NCBI RefSeq assembly: GCF_035083965.1
Contig: NC_089722.1
Span: 23,520,142 to 23,584,141, forward strand
DNA length: 64,000 nt
Direction of reading: 5' to 3'
DNA from: Branchiostoma lanceolatum
Lineage: Eukaryota > Chordata > Leptocardii > Amphioxiformes > Branchiostomatidae
The notes beneath the pieces were generated by a model that did not search any database, was not told where the DNA came from, and saw only the letters and a list, made by a program, of their open reading frames with translations. Each line of letters starts with the position of its first letter. Positions within the stretch are counted from its first letter, which is position 1. Positions 1-64,000 of the stretch are shown here, one piece after another. Both the position numbers and the translations under genes were made by a program.

Positions 1-1230
1 CACCTGTTATGTCAATCCTTCCACAAATGTGGTAAATCGAAATAAATAAATAAATAAATGTAGCAGAGCCACGATGTGAAGCCAATAGATTGCGCTGCTT
101 CAACCGCTACTACAGCGAGACAAAACCTGACGCTAGTTAGAAATATCGCGGACTTACATGTTTATACCACGGATATACTAATATGTTGTCTATTCCATAA
201 TGTATTTTGTGTGTATATAGTATTCAAATCTATTGCATATGTATATCGAAATCGTACACAAGGTTATTAACCTGGCCGACGACGGTTCTAATCAAACCTG
301 GGGTGGATGTAGCCTGACTACTTCGCGCTCCTAGCGGCCGGCCCGACGGATACCGCCCCCAAAAGGGGGTCATTAATCTCCGCCAGAGAGAGCTTGTGTA
401 AACACAGGCTAGGGGTGGATATACATAATTGAAATTGAAACCCCCACACGAATATTGTAAATGAGCACCGTGAAATGAGTGTGTACGAAAGCTGTGATAC
501 GATTGCACGCTCTCACCAACTTGCAAGAAGATACGAGTACTAGTGCAACACCTGGTCAACTCGGAACACTTATTCTAGTAATTAATGACACAGTTTTCTA
601 TTTTGGGTGCCATGATTCCCAAAAATGTGTTTTCCTTTGTTTTATTCTTTACTGAAGTGGACTACAAAGCCAGTCACAGAAAGATGAAGTAACCAAAGTT
701 CTGTGGAGCTAGCAGGTAATTTTCAAGAGGTCTGTCTGATAAGTCAGAGTACAAAAACATGTATGTTAGCATAGCCAGTATCACGAAGTCATAGTCAGTC
801 CGTCTTAAAAGTCTCCCGTGCTTAGTGTACGGAAAGCCTTGTCTATGTGTACTTTCTTTATCCTTACTATGTTAGTCTTTCGAAGCTTCAAAGATGCAGA
901 TAAAATAACTCGAATTATACGTATGTCAAGCATATCATTTTCTTATTGAATGAAGCAAAGCTTCTAAGAAAAATCAATCAAACGTAGTGACATATTGTTG
1001 TTGCTGCCTTTTGCAAAAATCCGGACAGCTTCTTTGAAAGCTGTGACTTATTACCTTTCAAAATCAAACTTTACTCATGACAATAAAAGAAGAGCCAGTC
1101 CAAGCATGTCATTCATGATAACAAAAACCAAAAACGTTTGAAACATTGAGAAACAGCGCTAGCTTTGATGTATGGGTATATATTGCAACATCCAGAAACT
1201 TTATTTCAAACATCGATAAACAGCTGTAAA
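1..1230. repeat. Diverged interspersed repeat, copy 1 (partner at 33140-33870)
   Basis: After a short (AAAT)n tract at about 40-59, which looks like the tail of a non-LTR element, the sequence from about 76 to 1230 aligns piecewise with 33140-33870 in the same orientation. Shared blocks include the AAAACCTGACNC block near 121, the TTGTCTATTC block near 186, the GAAGTCATAGTCAGTC block near 785 and the AACATCGATAAACAGCTGT block near 1210. Divergence and indels are heavy. No intact protein is seen. The repeat class is unknown. Confidence 0.5.
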
Positions 1231-1644
1231 AGTGTATACAAACTAGGGCATTTTCTATGCCGTATGCAATGGAATTTCGTCCTTGCTATAGAAAAGGCCA
1301 TACCTGCAAGGCGTTGCCAAAAAGTAATTCCCTAGGGAATGCGTTCGTGAAAATCCTAGAATATTTGGCAAACCGAAAGCAGTACTATACAATAGGCTCC
1401 CCCCCTGAGGCGTCGCCAAAAACACTACGCTGCGGTGCTATGTATCATATATACATTCGCAAATATTGAATTGCAAATCCTCGTGCAACCACTGATCATG
1501 AAGTCTCAGAATCAGGGCTTTGAAAGCTCATACCTATAAGACGGGGAAGCTGAAGGCAGTAGTGGATCAAACTCAGAAATAGATCTAATATCTGCGATTG
1601 TCCCTGGTAACAACAGACACTCAAGTATTTAAACCTCTTGTCCG

Positions 1645-4600
1645 TTAAAAATCAATCATGGCAGTAACCCCAAACGTTAACGTTACACACTTGTCCGTAG
1701 CGGTGATGGCCTCCGTTGCTTGTTGAACCTCCAAGTCGCTTTTTTCCTGTACCGTCTGCTGGAAGCCCTCCATGTGTGTAGAAATCTCGTCCTTGATCTC
1801 TCGGCACCCTTCCTCCAGCATACCGCCCAGCTTAGCTTGAAAGTCCTGTGCAGTGTTCGTCACACCGAAGTTCACCAGCTCACGAACCTTGTCCACGTCA
1901 AAGGTTTCTTTCTCCTGGACAAAAAGTAATTTTAGTATAAAAACTAGAGTTCCATGACCTCATGCCTTCGCCAGTTGATCATCTCTACCCAAATAACAGA
2001 AGTTGTCCAAACTATGAGCTTAACAAAGAAGGCTATGCTAACATTTGTAATCAATTATGCAAATTAAATCCTTATTTGAATAATTCAATTCAACGATATT
2101 CACATTCACAAAACTTCCAAATGCCATAAGTGTGAAATTGACGTCATTTATTTACCAGTATGGAATTATAGTAGCTTCTCATTGATTATGCAAATTAGGT
2201 CTTCATTTGCATATTTTCTATGTATTAACATTCCTCTCTTCTTCCGTTACAAATGTCACATATTTGAATATTCATATCACGGAACACAGCAGGGTTTTGA
2301 AATCGCCTCATTGATTATGCAAATCATACAAAGCATCATTTAAGCTATCTACTATAATAACTCATAATGATTCGTCAACTCAAACCTGAGTCAACTCAAC
2401 CTATTTTCTCATTAATCATTCAAATCAGGTCTTCATTTGCATAGCCTATATCTATCAATATTTCTTTCTTCCTCAGTTACATATGTCACATGTTTTAGAG
2501 TCCTATCATGAAATGCGGCGGATGTATAAATTAGTTATACAAATTCTCTAATTATGTAAATCATCACAGCTATCTACATACTAAAAATCATGACCATCCA
2601 TCAAGCCCTTCTTGAGTTATTCCCTTTCAAAGTCTGAAGCAAAACCTGCTCCTGCAGTACCACAAAAGCCGCTAGGTGGCCCAAACCACCAAAAAATCAG
2701 GACCATGGCGTCTCCAGAACACAAGATATGAAAACAGTTCCGCTGCAGTACCGTAACCAGCTGCTACCCAAAATCTAATCATTTCCAGGTCTCATCAATA
2801 CCTAAGCTACCCACATACCAAATATCAAGACAACCTATCCACGTCTGCTCGAGTTATGCTCTTTTACATACATACATTATACACACACACACACATACAC
2901 ACAAAAACGCTACCCAAAACATAACCTTCTCGGCGAAGGTGAAAATAGACAGAAAACGGGGATTTGTCCAATTTCTATGGTATCACCTGCTTCACAAACA
3001 ACAGACATACTGACTATGCTTTGTTTTCAACAAAGGTAGTCAATGCATAACAGCCAAGTGGGTGCAAGAGATCCGTTCTTCTTTAGGAACAGACAAAAGA
3101 CAGTGATAGCCTGCCTCAGTACATACTGACTGATATTCAGCGAAGATGATGATGATGAGTCTTTGTCCAGTAGGTGTAAGGGAATACCCGCCAATTATGC
3201 AAAATTTAGCACCTTAGATAAGGTATTATGAGTCATGAGTATTCGATAGGTCTATGTGTGTATTATGTGTGTGAATTTATTTACCAATTCTGCTGCTGTG
3301 CCCACTTGCGCGTCCGTCGTAACATTTGAGGTGTTTCTTGTTGGCCCCGGTTTCCCTATGTTTTTCGAACAGGTACAGGTGCTTTTCTTGAGAACAGTCT
3401 TCATTGTCGCAATCTGCCTCTTCATGTCGATGATATCCTTCAAGTACCTGTAGGATAAAAATAAGAATATATGTATAAAAATCAGTCAATCAGAAAAAAA
3501 GTTAACTATACGATAGAAGGCTACAAAATGTCAGAACGCAAGCAATGAAAGAGGGAATAAAAAGAGCTAACACACTTGACAATGAGGGAATCCAGCGAGC
3601 TGTAGTTGATCTTCGGCTTGACGTGGACCTTCTTTGCATCCGAGGCAAACTCGAGTGACCGTTTTGTGTCACTCAGTGACTTCTTGGACGGATCCACGTT
3701 GACAATAAAAGCCGTCTTCGAATTTCCCGTCAGGACCCTTTTCAGCAGCTTGGTCATAGTACTGCGTCTGAATTTGAAGTCCTGACGGTTTTTAACGGAC
3801 AAATCTCGGATGACATCCTTCAGATAAAGGAGGGACAGGTTGATGTTGGCTCCCTCACGGAGACCCTCGGCGTCCTTGTTGACTTCCCCTGCGGTCTCAC
3901 TCCCAGCCAGATCCACAAGATACAGCTCTCCCGTACGGCCTGATTCTGCCCCCGATTTGTGGAGAAGACTTACTACTACCTGGATCGAAAAAGAAGTATA
4001 TCACAAGTCTTTTCTCGCTGTCCCACTTTTCGTAATTGTCGATATGTACATCTTTTTGGCGACGCCTCAGGAGCGAGTCAAATTGGTATATATATTGTGT
4101 GCAGTTTGCAAGAATTCTAGGAATTGCACAGGAATGTGAAAGTCCACGGGACGATAACTCATGAATGCCTGGATGTATTGTCTTCATATTTTGTAGGGGG
4201 GTAGGTCTGTGTGAGACTTTGAAATGAGTATATTTTGGCCCCCCTAGCAACTTTCTATGATACTGCAGGGGAACTTTCACTTTTCAAATCTCGTGTTCTG
4301 AACATGCTATGGTCATGAATTTTTAGTGGTGGATAGCTCTTTGTTGGGAAAATAGGTCCTGTAGATTTGGACCCCCTAGCAGTTTTTTAAACTGCAGGAG
4401 CTGATTTTGTCTCAAACTTTGAAAGAGAATAACGCAAGAAGGGGCTGACGGATCGTCATAATTCTTGGTGTGTAGATAGCTTATTATTAGGTGATGATTT
4501 ACATAATCATATGCCAATTATGCAAATCCATATCTGATTTGCATAATTAATGAGGCAAGTTTATAAACTGCATTCCATTATAGGACTCTCAAACACATGA

Positions 4601-7600
4601 CATATGGAACCGAGAAAGAGATAAATATCGATAGATATCACTTATGCAAATTAATACTTAATTTGCATAGTTAATGACAAAATACTATAAATCCACAGTG
4701 GTAAATGATGGGGATTTCATTCTTGCACCATTTGGAAGTTAAGTAAATGTGGCCAGTATTAGACACAAATCTTGCATATGAGGGCCTCATTTACATAAAT
4801 TATGAGGAAATGGTACGATATCTTTTTTGTGAAAACAAGACTTTCATACATTGGACAACTTGTTTTACTTGGGCAGAGAAGGTGATCAACTGATATGATT
4901 AATGCGAGGTCCTTATTTGCATGTGGGCTAAAAAAACGAAAACAATAACAGAGACCACCGTCGCCATGGCAACATATTTTTATGTTGCCAATCTTGTTTC
5001 TGTTACTTACAGGGATTTTTCTGATTTCAGGCTATTGTCTCATATGATGAATTATTGAATATTGGATATTGAACTTAACACTTTAGTGACGCCTATGCAT
5101 TCCTTTAAGAATTGGTTTGTTGTATGGATAACGACACGTCCCCAATGTGTTTTCATAACATCGTTCTAGTTGCATTTGCTCACGGAAGGTTCGTGTACAA
5201 AATTGGTCATCGATGCTAACTAAAATTTTGCTAACATAATTTATCGCGTTCTGTAGTTTTCACCTGAAAGACCATGTGTGACCGGGAGCTGTGGTCGTTG
5301 GCCTGTGTAGCTCTGCTTCTCCTCTTCTTGGATGCGTCAAAAAACACTTTCATGGCGCCCTCAGCATCGGTGACGTCGTGTTTCTCCAGGTTTTCCGCTA
5401 CAAACATGGATATGTTGGACGGGTCTATTCTGACATCCAAGGCTGGGCATTCTTTCGCAATCTCAGTCAGGTCAAATACCTGTTAAACAATCACGCACGA
5501 ATAAACATAAACATAAATTGTTCTTTTGATGGCCACAAGGCCAACCGTTATAGATCTGCTCCGACTTGTCTGATATAATGCTGGGAAGTATGGAGAGTAA
5601 ATTGTAAATAAGTAGAAACATTAGGGTCCACCAACCTTCTCATTGTAGATCTCAAGTACACTGACGAAGAAGGCGATGTTCCAGTCCTGTTTCTTCTGAG
5701 ACTTCAGAAACAGCTGTTTCAGTGCTCTGTAGATGATGCCTTCTGTTTTCTCGTTTAAGTCTTCGTCCGGCGGCCCTGTCATGGTGTAAGTCTTCCCCGA
5801 GCCAGTTTTACCTGAAAGGGCATGCGGAAAGTCTAAAATTCTAAAATATCTATTCGAAGATATTCAATTTCTGTGATTAAAAGCCATATCATTATGGTAT
5901 TTTCAGCGCAAACATATTGTTCCGATTGCTCGAGACCTCTAATGGTTTAAGAATCTCCAACAAGATATCGATGAACTTTTGAACAACATGTTTTCAGAGT
6001 GTATATTTCTTTCTCAAATCTTCTACTGTAGGTAGACACATTCGAATAAATCTGTTTGATCTAATGGCATAGCGGGCGTTTTTGTGTTCTCACCATAACA
6101 CAGTATACAGCCGTTGTACCCCTCCAGTACTGCGTCAACAATGGGGCTGGCCATGGTGTTGAAAATCTCTGCCTGCGTGCTTTCCTCAGGGAACACCTTG
6201 CTGAAGACAAACTGTTTCACTCCATTGCCCTTTACAGGAATCGTTACCTGCAAGAATATGATAGTTATCGTTTTGCCTCGTTTCATCTATAACATATTTA
6301 CAAGGAGCCGCAATCATGATTTCATTTCATGAGAGGTCATTTGCTAAATGTAACGAACTGACCTGCATGCACCTCGCGTCCACAGTCAGACACCCCTGCC
6401 CCTGTTCTTCCTCCTTTCCCCGTAGTGGGCGCACTCGAATGACCACCTGGATTTTGTCGTCGTTTTGCGGATTGCCTGTAACAGGCACACAAAAAATCCA
6501 AAATCAGTCACTAATACTAACAAATATATCAATCAATCAATCTATCGATCGATCAATCGATCGATTAACTCTAACTGTGCTGAATCCCGCTCTGTAAATG
6601 CTCGGCAAACCCTCCCGGGACCAGCCCTGCTCGTTTGAACCGAAGTTTTGGGTATTGGTGGCGTGACCAGCGAACAGTGTTCAGCCAAACAAAGGATTAC
6701 CACAAGCTCGTCTTGTGGAAATCCGCAAAGGTCACTGGGGAACTATCAGCCAATCAAGAAAATAACGGCTGTTTGGGCCAATAAGGCTAGCCCATTAATG
6801 ATGTTAACCTTTTCGAGTGGAATATCATAAACGAATCCAATCTACCATGCAAAAAAAGATATTCGCATGACATATGTCAGTTGACCATCTTTTCTACTCA
6901 AAATACACAAGTTGTTCAAAGTATAAAGTCTTATTCATGTGTGTTAGCAAAAAAGGTATTGTAACATTCCTTCATAAATCATGTAGATGAGGCCCTCATT
7001 TGCATGATTCATGTCTGATCATTTCCACATATACTTAACTTCTAAACGCTGCAAGAATGAAATCCCCATCATCAACCAATATGGGGTTACTAGTATAGTA
7101 TTTTGCCATGAATTATGCAAATTAGGTATTCACATGGGACGTGTTTGAGAGTCCTATAATGGAGTGCGGTGGATTTATAAGCTTTCCTCATTGCGTGCGA
7201 ACGCTGTGCAAAACATGACCTTCTCGGCGAAGGCAATTATTTATGAGCACTGTGACGCCACCAATACCCAAAAACCTCGGTTCAAACGAGCAGGGCCGAT
7301 CGCGGCAGGGTTTGCCGCCATTTGCCGAGCAGGATTCAGCACTGCTTTAGGAGGGTGACGCTACTATACAGGAGTTACCAGTTATCTCTTCATCGATACC
7401 TCGTATTTGTATCTGTTAAGTGATTGGTGAACCAAGAACATGAAGAACAAGAGTCGTTGCCCTACACACCTGTTTCCCCCACCACCACCCTATCCAGTCT
7501 AGACCAGACCAGGTCTTTGTAGTCGGCCGCCTTACACAGCAACAGGGAGTCCCGGAAAGCCTTGAACGCGCGGGTACCTCTCTCAGGTAGTATCGCCAAC

Positions 7601-10600
7601 AGCTGGGACGCCCGCTGCTTGACATTGTTCTCATGGTCCATGATCTCGTTCACATCCCTGTCGGTTCAAAGTCGAAAATTCTTTTTCTCTAAGTAGTACC
7701 GCACAACGTGCAACGTAACACAGCTCTTTAACCTTTGCTTGCGTGCAACACGCATTGCACAGACTACGAGTTAAAGCAATGAAACTTAGAAGTTTGATGA
7801 TCTTTGCCATCCCGATCTGTTGCAAATTGGGATTATGTTTATGTTCTTTAATTCGTGGGACTGTAATTTGATGTTTTGCGATGTTTTTAGGGCTGTACAT
7901 CTGGGTTTTTTTTAATATCCTTGCACATATTGTTTGTACCATTCGAGACTTTTTCTAGATGTGTTTCTTTGTGTTTCCAGTGCCTTTATAAAAACAACTT
8001 TTAGGCACTGAGAATGGTTCATTGACTTAAAAAAAAGCTAATAGATAATCACACAAATAGACTTTTACCTGTCACTGATGACCTTCTCGCTCAGGAGATG
8101 GTCCAGAACGTGACCAGCGTCCAATCTCTGCACGATGTGTTCTCGTGTCAGCTGAAGTATCTCTTTGTGTTCGTTTTCCATTTCACCAACATCCGAGGCA
8201 TCTGTATCTGTATCGTTGCTACGGCCTGACGGTGGGCGGTCATCTTTCTGTAAGCTGGATCCGCGAAAAATGTTAACCTTAGCACGTACTTGTGACTTAA
8301 CTATTGAAAATTAAAATCGCTAATATCTTCTGTTCCCTCCGATTTTAGAGCTGATAATGCCCTAAAATTGTCGGATTACCGATCGTAACGGGGGGTGGGG
8401 GTTGGTTTTTACTCGACGCGACACGCTTTTTCACGCGCTCAAAAATTGTCAGGTTTTAATACGTTTGTGAACGAAATTTTTGATGAATGAAAGTTTGATG
8501 AATGAAATTTTTGATGAATGAAATTTTTGATGAATGTAAGTTTGAAGAATGAAATTTTGGATGAATGAAATTTTGGATTGATGAAATTTTGACACAGCAA
8601 TGTTACAAAAATACTTCAGTAAGAAATTGATTCACACTGTTCATGAACCTTTTACTCTCTAGGATTCTAAAAATAACAGGTAAACTCTGCAAGACGTTTT
8701 GGTGAATGTACCGATTTCTGCGCTAACTTGGTATATTTTTGCACTCTTCAAGAGTTAAATTTAAGTAAACGGAAAGACGAATTGGATTCTAGAATATTCT
8801 ACCTGTCTTCGAGCTTCTAACAGTAGCTTTGTGTTGTGCGTACTGTTTGCGACCCGACCCCGGCGCGCCATGCAATAATGTGACCCGGCCCCAAATAGTA
8901 AAAAAAGTCATTAAAAACCGACACCAGCTACATCACCAAAAATCGCTTGTTCGAGAGAATGTTGCGGGAAAATATAGAAAGGTAAACAGGTGACTATAAG
9001 CTGTGGAAATAGGTGCGAAATGTTTGACTCCTAGTAGGGAAATGCATGTCACTTGGCTCCTTGTCCACTTAGAGGGGCTGGGTCTTACAAACTTTGAATT
9101 TCGGCTTGAGTCGAATTTCGGCTTTGAGGGGCTGGGTCTTACAAACTTTGAATTTCGGCCCGGAGGCTAACAACAAACGTATAATCATTAACTATTGTGC
9201 AAACATGTTTTAACATTTACGCATCTCTGACACTGAAGTGACTGAACTAATGCAAAGCATTTTCTTATGCTGTATGTTGAAGTGTTGAAGTAAAAGTAAC
9301 TTTTATACTTCAGTTTTAGTTTCAGTAACGTAACCATTTCATCTGGAAAACAAATCGCATATCACACGGTTTTCGATCTGTCCTGGGGTGGAGCATAATT
9401 GTAATAATCAGATGGTAAAAGTAATATGAATCCCAACGACGAAATGCAAAAAAAGACGTGCAGTTGAACCTACCATTATATAGTCGATAACAAGTAATCC
9501 ACAATCGCCGCGTATCTGCTTGGGATCCCGTATCCGCCGTGCCTCTGTGTCCGCTATAGACCCTGTGCGCGGGAAAAGGACTGCAACGGAGGCTAGCACT
9601 GACACGGAGTAAATCAAAGAGACATGAACTCTCCTTTATTCCTCGCTCATTAAAACTGCTCCATCACACTGACTGTTAATACCACCAGTTAATATTGCAC
9701 TGTTCAGCGGCGCTACGGATGAACATTTAAAGCCTAATGTAACTCCACTGCTAGAACTGTTATGCTGTTGAAATTGTTTATGTGCTAGTGAGACTTAACT
9801 TGGTGCCTTTTTTTAATCTGTCCAAGCAAGATATTTTAAATTCGTGATGTAATAGTTAATATCTTAAATGGTGACTTTTATCAATAACGAGCCCTTGTAA
9901 ATAATGACGCATTTCATGTGCAAATTTCTGTGACATGCAAAGTCATTTATGAATAAAACTGAAGAATAAAAAAAAGCCAAATGCAACCTTGGTCACAGAA
10001 AACAATAAACAGCCTGCTTCTTGTTTTGGAAAAGGTTCTGTATTGCTGTCTGTTACAGTCAATTAAGATGAATTACCACTGTAAAACGCGTCCCATGTAA
10101 ACACGTAATGATAGATCACACACGGCAGACAAATCAAAGTCGTTAGCGACCAACGTTTCTGTCAGAAACACAAACACTTGCTGGAGTAATTTACAATACA
10201 CCGAGGAGGGGGGTAAACAACATTGTGTAGATACATTGTGGTGATTAAAGGGCTTTGGGCTAGGATTGTTATTTTTCCGCTTACTCATGAACAATGGTCG
10301 ACAGTCGCCTCGCCATGTACATTTTAGAAGGCAATGCAATTTTTGTACATTGTGTATCAAAATCTTCTAAATATAACAATAGTTGTACATGCATGTTGCA
10401 TATTTTGTAGAATAGCGTGAGAACGACGTAAACATTAGATATAATTGGGACGGAAAGTTATGTTAAGTTAAGCCATCTTATATAGTATATCCTATCAGAC
10501 ATGACAAAGATTCAAATTCCCTGATAGTTTCTACAACAACGTCCATCCTATGATTTCAACTGATGGTCTTATTGCTACAGTTGCAGTTCATTCAGCGTGC

Positions 10601-11874
10601 TGTGCATTTTGTTTCATGCAAGTCATTCATAGATATCACTTGAATTCCTGCATCATCAGAATTACCCCCACATTTGACATACATCATTTTGTCTCGCAAA
10701 GTAACTGTTATGCTTCGGTCCCATTTCCAATCCGGGGCCCGGCCGGGCTGTTTGCGAAAATGAAAAATAAAGCATACATATCAAGGAAATACGCAATGTA
10801 TGATTAGGAGTACTTTTTCAATGTATATATTGAAGCCGTAAAGTTCAATGAGCCCATTCTTTAAACGTTTTGTGTCTTTTGTTGTCTTTTATATTATATC
10901 TATCGTTCTAGTCCTACAAGCTGCCCGACCGGGCCACGCCTTGGAAATGGGACCGTTGCATAGCTCAAGCGCACTCGACTCGTGCGTTACTTTGGTCTTC
11001 ACTGGGTCCTTCAAGTCTCGGGTAAAATAAGCCCTGTTGAAGAACCAATCATGAGGCAATGCTAGGTGTCAATGAAAGACTGAAAAATATGTTGCTTGAT
11101 CGATCTGATTTGATGAAGAATTTTGCGCGCACGGTACATTTGAATTTTCTTCCGTACGTCCGACAGATTTTTCCTCCTTTTGTTATTCGTCTTTCGAAGG
11201 CGAGAGTTTCTTTGATAAACGGTGATAGAAAATCGGAATGTTGTCGGATTGTTCACCCAGAACAGAAGGATTGACACATACTGAAGTAGTCAACGACGAA
11301 AATACCATACCATCAAACACAACGACGCACCTTGGCATTAATACTCATGTTTTCTTTGTCTCCTTTGAAATATTAAAGTTGTCCAACTAACCATTCCTTG
11401 CATTTTGGTGTTATTTTCGTGCCCTATGGCTAATATCGCCACCTCGGTTGCATACTCTTAGTCTTACAAGCACTTGTTGGTCTGGATGTTAAATGTATGC
11501 AAGCTAGTGCTGTGAAAGGACGGAACTGTGTTGCAGAAACTAGACATGAGTTCTGCAATTCTGTGGCTGTTTAATTCATCAAATTTCTGTTTCAGAAGTA
11601 GTCCGTTCATCTAATAAATCATGTGTTCGAACAGAAACTTCGATATCACAAGTTGTTGCAAATACAACCCTAGGACTGCAGTAAACGGTGATCTACACTA
11701 AACCTTTACGCCTTTGTTCTTTTCTTGCAAAGAAGAGCCGTTTGTCCATATTGCATATTGCATATCATGACCCGCGGATTCAATACACCAAGGCATTGCG
11801 TCTTACCTGGACTCTGTCGTCGGACCAGCACCACTGGGACCTGGAAGCTGCTCTTCAGATGCACCGTTATCCAT
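1645..11874 (-). CDS. CARD-kinesin fusion protein, 10 exons, 645 aa
   Basis: Exons on the minus strand: 11874-11807, 8254-8069, 7657-7470, 6475-6363, 6247-6094, 5811-5636, 5479-5264, 3979-3576, 3447-3285, 1914-1645; all junction phases agree. Residues about 50-140 read as a CARD: six-helix-like pattern with the QLLAILPERG and RAFKAFRDSL blocks typical of RAIDD/caspase-2-like CARDs. Residues 156-164 (IQVVIRVRP) open a kinesin motor with P-loop GKTGSGKT at 237-244, switch I NDHSSRSH at 356-363 and switch II LVDLAGSE at 388-395, so ATP hydrolysis looks possible. Helix alpha-4 and loop 12 are divergent (NLSL for the usual NKSL; FRRSTMTKLL for the usual YRDSKLTRLL). A short basic linker and a coiled-coil-like tail follow. 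Known of the families: CARDs bind other CARDs in apoptotic or innate immune assemblies, and kinesin motors move on microtubules. Inferred: a motor recruited by CARD contacts. The tail could have more exons after a possible donor near 1690. An AATAAA lies on the minus strand at 1205-1200. Confidence 0.8.
2030..2700. repeat. AT-rich dispersed repeat with ATTTGCAT motifs
   Basis: Lies in the last kinesin intron. About two copies of a unit of roughly 225 bp carry the same landmarks (TTAGGTCTTCATTTGCAT at about 2196, a diverged copy at about 2425, then CTTCTTCCGTTACAAATGTC-like sequence). The tract ends in a GC-richer block around CCGCTAGGTGGCCC (2670). The same family occurs in reverse at 4180-4800 and again near 44640-44850. 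No coding potential is seen. Confidence 0.5.
4180..4960. repeat. Dispersed AT-rich repeat, inverted relative to 6840-7190
   Basis: Two partial units, each starting with a CCCCTAGCA block next to an ACTGCAGG block (4240 and 4370), followed by long sequence with ATTTGCAT/ATGCAAAT octamers. The part from about 4540 to 4800 is the reverse complement of about 6990-7190. It fills most of the 1.3-kb kinesin intron between the exons at 3979 and 5264. Confidence 0.55.
6573..7345. mobile_element. MITE-like element with ~90-bp terminal inverted repeats
   Basis: The ends at about 6573-6663 and 7255-7345 are imperfect reverse complements; both contain CCCTGCTCGTTTGAACCGA and GGGTATTGGTGGCG. Internal sequence has no transposase and includes the AT-rich repeat shared with 4540-4800. 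The element sits in the kinesin intron between the CARD and motor exons. Superfamily not determined. Confidence 0.65.
8465..8592. repeat. Minisatellite, ~19-20 bp unit
   Basis: Six or so imperfect copies of a unit like TTTGATGAATGAAATTT lie in the first kinesin intron. Confidence 0.75.
8600..9500. other. Intron sequence, no feature recognised
   Basis: First kinesin intron. A block around CTTACAAACTTTGAATTTCGG occurs twice (about 9086 and 9138) as a short local duplication. No open frame or RNA structure stands out. Confidence 0.4.
9506..9595. mobile_element. Solo end of the TAGCC/GGCTA foldback family
   Basis: About 90 bp nearly identical to the terminal repeats of the element at 41083-42033, including the CTTGGGATCCCGTATCCGCC block, and ending GCAACGGAGGCTA. 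The mate arm is missing, so this is a truncated copy in the first kinesin intron. Confidence 0.65.
10713..10960. mobile_element. Short inverted-repeat element (MITE)
   Basis: CGGTCCCATTTCCAA at about 10717 followed by a GGCCCGGCCGGGC block is repeated as its reverse complement at about 10920-10957. The ~250-bp element contains no protein and lies in the first kinesin intron. Confidence 0.55.
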
Positions 11875-11879
11875 TTTGA

Positions 11880-13090
11880 CACACGAACTGGGATTTTCCT
11901 GAGCTAGGAACTTTAAAGGAGCCCCTAATACACTACGTAGCATTCATCCTAGAATGCCAGACGAGTCATGGCAGTTTTGTTGTCTCCGTTGCTATTCGGC
12001 ATCGCTATTGACGTATCCTAGAGACACCTACTTTGGACAAAACATGACCAACTTGACAACTGAGTCTAGATATAAATCATGATCATGACTGGCACCATGT
12101 TTTAAGTGGGTGCGATGCTCATTCAATGTCAGTGCCTGTTTAAAACACCTGTTGCCAGGCTGCAATCTGCAGTTTACACACTGTGGAAACCATCCTACAA
12201 AAGTACAAACAAACAAGATTCAACTGGACAATACAGTGAAGGGTATTCACGCAGAGTTGACGTTTTGGCCTTTTCGTCCATGGTAAAGTGATTTGAGTTT
12301 GATGTTTTATTACCTTTCGTGTATTTTCTTCCGAATTAAGGAAGCTATGGCCAGAACAGCTCTTTTTCCAAAGTTAAAAGTTTGATGAATCTCTAGGAAA
12401 CACACATAGATTAATTTCCAATGATGAACTTGAACATGCTGGCTTTTGTCAACTGTGCAAGAGCTGGTTAAAGAAATGGAGTGTAGCAATTATTACAATC
12501 TCTTAAATTCAGGATTGTTGGTCTTCACAAACTCAACAGAAAGAGAACTTTACAAGCACAGCTACAACAGATTAAAATCTAAACAAAATACAGTGACAAC
12601 AAAGAAATAATCAATAGACAGAATTCATTTTGTTTCTTCGCAACAGTCATCACCATTTCAGAACAAAAGACAATTTCTGCAGCAAGCTTTAAAGATATGA
12701 ATACAGGTGGTTTCGTCCATAAGCATATGTTTAGAATACTTTCTCACATTCTGCACAATCATTTGTTATGATGTTCTGCCTGTACGACGCTACTTCTACG
12801 TATAGAATTTTCTTCCATCCCACAAGTTCATGTAAGTGACTGCTACATTCAAGTTTCACTTTTCAAGTGCTGCAGAGTTTTGTATTCACAAAATCTTACA
12901 GAGAAAGGTTTGATGAAATTTGATTACAAAAATAATCATCACTTCAGAACAGTTTCCTGGACTAAGTCCACTCTCCCTGTCCACGTCTATAGTCTGTTTT
13001 ATGAGGCATTTGAAGAGGTACTTCCCCAATTGGTATTGATAATTAATCATTTACTGTCGATTATGGACTAACCTTTCAGTCATAAGACGT
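11880..13090. repeat. Tandem-duplicated upstream region, proximal copy
   Basis: Sequence upstream of the kinesin first exon resembles that upstream of the exon at 15785. A TTTTGTTGTCTCCGTTGC block near 11976 matches TTTGGTTGTCGCCGTTGC near 15872, and the 12866-12950 stretch (GTGCTGCAG...GATTACAAAAATAAT) matches 17130-17200. Together with the paralogous first exons this suggests one ancient segmental duplication. The promoter of the kinesin transcript should lie in its lower part; no TATA box was identified. Confidence 0.5.
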
Positions 13091-13497
13091 TAGTTAATGA
13101 GGTTGGCTGGATGTAATCATAAAGTTCCAAATGCGAAGATATCGTGCTAATTGGCCTAATCGACAAGCGATTTACAAGTGGCAGAAACTCTGTTTATCTC
13201 ACTATGGCCTCAATAATATAGCAATAAAGTGTTCCGCTCACGGTGACGATATCTTCTGACCCTCTCCTAACCCTCTTCTCACTGAACTTAGATATGTATG
13301 ATTCCCTCAAACCGGTTACGTTGAGAGAAGCATATCCTTCAGAATTCATTCATCTTCGGCAAGTATCTCAATCAAGGAAGAAGAGCTGCTTATGATGAAA
13401 GTCGAAAAGTCTTACAAAAGTTTGTAATTCGTATATACAGTACTAGTGAGAAAAAAATTGGGAATGGTAATCATTCTTATTTGACCGCAACTCCTGG

Positions 13498-15785
13498 TTA
13501 AACCAGCCTATTTCCAATTGCAACTGACTGAGTCTGCGCTGCTCTCGTTCCCGGCGCATCCAGTGCCATGCCACCATCGTGGGGAACGACGGCATTATTC
13601 CTGGACACAAGACTTTGCAACCACGACAAAAATGTGCTTGTTTGGTTATTAGATTCGTTACTAGGTTGCTGACCCCAACAACCCCCTTTGACGATACACA
13701 ACACGATACAAACCACGAAGACAGGAACGATCAAAATCAAAAGGATAAGATATAACAAAATCAACAGTGTGACCCAGCCTGCACCCTGGCCCCGAGGGTC
13801 GTACCACCTGCCCGGATCCTCCCGGTACCACGTAGCCACACATAGCACATCACAACATTCGCAACAGGAAACCTCTCTAGCTGGTGTATCATCGCCTCTG
13901 GAAAAAAACATCATATATCCCACTCGTCATCTGTTCACTTCTGGACCTGTCACACGAATTCGAATTTGTAAAATGGTCTATTATTGACTAAGCAGACCGT
14001 GTCGTTTGGTTGTCAAATTTTGCGTCAAAAATTTGATCAGGAGATATATCTATGAACATCTGTCACTATCAGCTTTCTCATAGAGCAAAAGCAGGGGTGG
14101 GCTATAATTGTCAAGCTCACGATATACTTGAGGGCTACGAGCACATCTATGACGCCATCGATATCGACGTCATCATCGCTCCGCGGCCGGGACACTTGAG
14201 CACAGCTCACCTAAGCTGACGATCTTGACGATTGGGTTGGGACGTCACTACGTCTTCTCTTGCCGTCTCTGCTCTGGCCTGAGCGTATGTAGGAATATCG
14301 TGATAATTGTGAAACAATACAATACTTTTAGTCACAAAATCTATATTCACATTTATCGGTAGGTTGGGTCAAGCAAATTAAGAAAACCACTTTGAGAAGT
14401 AGCAATCGTCACAGCCTGTGGAAGGATACTTATCTCATGTCAACAAGTCTAAAGTATGTAACGTTAGTTATCTATAGTCTGTAGCTAGTAATCTGTAAAA
14501 TATGTCAATCAAATATGTGATCATGATGAGTCATGACAAAGAAACTTTGCTGGATTTTTTTCCTGCTGCGTTTTAATTATGCATTCAGCTTGCATTAGAT
14601 TTGTCAAGCCGACAAATTGGTACATACAGAATCTTATATATACAGTATACGGACACATTATTAGACACAGCTGATGTAAAAGACAACATTGAAATCTGCA
14701 CGTATTCCTATTCTTACCGGTGCCACAGTTTGTTTTCTTTGGTCCCGGCTGGTTTCGTCATGTTCTGCCCGCTGCTCCTCGATCTTCTTCAGCAACTGTC
14801 TTGTCTGCTGATGCTGACTGTAAATCTCATCGAGTAAACTGCATGATAGCAGTTGAGCTTAATCAATTGATTGACCAACGGCAATAAGTTCAGGGAATTT
14901 TTTTTCAATGTCATCTGGTCGATGATCTGGGTGAACTTGGCAAGGGAGCAATACAATAGACATCAAACGATTTCGACAGAATGAGGTGAATGGTAAACAT
15001 TAATGTACGTTAGAGATCAACAGCAAATTTTATGGCATCACTTGCATTTTGTATCACACAATGGTACGCGTGAGTACTAAAAGTAATTATTACAGTGGAC
15101 AGGTTTTACGTGTCAGTCATTCTTAGTCAGCATATGGTCTAGTGGTTAGGATTTGCACCTATTTCCTCACTCTACTCGTGCGAAAATGGGTCCTTAGCTT
15201 CGGTTAGGGGCGTTCTCTCGGAAGGGACGTAAAGCCGGAGGTTCCGTGTTTGAGGAGAGCCACACCTCCTGCACGTTAAGAGAACCCACGACAATAATCG
15301 ATAAAGAGTAGGGTCCATCCCGGCGGAGTGATCATGAGTTGATCAAACCCAACAGTCTGGTCTAACAAAGCTTGTAGTTGTACCTAGTTTCAAAGCTCGT
15401 TTGTTGCGCCCAATTGAGTTAATTACCCTTTTCGATATAAAGCTGAGAAATGCAGTGTTGAGAACTCAGTCTAGTTAAAGTCAATTTGGCTATGTCAAAT
15501 ACCATAGCGGCCCGTGACCAGAACAAATCAATAGTAATAGGGGCGTTGGTTAAAGGGCACCTCAACAACAGAAGCAAGTGTTAATTTAAAAAAAAAACAT
15601 CATCTTTATGAATGCAAAATCGACGGAATTCTGTACAGTCTCATCACAGATTAACAAAAAACTAACAATTCATAATCTAGTAACTGAGTAATGCCTATAT
15701 GATGCCAATCCACGGAAATGCTTTACCTGGCCTCTGATATCGGATCAGCACCGCTACCGCCTGGACGTATATCACTGGACGCCAT
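13498..15785 (-). CDS. Putative small one-pass membrane protein (alternative 3' exon of the CARD-kinesin locus), 152 aa
   Basis: Model: exon 15785-15727 (19 codons plus 2 nt) joined to 13897-13498; the phases match and the second exon stays open to a stop. The product starts with a short Gly/Ser/Pro-rich head and has a Cys-rich patch (SCCECCDVLC), a hydrophobic segment of about 28 residues (LLILLYLILLILIVPVFVV region) and a polar tail. The first exon is paralogous to the kinesin first exon at 11874-11807: same length class, same splice phase, similar PGGSGAD / PGPSGAG core. No family recognised. It may be a separate gene or an alternative end of the kinesin gene. Confidence 0.4.
14718..14838 (-). 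CDS. Optional coiled-coil exon upstream of CARD-kinesin
   Basis: A 121-nt exon bordered by an AG acceptor (14841-14839 side, ATGCAG) and a GTAAG donor at 14717. It enters in phase 2 and leaves in phase 0. The 40 codons are Gln/Glu/Lys-rich with heptad character (LLDEIYSQHQQTRQLLKKIE). It cannot join the membrane-protein exon at 13897 in frame. It fits between the exon at 15785-15727 (ends phase 2) and the CARD exon if that exon uses the inner acceptor at 8247 (TTACAG, then AAA GAT GAC), which is phase 0. So it probably belongs to a longer CARD-kinesin isoform. Confidence 0.45.
15128..15330 (+). mobile_element. tRNA-derived SINE
   Basis: Starts with a pol III A-box-like GGTCTAGTGGTTAGGAT (15137), as in tRNA-Glu/Asp, followed by GGAAGGGACGTAAAGCCGGA (15220) and GCACGTTAAGAGAACCCAC (15272), a body often seen in marine invertebrate and lancelet SINEs. 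There is no intact cloverleaf, so it is not a tRNA gene. It lies between the exons at 15785 and 14838. Confidence 0.6.
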
Positions 15786-15789
15786 TCTT

Positions 15790-17220
15790 ACTCAAACTTA
15801 GATCTCACGTATTTACCTTTCTAAATCAATATGTGACATTCGCCTCCCTGAAGTCAAAGCGACTGTACTTTGGTTGTCGCCGTTGCCACTGTTAGGCCAT
15901 GTTGATTTGAATATATGGATGAGATCCATGCACGCATCAATTTTCGTCCGTTTCCCAAAAAAAAGGTTATCGCCATACCGTAAATCATAAATGCATGCTG
16001 CAGATTGTAAAATAACAAACAAAAAAACAATAGGAAAAGGGATACTAATGTCGTAGAATGCCAAAGTCAATTCCAAAGTCAAAGAAGAAGTTTTGAAAGA
16101 ACAAAAATGAAGAATCTATATTTCGATATACCAAACTCTGTGTGTTTAGTTTTGTTCATCCTTCCTGACCACATACATTTTTTTTCGCACGCTCACATCA
16201 GTTTTAGGGTTCCCAGAGGATGTGTTATCGATATAATCAAATCAACATGGTCTAAATTAAAGTCTCATAAATGACTTAAATGATGACTGCTGGAAGATAC
16301 AAAACATGAAGAAAAGCAATTTCAATTTTTTTAACTGTCTAATAATGGTGTTGCAACCAATACTGATTCTATTTTGATAAAACAACATAGGTAGGTTCTA
16401 AAAGCTGACTATCTATGGTCATCTTCAACTTCTCACTCTGTCTACAAATCCTGAAACTGTAAATTTTGAAATATTAGTGGTGACTTTTTCATTGCAATTG
16501 ACACTGTGTTTATGCATTTCTATTGTACTACACTCATACTGCAGCATTGTTTACACTGTGAACACAGAAAATCTCCTTTTCCCTCCTAATTGAAGATTAA
16601 GCCCCCACAAACACCAATGAATTTATGATATTCAATGATACACAATATATACATATGTACAACCAGTAGCTTTTGCAGAAAAAAACATGGCATGACTTCT
16701 CGTATATACCATTCAAATGGAACATTTCCACGAGTAACAAGTGCATGTCGAAAGGATACAAAAAATGAACACAACAAGTTTCATACTTTGGAGTTTGCCC
16801 TGTTTACTTTGAACAGTAGCAATCATTTGAGGACAATGGTGTCACTATGAAAACATACTTTGAAAGAGTTAAGGAATACTTGTAGTTAACCAACTGAAGC
16901 ATTTCTCCAATATTCATGTATTTATTTCTCGGATTCTGTATAATCATTAGCCACATGCATCTTATACGATTGCCAGTCTAAAAAAGTTCAAACGTCTACC
17001 TGTTTAAGCTTTAATATAATGTCAATGTACAATATCATTTATATATAGCACCAATCTGCAATGATATATATATCCTTCAACCCATCCAAGAAATTCATAA
17101 CATTGTCTGTCATATTGAAGTATCAGGTGCTGCAGATATTGCATTAAGAAAATTATACATAGCAAGGTCTGATAGAAATTCATTACAAAAATAATCTAAC
17201 AAAAATTCACACAATGGCGA
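15790..17220. repeat. Tandem-duplicated upstream region, distal copy
   Basis: Counterpart of 11880-13090 (shared blocks named there). It runs from the exon at 15785 up to the QPRT stop codon, so it should hold both the promoter of the upstream exon and the QPRT 3' untranslated region. No other gene is seen. Confidence 0.45.
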
Positions 17221-17221
17221 A

Positions 17222-19671
<2,450 letters not shown>

Positions 19672-19949
19672 CAAGAAATGTCGATAATTCGTGAAAACAT
19701 TGGAAGTAATTCTACCACATGCAAGTTGACCCTAGCGTGTAACGTTAGCAGACGACCTAGAGAGCATCTACTTCCGGGTTAGATATATTTCAAAGTACGA
19801 AAACACGATAGCTTTCCGCAAGTTGATCGTTGGAGTCTTGTGATATTTCTCAATCTCTATGAAATACTGATATATGACGGAATTGTTTCTATTGTAACGT
19901 TGCAGAATCTTTTTATGTCGAAACTATTTAGCCGGAAGTGATGACATTG

Positions 19950-20120
19950 AGGAAAACAAAGATGGCGGCCGTGAGCTAAATTTTTGGTCCGAGTGTCGCA
20001 GTTTTGCGGTTTCTGAGTAGAAAACGTTGGGGAAAGCGACTCCTATGTACGTCTCTCTCGTCATCCTGCGTCTTGAGGTTGTGGAGGATTGTTCCCTACC
20101 TTCCTTATATTACAAAGGTA
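19950..20120 (+). promoter_or_regulatory. Possible promoter / noncoding first exon, head-to-head with QPRT
   Basis: About 300 bp upstream of the QPRT start, AAGATGGCGGCC at about 19960 matches the YY1 site common at animal transcription starts on the plus strand. It is followed by GC-richer sequence ending ATTACAAAG at a good donor (GTATGTATG, about 20118). This could be a bidirectional promoter with an untranslated plus-strand exon; BRAP is the next plus-strand gene but lies 15 kb away. Weak evidence. Confidence 0.3.
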
Positions 20121-20334
20121 TGTATGTGGCTGTATAATCCTTGGACGTCATCCTAAGGTTGCTTTGTCAGTATATATAGTACTAGTAACTGTTACATTTT
20201 TTGCAGGCCCCAGTTTGTGTCCCATGTCATTATCAAATTTATATGGATTACGTTACGGAAGACACGATGACTAAAATATGTCATTTGCAAACTTAACAGA
20301 ATGTGATCTAAGTCATAATGGGCCGTTCCAAAAA

Positions 20335-20760
20335 ATAAATGAGGAGAGGGGGTTGACGACCTGGGACAGGATTTGGGATATAGGGGGTTGATGGCAGCGG
20401 GACAGGATTTTCGGATTTAGGGGGTCTGACATTTGGGCTGGGACAGGATCTAGGATATAGGGGGTTGGTGACAGGGTGGGACAGGATTTTGGCACTATAA
20501 GTAGGTCTGGCAGTTGGGTTGGGACAGGATTCTAGGATTTGGGGGGTTGGTGAACAGGGCGGGACAGGATTTTCGGATTTAGGGGGTCTGACATTTGGGC
20601 TGGGACAGGATCTAGGATATAGGGGGTTGGTGACAGGACGGGACAGGATTTTGGCAAGGGGGTCTGGCAGTTGGGTTGGGATAGGATCTAGGATTTAGGG
20701 GGTTGGTGGCAGGATGGGACAGGATTCTGGCACTATACAGTAAGGGGGTCTGACAGGTAA
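20335..20760. repeat. GGGACAGGAT minisatellite
   Basis: About ten imperfect copies of a ~40-bp unit containing GGGACAGGAT, alternating between GGGGGTTGGTG and GGGGTCTGACA/GGCAG contexts (higher-order ~80-110 bp). Confidence 0.8.
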
Positions 20761-20764
20761 TAAT

Positions 20765-22460
20765 AGAAAACAAATTTTTGCGTTAGTTTGGACGTCACTG
20801 CGGGGAGATCACGCGAAAGCGCGAACATGAAATCACTGCGAATATTTCACCCTGATGCAAATTTTTCTGTACTCCTCAATTAACCCTACAATGACTGTCA
20901 GTTAACACTTTGCACACTTAGATGAAAAGGATATTATTTGTAATTTGTGGCTTCTTGGAGAGATGGGTGGACAGAGGGAGGGGAAGTGATTATCACACAA
21001 CCATAACAACAGATTAACAGGGCTGAGCCTCCAGGGGGTACTGATCAATAGATAGCATGCATAGAGCAGCAGATTGATTCCTGCAGTAGATATGGACAGA
21101 GGGTCAACTTTACTTTTACTTTGTCTATAGCTAAATCATAACAAAATATCAACTACTTTATAGATCACTAGTAGCTGTTCTGCCCATGGTGGTGAATGGA
21201 TATGCTAATTTTGTAAGAGAAATGTGACCCTGTAATTTCCTGGTTAATGAATTAGATTAGGTGAAAACTTTGGTTTGGTCACTTGGAAATATCTTTTAAT
21301 CAAGTTTTGGCCCAGTTTACAGGATGGATACGCATCAATCTGATGCAATCAAATAGCTCAGAAGGGAAAACATGGTGCCAGCTCTGGTGCCAGCTCATGA
21401 AAAAGTGCATCCGCTATCTGCATGTGTTGACAAGCAGATTTTCCATGCGCAAGAATCAAACATATTTGGTCCATGTAGGGAAAGCTTTTGGTCTGCAACA
21501 TATCAGGTAATTGTTGGTACGAGGTCATGTCATAAATTCATACACATGAAATTTGTACTTCAGTCCAGGGCTCACTTAGCAGGATCAGCAGGGAGCCATT
21601 CACACCCCTGTCCTGATTGGATAAAGACTCCCAGCTATGTAGTTTTAGGCCAATACAGAAAGTAGATTTTCCTACTGTTTCTTTGCATAGCAAATTTGAT
21701 CAACTCTATAGAATTGCTTACCGATATTCAGGGAGGGAGGTTACAACATTACTGCACCATACAAACAACTTTAAAAAACTGTTATCCTCCATCCAAAACA
21801 ACACACAGTGTGAAACCAACACATGGCCACACATGGCTTTTGTACTTATCAGCCTGACTACCCAGTGGGGTGCCTGTTTACAGTTCACCAGTTTCTGTAA
21901 AAAATCATCCTTACCAGAGTTCTTGCAGTTTTGAAGGGAAAATAATCAAACTTTATTGATACCCTTCAAACTAGACTCTCTAGAATAAATCAAATTGTAT
22001 TCTACCCTCTTGGAAAAAGATATGAGTGTTTCCAAAGAAGAAGAGCTTCATGACATCTGGCAGTCTAAAGTGTACCTAAGTGATTAGACCACCATGGGGG
22101 TCCTCCAGTGCACTGGAATGTTGTTCCTTATCTACTATTGAGGTGGTGTCAGGGAGTTTACTGTTTTTGTTTTGTTTTTGTACAGTTCACAAACACCAAA
22201 AATAGACAAAATAATGAAGAAAATATGCTGAAAAGGGGTTGTACATTTCAATACCTGCCATTCATGATGCGATGCGATGCTTTTTGCAGACAATGAAACA
22301 GTCTTGACTCTTGTTTGTTTCCTTGGTTTCATAAGAAACACCACTGGCCAGACAGTGCCCAGGCACAGATGTGTATTGGACCCTGTTCTAGTCTCTAGAT
22401 CAGGGCAACTTAGCTAGCTTTTTTTCTGAGAAAAGAAGAATTTAAATTTTTTTAATTAAA
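20765..22460. other. Intergenic sequence, no gene recognised
   Basis: Open frames here are short and lack splice-consistent partners or recognisable motifs. The stretch holds scattered low-complexity sequence only. Confidence 0.4.
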
Positions 22461-22484
22461 TTTGATAATAAGTTTTATATAAGA

Positions 22485-22562
22485 TAATATATGATTTTCC
22501 CAGATTAGGCAAAGGACTCCCAACTTGGGAGGCTTTTGCCTGATCTGGGAAAATCGTATACT
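22485..22562. repeat. Near-perfect hairpin
   Basis: Arms of about 33 bp: ATTTTCCCAGATTAGGCAAA on the left and TTTTGCCTGATCTGGGAAAA on the right, with almost no loop. Probably a tiny foldback transposon remnant. Confidence 0.7.
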
Positions 22563-23379
22563 AATTATTTTCTCAGAAGTCCCAAGTTCCATAACTGCAA
22601 ATTTAAAAGAGGAAAGTCATTGCTATCATTTGGCCACACAAGCTTCACAGTTGTACTGGTGTTATGAAGAAGTCTCATGGTATGAGTGTAAATGATTGTG
22701 CTTCTCTACTTGGGGGGCCAGCAGGAGTTGCTTCCATATGTGTCACAAATCCTGGTGTGACCAATTGCAAGGAGGTCCTTGGTGTGACCAGACCACAGCC
22801 TGAAACCTATCCATTTTAGCCATCCACCCTTGATTGAAAAAACCCACCCTGATTTTCCAGCCACTTTTTTTGTGCAGCGTGAATACAAAAGTTTATTGCA
22901 AGTTCTTGCCCGTAGGCTAATTGCAAGTAACATGAAAGGACGGACAGACAATATATAACAATACAGCATATTGTGATTTTTCTAGTCTAAATACTAACAC
23001 TAAATTCTATCTTATTTGGGTTTGACTTCTTTTTCCGAGACAGTGGAAGACGAATGATCCTACTTTATCAAGAATCCAGGACCCATAATTTATATAATCA
23101 AGCAAGTACCAAACACGCCAAAGACGGTAAAACGCCATGGTTTTTAATACAAACTAGAGTTAAATATTTGCTCAACAAATATGAACAGGTTTGCGTTTTT
23201 GTGTAACTCATGTTGGGAAAATGAACATAAATCAGAAGGTAACATTTGCAAACTACGACGTCTTCGCTTCATTTCCCTCCCCATGCAAAACGGGCTGTTC
23301 CGAAATTGAATTTCTAAAATTTTCGGCACCTTTAGTTAAATGGACTAGTTAAAAACTCTTGCATAAATGACTTTCGCAT

Positions 23380-23790
23380 AACCACCCAGTCCAAAATTGT
23401 GTGTTTTTTTTAAATCTACCTCCGGCAACAATGGACTCTTCCAGTGACATACCCATGTAAAATGGACCCCTAGTAAAAACACTTTTTCAGACTTTTGCCT
23501 AAAATCACCCCAGTCCGAAACAGAATATAAAAAAGTAACCCCCTGTGTGAGAATGGAGTCTTCTAGCGGAAACTTCAGTTAAAATGAAACAGTTTATTAA
23601 AACGTCCACTCAAATATGGACTCTTGCTTAGTCATCCCCTTCCAAAATATATCTTTTTTTAAAATCCACCACCCCCGTGCGAGAATGGAGTCTTCTATTG
23701 GTCTTCGAAAAATTAGCCACCCCCGCACGATAATGGACTGTTCCGGCATCTTCCCCATGTAAATTGGACCAGACTTAATGATAGATTTTG
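23380..23790. repeat. Degenerate tandem repeat before the satellite array
   Basis: Blocks such as AATGGACTCTTCC, GAGAATGGAGTCTTCT and CCATGTAAAATGGACC recur at roughly 100-bp spacing. The array is heavily decayed. Confidence 0.45.
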
Positions 23791-23814
23791 CTTAATGTCC
23801 CTAGTCATGACCAC

Positions 23815-26260
23815 CTAGCCTTTACCGAAAGGGAAATGTTAAGTTTTTTGTCTGCATAAATTATTCCAAGGAGGGCATCTTTACTATTACGCACATTCTG
23901 TTGTATTCACCTTTCCTAAAGCTACCTACACCTCCGATATGACTCCCTAGCATTTACCGAAAGGGAAATATTATTTTTTTGTCTGCATAAATTATTCAAA
24001 TGAGGGCATCTTTACTATTACGCAAATTCCGTTGTATTCACCTTTCCTAAAGCTACTGGCACCTCTAATATGACCCCCTAGCATTAATCGAAAGGCAAAT
24101 ATTAAGTTTCTGTCTGCATAAATTATTCAAATGAGGACATCTTTACTATTACGCACATTCCGTTGTATTCACATTTTCTAAAAGATACCCACACCTCTAA
24201 TATGACCCCCTAGCCTTTACCGAAACGCAAATATTAAGTTTCTGTCTGAATAAATTATGCAGATAAGGACATCTTTACTATTACGCCTATTGCGTTGTAT
24301 TCACCTTTTCTGAAAGATACCCACACCTCTAATATGACCCCCTAGCATTTACAGAAAGGCAAATATCAAGTTTCTGTCTGCATAAATTATGCAAATGAGG
24401 GCATCTTTACCATTCCGCACATTTCGTTGTATTCACATTTCCTAAAGCTGCTTACACCTCTAATATGACCCCCTAGCATTAACCGAAAGGCAAATATTAA
24501 GTTTCTGTCTGCATAAATTATGCAAATGAGGGCATCTTTACTATTATGCACATTTTGTTGTATTCTCCTTTGCTAAAAGATACCCACACCTCTAATATGA
24601 CCCCCTAGCCTTTACCGAAAGGCAAATATTAAGTTTCTGTCTGCATAAATTATTCAAATGAGGGCATCTTTACTATTACGCACATTTCGTTGTATTCACC
24701 TTTTCTAAAAGATACCCACACCTCTAATATGACCCCCTAGCCTTTACCGAAAGGCAAATATTAAGTTTCTGTCTGCATAAATTATTCAAATGAGGGCATC
24801 TTTACTATTACGCACATTTCGTTGTATTCACCTTTCCTAAAGCTACTGACACCTCTAACATGACCCCCTAGCATTAATCGAAAGGCAAATATTAAGTTTC
24901 TGTCTGCATAAATTATTCAAATGAGGGCATCTTTACCATTACGCACATTCCGTTGTATTCACATTTTCTAAAAGATACCCACACCTCTAATATGACCCCC
25001 TAGCCTTTACCGAAAGGCAAATATTAAGTTTCTGTCTGCATAAATTATTCAAATGAGGGCATCTTTACCATTACGCACATTCCGTTGTATTCACTTTTTC
25101 TAAAAGATACCCACACCTCTAATATGACCCCCTAGCCTTTACCGAAAGGCAAATATTAAGTTTCTGTCTGAATAAATTATGTCAATGAGGACATCTTTAC
25201 TATTACGCATATTGCGTTGTATTCACCTTTTCTGAAAGATACCCACACCTCTAATATGACCCCCTAGCATTAATCGAAAGGCAAATATTAAGTTTCTGTC
25301 TGCACAAATTATTCAAATAAGGGCATCTTTACTATTCCACACATTTCGTTGTATTCATCTTTCCTAAAGCTGCTTACACCTCTAATATGACCTCCTAGCA
25401 TTAACCGAAAGGCAAATATTAAGTTTCTGTCTGCATAAGTTATTCAAATGAGGGCATCTTTACTATTATGCACATTTCGTTGTATTCTCATTTTCTAAAA
25501 GATACCCACACCTCTAATATGACCTCCTAGTCTTTACCGAAAGGCAAATATTAAGTTTCTGTCTGCATAAATTATTCAAATGAGGCCATATTTACTATTA
25601 CGCACATTTCGTTGTATTCACCTTTTCTAAAAGATACCACACCTCTAATATGACCCCCTAGCCTTTACCGAAAGGCAAATATTAAGTTTCTGTCTGAATA
25701 AATTATACAAATGAGGGCACCTTTACTATTACGCATATTGCGTTACGTTGTATTCACTTTTTCTAAAAGATACCCACACCTCTAATATGACCCCCTAGCC
25801 TTTACCGAAAGGCAAATATTAAGTTTCTGTCTGCACAAATTATGCAAATGAGGGCATATTTACTATTCCACACATTTCGTTGTATTCGCCTTTCCTAAAA
25901 CTGCTTACACCTCTAATATGACCCCCTAGCCTTTACCGAAAGGCAAATATTAAGTTTCTGTCTGCATAAATTATGCAAATTAGGGCACCTTTAGTATTAC
26001 GCAAATTGCGTTGTATTCACTTTTTCTAAAAGATACGCACACCTCTAATATGACCCCCTAGCCTTTACCGAAAGGCAAATATAAAGTTTCTGTCTGCATA
26101 AATTATGCAAATTAGGGCACCATTAGTATTACGCATATTGCGTTGTATTCACTTTTTCTAAAAGATGCCCACACCTCTAATATGACCCCCTAGCTTTTAC
26201 CGAAAGGCAAATATTAACTTTCTGTCTGAATAAATTATTCCAATGAGGGCATCTTTACTA
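23815..26260. repeat. 132-bp satellite array, left part
   Basis: About 18-19 head-to-tail copies of a ~132-bp monomer. Landmarks in each are TAATATGACCCCCTAGC, TTTACCGAAAGGCAAATATT, GTTTCTGTCTGCATAAATTA, TGAGGGCATCTTTACTATTA and CGTTGTATTCACC. Early monomers (23.8-24.1 kb) are the most diverged. Monomer variants (TTATTCAAAT versus TTATGCAAAT; GCATATTGCGTT versus GCACATTTCGTT) recur in a patterned order. Confidence 0.95.
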
Positions 26261-27526
26261 AACTACGCACAAAAAGTTTGGAAACTTTACTTTGGTCGAT
26301 CATATCTCCGTTGTTTCTTGATCAATTTCAATGATTTATATATCATTACAAAGCTTGTGTGATTTTCTTTCCCATGATACCAAACGTAATATGGTTGTAA
26401 ATTAATGCAACGAGCACCAGACCTGCTTATGCGAGCAGGTCACATAAAAAAAGTGCCCAGATTACCCTACTAATGTCAAACGCTCAATTCAGTATTTTTT
26501 CTTCTGCTGGTAGCACGTGCTTTTGTACGAGGGTAATATGAAACTTCAATCAACAAAACACATTAATATGAAAGCCAAGGATAGTCCTCATCCAAACAAA
26601 ACAAAAATGCGTAAAGGAGCCTCAGTTATGATGAAGGTGGCTTAATACTGAGTGCACAAGCCATGCGCTGTCACCACAGCCCGGTACATCCTCCTCATGC
26701 TTGTCACCAGTTTTGTTACGCGGCCCCTGGCTATTCTTCCACAAGGAGTCGTCGCAGGTCGACCAGTGTTGTTCTGTTTATCATTCTTGCATGCACAGCT
26801 CGTCCAAGTTGATCAGTGATCACAGAGTCTGAGACTATGTTCAATTGTGTTGAGATCTGGGCTGCAGGAGGGCCATTCTATCCTCTGTATTCCTGCATCC
26901 TGGAGTTGGTCTGAAAAGACTCTTATTCTGTATGGACGTGCACCATCATCTTGCAGATCTTGCATATTGCAGAGGTAAGGATCTTGGAAATGTGACTGGA
27001 CTGAGAAAGGTGTCTCTATGTCTTGACACATCGAGGTTGCTTAGGATGATTAGCCTGGTTTTTACTCTGGCAGTTAACGTTGTACTGCCTCACACAATGA
27101 CACTGACTCCAACAAAACAATCAGTCAGTCTATCTGTGCAACAGTAAGCGTAGGGTTCTCCTTGTTGTCCACACTTTCATTTACCCATCCAACAGTCTAA
27201 ATAAATCTACTCTTATCTGTAGCTGTGAAAATAACTTTCCTCCACACACTGTCCCATTCACGATGTGGACAACACCACCACAAAGGGTTTGGCGCTGCGC
27301 TGAGTGTTTGACATTAGCATGGAAATTTGGGCACTTTTTTTCTACAACCCACTCCCGTAAGCAGGCCTGGTGCTCGCTCCATGAGATTGCAATTAAAATG
27401 AGTTTGGTATCATGGGAAAGGAAATTACACAGGCTTTTCAATGATATATAATTCATTGAAATTGATCAAGAAACAACGGAAATATGATCAACCAAAGTAA
27501 AGTTTCCGAACTTTTTGTGCGTAGTT
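26261..27526 (-). mobile_element. Inactive Tc1/mariner-type transposon
   Basis: A 1266-bp element with inverted repeats of about 70 bp starting AACTACGCACAAAAAGTTTG, inserted into the satellite and flanked by TA on both sides (26259-26260 and 27527-27528). Reading right to left it encodes fragments of a Tc1-like transposase: a VWRKVIFTATDKSRF block (about 27200-27250) resembling the second catalytic Asp region, and MQDLQDDGARPYRIR...WPSCSPDLNTIEH (about 26840-26970) covering the third catalytic region. Stops and frameshifts break the frame, so it cannot move on its own. Confidence 0.85.
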
Positions 27527-27528
27527 TA

Positions 27529-29530
27529 TTACGCACATTTCGTTGTATTCACCTTTTCTAAAAGATACCCACACCTCTAATATGACCCCCTAGCCTTTAC
27601 CAAAAGGCAAATATTAAGTTTCTGTCAGCATAAATTATTCAAATGAGGGCATATTTACTATTACGCACATTTCGTTGTATTCACCTTTTCTAAAAGATAC
27701 CCACACCTCTAATATGACCCCCTAGCCTTTACGGAAAGGCAAATATAAAGTTTCTGTCTGCATAAATTATGCAAATTAGGGCACCATTAGTATTACGCAT
27801 ATTGCGTTGTATTCACTTTTTCTAAAAGATACCCACACCTCTAATATGACCCCCTAGCCTTTACCGAAAGGCAAATATAAAGTTTCTGTCTGAATAAATT
27901 ATACAGATAGGGGCACCTTTACTATTACGCATATTGCGTTACGTTGTATTCACTTTTTCTAAAAGATACCCACACCTCTAATATGACCCCCTAGCCTTTA
28001 CCGAAAGGCAAATATTAAGTTTGTCTGCACAAATTATGCAAATGAGGGCATATTTACTATTCCACACATTTCGATGTATTCACCTTTCCTAAAACTGCTT
28101 ACACCTCTAATATGACCCCCTAGCCTTTACCGAAAGGCAAATATTAAGTTTCTGCCTGCATAAATTATGCAAATTAGGGCACCTTTAGTATTACGCATAT
28201 TGCGTTGTATTCACTTTTTCTAAATGATACCCACACCTCTAATATGACCCCCTAGCCTTTACCGAAAGGCAAATATAAAGTTTCTGTCTGCATAAATTAT
28301 GCAAATTAGGGCACCATTAGTATTACGCATATTGCGTTGTATTCACTTTTTCTAAAAGATACCCACACCTCTAATATGACCCCCTAGCTTTTACTGAAAG
28401 GCAAATATTAACTTTCTGTCTGAATAAATTATTCCAATGAGGGCATCTTTACTATTACGCACATTTCGTTGTATTCACCTTTTCTAAAAGATACCCACAC
28501 CTCTAATATGACCCCCTAGCCTTTACCAAAAGGCAAATATTAAGTTTCTGTCTGCATAAATTATTCAAATGAGGGCATATTTACTATTACGCACATTTCG
28601 TTGTATTCACCTTTTCTAAAAGATACCCACACCTCTAATATGACCCCCTAGCCTTTACCGAAAGGCAAATATTAAGTTTCTGTCTGAATAAATTATACAA
28701 ATGAGGGCACCTTTACTATTACGCATATTGCGTTGTATTCACTTTTTCTAAAAGATACCCACACCTCTAATATGACCCCCTAGCCTTTACCGAAAGGCAA
28801 ATATAAAGTTTCTGTCTGAATAAATTATACAAATGAGGGCACCTTTACTATTACGCATATTGCGTTACGTTGTATTCACTTTTTCTAAAAGATACCCACA
28901 CCTCTAATATGACCCCCTAGCCTTTACCGAAAGGCAAATATTAAGTTTGTCTGCACAAATTATGCAAATGAGGGCATATTTACTATTCCACACATTTCGA
29001 TGTATTCACCTTTCCTAAAACTGCTTACACCTCTAATATGACCCCCTAGCCTTTACCGAAAGGCAAATATTAAGTTTCTGCCTGCATAAATTATGCAAAT
29101 TAGGGCACCTTTAGTATTACGCATATTGCGTTGTATTCACTTTTTCTAAATGATACCCACACCTCTAATATGACCCCCTAGCCTTTACCGAAAGGCAAAT
29201 ATAAAGTTTCTGTCTGCATAAATTATGCAAATTAGGGCACCATTAGTATTACGCATATTGCGTTGTATTCACTTTTTCTAAAAGATACCCACACCTCTAA
29301 TATGACCCCCTAGCTTTTACTGAAAGGCAAATATTAACTTTCTGTCTGAATAAATTATTCCAATGAGGGCATCTTTATCATTACGGTATTCACATTTTCT
29401 AAAAGATACCCACACCTCTAATATGACCCCCTAGCCTTTACCAAAAGAGAGAAATATTAAGTTTCTGTCTGCATGAAATATTCAAATGAGGGCATCTTTA
29501 CTATTACGCATATTCCGTTGTATTCACCTG
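27529..29530. repeat. 132-bp satellite array, right part
   Basis: About 15 more monomers of the same family and orientation. A higher-order repeat is visible: a marked variant containing GCGTTACGTTG occurs near 25741, 27937 and 28863. After removing the transposon these spacings are about 926-928 bp, i.e. seven monomers. The block 27870-28440 is almost identical to 28795-29370. Confidence 0.95.
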
Positions 29531-29559
29531 ATAAAGAGCGACTTGTCTTTACTTTTGTG

Positions 29560-31310
29560 TGTTTTGGTGCCTTTTAAATCATGCTTCTACGTATATTTTA
29601 TTTTGTTGCAACTATGAAAGTAAGGCAAGTCTCACACAAATCTGATTTTGGTCGCTATACGTTCGCTACGCGATCGCCGTCTAGTAGAAAGAAGGCATCA
29701 ACGAAATCCAAAATGTCGGGGGAAATATTGGTAATACGCGTCTGGGACATGTCCACCCGTCAGGAAATTATGAGGATGCCATCCATTTAATCAAATCAAC
29801 ACTGCCTAAGCCAGAATGTCACGAAACAGCCCCGGTCTGACACACTCTGCTACTAGGAAATACCAATTATTTGGCCTTGACATGTTTGCTGCCAACCCCC
29901 ACCTCCCACCCCCATACTTCCTGAAGAAACGTTATACCCATCACGTCCGGCTGCCGAGTGTAATGGAGTGTCTGGGTTCATCCACAGGTCCTCCCCAGAA
30001 TCCTCCCCAAAGCTGCACCTGGCTTCACGGAGGTATAAACAATTTGAAGTTAGAACCATTGAATTCCCCTCAGGCCAAGGAGAGTCAACCATATGATGGA
30101 GCGATATATATCTACTGTAATGGTGCAAATGTGGTGTGTTTTAACAAGGCTAGATAGTTACGAAGGAATGGCCCAACCCACGTGGCCTTGGGACTTATGC
30201 CAAGTCGTCGACGTCATATAAGAATAGATTTAAAGAAGAATAATCATGTCGCAAATTATCGGACGTAAGTCTATCTGGTATCAGGTGAAAGAGGATATTG
30301 ATACCAATCAGTCTCTAACGGTACAGATTGGCAGGGTTCAACTTCTTAGTGTAACTGTCCCTGCCATGATGAAGTGCTCTGCCGTTTACATATTGTGTAT
30401 CAACAGTGTACATGTATGTTGTTGTAAGTGGCTCGTGCAGCTGGGCTCGTTTTTCGACTAGTCAAGGCCGCCTGGTCACTGATCCTTGAACTATATGCAC
30501 ATGCTGTGCAACTTTCCCATAACCCCTGAGGTCAGCTTTATCAACTCTGGAGTTTCAAGTCTGCAAACAATATAACTCAAGGGACCGGCTGGGATGGTGT
30601 GTGAAGAAAGGTTTTGATTGGATATCTGCAACGTGGTATCGTTAAAAAAAGCGACGATTGGCTGTTGGGATATCTGACAATACCATATTCGGAGCAAGGA
30701 AGTGATGATACAGGAGATTAACACGTCCCTCTCCTAATTCACATGCATCGGCTCCGTCGTCAGTATCAGTCTTTACTTGGACAATGGGGGGGGGGGGGAT
30801 TTGGAACTGCGCGGTCACCCTCCCGTCTCAACAATCGGAACTACAAACTGTATATCAAGACGATGATGGTACAATGGTACATTCGTATAGTGTACGAAGC
30901 ATTTCACGCCAGGTGCACCTGCCGTATCCAGTGGAAGGAAAAAGTGACTCCGAAGTGCTGCCTCCCAACACGACTTCGCTGGCTAGACCACGTCCTTAGA
31001 TTAGATTAAGTTAGAACGGAGTGTGCTCGAATCCCCAAACACCAACCTTTGGAGGAAAAACAAACACTGCTGGGGTTTCAAGACGCAACAGGACTCCAAT
31101 ACGAAGTAAGTTGGAATTACCGATCCAGCTGGAGATGAACACACAGTCAAATAAAATAAGGACTGAGAAGCAGACAGCGTCATCCAGTCAGACCTCACAA
31201 GCCGCCTTGTCACCGATCCTCGACTCCCGGCCCAACCATGATGACTCAGCCCAGAAGGCATCAAGCAGTACAAATTTAGCGGACACAACCATTCTACTCT
31301 CATGACCAGG
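29560..31310 (+). other. Possible decayed or orphan exons, unassigned
   Basis: Several GC-richer open stretches on the plus strand (29880-30040, 30743-31012, 31021-31305) have polar, protein-like composition, for example SELQTVYQDDDGTMVHSYSV in 30832-30891. None could be joined with convincing splice sites, and no domain is recognised. A G12 run sits at 30786-30797. They may be remnants of one gene or of a transposon. Confidence 0.25.
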
Positions 31311-31479
31311 GTAAGTCAACTTCAACATTAAACTGACAGTTTGATTATTTGTAGGGGATGTGGAGATGTAGGTGTAAGTTTCAATGCGCGGAATCAGAGT
31401 AAGGTGTGGCGGTGTTTCTGCTTCTGTCAAAAAAGGTTTCTACTTCTGTCAAGAAAACAAGTATTTGTAAGGGTGACTG

Positions 31480-32770
31480 CTCTTTTCCCTAGATGCCAGG
31501 GATGACATATTGGAGGTGTAAATAGCTTAAGCAAAGGTAAATACAACAGTATATGCATTATTGTAATTAGGTCCTCATTTCCATAATATATGGTGAAACG
31601 TATTTTTTTCTTACAATGAATGCTACGGATGTCATATTGGATGTTTAGGTATAGTACTTAAGGCGCAATACCTGAGTGACGTGTGAGGGGTGTTTCATTT
31701 CTTCTTCTGACAAAAAAGTTTCTACTTCTGTCAAAAATAACAACTATTTGTAGGGTGACTGCTCTATTTTAATCACTATAAGTATAAATGCTAGGGATGA
31801 CATATTGAGGGTGTAGATATCTTTAGGATAGGTATAAACAACAAAATGTGCATTATCATCATTAGCTCCCTATCTGCATAATATATGGAGAAACTTTTTC
31901 TACAATAAATGCTACTGATGTCACAATTTTAGCCTTATTTGCATAATTCATGCAGAAACGTCACATTTCCCATACGGTTAACGCTACTGATGTCATATAA
32001 GAGATGAAGTTAGGTAAATGCAATGCAATGTGTCTTATGCTTCTGCCGGGACCTTATTTGCATAACTGATGCAGAAGTTTCATATTTCCCTTAAAGATAA
32101 ATGCTATCGTTGGCATACTGGAGGGGTAGCTAGCTTTAGCAGAAACTTCATATTTCTTTTGTGGTCAATGGTAGGGATTTCCTAACAGAGATGTAGGCAG
32201 CTTAAGAACATGTTGAAACAACGAAATGTGGAACTTATTTGCATAAATGACTCAATGCAAAAACTTCATATTTCTTTTGTGGTCGATGGTAGGAATTTCC
32301 GAATAGAGATGTAGGCAGCTTTAGAGCATGTGAATACAATGAAATCTGTTTATATAATGCTAATGTGGACCTTATTTGCGTTATCAATGCAATAACGTCA
32401 TATTTCCTTTGAGGTCAATGGTAGCGATTTTCTATTGGAGATATAAGTAGCTTTAAAAAAGAGAATACAACAAAATGTGTGCTACGCTAATGTTGGCCTC
32501 ATTTGCATAATTCATGCAGAAACTTCACATTCCCCATACGGTAAACGCTACTGATGTCATATAAGAAAAGAAGTAAATTTAACGTGTCTTATGCTTCTGT
32601 CGGGACCTTATTTGCATAATTGGTGCAGAAGTCTAATATTTCCCTAAAGATACATGCTATGGATGTCATACTGGAGGGGTCGGTAGCTTTAGGAAATGTG
32701 GACATTATTTTCATAATCAATACAAAAACTTCATATTTCCTTTGTGGTCAATGCCAATTACATTAAAATC
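31480..32770. repeat. Older diverged array of the 132-bp satellite, opposite orientation
   Basis: About nine or ten degenerate units of ~120-150 bp with recurring order: TTATTTGCATAAT, GCAGAAACTTCATATTTCC, GGTCAATG, GATGTCATATTGGAGG, TGTAGGTAGCTTTAG, AATACAACAAAATGTG. Reverse-complementing a monomer from 23.8-29.5 kb gives the same order (GCAGACAGAAACTTAATATT, GGTCATATTAGAGGTGTGGG, TCTTTTAG, GAATACAACGAAATGTGC). It is therefore the same family, inverted and much older. Confidence 0.7.
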
Positions 32771-32879
32771 ACATTACTAACCCGCTGCTTTGAGAAGTCA
32801 ATGCCAAGATTGCAATAGTTTTGATATTCCAATAGGTTAGAGTGTTCAGGTTGATATGTGTGTACGTTCTTTCTCGATC

Positions 32880-33200
32880 CCTGCACAGACCACCGGTAAG
32901 AGCCATGACTACAATGTGTCCCTGGCACCCGTTACCCACTAGGGAGGAACAAGCTGGCCATACCTCACACAGACTTATACCGCAGCAGGGGAAGTCGCCG
33001 GAGACCTTTCACTGGGAGCCAGTCAGACGAGCTGTATCCCCGAGGGAACCGGAAAGGACATGTGCCTTGCAACGTTGGGACCGAGTCAACGTCCACGTAG
33101 GGGATATGCCAGACCAGGACGAGAGCCGTGTGCAGCCAGATGAATGCGCTGTTACAACCAGAGAAAACCTGACACGATTTAGAGAATTCACGGACTGACG
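32880..33200 (+). other. GC-rich open region, possible last exon, frame uncertain
   Basis: GC-rich block preceded by CTGCACAG (possible acceptor at about 32889). One frame is open to a stop after ...RENLTRFREFTD at 33198; the other frames are also open for long stretches, so the coding frame is not secure. Its end aligns with 91-165 of the window (AAAACCTGAC block), linking it to the interspersed repeat at 1-1230. Confidence 0.3.
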
Positions 33201-33870
33201 TACACATGTTGTCCACGTTATTAGATTTAAAAGAATACATATTGTCTATTCTATTGTGTATTTTAGTAGTGGCTGATTTTGCATGTATATCAAAGAACAT
33301 ACACGTTAGGTAATTAACCTCGCCAATGACAGTTCGAATCAAACCCGATGTATGAATGCTGGCCGGCCCCATACAGATATATATGCAAGTTGCAGTAACA
33401 TTTCACACTGTCACTCCATACCAAACTTGGAACGATAACTGTAAATTAGCATGTTATTTTGTGCGATAATTATTATCCTTTGGTGGTTATTCGTTTGTTG
33501 AAGCGAAGTTCAACAGGGAGATAAAGTAACCAATGTTGTGTGGGCATACAGTTGTTAAGCTGTCTATGAGGTAAGACAGAATATGAAGACAAAGGGATTT
33601 TTAAGGTAAGAAAGTTCGGTTCCGGAGAGCAATAGAAAACTTCACTTAGGACCGAAGGTAGCCAGCATAATGAAGTTACAGTCAGTCTGTGTTAGAACGT
33701 TAATAGTTTGCCTGCTCAATGTGCGGGAACCCTTGTCTCTGAGTCATTTCTTTACCCTTGACGTAGACGTCTGAAAATCAGCATCTAAAAGAAATTGTAT
33801 TTATAGATTGGTCATTCTTCATTGTAAGAAGGAAAAGGTTATCAGAAACATCGACAAACAGCTGTTGCAT
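33140..33870. repeat. Diverged interspersed repeat, copy 2
   Basis: Same-orientation partner of 76-1230, with the same order of short conserved blocks but several hundred bases shorter owing to indels. Confidence 0.5.
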
Positions 33871-34019
33871 TCAACATCCAAACGGTGTAATGTAACACCA
33901 TAAAGGTAACACAAACAGCTGTTACATTTCAACTCTCAAAAATCTAATTTGAAAAATCTGCATTGTTTACAAATTCAAAAGCGACTTTGTTAAGTTCAGA
34001 AAACTATCCCGCCATCCCA

Positions 34020-35150
34020 CCATTAAACAGACTAATCATTCATTGTTGTTGTTGTGGCTGTCGTCCTTTGTATCCGACAAGTCCACAGCAACACGCTCAT
34101 AACATGTCAAAATGAAAACATCAAAACCACATACAAAACCACCATTCCATTATATAACAGACTAATCATTCATTGTTGTTGTGGCTTGCGTCCCTCTCCG
34201 AAAACGATAAGTCCACAGCAACACGCTCATAACATTTCAAAATCAAACCATCAAAACCACCATTCCATTATATAACAGACTAATCATTCATTGTTGTTGT
34301 GGCTTGCGTCCCTCTCCGAAAACGATAAGTCCACAGCAACACGCTCATAACATTTCAAAATCAAAACATCAAAACCACCATTCCATTATATAACAGACTA
34401 ATCATTCATTGTTGTTGTTGTGGCTTGCGTCCCTCTCCGAAAGCGATAAGTCCACAGCAACACACTCATAACATTTCAAAATGAAACCATCAAAACCACC
34501 ATTCCATTATATAACAGACTAATCCTTCATTGTTGTTGTGGCTGTCGTCCTTTGTATCCGACAAGTCCACAGCAACACGCTCATAACATGTCAAAATAAA
34601 AACATCAAAACCACATACAAAACCACCATTCCATTATATAACAGACTAATCCTTCATTGTTGTTGTGGCTTGCGTCCCTCTCCGAAAACGACAAGTCCAC
34701 AGCAACACGCTCATAACATTTCAAAATCAAAACATCAAAACCACCATTCCATTATATAACAGACTAATTCTTCATTGTTGTTGTGGCTGTCATCCTTTGT
34801 ATCCGACAAGTCCACAGCAACACGCTCATAACATCATAAACATGTCAAAATCAAAACATCAAAACCACCATTCCATTATATAACAGACTAATCCTTCATT
34901 GTTGTTGTGGCTTGCGTCCCTCTCCGAAAACGACAAGTCCACAGCAACACGCTCATAACATGTCAAAATCAAAATCACATACAAAACCACCATTCAATTA
35001 TAACAGACCAATCATTCATTGTTGTTGTGGCTGTCGTCCTTTGTATCCGACAAGTCCACGACAATATCAAAACATCAAAACCACCATTACACCATAAAAC
35101 AGACTAATCCTTCATTGTTGTTCTTGTGGCTGTCGTCCCTATAAGACCAC
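34020..35150. repeat. 120-bp minisatellite with two alternating subtypes
   Basis: About ten copies, each with ATTATATAACAGACTAATC, CATTGTTGTTGTGGCT and AAGTCCACAGCAACACGCTC. One subtype continues GTCGTCCTTTGTATCCGAC, the other TGCGTCCCTCTCCGAAAACG, mixed along the array. The long open frames are by-products of a unit near a multiple of three. Confidence 0.92.
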
Positions 35151-35264
35151 AGCAACACGCTCATCACATTCCACGTAAGAAAATCATCATAACACAACAT
35201 AGGCTTTGCTATCGCAGACCTGTAATGACGGCACCACTTCCCATCATACACCACTCACAGAATG

Positions 35265-35430
35265 AGATTCAAAATGGCCGCGCCCATAGACCACATAATG
35301 AGATTCAAAATGGCCACACCAAAGACCATGTGATCAGAATCCTACGAAAACACCACTTCCCATCATGCACCACTCACATAATGAGATTCAAGATGGCCGC
35401 GCCCATAAACCACGTGACCAAAATCGTACG
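35265..35430 (+). promoter_or_regulatory. Candidate BRAP promoter with repeated ATGGCCGC motifs
   Basis: A 20-25-bp block, ATGAGATTCAARATGGCC, occurs three times (about 35261, 35299, 35380); two copies read ATGGCCGCGCCCAT, resembling YY1 plus GC-box sites. The last is followed by a CACGTG E-box at about 35412. The location, 250-400 bp upstream of the first BRAP coding exon, suits a promoter. Function is inferred. Confidence 0.35.
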
Positions 35431-35682
35431 AAAACAATACAGGTTTGGCTACCGCAAACCTGTAATAACGTTATATACTTATAATATTGCAGTTACAGAA
35501 GCTGTGCCATCATTGAGGTAATGGCAGTAGATCAAACATAACAAACCACATTTCTTTGTTTTGTAATAATTAGTTACTTGTAACCTATAGCTAGCAAAAG
35601 CCAATATTTTTTTTAAAACTTACACTTTTAAAAGCAACGCATATTATTTTTCATCCCCTGTCCAGCTCCATTGTTTGAAACA

Positions 35683-38600
35683 ATGTCAAGCGTACAGGAG
35701 CTTGCGACTCAAGAGGAGCAGGAGGAAGGAGCATCACAAAGGAGAGATGTGGAGTGTCAGACAAAGGAGGGTCCTGATGAGGAGCAGTCACTTCATCCAG
35801 AGGAAGAGCAAGAGCAAGGGAACCATGGGAAGGGAGGAGAGGATCATGGGAACACTACAGATACAGAAAATGGAAACAAAAATCCAAAAGAAACAGAAAC
35901 AGAAAGTTTGGATGATGAAGAAATTGAATCAGTCATGCAAGCTGTTGAAAAGACAGTGGAACCCACGGAGAGAAGAGAGGGTTCACCGTCGCCCAGCAAG
36001 CATGTCCAAAATGTTCGAGGGCTACGAAGTCCAACCGAAGTCACCATAGAGACATATAAGCCAGATAAACAAAAAGGCAAGTCATCTGTTTATTGTTATA
36101 TTACCTGACCTATTAATATGGCAGGGAAATATTCTGTCTACGTGCCCATTCATTTTCACTCAATGTTAATTGAATGGTGCTTTAATATAATAGGAGCTTT
36201 TAACACAAATTTTATTGCTACAACTGTCAGCTACTAGTAGTATTTAGTAGTAATATAAAAGTTGCTCAAGTGACCAAATAGATTTTTAAAACTGTCAGAT
36301 GTTTAAAGTTAGTAAATTCCACTTTCTTTTGTCAACTTGACTGCGAAAAGTCCAACAGGTAATTAACTAAACTTGCTTTCTCTAAAGAGTAACTTTTGTA
36401 TTATGTATCTTATTATCTGGAACCTTTATTGACCTATCAGCTAGTTGTATTCTATGATGATTCTAACTTGGTGGAGTTTTTTTATCATTCAATTTTAGGG
36501 GATTTAGAAGAGACAGAACTAGACCTGGAGGTGAGGCTTGCCAACATTTCTGTCACTCATCAGTCTGATGTGGGGGAGGGGGAGGAGCGTCCCAGCAGCA
36601 CTCGTCCCAAAACTCCGACAGGCATACCCTTTACATCAGGCAACCCTTGTGTGGAAGTCACTAAAGGCATCATGCACCTCTTCAAGTCAAGGTAACAATG
36701 AAAAGGCATTATCATGCCTCATCTCATTAAACTGCAGGTAGAGGATGACCATTTAACCTTTAACTAAATGTTGTGTCAGATACATTAAGATAACTTTGGT
36801 TCCTTCTGTGTTCTTACTTATGTTGACAATGGCAAGTTACCTCAACAAGTCAAAACTCACAAAAATCCACTCATAACATTTTGTGTAAAATACAATGTAC
36901 TAGCAATACTAGTACATGTATCATGTACATGTATCCTTTTGTAGTTACAGCGTATAACACCCTCCACTTTAAGTTTGGAATTCCACTTTTCCCATTTTGA
37001 CAAGTGCTTATATATTCAATATAAAAGCATTTAAGTGAAAAATGTTTACATATAGTTGATGAGTATGATGTACAGTTATGATTGATAACAATAACTTTCA
37101 TGAATATTCATTTTGAAAATTTTCTTCCTGCAGGAATTTCTGCAGAATCTGCAGGAATTCCTGCAGGAAGAATTTGTCCTGTAGGAATTTCTGCAGGAAG
37201 ATATTTTTCCTGCAGGAATCCCTGCAGGAGTCCCTGCAGGAAGAAGGTAAATTCCTGCAGGAAAACATCTTTCCTGCAGGAATTCCTGCAGAAATTGTCT
37301 TATATCTACAGCAATGTCAGTAGAATATGAGTCATATTGTGCATTAAGTTTTGTTTTACAACTGTTAGGCCAGAACAATGGCGGCCACAACAATGAAAAT
37401 TGCAATGAAAGGTACCTTTTGATCAATCAATTGTTTTCCATGATATATTTTATGATACACAATAGTCTATTTATTCAACTTTGTTTTGTGAAGCTTGCAT
37501 GCATGTACTCTAAATGTTACAATTGTTTTTAAAGAAGACATCTTTAAAAACACCTACTTTTAAAATCAAGTTTACCTGCATTGAATTGCAATAGTCATCA
37601 ATCATTGCATAATCATCAACTTCTGGCTACCAAGATCTATAATGGCTTACAATTGCTGATTGTGGCTTTCCTTATTACACAATACAGTTAAATCATTAAG
37701 CCTCTTATGTCATCAAGGTCTATTTAAACTAAGGGAAGAAGGTTGATTATTGATTATTGATTGTTATTGATTTTGTTGAAGATAGAGCCAGGGCTCAGAA
37801 TGTTTAAGAATGGCACGTAATGACCGTAGGATGTTATACTGCAACTGAAAAGAAGGTTTATTTGTAACTCTTTTTATCACCAGGGTGTGATAATCACCTC
37901 CCCTCCCTTTTCTCACCCATCGTTAAAGAGACCATGATCTCCATGTTCTTTGTATCCAGATGTTAGCCAGCAGTCACAATGCATGCACTGATATGTAATT
38001 CAGGTCGTCAGAAAAGATAAAAGATAGTTTCATCAGGTGATAAGTAGTTTACGATCTCACATGTCCCTCTCAGACCACAATCCTTTAGGTTTTGAACTGA
38101 CTGACCTAACCTACTTCTAGTAAATGACCTAACCTACTACTAGTAAATATTGTAGTAATATTGCAGTACCCTTGGGATAGTTGTTTCAGCAACCCTTTCT
38201 AATCTTTACCTCTTTTATAGCAAAGAGTACTTTACTGAGTAATCTAAGACTTACTTCTTTCGAGGCTACCCCAGGCCTGTTTAAGTGACTATAGCAGGTC
38301 ACTATAGAGAGGTATTGAAATGCAAAAGCACAAGAGAGCAACAAAATAACCCTGATAGATTGAAAAATTACTTCAAAGTTACACCTAATGAGTGTTATAT
38401 TTGCCCACCACATGCTGGACACTTGTCCTCAATAGATTTTGGCCCCTCTTGTACTATATCACACCTACAACAGCCGTTTTCACACATAGGTGGTAAAGTA
38501 TTATGCATGCATCCATTGTTTTTGGCTTGTTTTGGCGTTTTTATTGGCTTTCTGTTTTGTCAGCTTTTGTTTTTGTCCACCAGCCAATTTGAAAATAGGG

Positions 38601-41600
38601 TGTGAGCATGCATGAATGTTCAACAACCAAGAATATATCAAGGAGGTTAAAATAGGATTCTAACCTATTCTTACCTCCCTGAATATATCTATGATACAAA
38701 TATTGCAATTTTTTTTAATCTAGCCATAGTCGATGCTGTAGGGCTGTTGTGAATTAGGATTTTACCATGGTCAATACTGACCGACGGAGGCCATATATAT
38801 CTATCAAGCAAGTTTTAAAGTACCTAACCTTGCATTTAGCACCTTGCATCAAGGCATGCATGATTGAAGTTTTGAAGATACCCAAATCTGACCAATAGCC
38901 TAAGGGTTGATGGTCTCTAACAAAGTCTTTTTTGTCATCCCTTTACAAAATTGAATCTACCTCATCACAGTGAGCCAGCACATGATGACATAGAGTTGAA
39001 ATATGATAGAATGCCAAACACATCAAAACATCTGGCAAAAGTTTGTTCAAGAGAATATTTCCATTTGAAATTGAGTATTCTCCTTTTTCAGTAATTATTC
39101 GTTCCTTTCATATGCGGGTCAAACTAGGTCAGCTATTGTCTGGCCAATTATCATGTCCTTGGTTGGGCTGCTGAGCATGCATGGTCTTGGCTTTTTGTGT
39201 GCCTTCGGCTTGGTGGGGCTGTTGTAAAAAAAAGTCCAAGCAGAGGTTAGGGGTGGCCGCAATTTTTTACCTCTCCCTAATTTCACAAAATCGGGGCCAC
39301 CACGGCCCCCCGACAAAACCTCTACTTGGAGAACAGGTCTAGGGAGGACTGTCCAATGAAACCCCGGCTGATCAGAATACTTAACAATTTGAAAGTTCTT
39401 CCCCACATCTGCCTGGAGATTATGATAGCCCCGACCTTGGTATCAGCTGAAAGGTCAAATCTAGTTAAGTCAAGTCAAGGCCTTAAGTTTACTTTAAGAT
39501 ACTTTTAATAGGTCGGGGGCCCCGGGCTATCGTAATCTCCGATTTTAGTTGTATATAGAAACTTGAGGTCAATATTTTTTAGCCTCTTTGGTATCAGTCA
39601 ATGTGTAAGCTGAGCAGGTCTTATATTAAAGTGCAGAAACCTGAAAATTCCATGGGGATACTTATCTGTATTCATATTGGGTAAACCTAAAATGGGTAAA
39701 CCAAGGAAGTTGTATTCTATTTATTTGAATAAACTTGGATAAATCCAATATTTCCTGAGAACTCTGAAGTGTACGCCCATGTTGAAAATCGCAAATCAGG
39801 GCTCAAAATGTGAACGCTTGCACTCTTAGAAGTCTGTGAAGGAGACTAGATAAAAATAATAACAAAGGAGGTTCCATTCCTAGGAGAGATTAGCCTCTAC
39901 CAGTCTCTGCGCGATCGCTGGGAAAATAGTAGAAATTGGCCAAATAGAGTTAATAGTATACCAGGGGTAGTCCGCTATACAGTGAAGCTAGGTCCGTAGA
40001 TCGCCTATTGAGCTTCACTGTATAGCGGACTACCCCTGGCATACTATTCACTCTATTTGGCCTATTTCTACTATTTTCCCAGCAATCGCACGGAGACTGG
40101 TAGAGGCTAGGAGACATCACAGGAGTGAGGAGAGATCTCCTTTCAGTTTCAGGGATGCCTGTAGTCACTGGCTTTGAACGCCTTGATTCATGTCAAGGTG
40201 TGAATTGCCCTGATTTACATTATAAGAGGCAATCAGGCACCTGGAAATAGAATCTCCTTGGCTGTTATGGATGCAGTCGGGAGGTGTGTGTGTGTGCTTC
40301 CCGGTTTTAAAGGGGCCCGGGAGATGTTGTATGTACAGGGGGTTCAATTTATTTTAAACCTCCTTGTACTGTACCAACCAATAATGAGGCTGTTGTAGTT
40401 CCCTTTAACGTGCTCAAGGCACCTCCAGATCCTCGTTCACGAGACCCCAATTTCACATCCCTTCCGAATATTCTTGATGGAAGGGAGCTGATCTATAGGG
40501 TCTGGCCCATTGGCATGTCAAACAAGAATAGAAATGAAAAACAATTCTGAAGACACAGGAAAGGCTTCAATATACACCTCATAACAGTATAATAAATACT
40601 TTAAAACCACCTCAAGGGGCAGCTTGGAACAAGCTGGCTTGACTGGTGTCAACTAAATCTGGCTTGGAGTGTTCATGCTCACAAATTAATTTGACTTTGC
40701 TTAGCACTGGGGCGCTTTTGCAGAGCAAACACTACTGAAGCGCCCCAAAAAATCACTGGTCAGTTTGACTTGTCAACCCCTGATGTACGCATGGGGTCTA
40801 CCAACTCTACGCTTGACTTTAAAAAGTTCAAAATAGCCAGTCTCTTCAGGACTTTGCTTTGTGGAGACGACAGATAAGACAGGAAGGTGTGACTGCACAT
40901 GAAAAGTAAATGCCATTTTCAAATAAGGAGGAAAATATCCTTCTTAACTACACAACTTTTAATAGTGTATAGAGTACTGTGAATGCATTTAAGTGGTTTT
41001 AATTTCACGGTGGGGAGAAAATGGAGTGTTCACGGGGATTTTAAGTTCATGTTTGAGACAATAATAGACAAGGGGGTAAGAGTAGCCTCCGTTGCAGTCC
41101 TTTTCCCCGCAGCGTGTTTTTTTTCAATTTTTTTTTTTTGGGGGGGGGGGGGGGCGCCACGTATCTGCTTGGGATCCCGTATCCGCCGTGCCTCTGTGTC
41201 CGCTATAGACCCTGTGTCCGCTGCTGGGGAAGGACTGCGTTTTGTCGCTTCCAGCAAAGGCCCATCAAAAATCACTTATCACCATTGCCATGGATGTGCG
41301 AACTTCCCGTAATAAACACGGCCAGCGCGGGGAAATCTTCATGCCCCTTTGAGCAGCGACAACGTTCTAACGGTTGCCGGGATGTCTTTTCAAAACACGA
41401 CGGACGGACACCTAAATGAACAAACCTTTCGCATTTTTTCCTTCGTACATCCATCGAAGTTGCTATAATGATTTTGTGCTTTTCGTGCAAGGAAACGTGG
41501 CTCAAACATGTCTCACAAAGCGTGAGAAAGCTGCAATACTTTCTCCGCGCACGCTGCGCTAGACAATGGCCGATCATAATCTAACCCCTGACCCTTTGTT

Positions 41601-44600
41601 GTCTTGTCACTCTAATTATAAGATCTCTTAGCTACGACGGCTGAATCCACAGAAGATATCAGCAATAGAAAGAAACATCAGGCCACATTTCAGACAATTT
41701 GTAACTCGACTTTGAAGACAACATGATAATCATTTGCAAGGAAGCATGCGTCACTTCACGTGGGCTTTGTGCAACGTAACATTTGAATTGCTTCTCGTGG
41801 TAGTGTGAATTACTTCTCCCGGTAGTGTTAATTACTTCTCGCGGATACATTAATTGCCTTTGCTGGAAGCGACAAAACGCAGTCCTTCCCCAGCAGCGGA
41901 CACAGGGTCTATAGCGGACACAGAGGCACGGCGGATACGGGATCCCAAGCAGATACGTGGCGCCCCCCCCCCCCCCCAAAAAAAAATTGAAAAAAAAAAC
42001 ACGCTGCGGGGAAAAGGACTGCAACGGAGGCTAGGGTAAGAGGGGGAACAGCAAAGAAACTCAGAGAGCTACGACTGCTCGCAGAAAAGAAGACACAGTG
42101 GAAAGAAATGAAGAAAGACTGAATGCAGCCGGAGGTTGTTTCCACAACCTCCGAGCCGCAGAATACAGTGGATCATCAAGAGGGGGAAAAAATGTCGGCC
42201 ACTTCTACTGACCAAGGAGGGTATATGTGTACTGACTGTGGTTTCTCCTTTTTTTGTGAAGGGAGGGCCACCCCTAGCCCCCTAACCAAACCTCTGCTTG
42301 GACCCCAGATCCAAGTCAAGGCACACAAACTACCATGCAGGATCACGCTCAGCAGTAGCCAGAGTGTCATCCTGTTTCAGTTCCAGGCTCTAACTGAAAC
42401 AGGATGACACTCAGGCTAGCTCAGCAGCCCCTTGATAATACAAAAATGTGTGTTCTGTTCAACCAAGGACTTGATAATTGGACAGCATTTGTAGGACAAT
42501 GGCTGACCCCGCATATGAAAGGAGCGAATAATTACTAAAAATTTCCATCAGGAGGAGGAATGGATACTCCTTGTTTATAAAGGTCTACATGTACTAGTAT
42601 ATGGTAGGATTTTGAACCTGGAGAGGATATATTCTCAGGAAGAAAACTTTCTATTCATATGAGTCATAACATCTCATATGTTTGGCATTCTATCATATTT
42701 CAACTCAAATGTATTATGATATTATCTAGTCTTCTGAGCTATGGATCTTGGTAGCCAGAAGCAATGATTATGCAATGATTATTATGATTCAATACATATG
42801 TCAGGGTTTTTAAGGATGTCTTCTTTCAAAACTCCTGTTACAGTACATGCATGCATGCAAGATTCACGACATAAAATTGAATACATGTATATATGATCAT
42901 ATGATGTTGAGAGATGTTGTGAGTATGTACAAAGTGAATGATAAACGAAAAGGCACGGTGACCCTTGAGTGTCTGTAGATGAACCCAAGGACATTATATC
43001 TTCTAAATAATGTCCTTGATGAACCATATACTGAGAAACAATTTTCCAAAACAAGATTCTTTCAAAAGAATTGGTCTGAGAAACCATGGATGTAGCGTAA
43101 CTTAATGCAAAATATAAAGGACTCATATCCTACAGACATTGCTAATAACTAGCTATATATAGATACATGCATGTATAAGGTACTTCCTGCAGGAATGCCT
43201 GCAGGAAAGATGGTTTCCTGCAGGAATTTAACTTCTTCCTGCAGGGACTCCTGCAGGGATTCCTACAGGAAAAATATTTTCCTGTAGAAATTCCTGCAGG
43301 ACAAATTCTTCCTGCAGGAATTCCTGCAGATTCTGCAGGAATTCCTGCAGGAAGAAAATTTTCAAAATGAATATTCATGAAAGTTATTGTTATCAATCAT
43401 AACTGTACATCATACTCATCAACTATATGTTAACATTTTTCACTTAAATGCTTTTATATTGAAAATATAAGCACTTGTCAAAATGGGAAAAGTGGAATTC
43501 CAAACTTAAAGTGGAGGGTGTTGTATGTTGTCAGGGGGCCCAAACTAACATGATCTTGTTAATTGAGCCCAAGAGCGATCTACAAGAACCTCCCTCTACT
43601 CAAGTCTTCATGTTCACAGCATTCACAATTATATACATATGGACAGTTGCATTCCTTTGGGAAATCATTAGGTGTCCAAAATTAATTCAACACCTATACT
43701 AGCAAATATTGTAAAGATTCATTTGCAACTTCTTAACTTTGTCCACAGACTCAGTGTCACACACACAATTCAGTCCTGAATACATAACTTAAATACTAGA
43801 AATACTAATAGGCAATTGATATTTACATCTTGCCATGATCTATATATGTTGATTTTTCCTTTCCCCAGTGAGTTGACCCCCTGTGACGACGAGATCCCCC
43901 GGAGTGAGATGATCTGTATCCTCAACACCCCCTGCTCCATGCTGACCTGTGACCTCCTCAAGTTCATGTCCCCCGTCAGGGACAGGGTGGAGTACATGCG
44001 CATCATCCGCGGCTCCCAACCCAACCACTACATGGTGCTGCTCAAGTTTCATAGCCAGGTACATGCATTCTTACCTTTATCAAGAAGGTTATAGCATTAT
44101 TCAAGGAAGCATTTATTTATTTATTTATTACTTCCTCAAACGTACATAGGCAGGGAAATCCACACATGATATACCCTGAATTGCGTAGGTTTGTTACAAA
44201 GAAACTTATACGTGCAGAATGTCAACAAACAAAAATACATAATATATTAACAAACACTAAGCATAGATCCGAACTCACAGGCTGATGGTAATGCTAGGAA
44301 ATAGAGTCATTATAAAGTCTGACTGCAGTGTGGAGAAACGACTGTTTCAGTCTGTCAGTTCTTGCCTTGGGGAGAGTGAACGCGTTCTTGTTCCTCAGTT
44401 GCCTGCCAGTAACTGTGCGTCTTTGAGGAGGCACAAGATCATGCAGTGGATGTTCGGGACTTAACATGTCCTTAAAGAGCTTTACTGCAGCAGCTTCTCT
44501 CAGAAGCATAAATGTGTGTCTGTATATCTATTCGTCAACAAGATACCTCAAGATTGGTGTGTTGGTAGGTTGTGACAAAAACTGGGAATGATTAGATTTT

Positions 44601-47600
44601 GGGCCCAAGCGGAACTTTCGGTTTTGATATGTGGTGCTCTGGAGGCAGATGTTAGGAAAAAGTGATGAAGGTTTGGGCCCCCTAGCAACTGGAACTGCAG
44701 GGGCATTTTTGTTAAAGCTTTAAAAAGTGGATAACTCAAGAAGGAGTTGACAGATCATTGTGACTTTTAGTATGAAGATAGCTTAAGCAAATTATGGAAG
44801 TCAGGATCTTATTTGCATGATTCATGAGGAAACTTCATTTTGATATTAATTAGTCACATTTGAAAACTCAAAACTGCATTTTCCAACGACATGTCTAATG
44901 ATTCCATCTTTATCCATTTGCTGTATTATGGCGTATTCTGCGTCAAAGTCATGCCTTTTGCTGTGCACCCTTCCGTCATAGTAGTGGTAGGGAACAGACT
45001 GGTTCTGGTAAGTAGACATGGGGTAGAAACCGTACATGGAGATCCTGTCACAGAAGGTGGAGGCCAGGGCAAAGGTGTTCAGGCCAGTCGATGCAAACTT
45101 CCATTGTTTATCTGCAAGTTCTGTGTACAAACTGACAAGATTGACAAAGATCAGCCTTATGCAAAATGTTACTGGTAGTATATAATATATGTATGTCCTT
45201 TAAATGCAACTATTTTGTGAAATATGATATGTAAATAAGACCATATGTGGATGGTTAATGAAAATATCAACATTTTGTACAAGATCTCTCTTACCAAATA
45301 TTTTTCACCTTGGAACAAACATTCTCAAGTTACCCACTTTGCTAAACTACTATAGTAAGTACTGTTGCCAAGTTTAATGGAAAACATAGGTGCAGATACA
45401 TGCATCTTAACGTACCTTTTACTGTTCAAGAGAGACCTGTGTGGGAAAGCCGTTATGGTGGACAAGTTGTTTTTCCTGATAGCAGCGTCAATCACCTGCA
45501 TCTTTGATCTGGCTTTCGACGTAAAAGAGTATGCGTAACTGAAGACCATTCCCGGAGACTCGCCGAGACGAACTAGCATGGCTGTCCTCAGTAACGGGTT
45601 GCTAGACTGGAGAGCTTCGCTGACCTGTGACAACCGTACGACATTTACGATGGTCAAGTTGGTCTTGCTGCCAACGTCCCTCTGATAGTGGTGCACAGGC
45701 GGTAGATTGGAACGGATGACAAACTCGTGAGCGTCTATCTCAGTACCACAGCTGCTACGAAGGAGTATACCACTGTTGCCAACAACTGCGCACGTTGGGT
45801 AGTGCCTAACAGGCGTGTGAACAACGTCACATGGCTTTGGGTGGCTCGTAGCCGAGTTACGAAGTGTGAATGTTAGGTGGTCGCATTTTTGCATGAAGAT
45901 GTTGTAGTCCGAGGAATAGATGATATGTCTTTTGGGATCAAAATACCTCTTAGTAATGTTCCTGCGGACAAAAAGTGGACAAATAAAGAGTAAAATGGTA
46001 AATTGCAACAAGTTTTATGGCAATGTTATATTAAGTTAACTTGACAGTATACTTGTATCAAAGGCTTCTAAACAGGTATAGACATATTAGTGTCTTTTTT
46101 TTTTATATCAAAGTTTGCAGTGAAGGATACAAATTATGATGGAAGACAAAAGTTCTACTCTTGTGCAACTATTCGAGAATATATTCTTGAGTGGTTAAGA
46201 AAATATGATTATCATACTAACTATTATATTAACTTACTTCATTTTCCAAATATTTGTCATATTGAAGTAGACTTTCCTTCCTGCCATGAGCTGGTTCCGT
46301 AAAGCCGTCAGCGCCTGGCTATGTCCTGCTCCCATTGTATTAAGACTCTGGTCATGTGCATTTCTCAAGTGCAATATGGCAGCTTGCTTGCACACATAAA
46401 ACAGGCTCATGGTAATCACACCAACACCCATAAGTATGGCAGCACAGAAAAGTTGTCTGATCATGATGCTCCTTCAGGTAGGATATCTTCAAATTTACAA
46501 AATAATAAACCACAAGCAAACCTTCGCCTTAAAAAAGAGTAGAAAAGAAAGTATAGTATGGTAAGCCATGCAATGATGATAATGACAATGTTATATGTTA
46601 AGGGGGAACCACTACAGTACCAAAATATGGTCAATATGTCTTTCTTTTCAGTCACAATAACCTGGTTGCCAGGCTTCCTAAAGCCCCATAAGCCGTCTTT
46701 CCAACTATACACCCCACAGGGATTAATTAAATAATAAGGGAGCCTTGGAAACCAGTCTATAAGCCCACTCAAGTCTAGCAGCCAGCTTAGGGTTTCTTAA
46801 GCGCCTATCTCACTGGACCCACAACACGTTGGCATCCTCGCTGCATCCTAGATTGGATTTGTGTAACCCTTGACTTTAGAATGGGAATATCATGCAAAAT
46901 GTAGTATTACTAAAAAGACAACAAAACACACAAAGCGTAAAAAGATTTGTTTTTTATGATCATTGAAATTCGTTGATCATGAGTGTGCTGTCAAATCACT
47001 CGGTCGTAGCGAGCTCGCCAACGTGTTGCGGGTCCAGTGACATAGGAGCTTTAGGTTTTGATAGAATCAAATCCCACAAGCAACTGATGCTTTGTGGACT
47101 AAGACCTGCTCTATCCCTAAAGTCCCTCATGATAAACTAGTTAAGCTAGTAGGAGACCTCCCGGATAACATTTCCACCCGAGGTTTAGGATTGGTCATTG
47201 GTGGTCTTTTAATTTTTTGATCAGCCAATCTATCTGAGCTCATCTATCTTGCCTTAATCATTAGATGACAGCTATTTTACATTTATGACAAATAAGTAGA
47301 CACCATCCCACACAACTGTACATTGTATGTCCTCTACTGACATGTACTGTTGTATTGCTGTATTCAGGAGTATGCTGACGAGTTTTACAAGAACTACAAT
47401 GGTATGAACTACAGCAGTCTGGAGGAGTCAGTGTGCCACCTGTTGTATGTTGCAAGGGTCGAGGCTATGAAAGCTGAACAGGTGAGGAAGCCATTCACAA
47501 CCAAACCTTATTCCTTACATAAATCAAAAACACTAGCTTTTCTACGATTTGGAAGAAAAAATTGTCTAATTCACATAAAAGTCAGGTACATGTATCTATA

Positions 47601-50600
47601 TATACAGGAATGTGTAAAAGTTTGAAATTCATGAAAGAAATATACATGATGAAATCAGGACAACCTGTTCATCAGTGATATAAGTGTCATCACTTTTTTC
47701 AAATCAAATCAATCTACACTTACACACAGGTCCATGTATTTACCGAAATACACTTTAATGAAATACCGATACGGCCGTCCCGGATTGCCAAGTATTTTCT
47801 GTCTTTTTCTTGTTATTAAGGCCATAAATACATTATTTTGATGCAACCTGCAATGTTTACTCATAAAGTCATACTGTATTTTTGGTAGATTTCACCATCT
47901 CCATGACATTGTGTATTTTGTGTATTTCATGCAATTTGGTAAATACACAGACTGCTTACACACTGAGATTAACCCTGTGATCTGGTTATATCCAGGGTGG
48001 GTACATGCCAGAAGCGGGAATGACAGAACTACCCATCTGCCACATCTGCTTGGAGAGAATGGTAAGTCAATAGCATTTTCATTTTATCATTACATAAAGT
48101 TAATTTGTTATCTTTTTACTAATGATGTGTTGGTTGATTTTTGACATAGGGAAACAAGGCTGTCTAATTTGATCTAGAAAAAAGTTTTACTTGTGTTTCA
48201 TTTTTGGCGTCTTTGAAATATGTCTAAATACTAGACTGTCCGCTAACTACATGTAGTAGTTCAGGTAACTGCTATATATGAAGATGTATTCAGAATGGAT
48301 ATTGAATTGCTGGTTTTTTCTTTGTTCCAGGACGAGTCTGTTGATGGGATCCTGACGGTTCTATGTAATCACTCTTTCCACATGCCCTGTCTAGAACAGT
48401 GGGAGGACACAACGTAAGGAACCTTGGTGTAATGGTCATATCTACAGTTAGAGAAACACTGGCACTACATGTGATTGGTCAAGACTCAAGTCCAATATGC
48501 TTAACATTTTTACTAACAAAACATTGATCAAAGTTTGGTCTTAAGTCCTGGTACATCCCATCTTACTATACACAATGTACTTCATTATGGTCAGACTGAG
48601 GTGTTGATAAAGATTAGAATGTATGTGAAGGATATAGAATTACATGCATACAGTGCAATACAAAATTGTAAGACTTGTGGTTTCATCATTCAGTTCCCTG
48701 ACCCATGCCATGTTGTGGTCCCGTCATAGGTGTCCGGTGTGCAGATATGTCCAGTGCCCGGAGCCAGTGGCTGATAGCAAGTGCTTCCAGTGTGATAGCA
48801 ATGAGGTGTGTAGAAACACAAGAAATACTGACCAGTTAAGATCAGTTTATTCTTTTCTTGTTGCTTTTACATGTACATTAATTAAGTTTCATGGAAATGC
48901 AAACCAGCAGCATGAGCAAAATTCTGACTAAAGAAAAACTTGCACAAGTACAATCGTAGCAGAAATGAAAAACATCATGGAATGTGAATTTCAATTGATT
49001 AACACATTTATTTAAGAAGTTTATATAAGAGTGTGACACACATAAAAGATGACATTATGCAAAAAACAACTGTCTTTCCATACTTTGAAATATCGCATTG
49101 AGAGAAATAGATTTTTAAAGATTCGTTTTATTATTATTTTTTGACCCCAGAGCCTGTGGATCTGCCTGGTGTGCGGCCATGTTGGGTGTGGTCGTTACCA
49201 GCAGGCCCATGCCTACGAACACTTCAAGGAGTCCCAGCACACCTTCTCTATGCAGCTGGGCAACCAGCGGGTCTGGGACTATGCAGGAGGTAGGGTGGCT
49301 TGATCTTTATGATAACTATGTACATGTAGGTTTACATCACCTATGATTTAATGTAAAAATCACAGATAAAGTGAGACATGTTACTTTGTACTAGCCTGGT
49401 ATTCAAACCTATTACAGCTCCTGAGTCCCGTCTGTCCTCTCTGCAGAGGATAGACGAGCTATAATAGGTTTGGATACCAGGCTAACTTTGTATTACTGGT
49501 ACATTTTTGACCGTCTATGAGGGTTGGTGCACAACCAAATGCATGTCTAGCCTGGGTACTATCCTAGTTAGTTTACCCGGGCTCCCATACTACCCCCATA
49601 CTAAGAGCCTTGTCTAGTCCACGAGAAGTGCTGATAATCATGTGCTAATCATGACAATGGCTGGTTTGTTCCAGATAACTGGGTACACAGACTAGTGCAG
49701 AGTAAGGGAGATGGTAAGCTGGTGGAGTGGGACTGTCCTGGCTACAACAACGGAGAAACAGATGAGAAACTGGACTCCATGCAACTGGAGGTAATGACCG
49801 TTTTATGACATTTTACAGGGTAGTTCATTGAAAGTTTGACTCAAATTCACGGTCTTATTGCACAATGGATAGCATAATGTATCTTTGCATCTAATCATTA
49901 TGTAAACTGCTAATTAACATCAATGTTATTGCAGGTTTTTAGAAGTTTTGACAGGTGTTGTGATTGGTGAATTTGAAATCATGTTGTGTGTTCCAGTACA
50001 CATACCTGCTGACCAATCAGCTGGACTCACAGAGGAGATACTGGGAAGACAAGATTGCACGGGTGGAACAGAACGCAATTGAAGAGGTACTGTAACAGAC
50101 ACTTGGACATCTGAAAATGTGTCTTATATTTTGGTAAAACATCAATGTAGAAAACTTCCTGAACAGTTTTGATTTAGCTACAAAGGAAGGAAACAAATTT
50201 TAAAAAATGGAACAAAAACAAGTCAACATAAATCATACGTGTATATGGATTCATACATTTTGTATATTGTCATCATCATCTTCACCGCTTTTTTTCATAT
50301 ATTGTAGAAGTTTAAGAAAAGTTTGAAGTGAACTGTATTGAATCATGAATTTCTTTTTCATTTGCATAATTAATCAACACTATACTTGAGGACTACTTAT
50401 GTTAACCTTCTCCTTGCTGTGCTATTTGATACCAAATGCTGTTTCAATTTTACATGAAGCTTATTTCATATTTTCCTCCAGGCTTCTGCCATGGAGGCTC
50501 GGTTCAAGAAGACCCTGGAGAAGTGTGAGGAGCTGGAGCAGAAGCTGTCAGATGCACAGAAGGAGAGGCAGGGGCAGGACAAGAGATGTCAACAGGTTAG

Positions 50601-52739
50601 AAATGTTGTAACGGATCTGTTGTGAGCATGATAATGAATCATACTACTGCTTCATTTGTTGTACTATCAACTACAGCAACTGCATAAAACAGTCGCATAA
50701 AACAGTCACATGTTGCAATTGGTACATGAGGGGTACTCTGTGTAACACAAACTCCAACTTAGTCCAAGGCTGTAACGACCCCTGATTTAATCAGGCAACA
50801 TGAGAGTATATAAATTATTAAGTAGATTAAGGGGAATGATCATGCTTCAGCATGCTTGGTGTAGTTGTGAGGAGGGATGCCTCAGTGGACCTGAAGGTCA
50901 AAAGTTCGAATCCCAGCCATTGTTGCTCACTCAACAAGCTTGCAGGCCACTGGGAAGGGTTACAGTCCTTTGGAAGGGATGCTAAACATGAGGTTCCATG
51001 TTTTAAAGGCAACCTAAGCAATATTAGGGCGCTGAAAGTCGTATATTCAAAATCAATTTTTTTTCTGATTTCTATCCATAGTAAGTTTAGATAACACTAT
51101 ACCATCACATATCGACCATCATGGAGCAAAAAGTGATGTCGTTGTATGGTGGGAACTCATTGAAATCTGAGCACTTGGAGGCCAGCCATCATTTCAAATC
51201 TTCCGAACATGCACGATTCTGACCGATAAGTCCCGAACGCATCCGAAGAAATAATCACATGGTCATGGCTCAATGTCCTTGGACATTGTGACGTCACGCT
51301 GCCGGAACTTACCGAAAATTGTCGACAGAAAACGGTTACGGCTAGATTCTGGGCTGATTTTTGGGGGGACCCAATAAATAAGATACTCCTTTTGTGGCTT
51401 GCTTCTGTGCTATTTTTAAATGCCCAAAGTCTGAAATAATGATGCAGATGTGCTAATATGGGGAAGCAAATGTCAATTTCAACCTCACAAAACAGAATTG
51501 TTTTCCCCAGAATATTTTAAGTTTACCCCCTGAAATTGCTTAGGGCACCTTTAAGACAGACACACTTCGAGCACATCAAAGATCCCACCATACTTCCCAA
51601 TAAGAGGAGTGCTCAACAGTGACTTATTGAGAACCTGGTGTCACCTCACAGAGAATGAACTGAACTGAAGAGTGTTTCTGTTAGAGTTAGAGGAAGTAGT
51701 TAATTGTGAAAAACCTTAATCTTTGTCCATCTCATCAACAGTTGTTGACCAGAGTGACGAAACTGTCCAAGGATCTTAAAGAAGAAAAAGAGGTAAGTTG
51801 GTCCAAATGTCACCAGTGAAAGGCTCAAATATTCACACTCTATAGACCTTTACTTCGATGAAACGTAAAGCAAAGGTCCACTGACTGTTAGAGAGCCATA
51901 CCTTAAAAGAAAGCTTCACACAAAAATTTAAATGCCTACTCTACTATACCATGCTACCCCCAAATTCAAGTTCTTACTTGTTATCATCCGGTCCTTAACA
52001 CCAGTATCAACTGTTTTCGCGGCCCAGGTATGACACAAACACATGTTATTTCAATCCTTCCAGATGCAGAAATGTTAATGTTAATAAGCAAGAATAGCAA
52101 CAAAGAGCAATTAAGAAACATATTGATACATGTCTTTCTATTTTCTGTTCCAGTTGAACAAGTGTTTATCACAGAATCAGCAGCAGTGGCAGACCAGGTA
52201 TGACCACCTGGAGGCCAAGATGACTGCAGAGATGGAAGCCAAGTCCAAGGTCAGGGAAGATCCTCTCAGTTTTCTGTTCTTTCAAGATGCGTACAGTTAC
52301 ATAAGCCATTTTTTGGACATTCAAATATTGCTCATTACCAAATCTTTACGTGTACTAGCCAACATTTAAAAGTACATACATGTATATGTTAAATGTGAAT
52401 ATGAAATAAAAGTTCAAATTATCAATTTTGTTGTTTTTCTTCAATGGAAAATGAAGGTTTTTGTGATTTTTTGTGTGAGCATTTAGTTAGTTGGTTAAGT
52501 GCATGCATTTGAGATATCTATGTCTAATAATGGATGATTTGCTTTTGCAGGAAGTTAATGAGTTGAGAGAACAGGTACGAGACCTGATGTTCTTCTTGGA
52601 GGCCAAACAGACGCTAAGCGAGGTGCCTGAAGACCAGCGCCAGGAGATCGCAGACGGGCAGATCGTGATGGGAGCTGCAGCGGCACCCCCTGGCACGGGG
52701 AGGGGGCATCGCGCCCGGCGGGGAAAGAAACCAAGATAG
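35683..52739 (+). CDS. BRAP: BRCA1-associated protein (BRAP/IMP), RING-type E3 ubiquitin ligase, 14 coding exons, 636 aa
   Basis: Exons: 35683-36076, 36499-36691, 43869-44058, 47368-47481, 47996-48061, 48331-48413, 48730-48805, 49151-49289, 49675-49790, 49997-50086, 50482-50595, 51742-51792, 52154-52249, 52551-52739; all phases fit. BRAP is a cytoplasmic Ras-responsive ligase that holds back KSR-dependent MAPK signalling and retains NLS cargo. Domains: acidic N-terminus; BRAP2 RRM-like domain about 175-292 ([24 protein letters not shown]); RING with C312, C315, C331, H333, H336, C339, C348, C351; UBP zinc finger about 352-420 ([13 protein letters not shown]392, H396, H402); coiled coil about 458-610; basic C-terminus like human. 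The first exon is acidic and less conserved, and an AG before it suggests an upstream untranslated exon. Intron 1 has a GC donor (AAAAAG|GCAAGT). Introns 2 (7.2 kb) and 3 (3.3 kb) carry the large inverted repeat and an antisense gene. Length is near the human 592 aa. Confidence 0.93.
37126..37300. repeat. TTCCTGCAGGAA palindromic repeat cluster, left arm
   Basis: About a dozen imperfect copies of the self-complementary unit TTCCTGCAGGAA, inside the left arm of the large inverted structure. Confidence 0.9.
39234..39335. mobile_element. Hairpin element, CCAAGCAGAGGTT stem
   Basis: GTCCAAGCAGAGGTTAGGGG on the left pairs imperfectly with CCCCGACAAAACCTCTACTT on the right. The stem is shared with the foldback at 58344-58459. 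Confidence 0.5.
39891..40108. mobile_element. Foldback element, TAGCC family (218 bp)
   Basis: Two ~98-bp arms, nearly perfect reverse complements (TAGCCTCTACCAGTCTCTG start), leave about 20 bp of loop. Flanking 9-mers AGGAGAGAT and AGGAGACAT agree at 8 of 9 positions, as expected for a target duplication. Confidence 0.85.
40976..41073. mobile_element. Partial TACTGTAAATGCA-type MITE
   Basis: Begins TACTGTGAATGCATTTAAG and matches the left half of the element at 58723-58925. It is cut off where the TAGCC-family element (41083) inserted. Confidence 0.65.
41083..42033. mobile_element. TAGCC-family element with ~165-bp inverted repeats (951 bp)
   Basis: Starts TAGCCTCCGTTGCAGTCC and ends with its complement. 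The arms include a homopolymer T/G stretch and CTTGGGATCCCGTATCCGCC. A perfect 9-bp direct repeat GGGTAAGAG flanks it (41074-41082 and 42034-42042). The 600-bp interior has no transposase. Long inverted repeats with 9-bp duplications fit a non-autonomous Mutator-like element. Confidence 0.88.
42356..42418. mobile_element. 63-bp foldback element, TAGCC family
   Basis: TAGCCAGAGTGTCATCCTG at the left and CAGGATGACACTCAGGCTA at the right, with a short loop. Perfect 9-bp flanks GCTCAGCAG lie at 42347-42355 and 42419-42427. It lies inside the right arm of the large inverted structure, so it inserted into one arm only. Confidence 0.85.
43180..43356. repeat. TTCCTGCAGGAA palindromic repeat cluster, right arm
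   Basis: Reverse-complement counterpart of 37126-37300, with similar copy number and order. Confidence 0.9.
44106..44512 (-). mobile_element. 5'-truncated non-LTR retrotransposon fragment
   Basis: Minus-strand frame 44509-44294 ends in residues typical of the C-terminus after a LINE reverse transcriptase ([15 protein letters not shown], then [18 protein letters not shown]), as in CR1/Crack-like elements. The 3' end shows a short AAAT repeat tail at about 44110-44128. It lies in BRAP intron 3, next to an AT-rich dispersed repeat (44640-44850). Confidence 0.7.
44846..46464 (-). CDS. ST8Sia-type sialyltransferase (GT29), 3 exons, 352 aa, nested antisense in BRAP intron 3
   Basis: Exons 46464-46238, 45961-45416, 45131-44846; both junctions are phase 2 with standard splice sites. 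Family role: a Golgi type II membrane enzyme adding sialic acid from CMP-Neu5Ac to glycans. Seen: a short cytoplasmic start, signal-anchor about residues 5-27 and a stem; sialylmotif L about 131-178 ([20 protein letters not shown]); sialylmotif S about 272-294 ([15 protein letters not shown]...YGF); motif III YHYYD at 306-310; motif VS H318...E323. Cys147 and Cys285 should form the conserved disulfide. YHYYD points to the alpha-2,8 (ST8Sia) branch; exact linkage cannot be told. It looks intact. Confidence 0.9.
46797..47055. mobile_element. MITE with ~35-bp inverted repeats
   Basis: CTATCTCACTGGACCCACAA at 46804 pairs with its complement ending about 47045 (GCGGGTCCAGTGACATAG). It is a ~255-bp non-coding element in BRAP intron 3. 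Confidence 0.7.
49392..49484. mobile_element. 93-bp foldback element, TAGCC family
   Basis: TAGCCTGGTATTCAAACCTA pairs with TAGGTTTGGATACCAGGCTA. Flanks ACTTTGTAC and ACTTTGTAT agree at 8 of 9 positions. In BRAP intron 8. Confidence 0.85.
50855..51660 (+). mobile_element. tRNA-like SINE interrupted by a MITE
   Basis: The left piece (about 50855-51002) has a B-box-like AAGTTCGAATCCC and GGAAGGGATGCTAAA. The right piece (51555-51660) continues with CTTCGAGCACATCAAAGATC, the usual next part of such SINEs. The split is explained by the insertion at 51007-51550. Confidence 0.6.
51007..51550. mobile_element. 544-bp MITE with TTAA target duplication
   Basis: Inverted ends AGGCAACCTAAGCAAT and ATTGCTTAGGGCACCT are flanked by TTAA on both sides (51003-51006, 51551-51554), the signature of piggyBac-type insertion. 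No coding sequence. In BRAP intron 11. Confidence 0.75.
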
Positions 52740-52892
52740 TACATGCCTCTTCAGAAACAAAATAACTTACTGCTTACCGGTCCATGGACTGGGTGGCATT
52801 GTAGGGGGGCTCTGCTGCTTTGCACACTACTGTCATGTTCTACAGCCTGGGCCTTAGCAAATGCCATGGAGTATGGACTGCTGTATTCTACA

Positions 52893-52898
52893 AATAAA
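52893..52898 (+). terminator. BRAP poly(A) signal
   Basis: AATAAA 154 nt after the BRAP stop codon. It is the first such signal downstream. Confidence 0.65.
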
Positions 52899-52919
52899 GC
52901 ATTTTAAGCTTTGTTATTT

Positions 52920-54130
52920 AGATTTTCTTGGAGTTTGCAGGACCATGAATGATTGGGCACCAATCAGATCAGGTATTGCACTCTTCTGATGGACTTAAAA
53001 TGCCAGGCTACATGCAAATGACAGTGAATTATACCTACAAGATCTAACCTGCCTACGAAACAAATGCCTTTAGAAATGATTATGTACCTTGTATGCCCGT
53101 ATTGTCTCAGCCTTGTCAAGACTGTTGCTAGATATACTATTTATTATAAACTTTACAAAGGTAACAAACCGTTCAAATGAAGACTAATGCTGAGGGAAAT
53201 GGGTTGGAAATTTTAAAGGTGCAATATTTTGTTGAGTAATAAGACTCTAAAGAGAAACAGTCGGTTTTGTATGATAGCTGGTAGCTTTAGGGTCCTGCTG
53301 CACTTTTTTTACTCAATTGTCACTGTTTAACAAGACCCGAAGTTTACTTGTTACATGAATTAGACGGAAAGAACATCTCTTCTCCATAGGTTAGGAACAA
53401 ATTGTCACAAATCTTCCATACTTTATTTGAGTTTAAGTCACTGGTATATAATACAACAAATCTGCTTTAAAGATCTCTGGCTCTTGAGTGTGTTTTTTTT
53501 CAAGTGTGCTGCTTACATGCACACCTCAGCTGCAATTCAGATATTTCCAGGTCTGTATGGCTAGCACGAATCCAAAATGCAGTATCTGATGCATATTTGG
53601 TCATGGTTGCCATAAAAAAAAAACGGGCGTTGCATATGATTTTTCTTTGAACACAACGTTGAATCTCTTGCTGCAGAACACATCCTGTTTTCCACTTTTT
53701 TAAGCCTTCTACCATGCAAAACTAGCGCAACTCACGCTTTGTCGGAATGGTCCAAAAGAGACACGCTACGGCTAAATGAAGCACTGCAATCTGAGATACA
53801 ATATTTCAACGAGCTGTAAGGCGTGTCTTTTGAATCATACAAACTCATAATTTTTACATGCCGTTTACTGGTAAATAGCAAGTAGCACAGAAGCATGATT
53901 CTGACCCAAAATGTACGACAATCAGGAAACATTTCGTTTTGCAGAAGTGTGTAGACAACGCTTACGCTTCTCTCGATACAAGCGGTCATTTTCTCTTAGA
54001 ATGATGGAGAATGGGTAGCGCTATACAATAGAAACTGATGATTGGACAATTTATACCAGTGATCGATTTGTGTTCTATTTAAACTCAACTGTTATTTCGT
54101 ATGCAAATTTGGCGGTACCACGTTTTCTTT
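52920..54130. other. Intergenic sequence between BRAP and the CENP-B-like gene
   Basis: No gene or repeat recognised. Open frames are short and without motifs. The promoter of the gene starting at 54267 should lie at the right end. Confidence 0.4.
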
Positions 54131-54266
54131 GTGACGAGTGCCGACGAAACAATGCAACTTACAGACCGATGTTGCAGACAACTTATTACAATACAGTATA
54201 AAGACGGACGGTTTGATGCGAGTTCCAGTCTTGACCGGATATCGGAACACGACGACTGACAACACT

Positions 54267-55193
54267 ATGGCAACAACGTCGCACGTGAAGAAGAAGACTT
54301 TGACGCTGAGCCAGAAAGTGGAGGTCATCAGAAAGTACGAGAACTTCGGTAGAGGGTCGAGGCGTCTGGCGCAGGATTTTGGCGTGGGAAAGACTCAGAT
54401 TCAAAATATCATCAAGAGAAAGAGAGAGTACCTCGACGACTTCGAGAACAACGCACCCCTGACCAAGAAGAGAAACGTCCGCATCACGGGAAACGAAGAA
54501 ATCAACGAGCTGTGCTGGGACTTCTACCGCGACACCACCTCCCGGGGTGAGTCCTGTACCGGGCCGATGCTCCGAGAAGCAGCCTTGAACTTCGCCAAGG
54601 ACCTGGGCGTAACGACATTCAGGGGGTCGACCGGGTGGCTTGACAGTTTCAAGCGGCGTCACAACATTGTTGCAACCGGTAAGTCGAAAAACAGTCCCGT
54701 GGTGGATTCCGACATTTCTCAGGTGGCCAGCCAGAACTCAGTGCCTCAAAGCATCCGTGCAAGCGTGGACAATTCGGCAACCAGGGGTCCTGAACAGGTA
54801 ACCACAAATGTGCACACATCTGCAGATGTTTCTCACGAAAAGTTGGCAACCATCGAGAAAACCCCGACTGCATGCAACACAGAGAAGGCAGCCCAGAACC
54901 CACAAGCTACAAGACCAGAAGATGTGGCAGCGGTGAAAGAGGAGAGTGAGGACAGTGAAAGTGACTCAGAGGATGAGTACGTCGAGGAGGACAGTATCAT
55001 TAAGGACTTGGACACGGCGATAGAGTATGTCAGACAGGTGAGGCTGTTCTGCTTGGATGAAGGACTAGGAGATCAGTTGTTTAAGATTTGGCCAGTAGAG
55101 GACGATTTGCGCGATATCAGGATGAAAAGACGTCGACGAACTCCGGCTGAGACGAAACAGACCAAGATGGATGACTTCTTCACGAAAGCGTAA
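54267..55193 (+). CDS. Intronless pogo/CENP-B-type DNA-binding protein lacking a transposase core, with C-terminal PIP box, 308 aa
   Basis: The start at 54267 has a good context (A at -3, G at +4); an in-frame ATG at 54216 has a poor one, although the frame is open from 54138. Residues about 8-62 match the N-terminal psq-type helix-turn-helix of CENP-B/Tigger proteins (LSQKVEVIRKYE, QIQNIIKRKREYL). Residues about 78-136 match the second CENP-B helix-turn-helix (GPMLREAALNFAKDLG, GWLDSFKRRHNI). The DDE endonuclease domain expected next is absent. Instead there is a Ser/Thr-rich linker, an acidic run (EESEDSESDSEDEYVEED), a helical segment and a basic tail ending QTKMDDFFTKA. QxxMxxFF is a PCNA-interacting (PIP) box; pogo transposase is known to bind PCNA. 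Likely a domesticated, nuclear, DNA-binding derivative. ATTAAA at 55415-55420 may be its poly(A) signal. Confidence 0.82.
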   Translation: MATTSHVKKKTLTLSQKVEVIRKYENFGRGSRRLAQDFGVGKTQIQNIIKRKREYLDDFENNAPLTKKRNVRITGNEEINELCWDFYRDTTSRGESCTGPMLREAALNFAKDLGVTTFRGSTGWLDSFKRRHNIVATGKSKNSPVVDSDISQVASQNSVPQSIRASVDNSATRGPEQVTTNVHTSADVSHEKLATIEKTPTACNTEKAAQNPQATRPEDVAAVKEESEDSESDSEDEYVEEDSIIKDLDTAIEYVRQVRLFCLDEGLGDQLFKIWPVEDDLRDIRMKRRRRTPAETKQTKMDDFFTKA

Positions 55194-55916
55194 CTGAAGA
55201 CATTGCATGGACTTGTTGTGGAAATCAGCATTGCATGGACTTGTTGTAGAAACTTCATGTAGAAACCACATAACGTTAGTAAACATATCCAAGCAAGGTT
55301 ACTTGCCTCTGGTCAAGTTATCTACACTTCGTTCTTAACCTGCAGGTCGACAAACTATTGTAATATTGCGGTGGTTTGACGGCTTTCAATTGTTTATTCA
55401 ATGTGAATTCTTTTATTAAAGTCTAGATCTCGTTGCATATTCGCTGTCCTCTTTGTCTTGACACGACCCTTCATATATAGGATCAAGTTGAACAGTTGTC
55501 TTGAACATGAAATGTAAGTCTTAGTTTAGATTGAGGCGGGCATTAAGGATCTATGACGTAATGACATCGAGTGGAACTGGAACAGAGACTTACAGATCGA
55601 ATGACGTCACGAAATAGATCGCCATTTTGTGTAGAAAGAGACCACTAAAGTAGCTTGCACCAAGATAGCATATCTTCTTCCAAAGAGTTAGTACAATGAC
55701 ACAGAATTTATTTTTTCGAGTTTCTAACTTTATTGTTCATATCAATAAACACAAAATTATAAGTTAGCAATGTCTTATGGATGCTTGTTTAGGACAAGAA
55801 TGAATAACCCATACTAATTTCAAAATATCTCTTGACCAATCAAAGGGGTAAAGGGGATCTTATTGGTTCCCCATCAATACAAAGGCATCAAGAGATGGCC
55901 TCTGGTTAGTAAAAAC

Positions 55917-56092
55917 TAGCCTCCATAGCAGCCTCTTTGGGACTTTTGGGGGCTTATAATACACTTTTTGCTGATGGTTTTCTTTTTGACTGGGCCTAAT
56001 GGTTACGGGCTGGCTGCACAAACGACTCAGTGGAAAAGAAGTCAACAGCCAACACCCCACAAAAAGTCCCGGAGAGCCTGCTATGAAGGCTA
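55917..56092. mobile_element. Foldback element, TAGCC family (176 bp)
   Basis: TAGCCTCCATAGCAGCCTCT pairs with AGAGCCTGCTATGAAGGCTA; the stems continue through GGGACTTTTNGGGG. Flanks AGTAAAAAC and GGTAAACAC agree at 7 of 9. It lies between the CENP-B-like gene and RNF185. Confidence 0.75.
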
Positions 56093-56099
56093 GGTAAAC

Positions 56100-56950
56100 A
56101 CAGTTTGCGTAACATTTACTAGGACAAAATGGAATCCAGCAAAACAGCAGCAGTTTCTGAGATGTCACCAGTGAATTGATGGACTGAATTTTGAGACAGG
56201 TTTATAATGATAACAGAATGACTGTAACTAGCTACAGAATCAACTGTGTGTCAACTATCTATTCAGCAAGACAAGATGTTTGGAACCAAGTACATTTCTT
56301 TTGAAGATAATATGCTCAACAGTTGGAGATCCTAGAATTTTCCGAGGCGAATGTGGAAGACAAATGCTTCACTCTTCCGACATACATGTACATATTCCAA
56401 TGTACATATATCTCCGTCATTGACTTGTCCATTACGCCTCTGAACCCAAAGTAATCACTTGACAACCAAAATCACATGTAATGAATATCTTTACTTACCA
56501 TAACAAGATGTAGTTATTATTTGCAGTGTTTGTCTTTGAACTTTTAACTATATATAGATTACAATAGCAATACTCGAACATTATGCAGAGATGAATTCAT
56601 AGACCTGGGAAACATTTCTTACTTAAGCTAATACCGGGTAAGTGGAAAGTAGCTGTGTATGTCCTGCAATCCAATATATGTGATTTATATGGAATGCTGT
56701 GGCACCATCATATACGGTCCTTTTGGTGAGAGCAAGCCTTCAATATGATAAAATGCCCAAACATTGTAAACATATTTGTAAGTAATAAAAGTATGATAGC
56801 AACTAGTAATCAACGTGATGTTTTGTGGAAGCCAAAATTATTGGGATAACAATAAGATACTAAGGCAGATATATCGATGAAAATAGTTCTTTTTTAAACT
56901 GTTGCCCATAGTGTTTTTCCCGTTTCCTAGCTTTTCCCTTGCAGCACCTA
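56100..56950. other. Sequence downstream of RNF185, no gene seen
   Basis: Probably the RNF185 3' untranslated region on the minus strand plus spacer. No secure poly(A) signal close to the stop; AATAAA-type signals on the minus strand occur only near 55730. Confidence 0.35.
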
Positions 56951-56955
56951 TCCCA

Positions 56956-59887
56956 TCATGCCATGAGGAGCCAGAACATGAAAATAAGAGCGATCCAGAG
57001 GAACAAGGTGGACAGGACTCTCTCCTCCTCTGCTTGTGGTGTGCCTGGGGGAGCTGCAAGGAAAACAAACATCAATATTTGTACCATACACGTTTGTACC
57101 ATGTCTGACTGAACTCTACTAATAGATACTGTGATACCGAGTTCTAGAGTTTGAATCCTGGCTGTTGCTTCACTTGTATAACTTGCATTGCATTAGCCTG
57201 GATTCCAGACAGTTTCCAAGGCCTACACAGGCAAACACCTTGGCTCACAAAGACCTTGGCTCGAGGGACAACTTGCTCCCAAGGAAATTATACAACAGAC
57301 CCCACACGATAGATACTATACTAGTAGAGTTCAGCAGTCTGGCATCCAGGTTTGTAATCCATGGTGCACCATACATTGTACTTGTTGGAAAGTGCAAGGT
57401 GAATTTTCCAGGTACAATGAACCTGAGTATGCTCTTCTTCTTATATTCAGTGGAAGGTACAGTACATCTTCAGATCTAGAAACAGTTTACTTCCATGAAA
57501 TGTATGTTTAGCTACTGTGATGCCTTTCTTACCTGGCCCTGGCCTTCCATCGTTGAAGTTAAACGCTGAGGCAAAGAAACCAAAAGGAAAGGCTCCAATT
57601 CCGAAGGACATCTGGAACCCCCCATCTCCAAATGTCCAGCCCTGTGGATGGGAAAAAAACATGATGGTCAGCATCAATTTCATGACAGGTGCAATATGGA
57701 ATGATTGATTCTTACCATTTGCATTTTCACCATTTGTAAACACAAACCATCACTGCTGCTCATAGAGTTAGAACTTAGCTAAGGAACTACTGAAACTTAC
57801 TTTAATGTTCTGGACGTCTAGTATTGATGTGTTCAACCAAAGTAATATTTTATTTGACTCTGTTACTTCACCTTTCCACAGAGAAAATTGAATACGTACC
57901 CCATGGTTATTTTCTGGTTCTGGTCTCTGCCCCTGTGGTCTGGGCGGTGTTTTTGTTCTGAAAGGAAGACAGAAAATTCAAATTTTACTTAAAAATTCAT
58001 CAGCAAATCACCACTGAGTCATCCTCTAATGACAGAAGTGGAAATTGTTTTTCACTACTAGGACTCAAAGCTGACATAATTTTTGCTTGCAAATGGCAGT
58101 AGCATGATCATTTCCAAAAAGGAGATGTCAAAACCAAAAGCACTAAAGCTGAACCTGAATCATCCCCTGCTGCAAAACTGAAAATCAAGAAATTGAATTG
58201 GTGGGACCTTAGCCATTAACAGAAAAAGAAAAGTGAGCTATCAAGAACAGACATGCCATGTGCAATTTGTAGCTTCAGAAAGCATGAAACATCTGCTGGT
58301 GAATATTAAGAATCTTTTGCAGCCATGGCTGGCCTGTTGCTTATAGTCTCTCCAAGCAGAGGTTTCAATCGGGGCTAGTAGTGGCCGGGATTTTTAACGC
58401 TGCCCTCCCTTCAGCCTGGCCACTACTAGCCCCTGATTAAAACCTCTACTTGGAGAATATGTTGCTTTTAGTATACCCATCACATAGTCGACAGGCTTCT
58501 GCTGTATGAGTTAACCACCAGAAGATAGCCCGATTCTAAAATCGACAGAGATGCACACATTTTTTGCCTGAAAATCTATCCTATAATATTCAATGGCCCT
58601 CAGTGACCTGCAAGCATTGGCCAATCTCTGCATGATGATTGAGTGAACACCAGGCGTTTTCCTGCCAAAAATGTCATTCAGAGCTTGCAGCTTGGTTGGC
58701 CAATCAATTTTCGTGCTGGGTACTGTAAATGCATTTAAGTGCTTGGTTTTAATTTCACAATAGGGAGAAAATGAAGTGTTCGCGCTTCGCAGTGGTTTCA
58801 AGTTCATGTTTGAGACAATAGCAGAGACAAGGGGGTAAGAGGTCAAAAAAATTATGCAGTGGTTTTAAGTTTGTGGCGAAGAGCTTACCGTAAAACCACC
58901 GATAACATTTCTGCATTTACAGTATTACCTGGGATCCATCTGTGACCCTCCCCTCCCGTACAGTGGGATGACCTTGTCCCTGCTGATGCCAGCCTTACAC
59001 ACAGGACACAGCTGTCTGTTAGGTCTGGTCTCCAACCACTGCAAATGGAAACAAGACAATCAGAGATGGCAGACTTCACCCCTTCATGCATTGCTACATT
59101 GTGGACTTGGGAACTTACGAAACATTAAAACATGCTCAATGTATGATATATCCAGAAATGCACTACGTAATGAAAAGGTAAAATCTACGTAATGAAATGG
59201 TAAAAAAACAATGAATTAAAGTTACATCGAGAAATTCTTACCTGATGAAGACAGGGCCAACTACATGGTAAAAAAAGACAATAAGGTCAGTATAAAAAGT
59301 ATCATCATCATTAGGCAGCTATTAACATTGTTAACTATAACTTTGACTTATATACATCATAACATGATATACTATAGCACCGTTGGCAGGGTTGTACAAA
59401 ACATAGGTAAGACGTGTATAACAACAGGATTCAGTGGACTATTTTATTTTCGTTCGTGATATTCAGTTTGACTCGAGGTTGGGAAGTAGATAAGTCATTT
59501 TGCATTTTCCTTGAAAGTTTCCTAGATCTTAAAACCTCTCCGAGGTGATTTTTTCAAAACACCACACTTTTTCTATATATCACAAATCATATCTTGGCTC
59601 AAATTCAGTTTACAAATTTATTATTATGCTAACGTTAGTCTCCTACCACTAACTAGTACTATCACTCAGAATAATCAAAGACATATCGAAGTCTGCGCAT
59701 ACTGAGAAAGTAAGAGTAACACTTCGGCACTCTGTGACCCTCACCAGAACAGGTGTCCGCACAAGCTGACCACTGCGTCCCTGGCCGTGTCCAGGCAGAT
59801 ATTGCACTCGTACGTCCCCTGGTCCACGTCCGCCCCTCCCTCTCCCTCGGCCCCTGCGCCATCACCCGTCACATCAGCCGACGACAT
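56956..59887 (-). CDS. RNF185: RNF185-type RING E3 ubiquitin ligase (ER membrane), 6 exons, 178 aa
   Basis: Exons 59887-59745, 59260-59242, 59038-58929, 57957-57900, 57641-57533, 57053-56956; phases agree and the sum is 178 codons plus stop (human 192). RNF185/RNF5 are tail-anchored ligases of ER-associated degradation, also tied to autophagy and innate signalling. RING C3HC4: C28, C31, C43, H45, C48, C51, C65, C68. Then come the conserved [12 protein letters not shown] stretch, the [18 protein letters not shown] block (first hydrophobic segment), and a C-terminal membrane segment at about 159-177. The 19-nt second exon encodes the WPCLHQ part with zinc ligand C51. The stop follows LLMA. RNF5 is a close paralog, but the length and the [14 protein letters not shown] block favour RNF185, or the common ancestor of both. 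Confidence 0.92.
58344..58459. mobile_element. Foldback element related to the TAGCC family (116 bp)
   Basis: Arms TCTCCAAGCAGAGGTTTCAA and TTAAAACCTCTACTTGGAGA plus a GGGGCTAGTAGTGGCC stem. Taking the ends as TAGTCT and AGAATA gives flanks TGTTGCTTA and TGTTGCTTT (8 of 9). In an RNF185 intron. Confidence 0.65.
58723..58925. mobile_element. TACTGTAAATGCA MITE ending 3 nt from an RNF185 splice donor
   Basis: Inverted ends TACTGTAAATGCA and TGCATTTACAGTA with TA at the borders. Partial relatives lie at 40976-41073 and 61005-61135. Its right end directly abuts the donor (GTAAT on the minus strand, 58928-58924) of RNF185 exon 3. Confidence 0.8.
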
Positions 59888-59959
59888 TATTATGGCTCGA
59901 AATCACCTACTGTGTGCTTTTTACTGGCTCTTAAGTCCTCTCCAAACCGTCTTAATTCC

Positions 59960-60720
59960 GTTGGTGAAGCTAGATGGCTATCTAAGTGAGCAGAAACGAC
60001 AAACCATCACAAAATTTAAGCTTTCACAGCAGACGAACGAACGGACACAACCTGTACTTCCGCGCCTGCGCACTGCGGTGGTCCAGTCATCATCTCGCGG
60101 CAGGTCTCGTGAGACAAGCACCTGTAGTTCACACTAAAACCGCACGAGTCGCATGGACCTCACGCAGCCAAATACGCTGCGCCACTTGACAATGATTTAT
60201 TACCTGTGTGGGTTGAGTTCAACTGTGACTTCTTGGCATTCATTGTCAGTGGAAAATGCCACGGCAAAGCCTACAAAAAGATATAGTGGAACGGTAAATC
60301 AGCAGCTATGTACATGTGCAGGCACACGTGCCTTCTTTTTACCTGAAAAACGAATTCAACTCAGGATAGCACTGAACCTGACCCAGATATTGGCCCACCT
60401 AACGCCCTACACCCTGTCGTCTGAAACGTGCTGAAACGTGCCCAACTTGCACGAAATCACATGCACCGAGTTCACTGAGCTCTAGAAGTGTCTAATATTG
60501 TTTTAAAACGACAGCCGTCCTACTTTCAGTACCACAGAACAGATACACATCTCTACGCATTGACGCTTTGGATCAAATAACAACAAAGGCCTCACCTTGA
60601 CCCGAACCCTGGCCTGAACAGTTCACGGCCCACGATTTACAGCTAGCAATATACCAAATTGCACCAATAAAGAAGTTCAGTTTTTAATTGTATGGTGTCG
60701 ACTTGACAACAGGATGAATC
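59960..60720. other. Region upstream of RNF185, no gene recognised
   Basis: The first 200 bp are relatively GC-rich and should contain the RNF185 promoter. The open frames have no recognisable motif. Confidence 0.35.
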
Positions 60721-60745
60721 ATTGTTGGGTGAGGTGAAAGAATGA

Positions 60746-60836
60746 TAGCCTGAGTACCAGCCTCCGTATAGTGACCGCTGGCTCAAAATTTTTTTTTTGG
60801 AGCCAGCGGTCACTACGGAGGCTGGTACTCAGGCTA
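60746..60836. mobile_element. 91-bp foldback element, TAGCC family
   Basis: TAGCCTGAGTACCAGCCTCC pairs with GGAGGCTGGTACTCAGGCTA around a T9 loop. Perfect 9-bp flanks AAAGAATGA at 60737-60745 and 60837-60845. Confidence 0.9.
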
Positions 60837-61004
60837 AAAGAATGATACACCAGAGGATGATGATTTGAAATTAACCTTGGTTGCACATTTTCAATTTTAA
60901 CTTCTTTGGTAAATGTTTCACTTTGTATGGGTAATGTTTTTTATTTCTTCAAAAAATATTTTTAAGGACTCTGGTGGTATCAACGGTACAACTGCAAAAG
61001 GGGG

Positions 61005-61135
61005 AATGTTCTCGGTGGTTTTATTTTCGATGTGACATCTTCGCCGCGAACTTAAACCACCGCGAACACACTCCATTTTCTACCTGACGCGAAATAAAAT
61101 CCCGCGAACTTTTTCCCTCTTACAGTACCTCTCTT
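61005..61135. mobile_element. Partial TACTGTAAATGCA-type MITE
   Basis: CCGCGAACTTAAACCACCGC, CACTCCATTTTCT and CTCTTACAGTA match the reverse complement of the family at 40976 and 58723. The left end is not resolved. Confidence 0.5.
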
Positions 61136-61459
61136 TCCTTTAGAAAGAAAAAAAAATTGACATTGCGTCAGAGTTGACCTTCGTTTCTCCATATACATGC
61201 AAAGTGCACTCTGGGTCTTTTTCTGTTAGCCTCTGCATTAACATTCTTATCCACTTACACAACACATGATACTGTATTATAACACATCGTCAACAGAGGC
61301 GCCAATTGCTTTTAGTGAAATCACGTGCAGCTCAAACGATGGAAATACGTCATTCGATCGGCGCATGACGTAAAGTCTATCGCCAACATTTTCAAAGCGC
61401 ACCTCAGATGTGCGCTCGGGAGCTCGAGCGTAAGTCCAGCGACTAATGTCATCAACTTT

Positions 61460-61595
61460 TACATACATGTAAAGATAGAATTGACTTGCAATACGAATGT
61501 CATATTTAGACTTGCGAAAAACTGGTTCCATTGCCCGTTACATACATATATATATATATATATATATTGCAAGTCAATTCTATCTTTACATGTAC
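61460..61595. repeat. Hairpin with AT-dinucleotide loop
   Basis: ACATGTAAAGATAGAATTGA at 61465 and its complement TCAATTCTATCTTTACATGT at about 61574 flank a spacer ending in (AT)n. Probably a small transposon remnant. Confidence 0.75.
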
Positions 61596-61849
61596 GTCTG
61601 ATTTCAAGACTACTTATTTCATTCTAAATTTTTAACCAATAGCCACTACTACGTCATGTACTAGTACATTGTACATTGTACAAGGATTAATACAAGAACC
61701 GTATGCCGTCTACTCTGGTATTCTCTCCCTACCTGTCTTCATTTGTATTCTCTTATCATACTCAATTCTCTTGGACTTATATACCAAGTTCAATGCTGTT
61801 TACTCCTTCCTACGATGACTTGTAGAGTGATGACATCATGAAAGTAGTC

Positions 61850-62240
61850 CCAATGCCGCGGGTTCCCGGGCCGGGCACAGTGCCGGGTTGGGCGGAGGTT
61901 GTATTCCTCCGCCAGAAACATTCTCTGTTTAGGAGATAGAAAAAACCTTGGAGCTAAATTTTACTATTTGTGACCATTCTTTGCCTTCATTTCCCCACCA
62001 CCGGGCTTTTGTAGCATAATACAGCGATCCACATGCAGTAGGAGCTCCCCTGCCGCTATGACTGTACGATCTGCGTGACGGTAACGCTGCTTCCGAAGCC
62101 TTCTCCCGGGCCTGGTTGGGGAAGGGTGCGTTGCATGGCCGAGCGTCCTACCCGCCACACTCGCAATCATGAACAAGCGCAGTAAAAGACCCAGCGCTGG
62201 TGCAAGGTATGGAATGACGCAGAATCAACCCAGGTACATC
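61850..62240. promoter_or_regulatory. CpG-rich stretch, possible promoter at right edge
   Basis: The only GC/CpG-rich interval after RNF185. It contains GGGCCGGGCACAGTGCCGGG-like sequence and precedes the candidate exon at 62169. Function inferred only. Confidence 0.25.
62169..62233 (+). CDS. Candidate first coding exon, gene unknown
   Basis: ATG followed by a basic, polar peptide (MNKRSKRPSAGARYGMTQNQ) up to a CAG|GTACAT donor at 62234. It is preceded by CpG-rich sequence. No matching second exon could be established; a 67-codon open stretch at 62356-62559 could be downstream exon sequence or chance. Low support. Confidence 0.25.
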
Positions 62241-62559
62241 ACTGTTGTATATTTTATAGTTAATGATGTGCAAAACGTGTGTAAAGGAGGCGTTTGTGCG
62301 CGTGTAAGCCAGCGTGTGTATGTGTGTGTATGGCGCCGGTTCCGGATTATCCAACATGTCGGACCTCCGTGTCCCCCCTCTGTTTCGGTTTCATCATAAC
62401 CCGTTTTCCCGTGCAAATTCCAGACTCCACAAACAGAATACACACGTATATTTCCTCAGAGAAACCCCTATAGATCCTAGTCCAAATTCTGTCTCCCCAG
62501 CTAGCGCAAATGTGGAGATCCGTGGTGTAAATTTTAGTGATGATGTGGAGGTAGTTTAG

Positions 62560-64000
62560 AGTCTGTCGTCTGACGATGCCGGGTCAGCCATGGCCCCACT
62601 GTGTCCCGAAAAAAAAAATGATGACGTTTATTTGACAAAATTCCGATAGTCCTTCGCATCACACAGGAGCCAAACGTCGGCGAAAACCTTCCGATCGAGG
62701 TGTTTAGGGTCGTCTGCGGCTCAGTGTGAATGAAAGACAGATTCACCCGCCAAATTTTGCGGGTTGTGAGCCGGCCCCGTGCATGAATTTCCCCTCATTA
62801 TGGTGCATGTGTAGAGATGGCGTCAATTTCTGCCCCCCTCCCCCATCATTCCACTCTTTACTTTCTCACGACTGTTTCCTGTTGGTGTTTAGTCTAATCC
62901 ATTATCTACAAAAGCTCCATCAACTAAAGACGCTGTCTACTTGTGGCTCTGCGCTTGTAGCTGCAATGTTTCGTGGCTTAATTTTCCTTGAGGTGAAAAA
63001 TTGGCTGAATAATATGACCTGACAGGTATGAAGAACAATTACAGGTGATACACAGACAGGTGTCCAAAAATGCAGGTGGAGAAAATTTGTATATCAAAAT
63101 AAAACTAAGGCAGAATATGCTAAGATGAATGCAGCTGATACAACTAGAAATAAGTTAGCATTTTAAAATATTTCAAGGCTGGCATTTTTCCATTATGATA
63201 TAGCAGTAATCAACTAATGTTAATTGTTATTGATTGTTGTTATTGACATCAATAATTATATTATGAATGGGAGGTCAGGATGGTTGTATCTACATAACGG
63301 TTTGCAGAATGCACATCAGTGCCATATTTTTGTAGAGTTTTGTCATATAATATACCTTCTTCCACAAGAGTAACCAGTATATATTGCACTATTATCTCAA
63401 CATGAAGCTATAGATTGTAGAAGACTTGAATGTTCCACTTTGAATTATTGTGGACCCTTTTTGTTTAAAGAGCTGTGGTTAGAAGTTGTCTGATACTGTG
63501 AGCATATTTTCTTGTGGGAAAGCTGTGTCAATGACACAGCTGGGAGAGGCGCATCTGCCAACTAGTCAGTTCAACCCTGTGCCATGTGGTCCTAATTTCC
63601 TAACTGGGCATGAGGAGGGGAGAGGGCTCTTAGGTCTGAAGTATTTGCATATTAACCAAAACCCTACATGGGCAGGAGGGGTGAAAAAGGTAATCTCTAA
63701 GCAGATGCTGGGGTGGAAAATCGTAGCGTTTTCTGACTGTCAGAGAAGCCTGGCCTTTACAATCTTACGTTACAAATCAATGTTACAATCTTTCACTACA
63801 ATGTCTGGTTGGGCATTGGAAAATGATACCTTCTAAATCCATTGTAAGTTTTCCTTAGCATATGGTGGTCACTCTAAAATGTGGCATCTTATGATCAATA
63901 TTTTGCATTCGTATGATCATCTTGACATGGTTCGTTGCACGTTGATAGTAGAACTTGTTGTAGCACTTTTCCCCTGTAACCATCCACCTGCTAATGTTGC
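62560..64000. other. Right end of window, no gene recognised
   Basis: AT-rich sequence with one 116-codon open frame at 63486-63836 that lacks recognisable motifs or splice-consistent neighbours. It may be intron of a gene continuing beyond the window. Confidence 0.3.

Follow-up and report, generated by a model that had tools for sequence, protein, structure and literature searches.

A lancelet gene joining a CARD to a complete kinesin motor

A 64,000-nucleotide stretch of Branchiostoma lanceolatum DNA (the window) raises the question of whether a CARD and a complete kinesin motor can belong to one gene and, if so, what the product might do. The known routes from death-fold assemblies to microtubules run through separate adaptors and motors. 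One polypeptide with both a CARD and a motor would make the link between death folds and microtubules directly testable: does CARD assembly gate the motor?

The gene in question (gene B) lies on the minus strand between 11874, the start of the reading frame, and 1645, the stop. Its 10 coding exons are in frame with GT-AG borders and encode 645 residues, identical to an NCBI B. lanceolatum entry (P0001, 645 residues). Exon 1 (11807–11874) contains the start codon and a linker, MDNGASEEQLPGPSGAGPTTES, and ends in a phase-2 donor. Linker and the first half of the CARD occupy exon 2 (8069–8254); the second half is in exon 3 (7470–7657), whose 3' end is the phase-1 CARD-motor join. The motor starts in exon 4 (6363–6475) with KIQVVIRVRPL and continues through exon 5 (6094–6247), exon 6 (5636–5811; P-loop GKTGSGKTYT at 237), exon 7 (5264–5479; switch I NDHSSRSH at 356) and exon 8 (3576–3979), which carries switch II (DLAGSE at 390), a changed α5 region (KFRRSTMTKLLK) and a neck-linker-like stretch. 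Exon 9 (3285–3447) holds most of a short post-motor coil, and exon 10 (1645–1914) resembles the relatives up to a TDK sequence and then runs on to the stop.

The first-pass annotation had placed a CARD directly before a motor with intact P-loop and both switches, and had proposed profile searches as a check. Both domains score well above the Pfam cut-offs: CARD at residues 54–124 (45.7 bits, cut-off 23.9, E 6.9e-12) and the kinesin motor PF00225 at 161–485 (306.2 bits, cut-off 29.3, E 3.1e-91), the latter covering profile positions 1–327 of 327, and the three motifs were found. The coordinates given there for the two CARD exons and the first motor exon are exact, and the join is phase 1 as described (GAAACAG/gtgtgt ... 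ttacag/GCAATCC). That one gene encodes both a CARD and a complete motor is borne out by the profile scores and by in-frame splicing. It is also supported by five more lancelet proteins (P0002–P0006), in which the domain order and the region of the join are the same.

Could the gene models have fused an adjoining CARD gene and kinesin gene? The evidence does come from predictions (judging by their names, all family proteins are computer-predicted models, and the model of a seventh member, P0007, has no CARD), and read-through of exon 3 reaches a stop (VGETGV-stop). Against this, frame and phase match at the join, and the open stretch around exon 4 (6327–6503) has no ATG before the motor, so the motor exon needs an upstream exon. 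The order and linker are repeated in P0002–P0006, which are other sequences; they represent three or more named species and were annotated by more than one source, and this recurrence makes a one-off chimeric prediction unlikely. The CARD-motor linker is conserved: identity is 19/26 for P0001–P0002 and 25/26 for P0002–P0003, and is 12/25 to P0005 and 12/26 to P0006. On phase, the missing ATG and recurrence, we rejected a fusion artefact as very improbable; the fused gene is almost certainly real. The CARD-motor intron contains a foldback (inverted-repeat, MITE-like) element (6577–7342). That a transposon brought about the fusion was judged unlikely: the foldback was seen in the window copy only, the one copy whose DNA was examined, and the fusion is common to six proteins.

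A CARD is present in 6 of 120 listed homologues (3776 matched, from 7987 scored candidates), P0001 included, and all six are lancelet proteins; no CARD-kinesin from outside lancelets was among the 120. A search with the CARD region (328 candidates, proteins of about 485–1543 residues) gave five matches, again with no CARD-kinesin outside lancelets; it missed the true member P0005, so distant CARD-kinesins could be missed. No family member is closer to P0001 than 76% among the matches listed. In a quick tree (41 rows hand-picked from the 120 matches, midpoint root, no bootstrap, most kinesin families unrepresented), the seven lancelet rows form one side of a branch (SH-aLRT 100) apart from 34 sampled kinesins, on a stem of 1.5 changes per column, and do not fall within the KIF3A, KIF11, KIF12 or KIF18B rows sampled. 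Database names within the clade include KIF3A, KIF4A and 'kinesin-II 85 kDa subunit-like'. The kinesin-2 identity suggested by the name is not supported, the lancelet rows standing apart from the KIF3A rows in this tree. NCBIfam gave nothing above its cut-offs. No description of a CARD-kinesin was found among the open-licence PMC titles and abstract starts listed, lancelet-directed queries included, and gene B would be the first described kinesin with a CARD as far as the protein matches listed and the open-licence literature searched reach.

Gene B shares with the kinesin superfamily a complete motor, with P-loop and switches, followed by a neck-linker-like stretch and coil, but differs in the CARD in front and the altered L12/α5. 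Compared with the 34 other kinesins, P0001 keeps 70 of 89 near-invariant columns and departs at 19, seven of them at 436–451 in the microtubule-facing L12/α5 region, where IPYRxSKLT has become FKFRRSTMT. This motif is altered at 436 and 437 in all seven members and at 441 in six. The P-loop Q of other kinesins is K in six members, gene B among them, and R in one. With these departures, at the P-loop and in L12/α5, binding or cycling may be altered. P0001 and P0002 have different residues at 55 of 335 motor columns, but at the 163 columns where the other five CARD-kinesins agree P0001 departs at only 6, which suggests constraint. Corresponding counts are 37/194 for P0005, 32/189 for P0006 and 0–1 of 157–158 for P0002–P0004, informal figures to be read alongside the longer branches of P0005, P0006 and P0007 (0.43, 0.35 and 0.21). 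The motor of gene B is likely to be active. The post-motor coil, scored crudely, peaks at 14.8 (residues 496–523, beginning in exon 8), against 7.8 ± 1.8 (maximum 12.3) in 60 shuffles; the score is home-made, and a KIF3A control (15.8) fell within its own shuffles (maximum 18.0).

The CARD is canonical by Pfam, as are those of RAIDD, Apaf-1 and caspase-9, and P0002–P0006 score 37.3–45.6 bits with the same profile (cut-off 23.9). Against solved structures, a family CARD profile matched a designed protein (5e-9), then RAIDD (1e-8) and Apaf-1 (best 2.8e-7), the last two being the best natural PDB matches. Gene B and RAIDD have an ILPxRGxxAFxxFxDSL motif in common. In those adaptors the CARD is joined to a death domain, NB-ARC or caspase, whereas in gene B it is joined to a motor. 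By pairwise identity, the CARD has diverged more quickly than the motor (P0001–P0005, 37/80 vs 209/324; P0002–P0003, 71/80 vs 329/335). It is probably a working homotypic adaptor, and because it resembles the CARDs of RAIDD and Apaf-1, recruitment of the microtubule motor by death-fold signalling is plausible. Any particular partner is a guess, and it counts against the guess that amphioxus caspase-1/2 has a DED and DD rather than a CARD (PMC3196919).

At their C-termini the relatives carry something that gene B does not, a feature that the first-pass annotation had passed over, along with the tandem neighbour described below. P0002, P0003, P0004, P0005 and P0007 have a cysteine cluster and a strongly hydrophobic segment, the latter 36–63 residues from the C-terminus by hydropathy. 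Hydropathy peaks at 2.67–3.13 in these five of the seven family proteins, and three control kinesins reach no more than 1.34; the segment is absent from P0006 and from the window copy, whose maximum is 1.18. Judged by hydropathy, the relatives' tail is probably a membrane anchor, inserted in a membrane. In a database search with the tail (nine candidates), P0002–P0004 were recovered and P0005 and P0007 were missed. None of the open-licence PMC titles and abstract starts listed concerned a kinesin with its own membrane anchor, and as far as these reach the relatives might be the first such animal kinesins; a CARD, a motor and a likely membrane anchor are combined in no other kinesin examined. 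In P0002–P0004, TDK is followed by a coil, the cysteine cluster and the hydrophobic tail. The relatives' splice boundary would fall at TDK, with an unused GT at 1690 in exon 10 of gene B. Splicing from a donor at 1690 to 1603 would end in KDNRRY-stop, also without a tail. A tail hidden at 1–1700 was rejected, as the tails of five relatives matched there no better than chance (E 1.3 or worse); further exons may lie past the left edge of the window.

A proposed tandem neighbour (gene A; 13498–15785, minus strand, 215 residues) lies 1.6 kb upstream of gene B and has neither CARD nor motor. It comprises an exon-1-like start, a coil, a CCECC cluster and a hydrophobic segment, again 36–63 residues from the C-terminus. 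Its exon 1 (15727–15785) shows a 33-nt match (82%) with the last part of exon 1 in gene B, donor included, seen only in a short comparison (E 3.8e-5); a wider A-versus-B DNA comparison at E 1e-3 gave nothing. Exon 2 (14718–14838), beginning LLDEIYSQHQQTRQLLKKIEEQ, weakly matches the P0002 coil after TDK (E 0.08 over the window), and exon 3 (14211–14278) is drawn from frame and splice sites only. Exon 4 (13498–13897) encodes CCECCDVLC and the hydrophobic segment and is 58–61% identical over 36 residues to the tails of P0002–P0004 (E 3e-10 to 7e-10). Pfam found nothing in the gene A product. The two tandem copies look as though an ancestral gene had been duplicated and its parts shared out between them, with gene A as the complement of gene B.

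What might such a protein do? We favour, at about even strength, a real kinesin, found here only in lancelets, that brings CARD signalling onto microtubules through a CARD, motor and neck coil, five of six relatives adding the cysteine cluster and hydrophobic segment. Its architecture is seen in the frame, both domains, the nucleotide-site motifs and the same order in six proteins. The motor would be active and, as a neck-linker-like stretch and coil follow it, plus-end directed. The CARD would bind CARD-bearing partners of an apoptosis or innate-immunity network, most likely RAIDD-, Apaf-1- or initiator-caspase-like. In the long relatives the tail would be embedded in a membrane, so that motors would be gathered on an organelle or vesicle when their CARDs assemble and would carry it along; the window copy, its tail lost, would be a soluble CARD-motor with the CARD complex itself as cargo. 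That transport of CARD complexes is the main role is possible rather than probable. More doubtful is a self-propelled CARD platform evolved in lancelets, in which a kinesin with a membrane-inserted, cysteine-clustered hydrophobic tail and a CARD at the other end would let death-fold assembly directly switch organelle or vesicle transport. Its ancestor would here have split into gene B, a soluble CARD-motor, and gene A, a motor-less membrane tail, the apparent breakpoints lying in the same pair of phase-2 introns, one following exon 1 and the other at the presumed TDK boundary.

Alternatively, the CARD might be structural, regulating the motor in cis by autoinhibition or head dimerisation, as SAM and other small domains joined to kinesin motors might. 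Its faster change than the motor is expected of a domain with no fixed partner, but quick evolution is usual for immune domains too. SAM is a helical, interacting domain. SAM-KISc, an ancient kinesin architecture (PMC2867816), likewise fuses a small interaction domain to a motor, although that domain is not a CARD and the CARD-kinesin was found here only in lancelets. With a canonical CARD whose best natural matches are RAIDD and Apaf-1, and in animals with 45 or more caspase genes and numerous fusions of death folds (PMC3196919, PMC2575513), we consider a purely structural role unlikely. Improbable, in our view, is that the window copy is a truncated tandem duplicate that does little or nothing, in a genome where presence-absence variation is frequent. 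The absent tail, the end that reads on after TDK, the lack of any listed family member closer than 76%, and a terminal branch of 0.14 against 0.006–0.011 for P0002–P0004 would fit, as would the enrichment of B. belcheri dispensable genes in kinesin-complex and microtubule GO terms (PMC12373286). All 10 exons are nevertheless open with GT-AG borders, and changes at family-invariant motor columns are few (6/163, not a formal test).

The favoured CARD-kinesin reading has partial likenesses elsewhere. MAVS has a CARD and a C-terminal membrane anchor, an arrangement resembled by P0002–P0005, whose CARD lies close to the N-terminus and whose hydrophobic segment lies towards the other end; these differ from MAVS in the intervening motor and coil, and the window copy has no anchor. 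Trypanosoma farnesylated KinesinCaaX, like the tailed relatives, has its own hydrophobic C-terminal attachment, but this is a lipid on a CaaX box, and no CARD is mentioned for it (PMC3206815). A lancelet fusion of CARD and AIG1 is a further case of lancelet-specific domain shuffling with a CARD, with AIG1 in place of the microtubule motor (PMC12373286); the CARD-kinesin is a clean case in which such shuffling extends to the cytoskeleton.

Gene B, the CARD-kinesin gene of the window, reads in frame through ten coding exons on the minus strand (11874-11807, 8254-8069, 7657-7470, 6475-6363, 6247-6094, 5811-5636, 5479-5264, 3979-3576, 3447-3285 and 1914-1645), with GT-AG borders at all nine introns, and yields a protein of 645 residues followed by a stop. 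Pfam detects a CARD (residues 54–124, E 6.9e-12) and an entire kinesin motor (residues 161–485, E 3.1e-91), the two domains that the first-pass annotation had joined in one gene; its coordinates and its phase-1 CARD-motor splice are both correct. A search of ~5.8 billion proteins returned an identical 645-residue entry [P0001, 'kinesin-II 85 kDa subunit-like [Branchiostoma lanceolatum]'], so an outside annotation arrived at the same protein as a predicted model. The fusion is real, and the findings go beyond it to a family, its tails and a seemingly divided locus.

The next five matches after P0001 all contain a CARD followed by a kinesin motor: P0002 (B. lanceolatum), P0003 (B. floridae), P0004 (floridae x belcheri hybrid), P0005 (floridae x japonicum hybrid) and P0006 (B. 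belcheri), with CARD scores of 37.3–45.6 bits (cut-off 23.9). A further relative, P0007 (floridae x belcheri), is modelled with a motor and no CARD. Among the 120 matches listed (of 3776), a CARD was present in six, P0001 counted, all from lancelets. P0001 is 75–76% identical to P0002–P0004, which are 93% alike, and 56–61% identical to P0005–P0007. The CARD-motor linker is conserved across the family (P0001-P0002, 19/26; P0002-P0003, 25/26; P0001-P0005, 12/25; P0001-P0006, 12/26). The CARD region of P0002, used as query, recovered five proteins from 328 candidates, all family members; the search missed P0005, which limits its reach. The architecture is more than a one-off: this is a real kinesin family with an N-terminal CARD, seen here only in lancelets. 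P0004 and P0007 are listed on contigs of equal size (22,212,590), which suggests that a single chromosome of the floridae x belcheri assembly carries two members of the family. Residues 3–38 of P0006, ahead of the CARD, match part of a Death domain weakly (E 0.017, under the cut-off), which may reflect a fused neighbour or a Death-CARD-kinesin.

We compared a profile built from six family CARDs with solved structures. The top match was a designed protein (5e-9), followed by RAIDD (1e-8), Apaf-1 (2.8e-7 and weaker) and caspase-9 (2e-5). The stretch LLAILPERGTRAFKAFRDSL of the CARD aligns with a 20-residue stretch of RAIDD. This similarity points to an apoptosis-type CARD.

The P-loop, switch I and switch II motifs, described as intact in the first-pass annotation, are all present in the P0001 motor. 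At the 89 near-invariant columns (one residue in at least 85%, as set by 34 other kinesins), P0001 keeps 70 and P0002–P0004 keep 71 each. Most of the 19 departures of P0001 are common to the family; one, Q238K, lies inside the P-loop, and seven fall at residues 436–451, in the L12/alpha-5 region, which faces the microtubule in kinesins. The L12/alpha-5 motif is FKFRRSTMT in P0001 versus IPYRxSKLT in the kinesin consensus. With the motifs present and seven departures in L12/alpha-5, the nucleotide site looks usable and the microtubule contact may be retuned. After the motor come a neck-linker-like stretch and then a coil peak (residues 496–523; 14.8 versus a shuffle maximum of 12.3, on a home-made score that failed to pick out the KIF3A control's coil). 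This is the order found in plus-end kinesins, from which we infer the direction of movement.

When 41 motors were placed in a quick maximum-likelihood tree (midpoint-rooted, covering a minority of kinesin families), the seven lancelet motors formed one side of a branch with SH-aLRT 100, and their stem measured 1.5 changes per column. The kinesin-2 identity implied by the database name is unsupported in this tree, which places the lancelet motors on a separate branch.

P0002, P0003 and P0004 run on for ~250 residues beyond the point where the P0001 match ends (residues TDK), through a coil, a stretch beginning TSCCECCEVCCTGTWY, a markedly hydrophobic segment and a few final residues. P0005 and P0007 have C-termini of a related layout. 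Over 19 residues, hydropathy peaks at 2.67 in each of P0002, P0003 and P0004, 3.13 in P0005 and 2.89 in P0007, and only 1.18 in P0001; the control kinesins P0015, P0018 and P0023 reach 1.34, 1.11 and 1.11. By hydropathy the P0006 model has no hydrophobic tail, its peak of 1.75 sitting at residue 98. The tail in five of the seven family members is probably a membrane anchor, with a cysteine cluster that we take to be palmitoylation-like. The P0003 tail alone, used as query, recovered only P0002, P0003 and P0004 from nine candidates, missing P0005 and P0007. These last two carry a second cysteine cluster C-terminal to the hydrophobic segment, so their tail topology may differ from a simple single-pass anchor.

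Tail-like sequence occurs once elsewhere in the window, at 13875-13768 (58–61% identity to P0002–P0004 over 36 residues, E 3e-10 to 7e-10). We propose that it belongs to a four-exon gene (gene A; 15785-15727, 14838-14718, 14278-14211 and 13897-13498, minus strand), in frame with GT-AG borders, 1.6 kb upstream of gene B. The predicted 215-residue protein has a coil, a CCECC cluster and a hydrophobic tail, without CARD or motor. Its exon 1 matches that of gene B over 33 nt at 82%, donor included (E 3.8e-5, ~700 by 800 bases compared), and a global alignment of the pair scored 56 versus 23.6 ± 5.3 (maximum 43) for 500 shuffles. Comparing the DNA of both genes over a wider range gave no match at E 1e-3. 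Exon 2 weakly matches the coil after TDK in the relatives (49% identity, E 0.08 over the window), and exon 3 was placed by frame and splice sites only. The gene B exon 1 donor and the putative splice boundary at TDK are both phase 2, so loss of the entire CARD-motor block would preserve the frame. Given the similar exon 1, the tail match and the matching phases, the pair looks like tandem copies of one ancestral gene. Complementary parts appear to have been kept, CARD and motor in gene B and the membrane tail in gene A, and the family's parts seem divided over two tandem genes.

Placed ahead of an N-kinesin, a CARD could recruit partners with CARDs of their own to the motor, or could direct motors to a CARD assembly, and CARD clustering would pool motors. 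The long relatives would carry the membrane in which their tail sits, and the gene B protein would carry the CARD complex. A rival to this transport scheme is that the CARD regulates the motor in cis. Another is that gene B, which lacks the tail, is a truncated duplicate, little used. On this second rival, the terminal branch of P0001 (0.14) is longer than those of P0002–P0004 (0.006–0.011) and shorter than those of P0005–P0007 (0.43, 0.35 and 0.21), and the motors of P0001 and P0002 disagree at 55 of 335 columns. P0001 deviates at six of the 163 motor columns on which the other five CARD-kinesins agree; the corresponding counts are 37/194 for P0005, 32/189 for P0006 and 0–1 of 157–158 for P0002–P0004. 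These informal counts suggest that the motor of gene B stayed constrained despite tail loss.

Databases already contain CARD-kinesin sequences, several of them named as ordinary kinesins. Death-fold domains occur in many new combinations in lancelets (PMC2575513, whose main text does not contain the word 'kinesin'), which also have at least 45 caspase genes (PMC3196919) and CARD+AIG1 fusions (PMC12373286); dispensable genes of B. belcheri are enriched for kinesin-complex and microtubule terms (PMC12373286). A survey of 1624 kinesins in 105 architectures (PMC2867816) mentions neither 'lancelet', 'amphioxus' nor 'Branchiostoma' in its main text. No description of a CARD-kinesin was found among the titles and abstract openings that paper searches listed, and as far as searched the architecture is undescribed.

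Elsewhere in the window, a 352-residue uninterrupted open frame (54135-55193, plus strand) encodes CENP-B_N and Tc5-type DNA-binding domains and an acidic stretch, with no transposase catalytic domain among Pfam matches at E 0.01. QPRT (quinolinate phosphoribosyltransferase) exons lie at 17231-19731 (minus strand), with QRPTase_C in two pieces above cut-off and QRPTase_N below it, and a GT29 sialyltransferase-like open frame at 45325-46014 (minus strand, E 1.1e-25). The intron between the CARD and motor exons of gene B holds a foldback, MITE-like inverted repeat (6577-6667 and 7252-7342), with arms of ~90 bp that are 88–95% complementary in three pieces.
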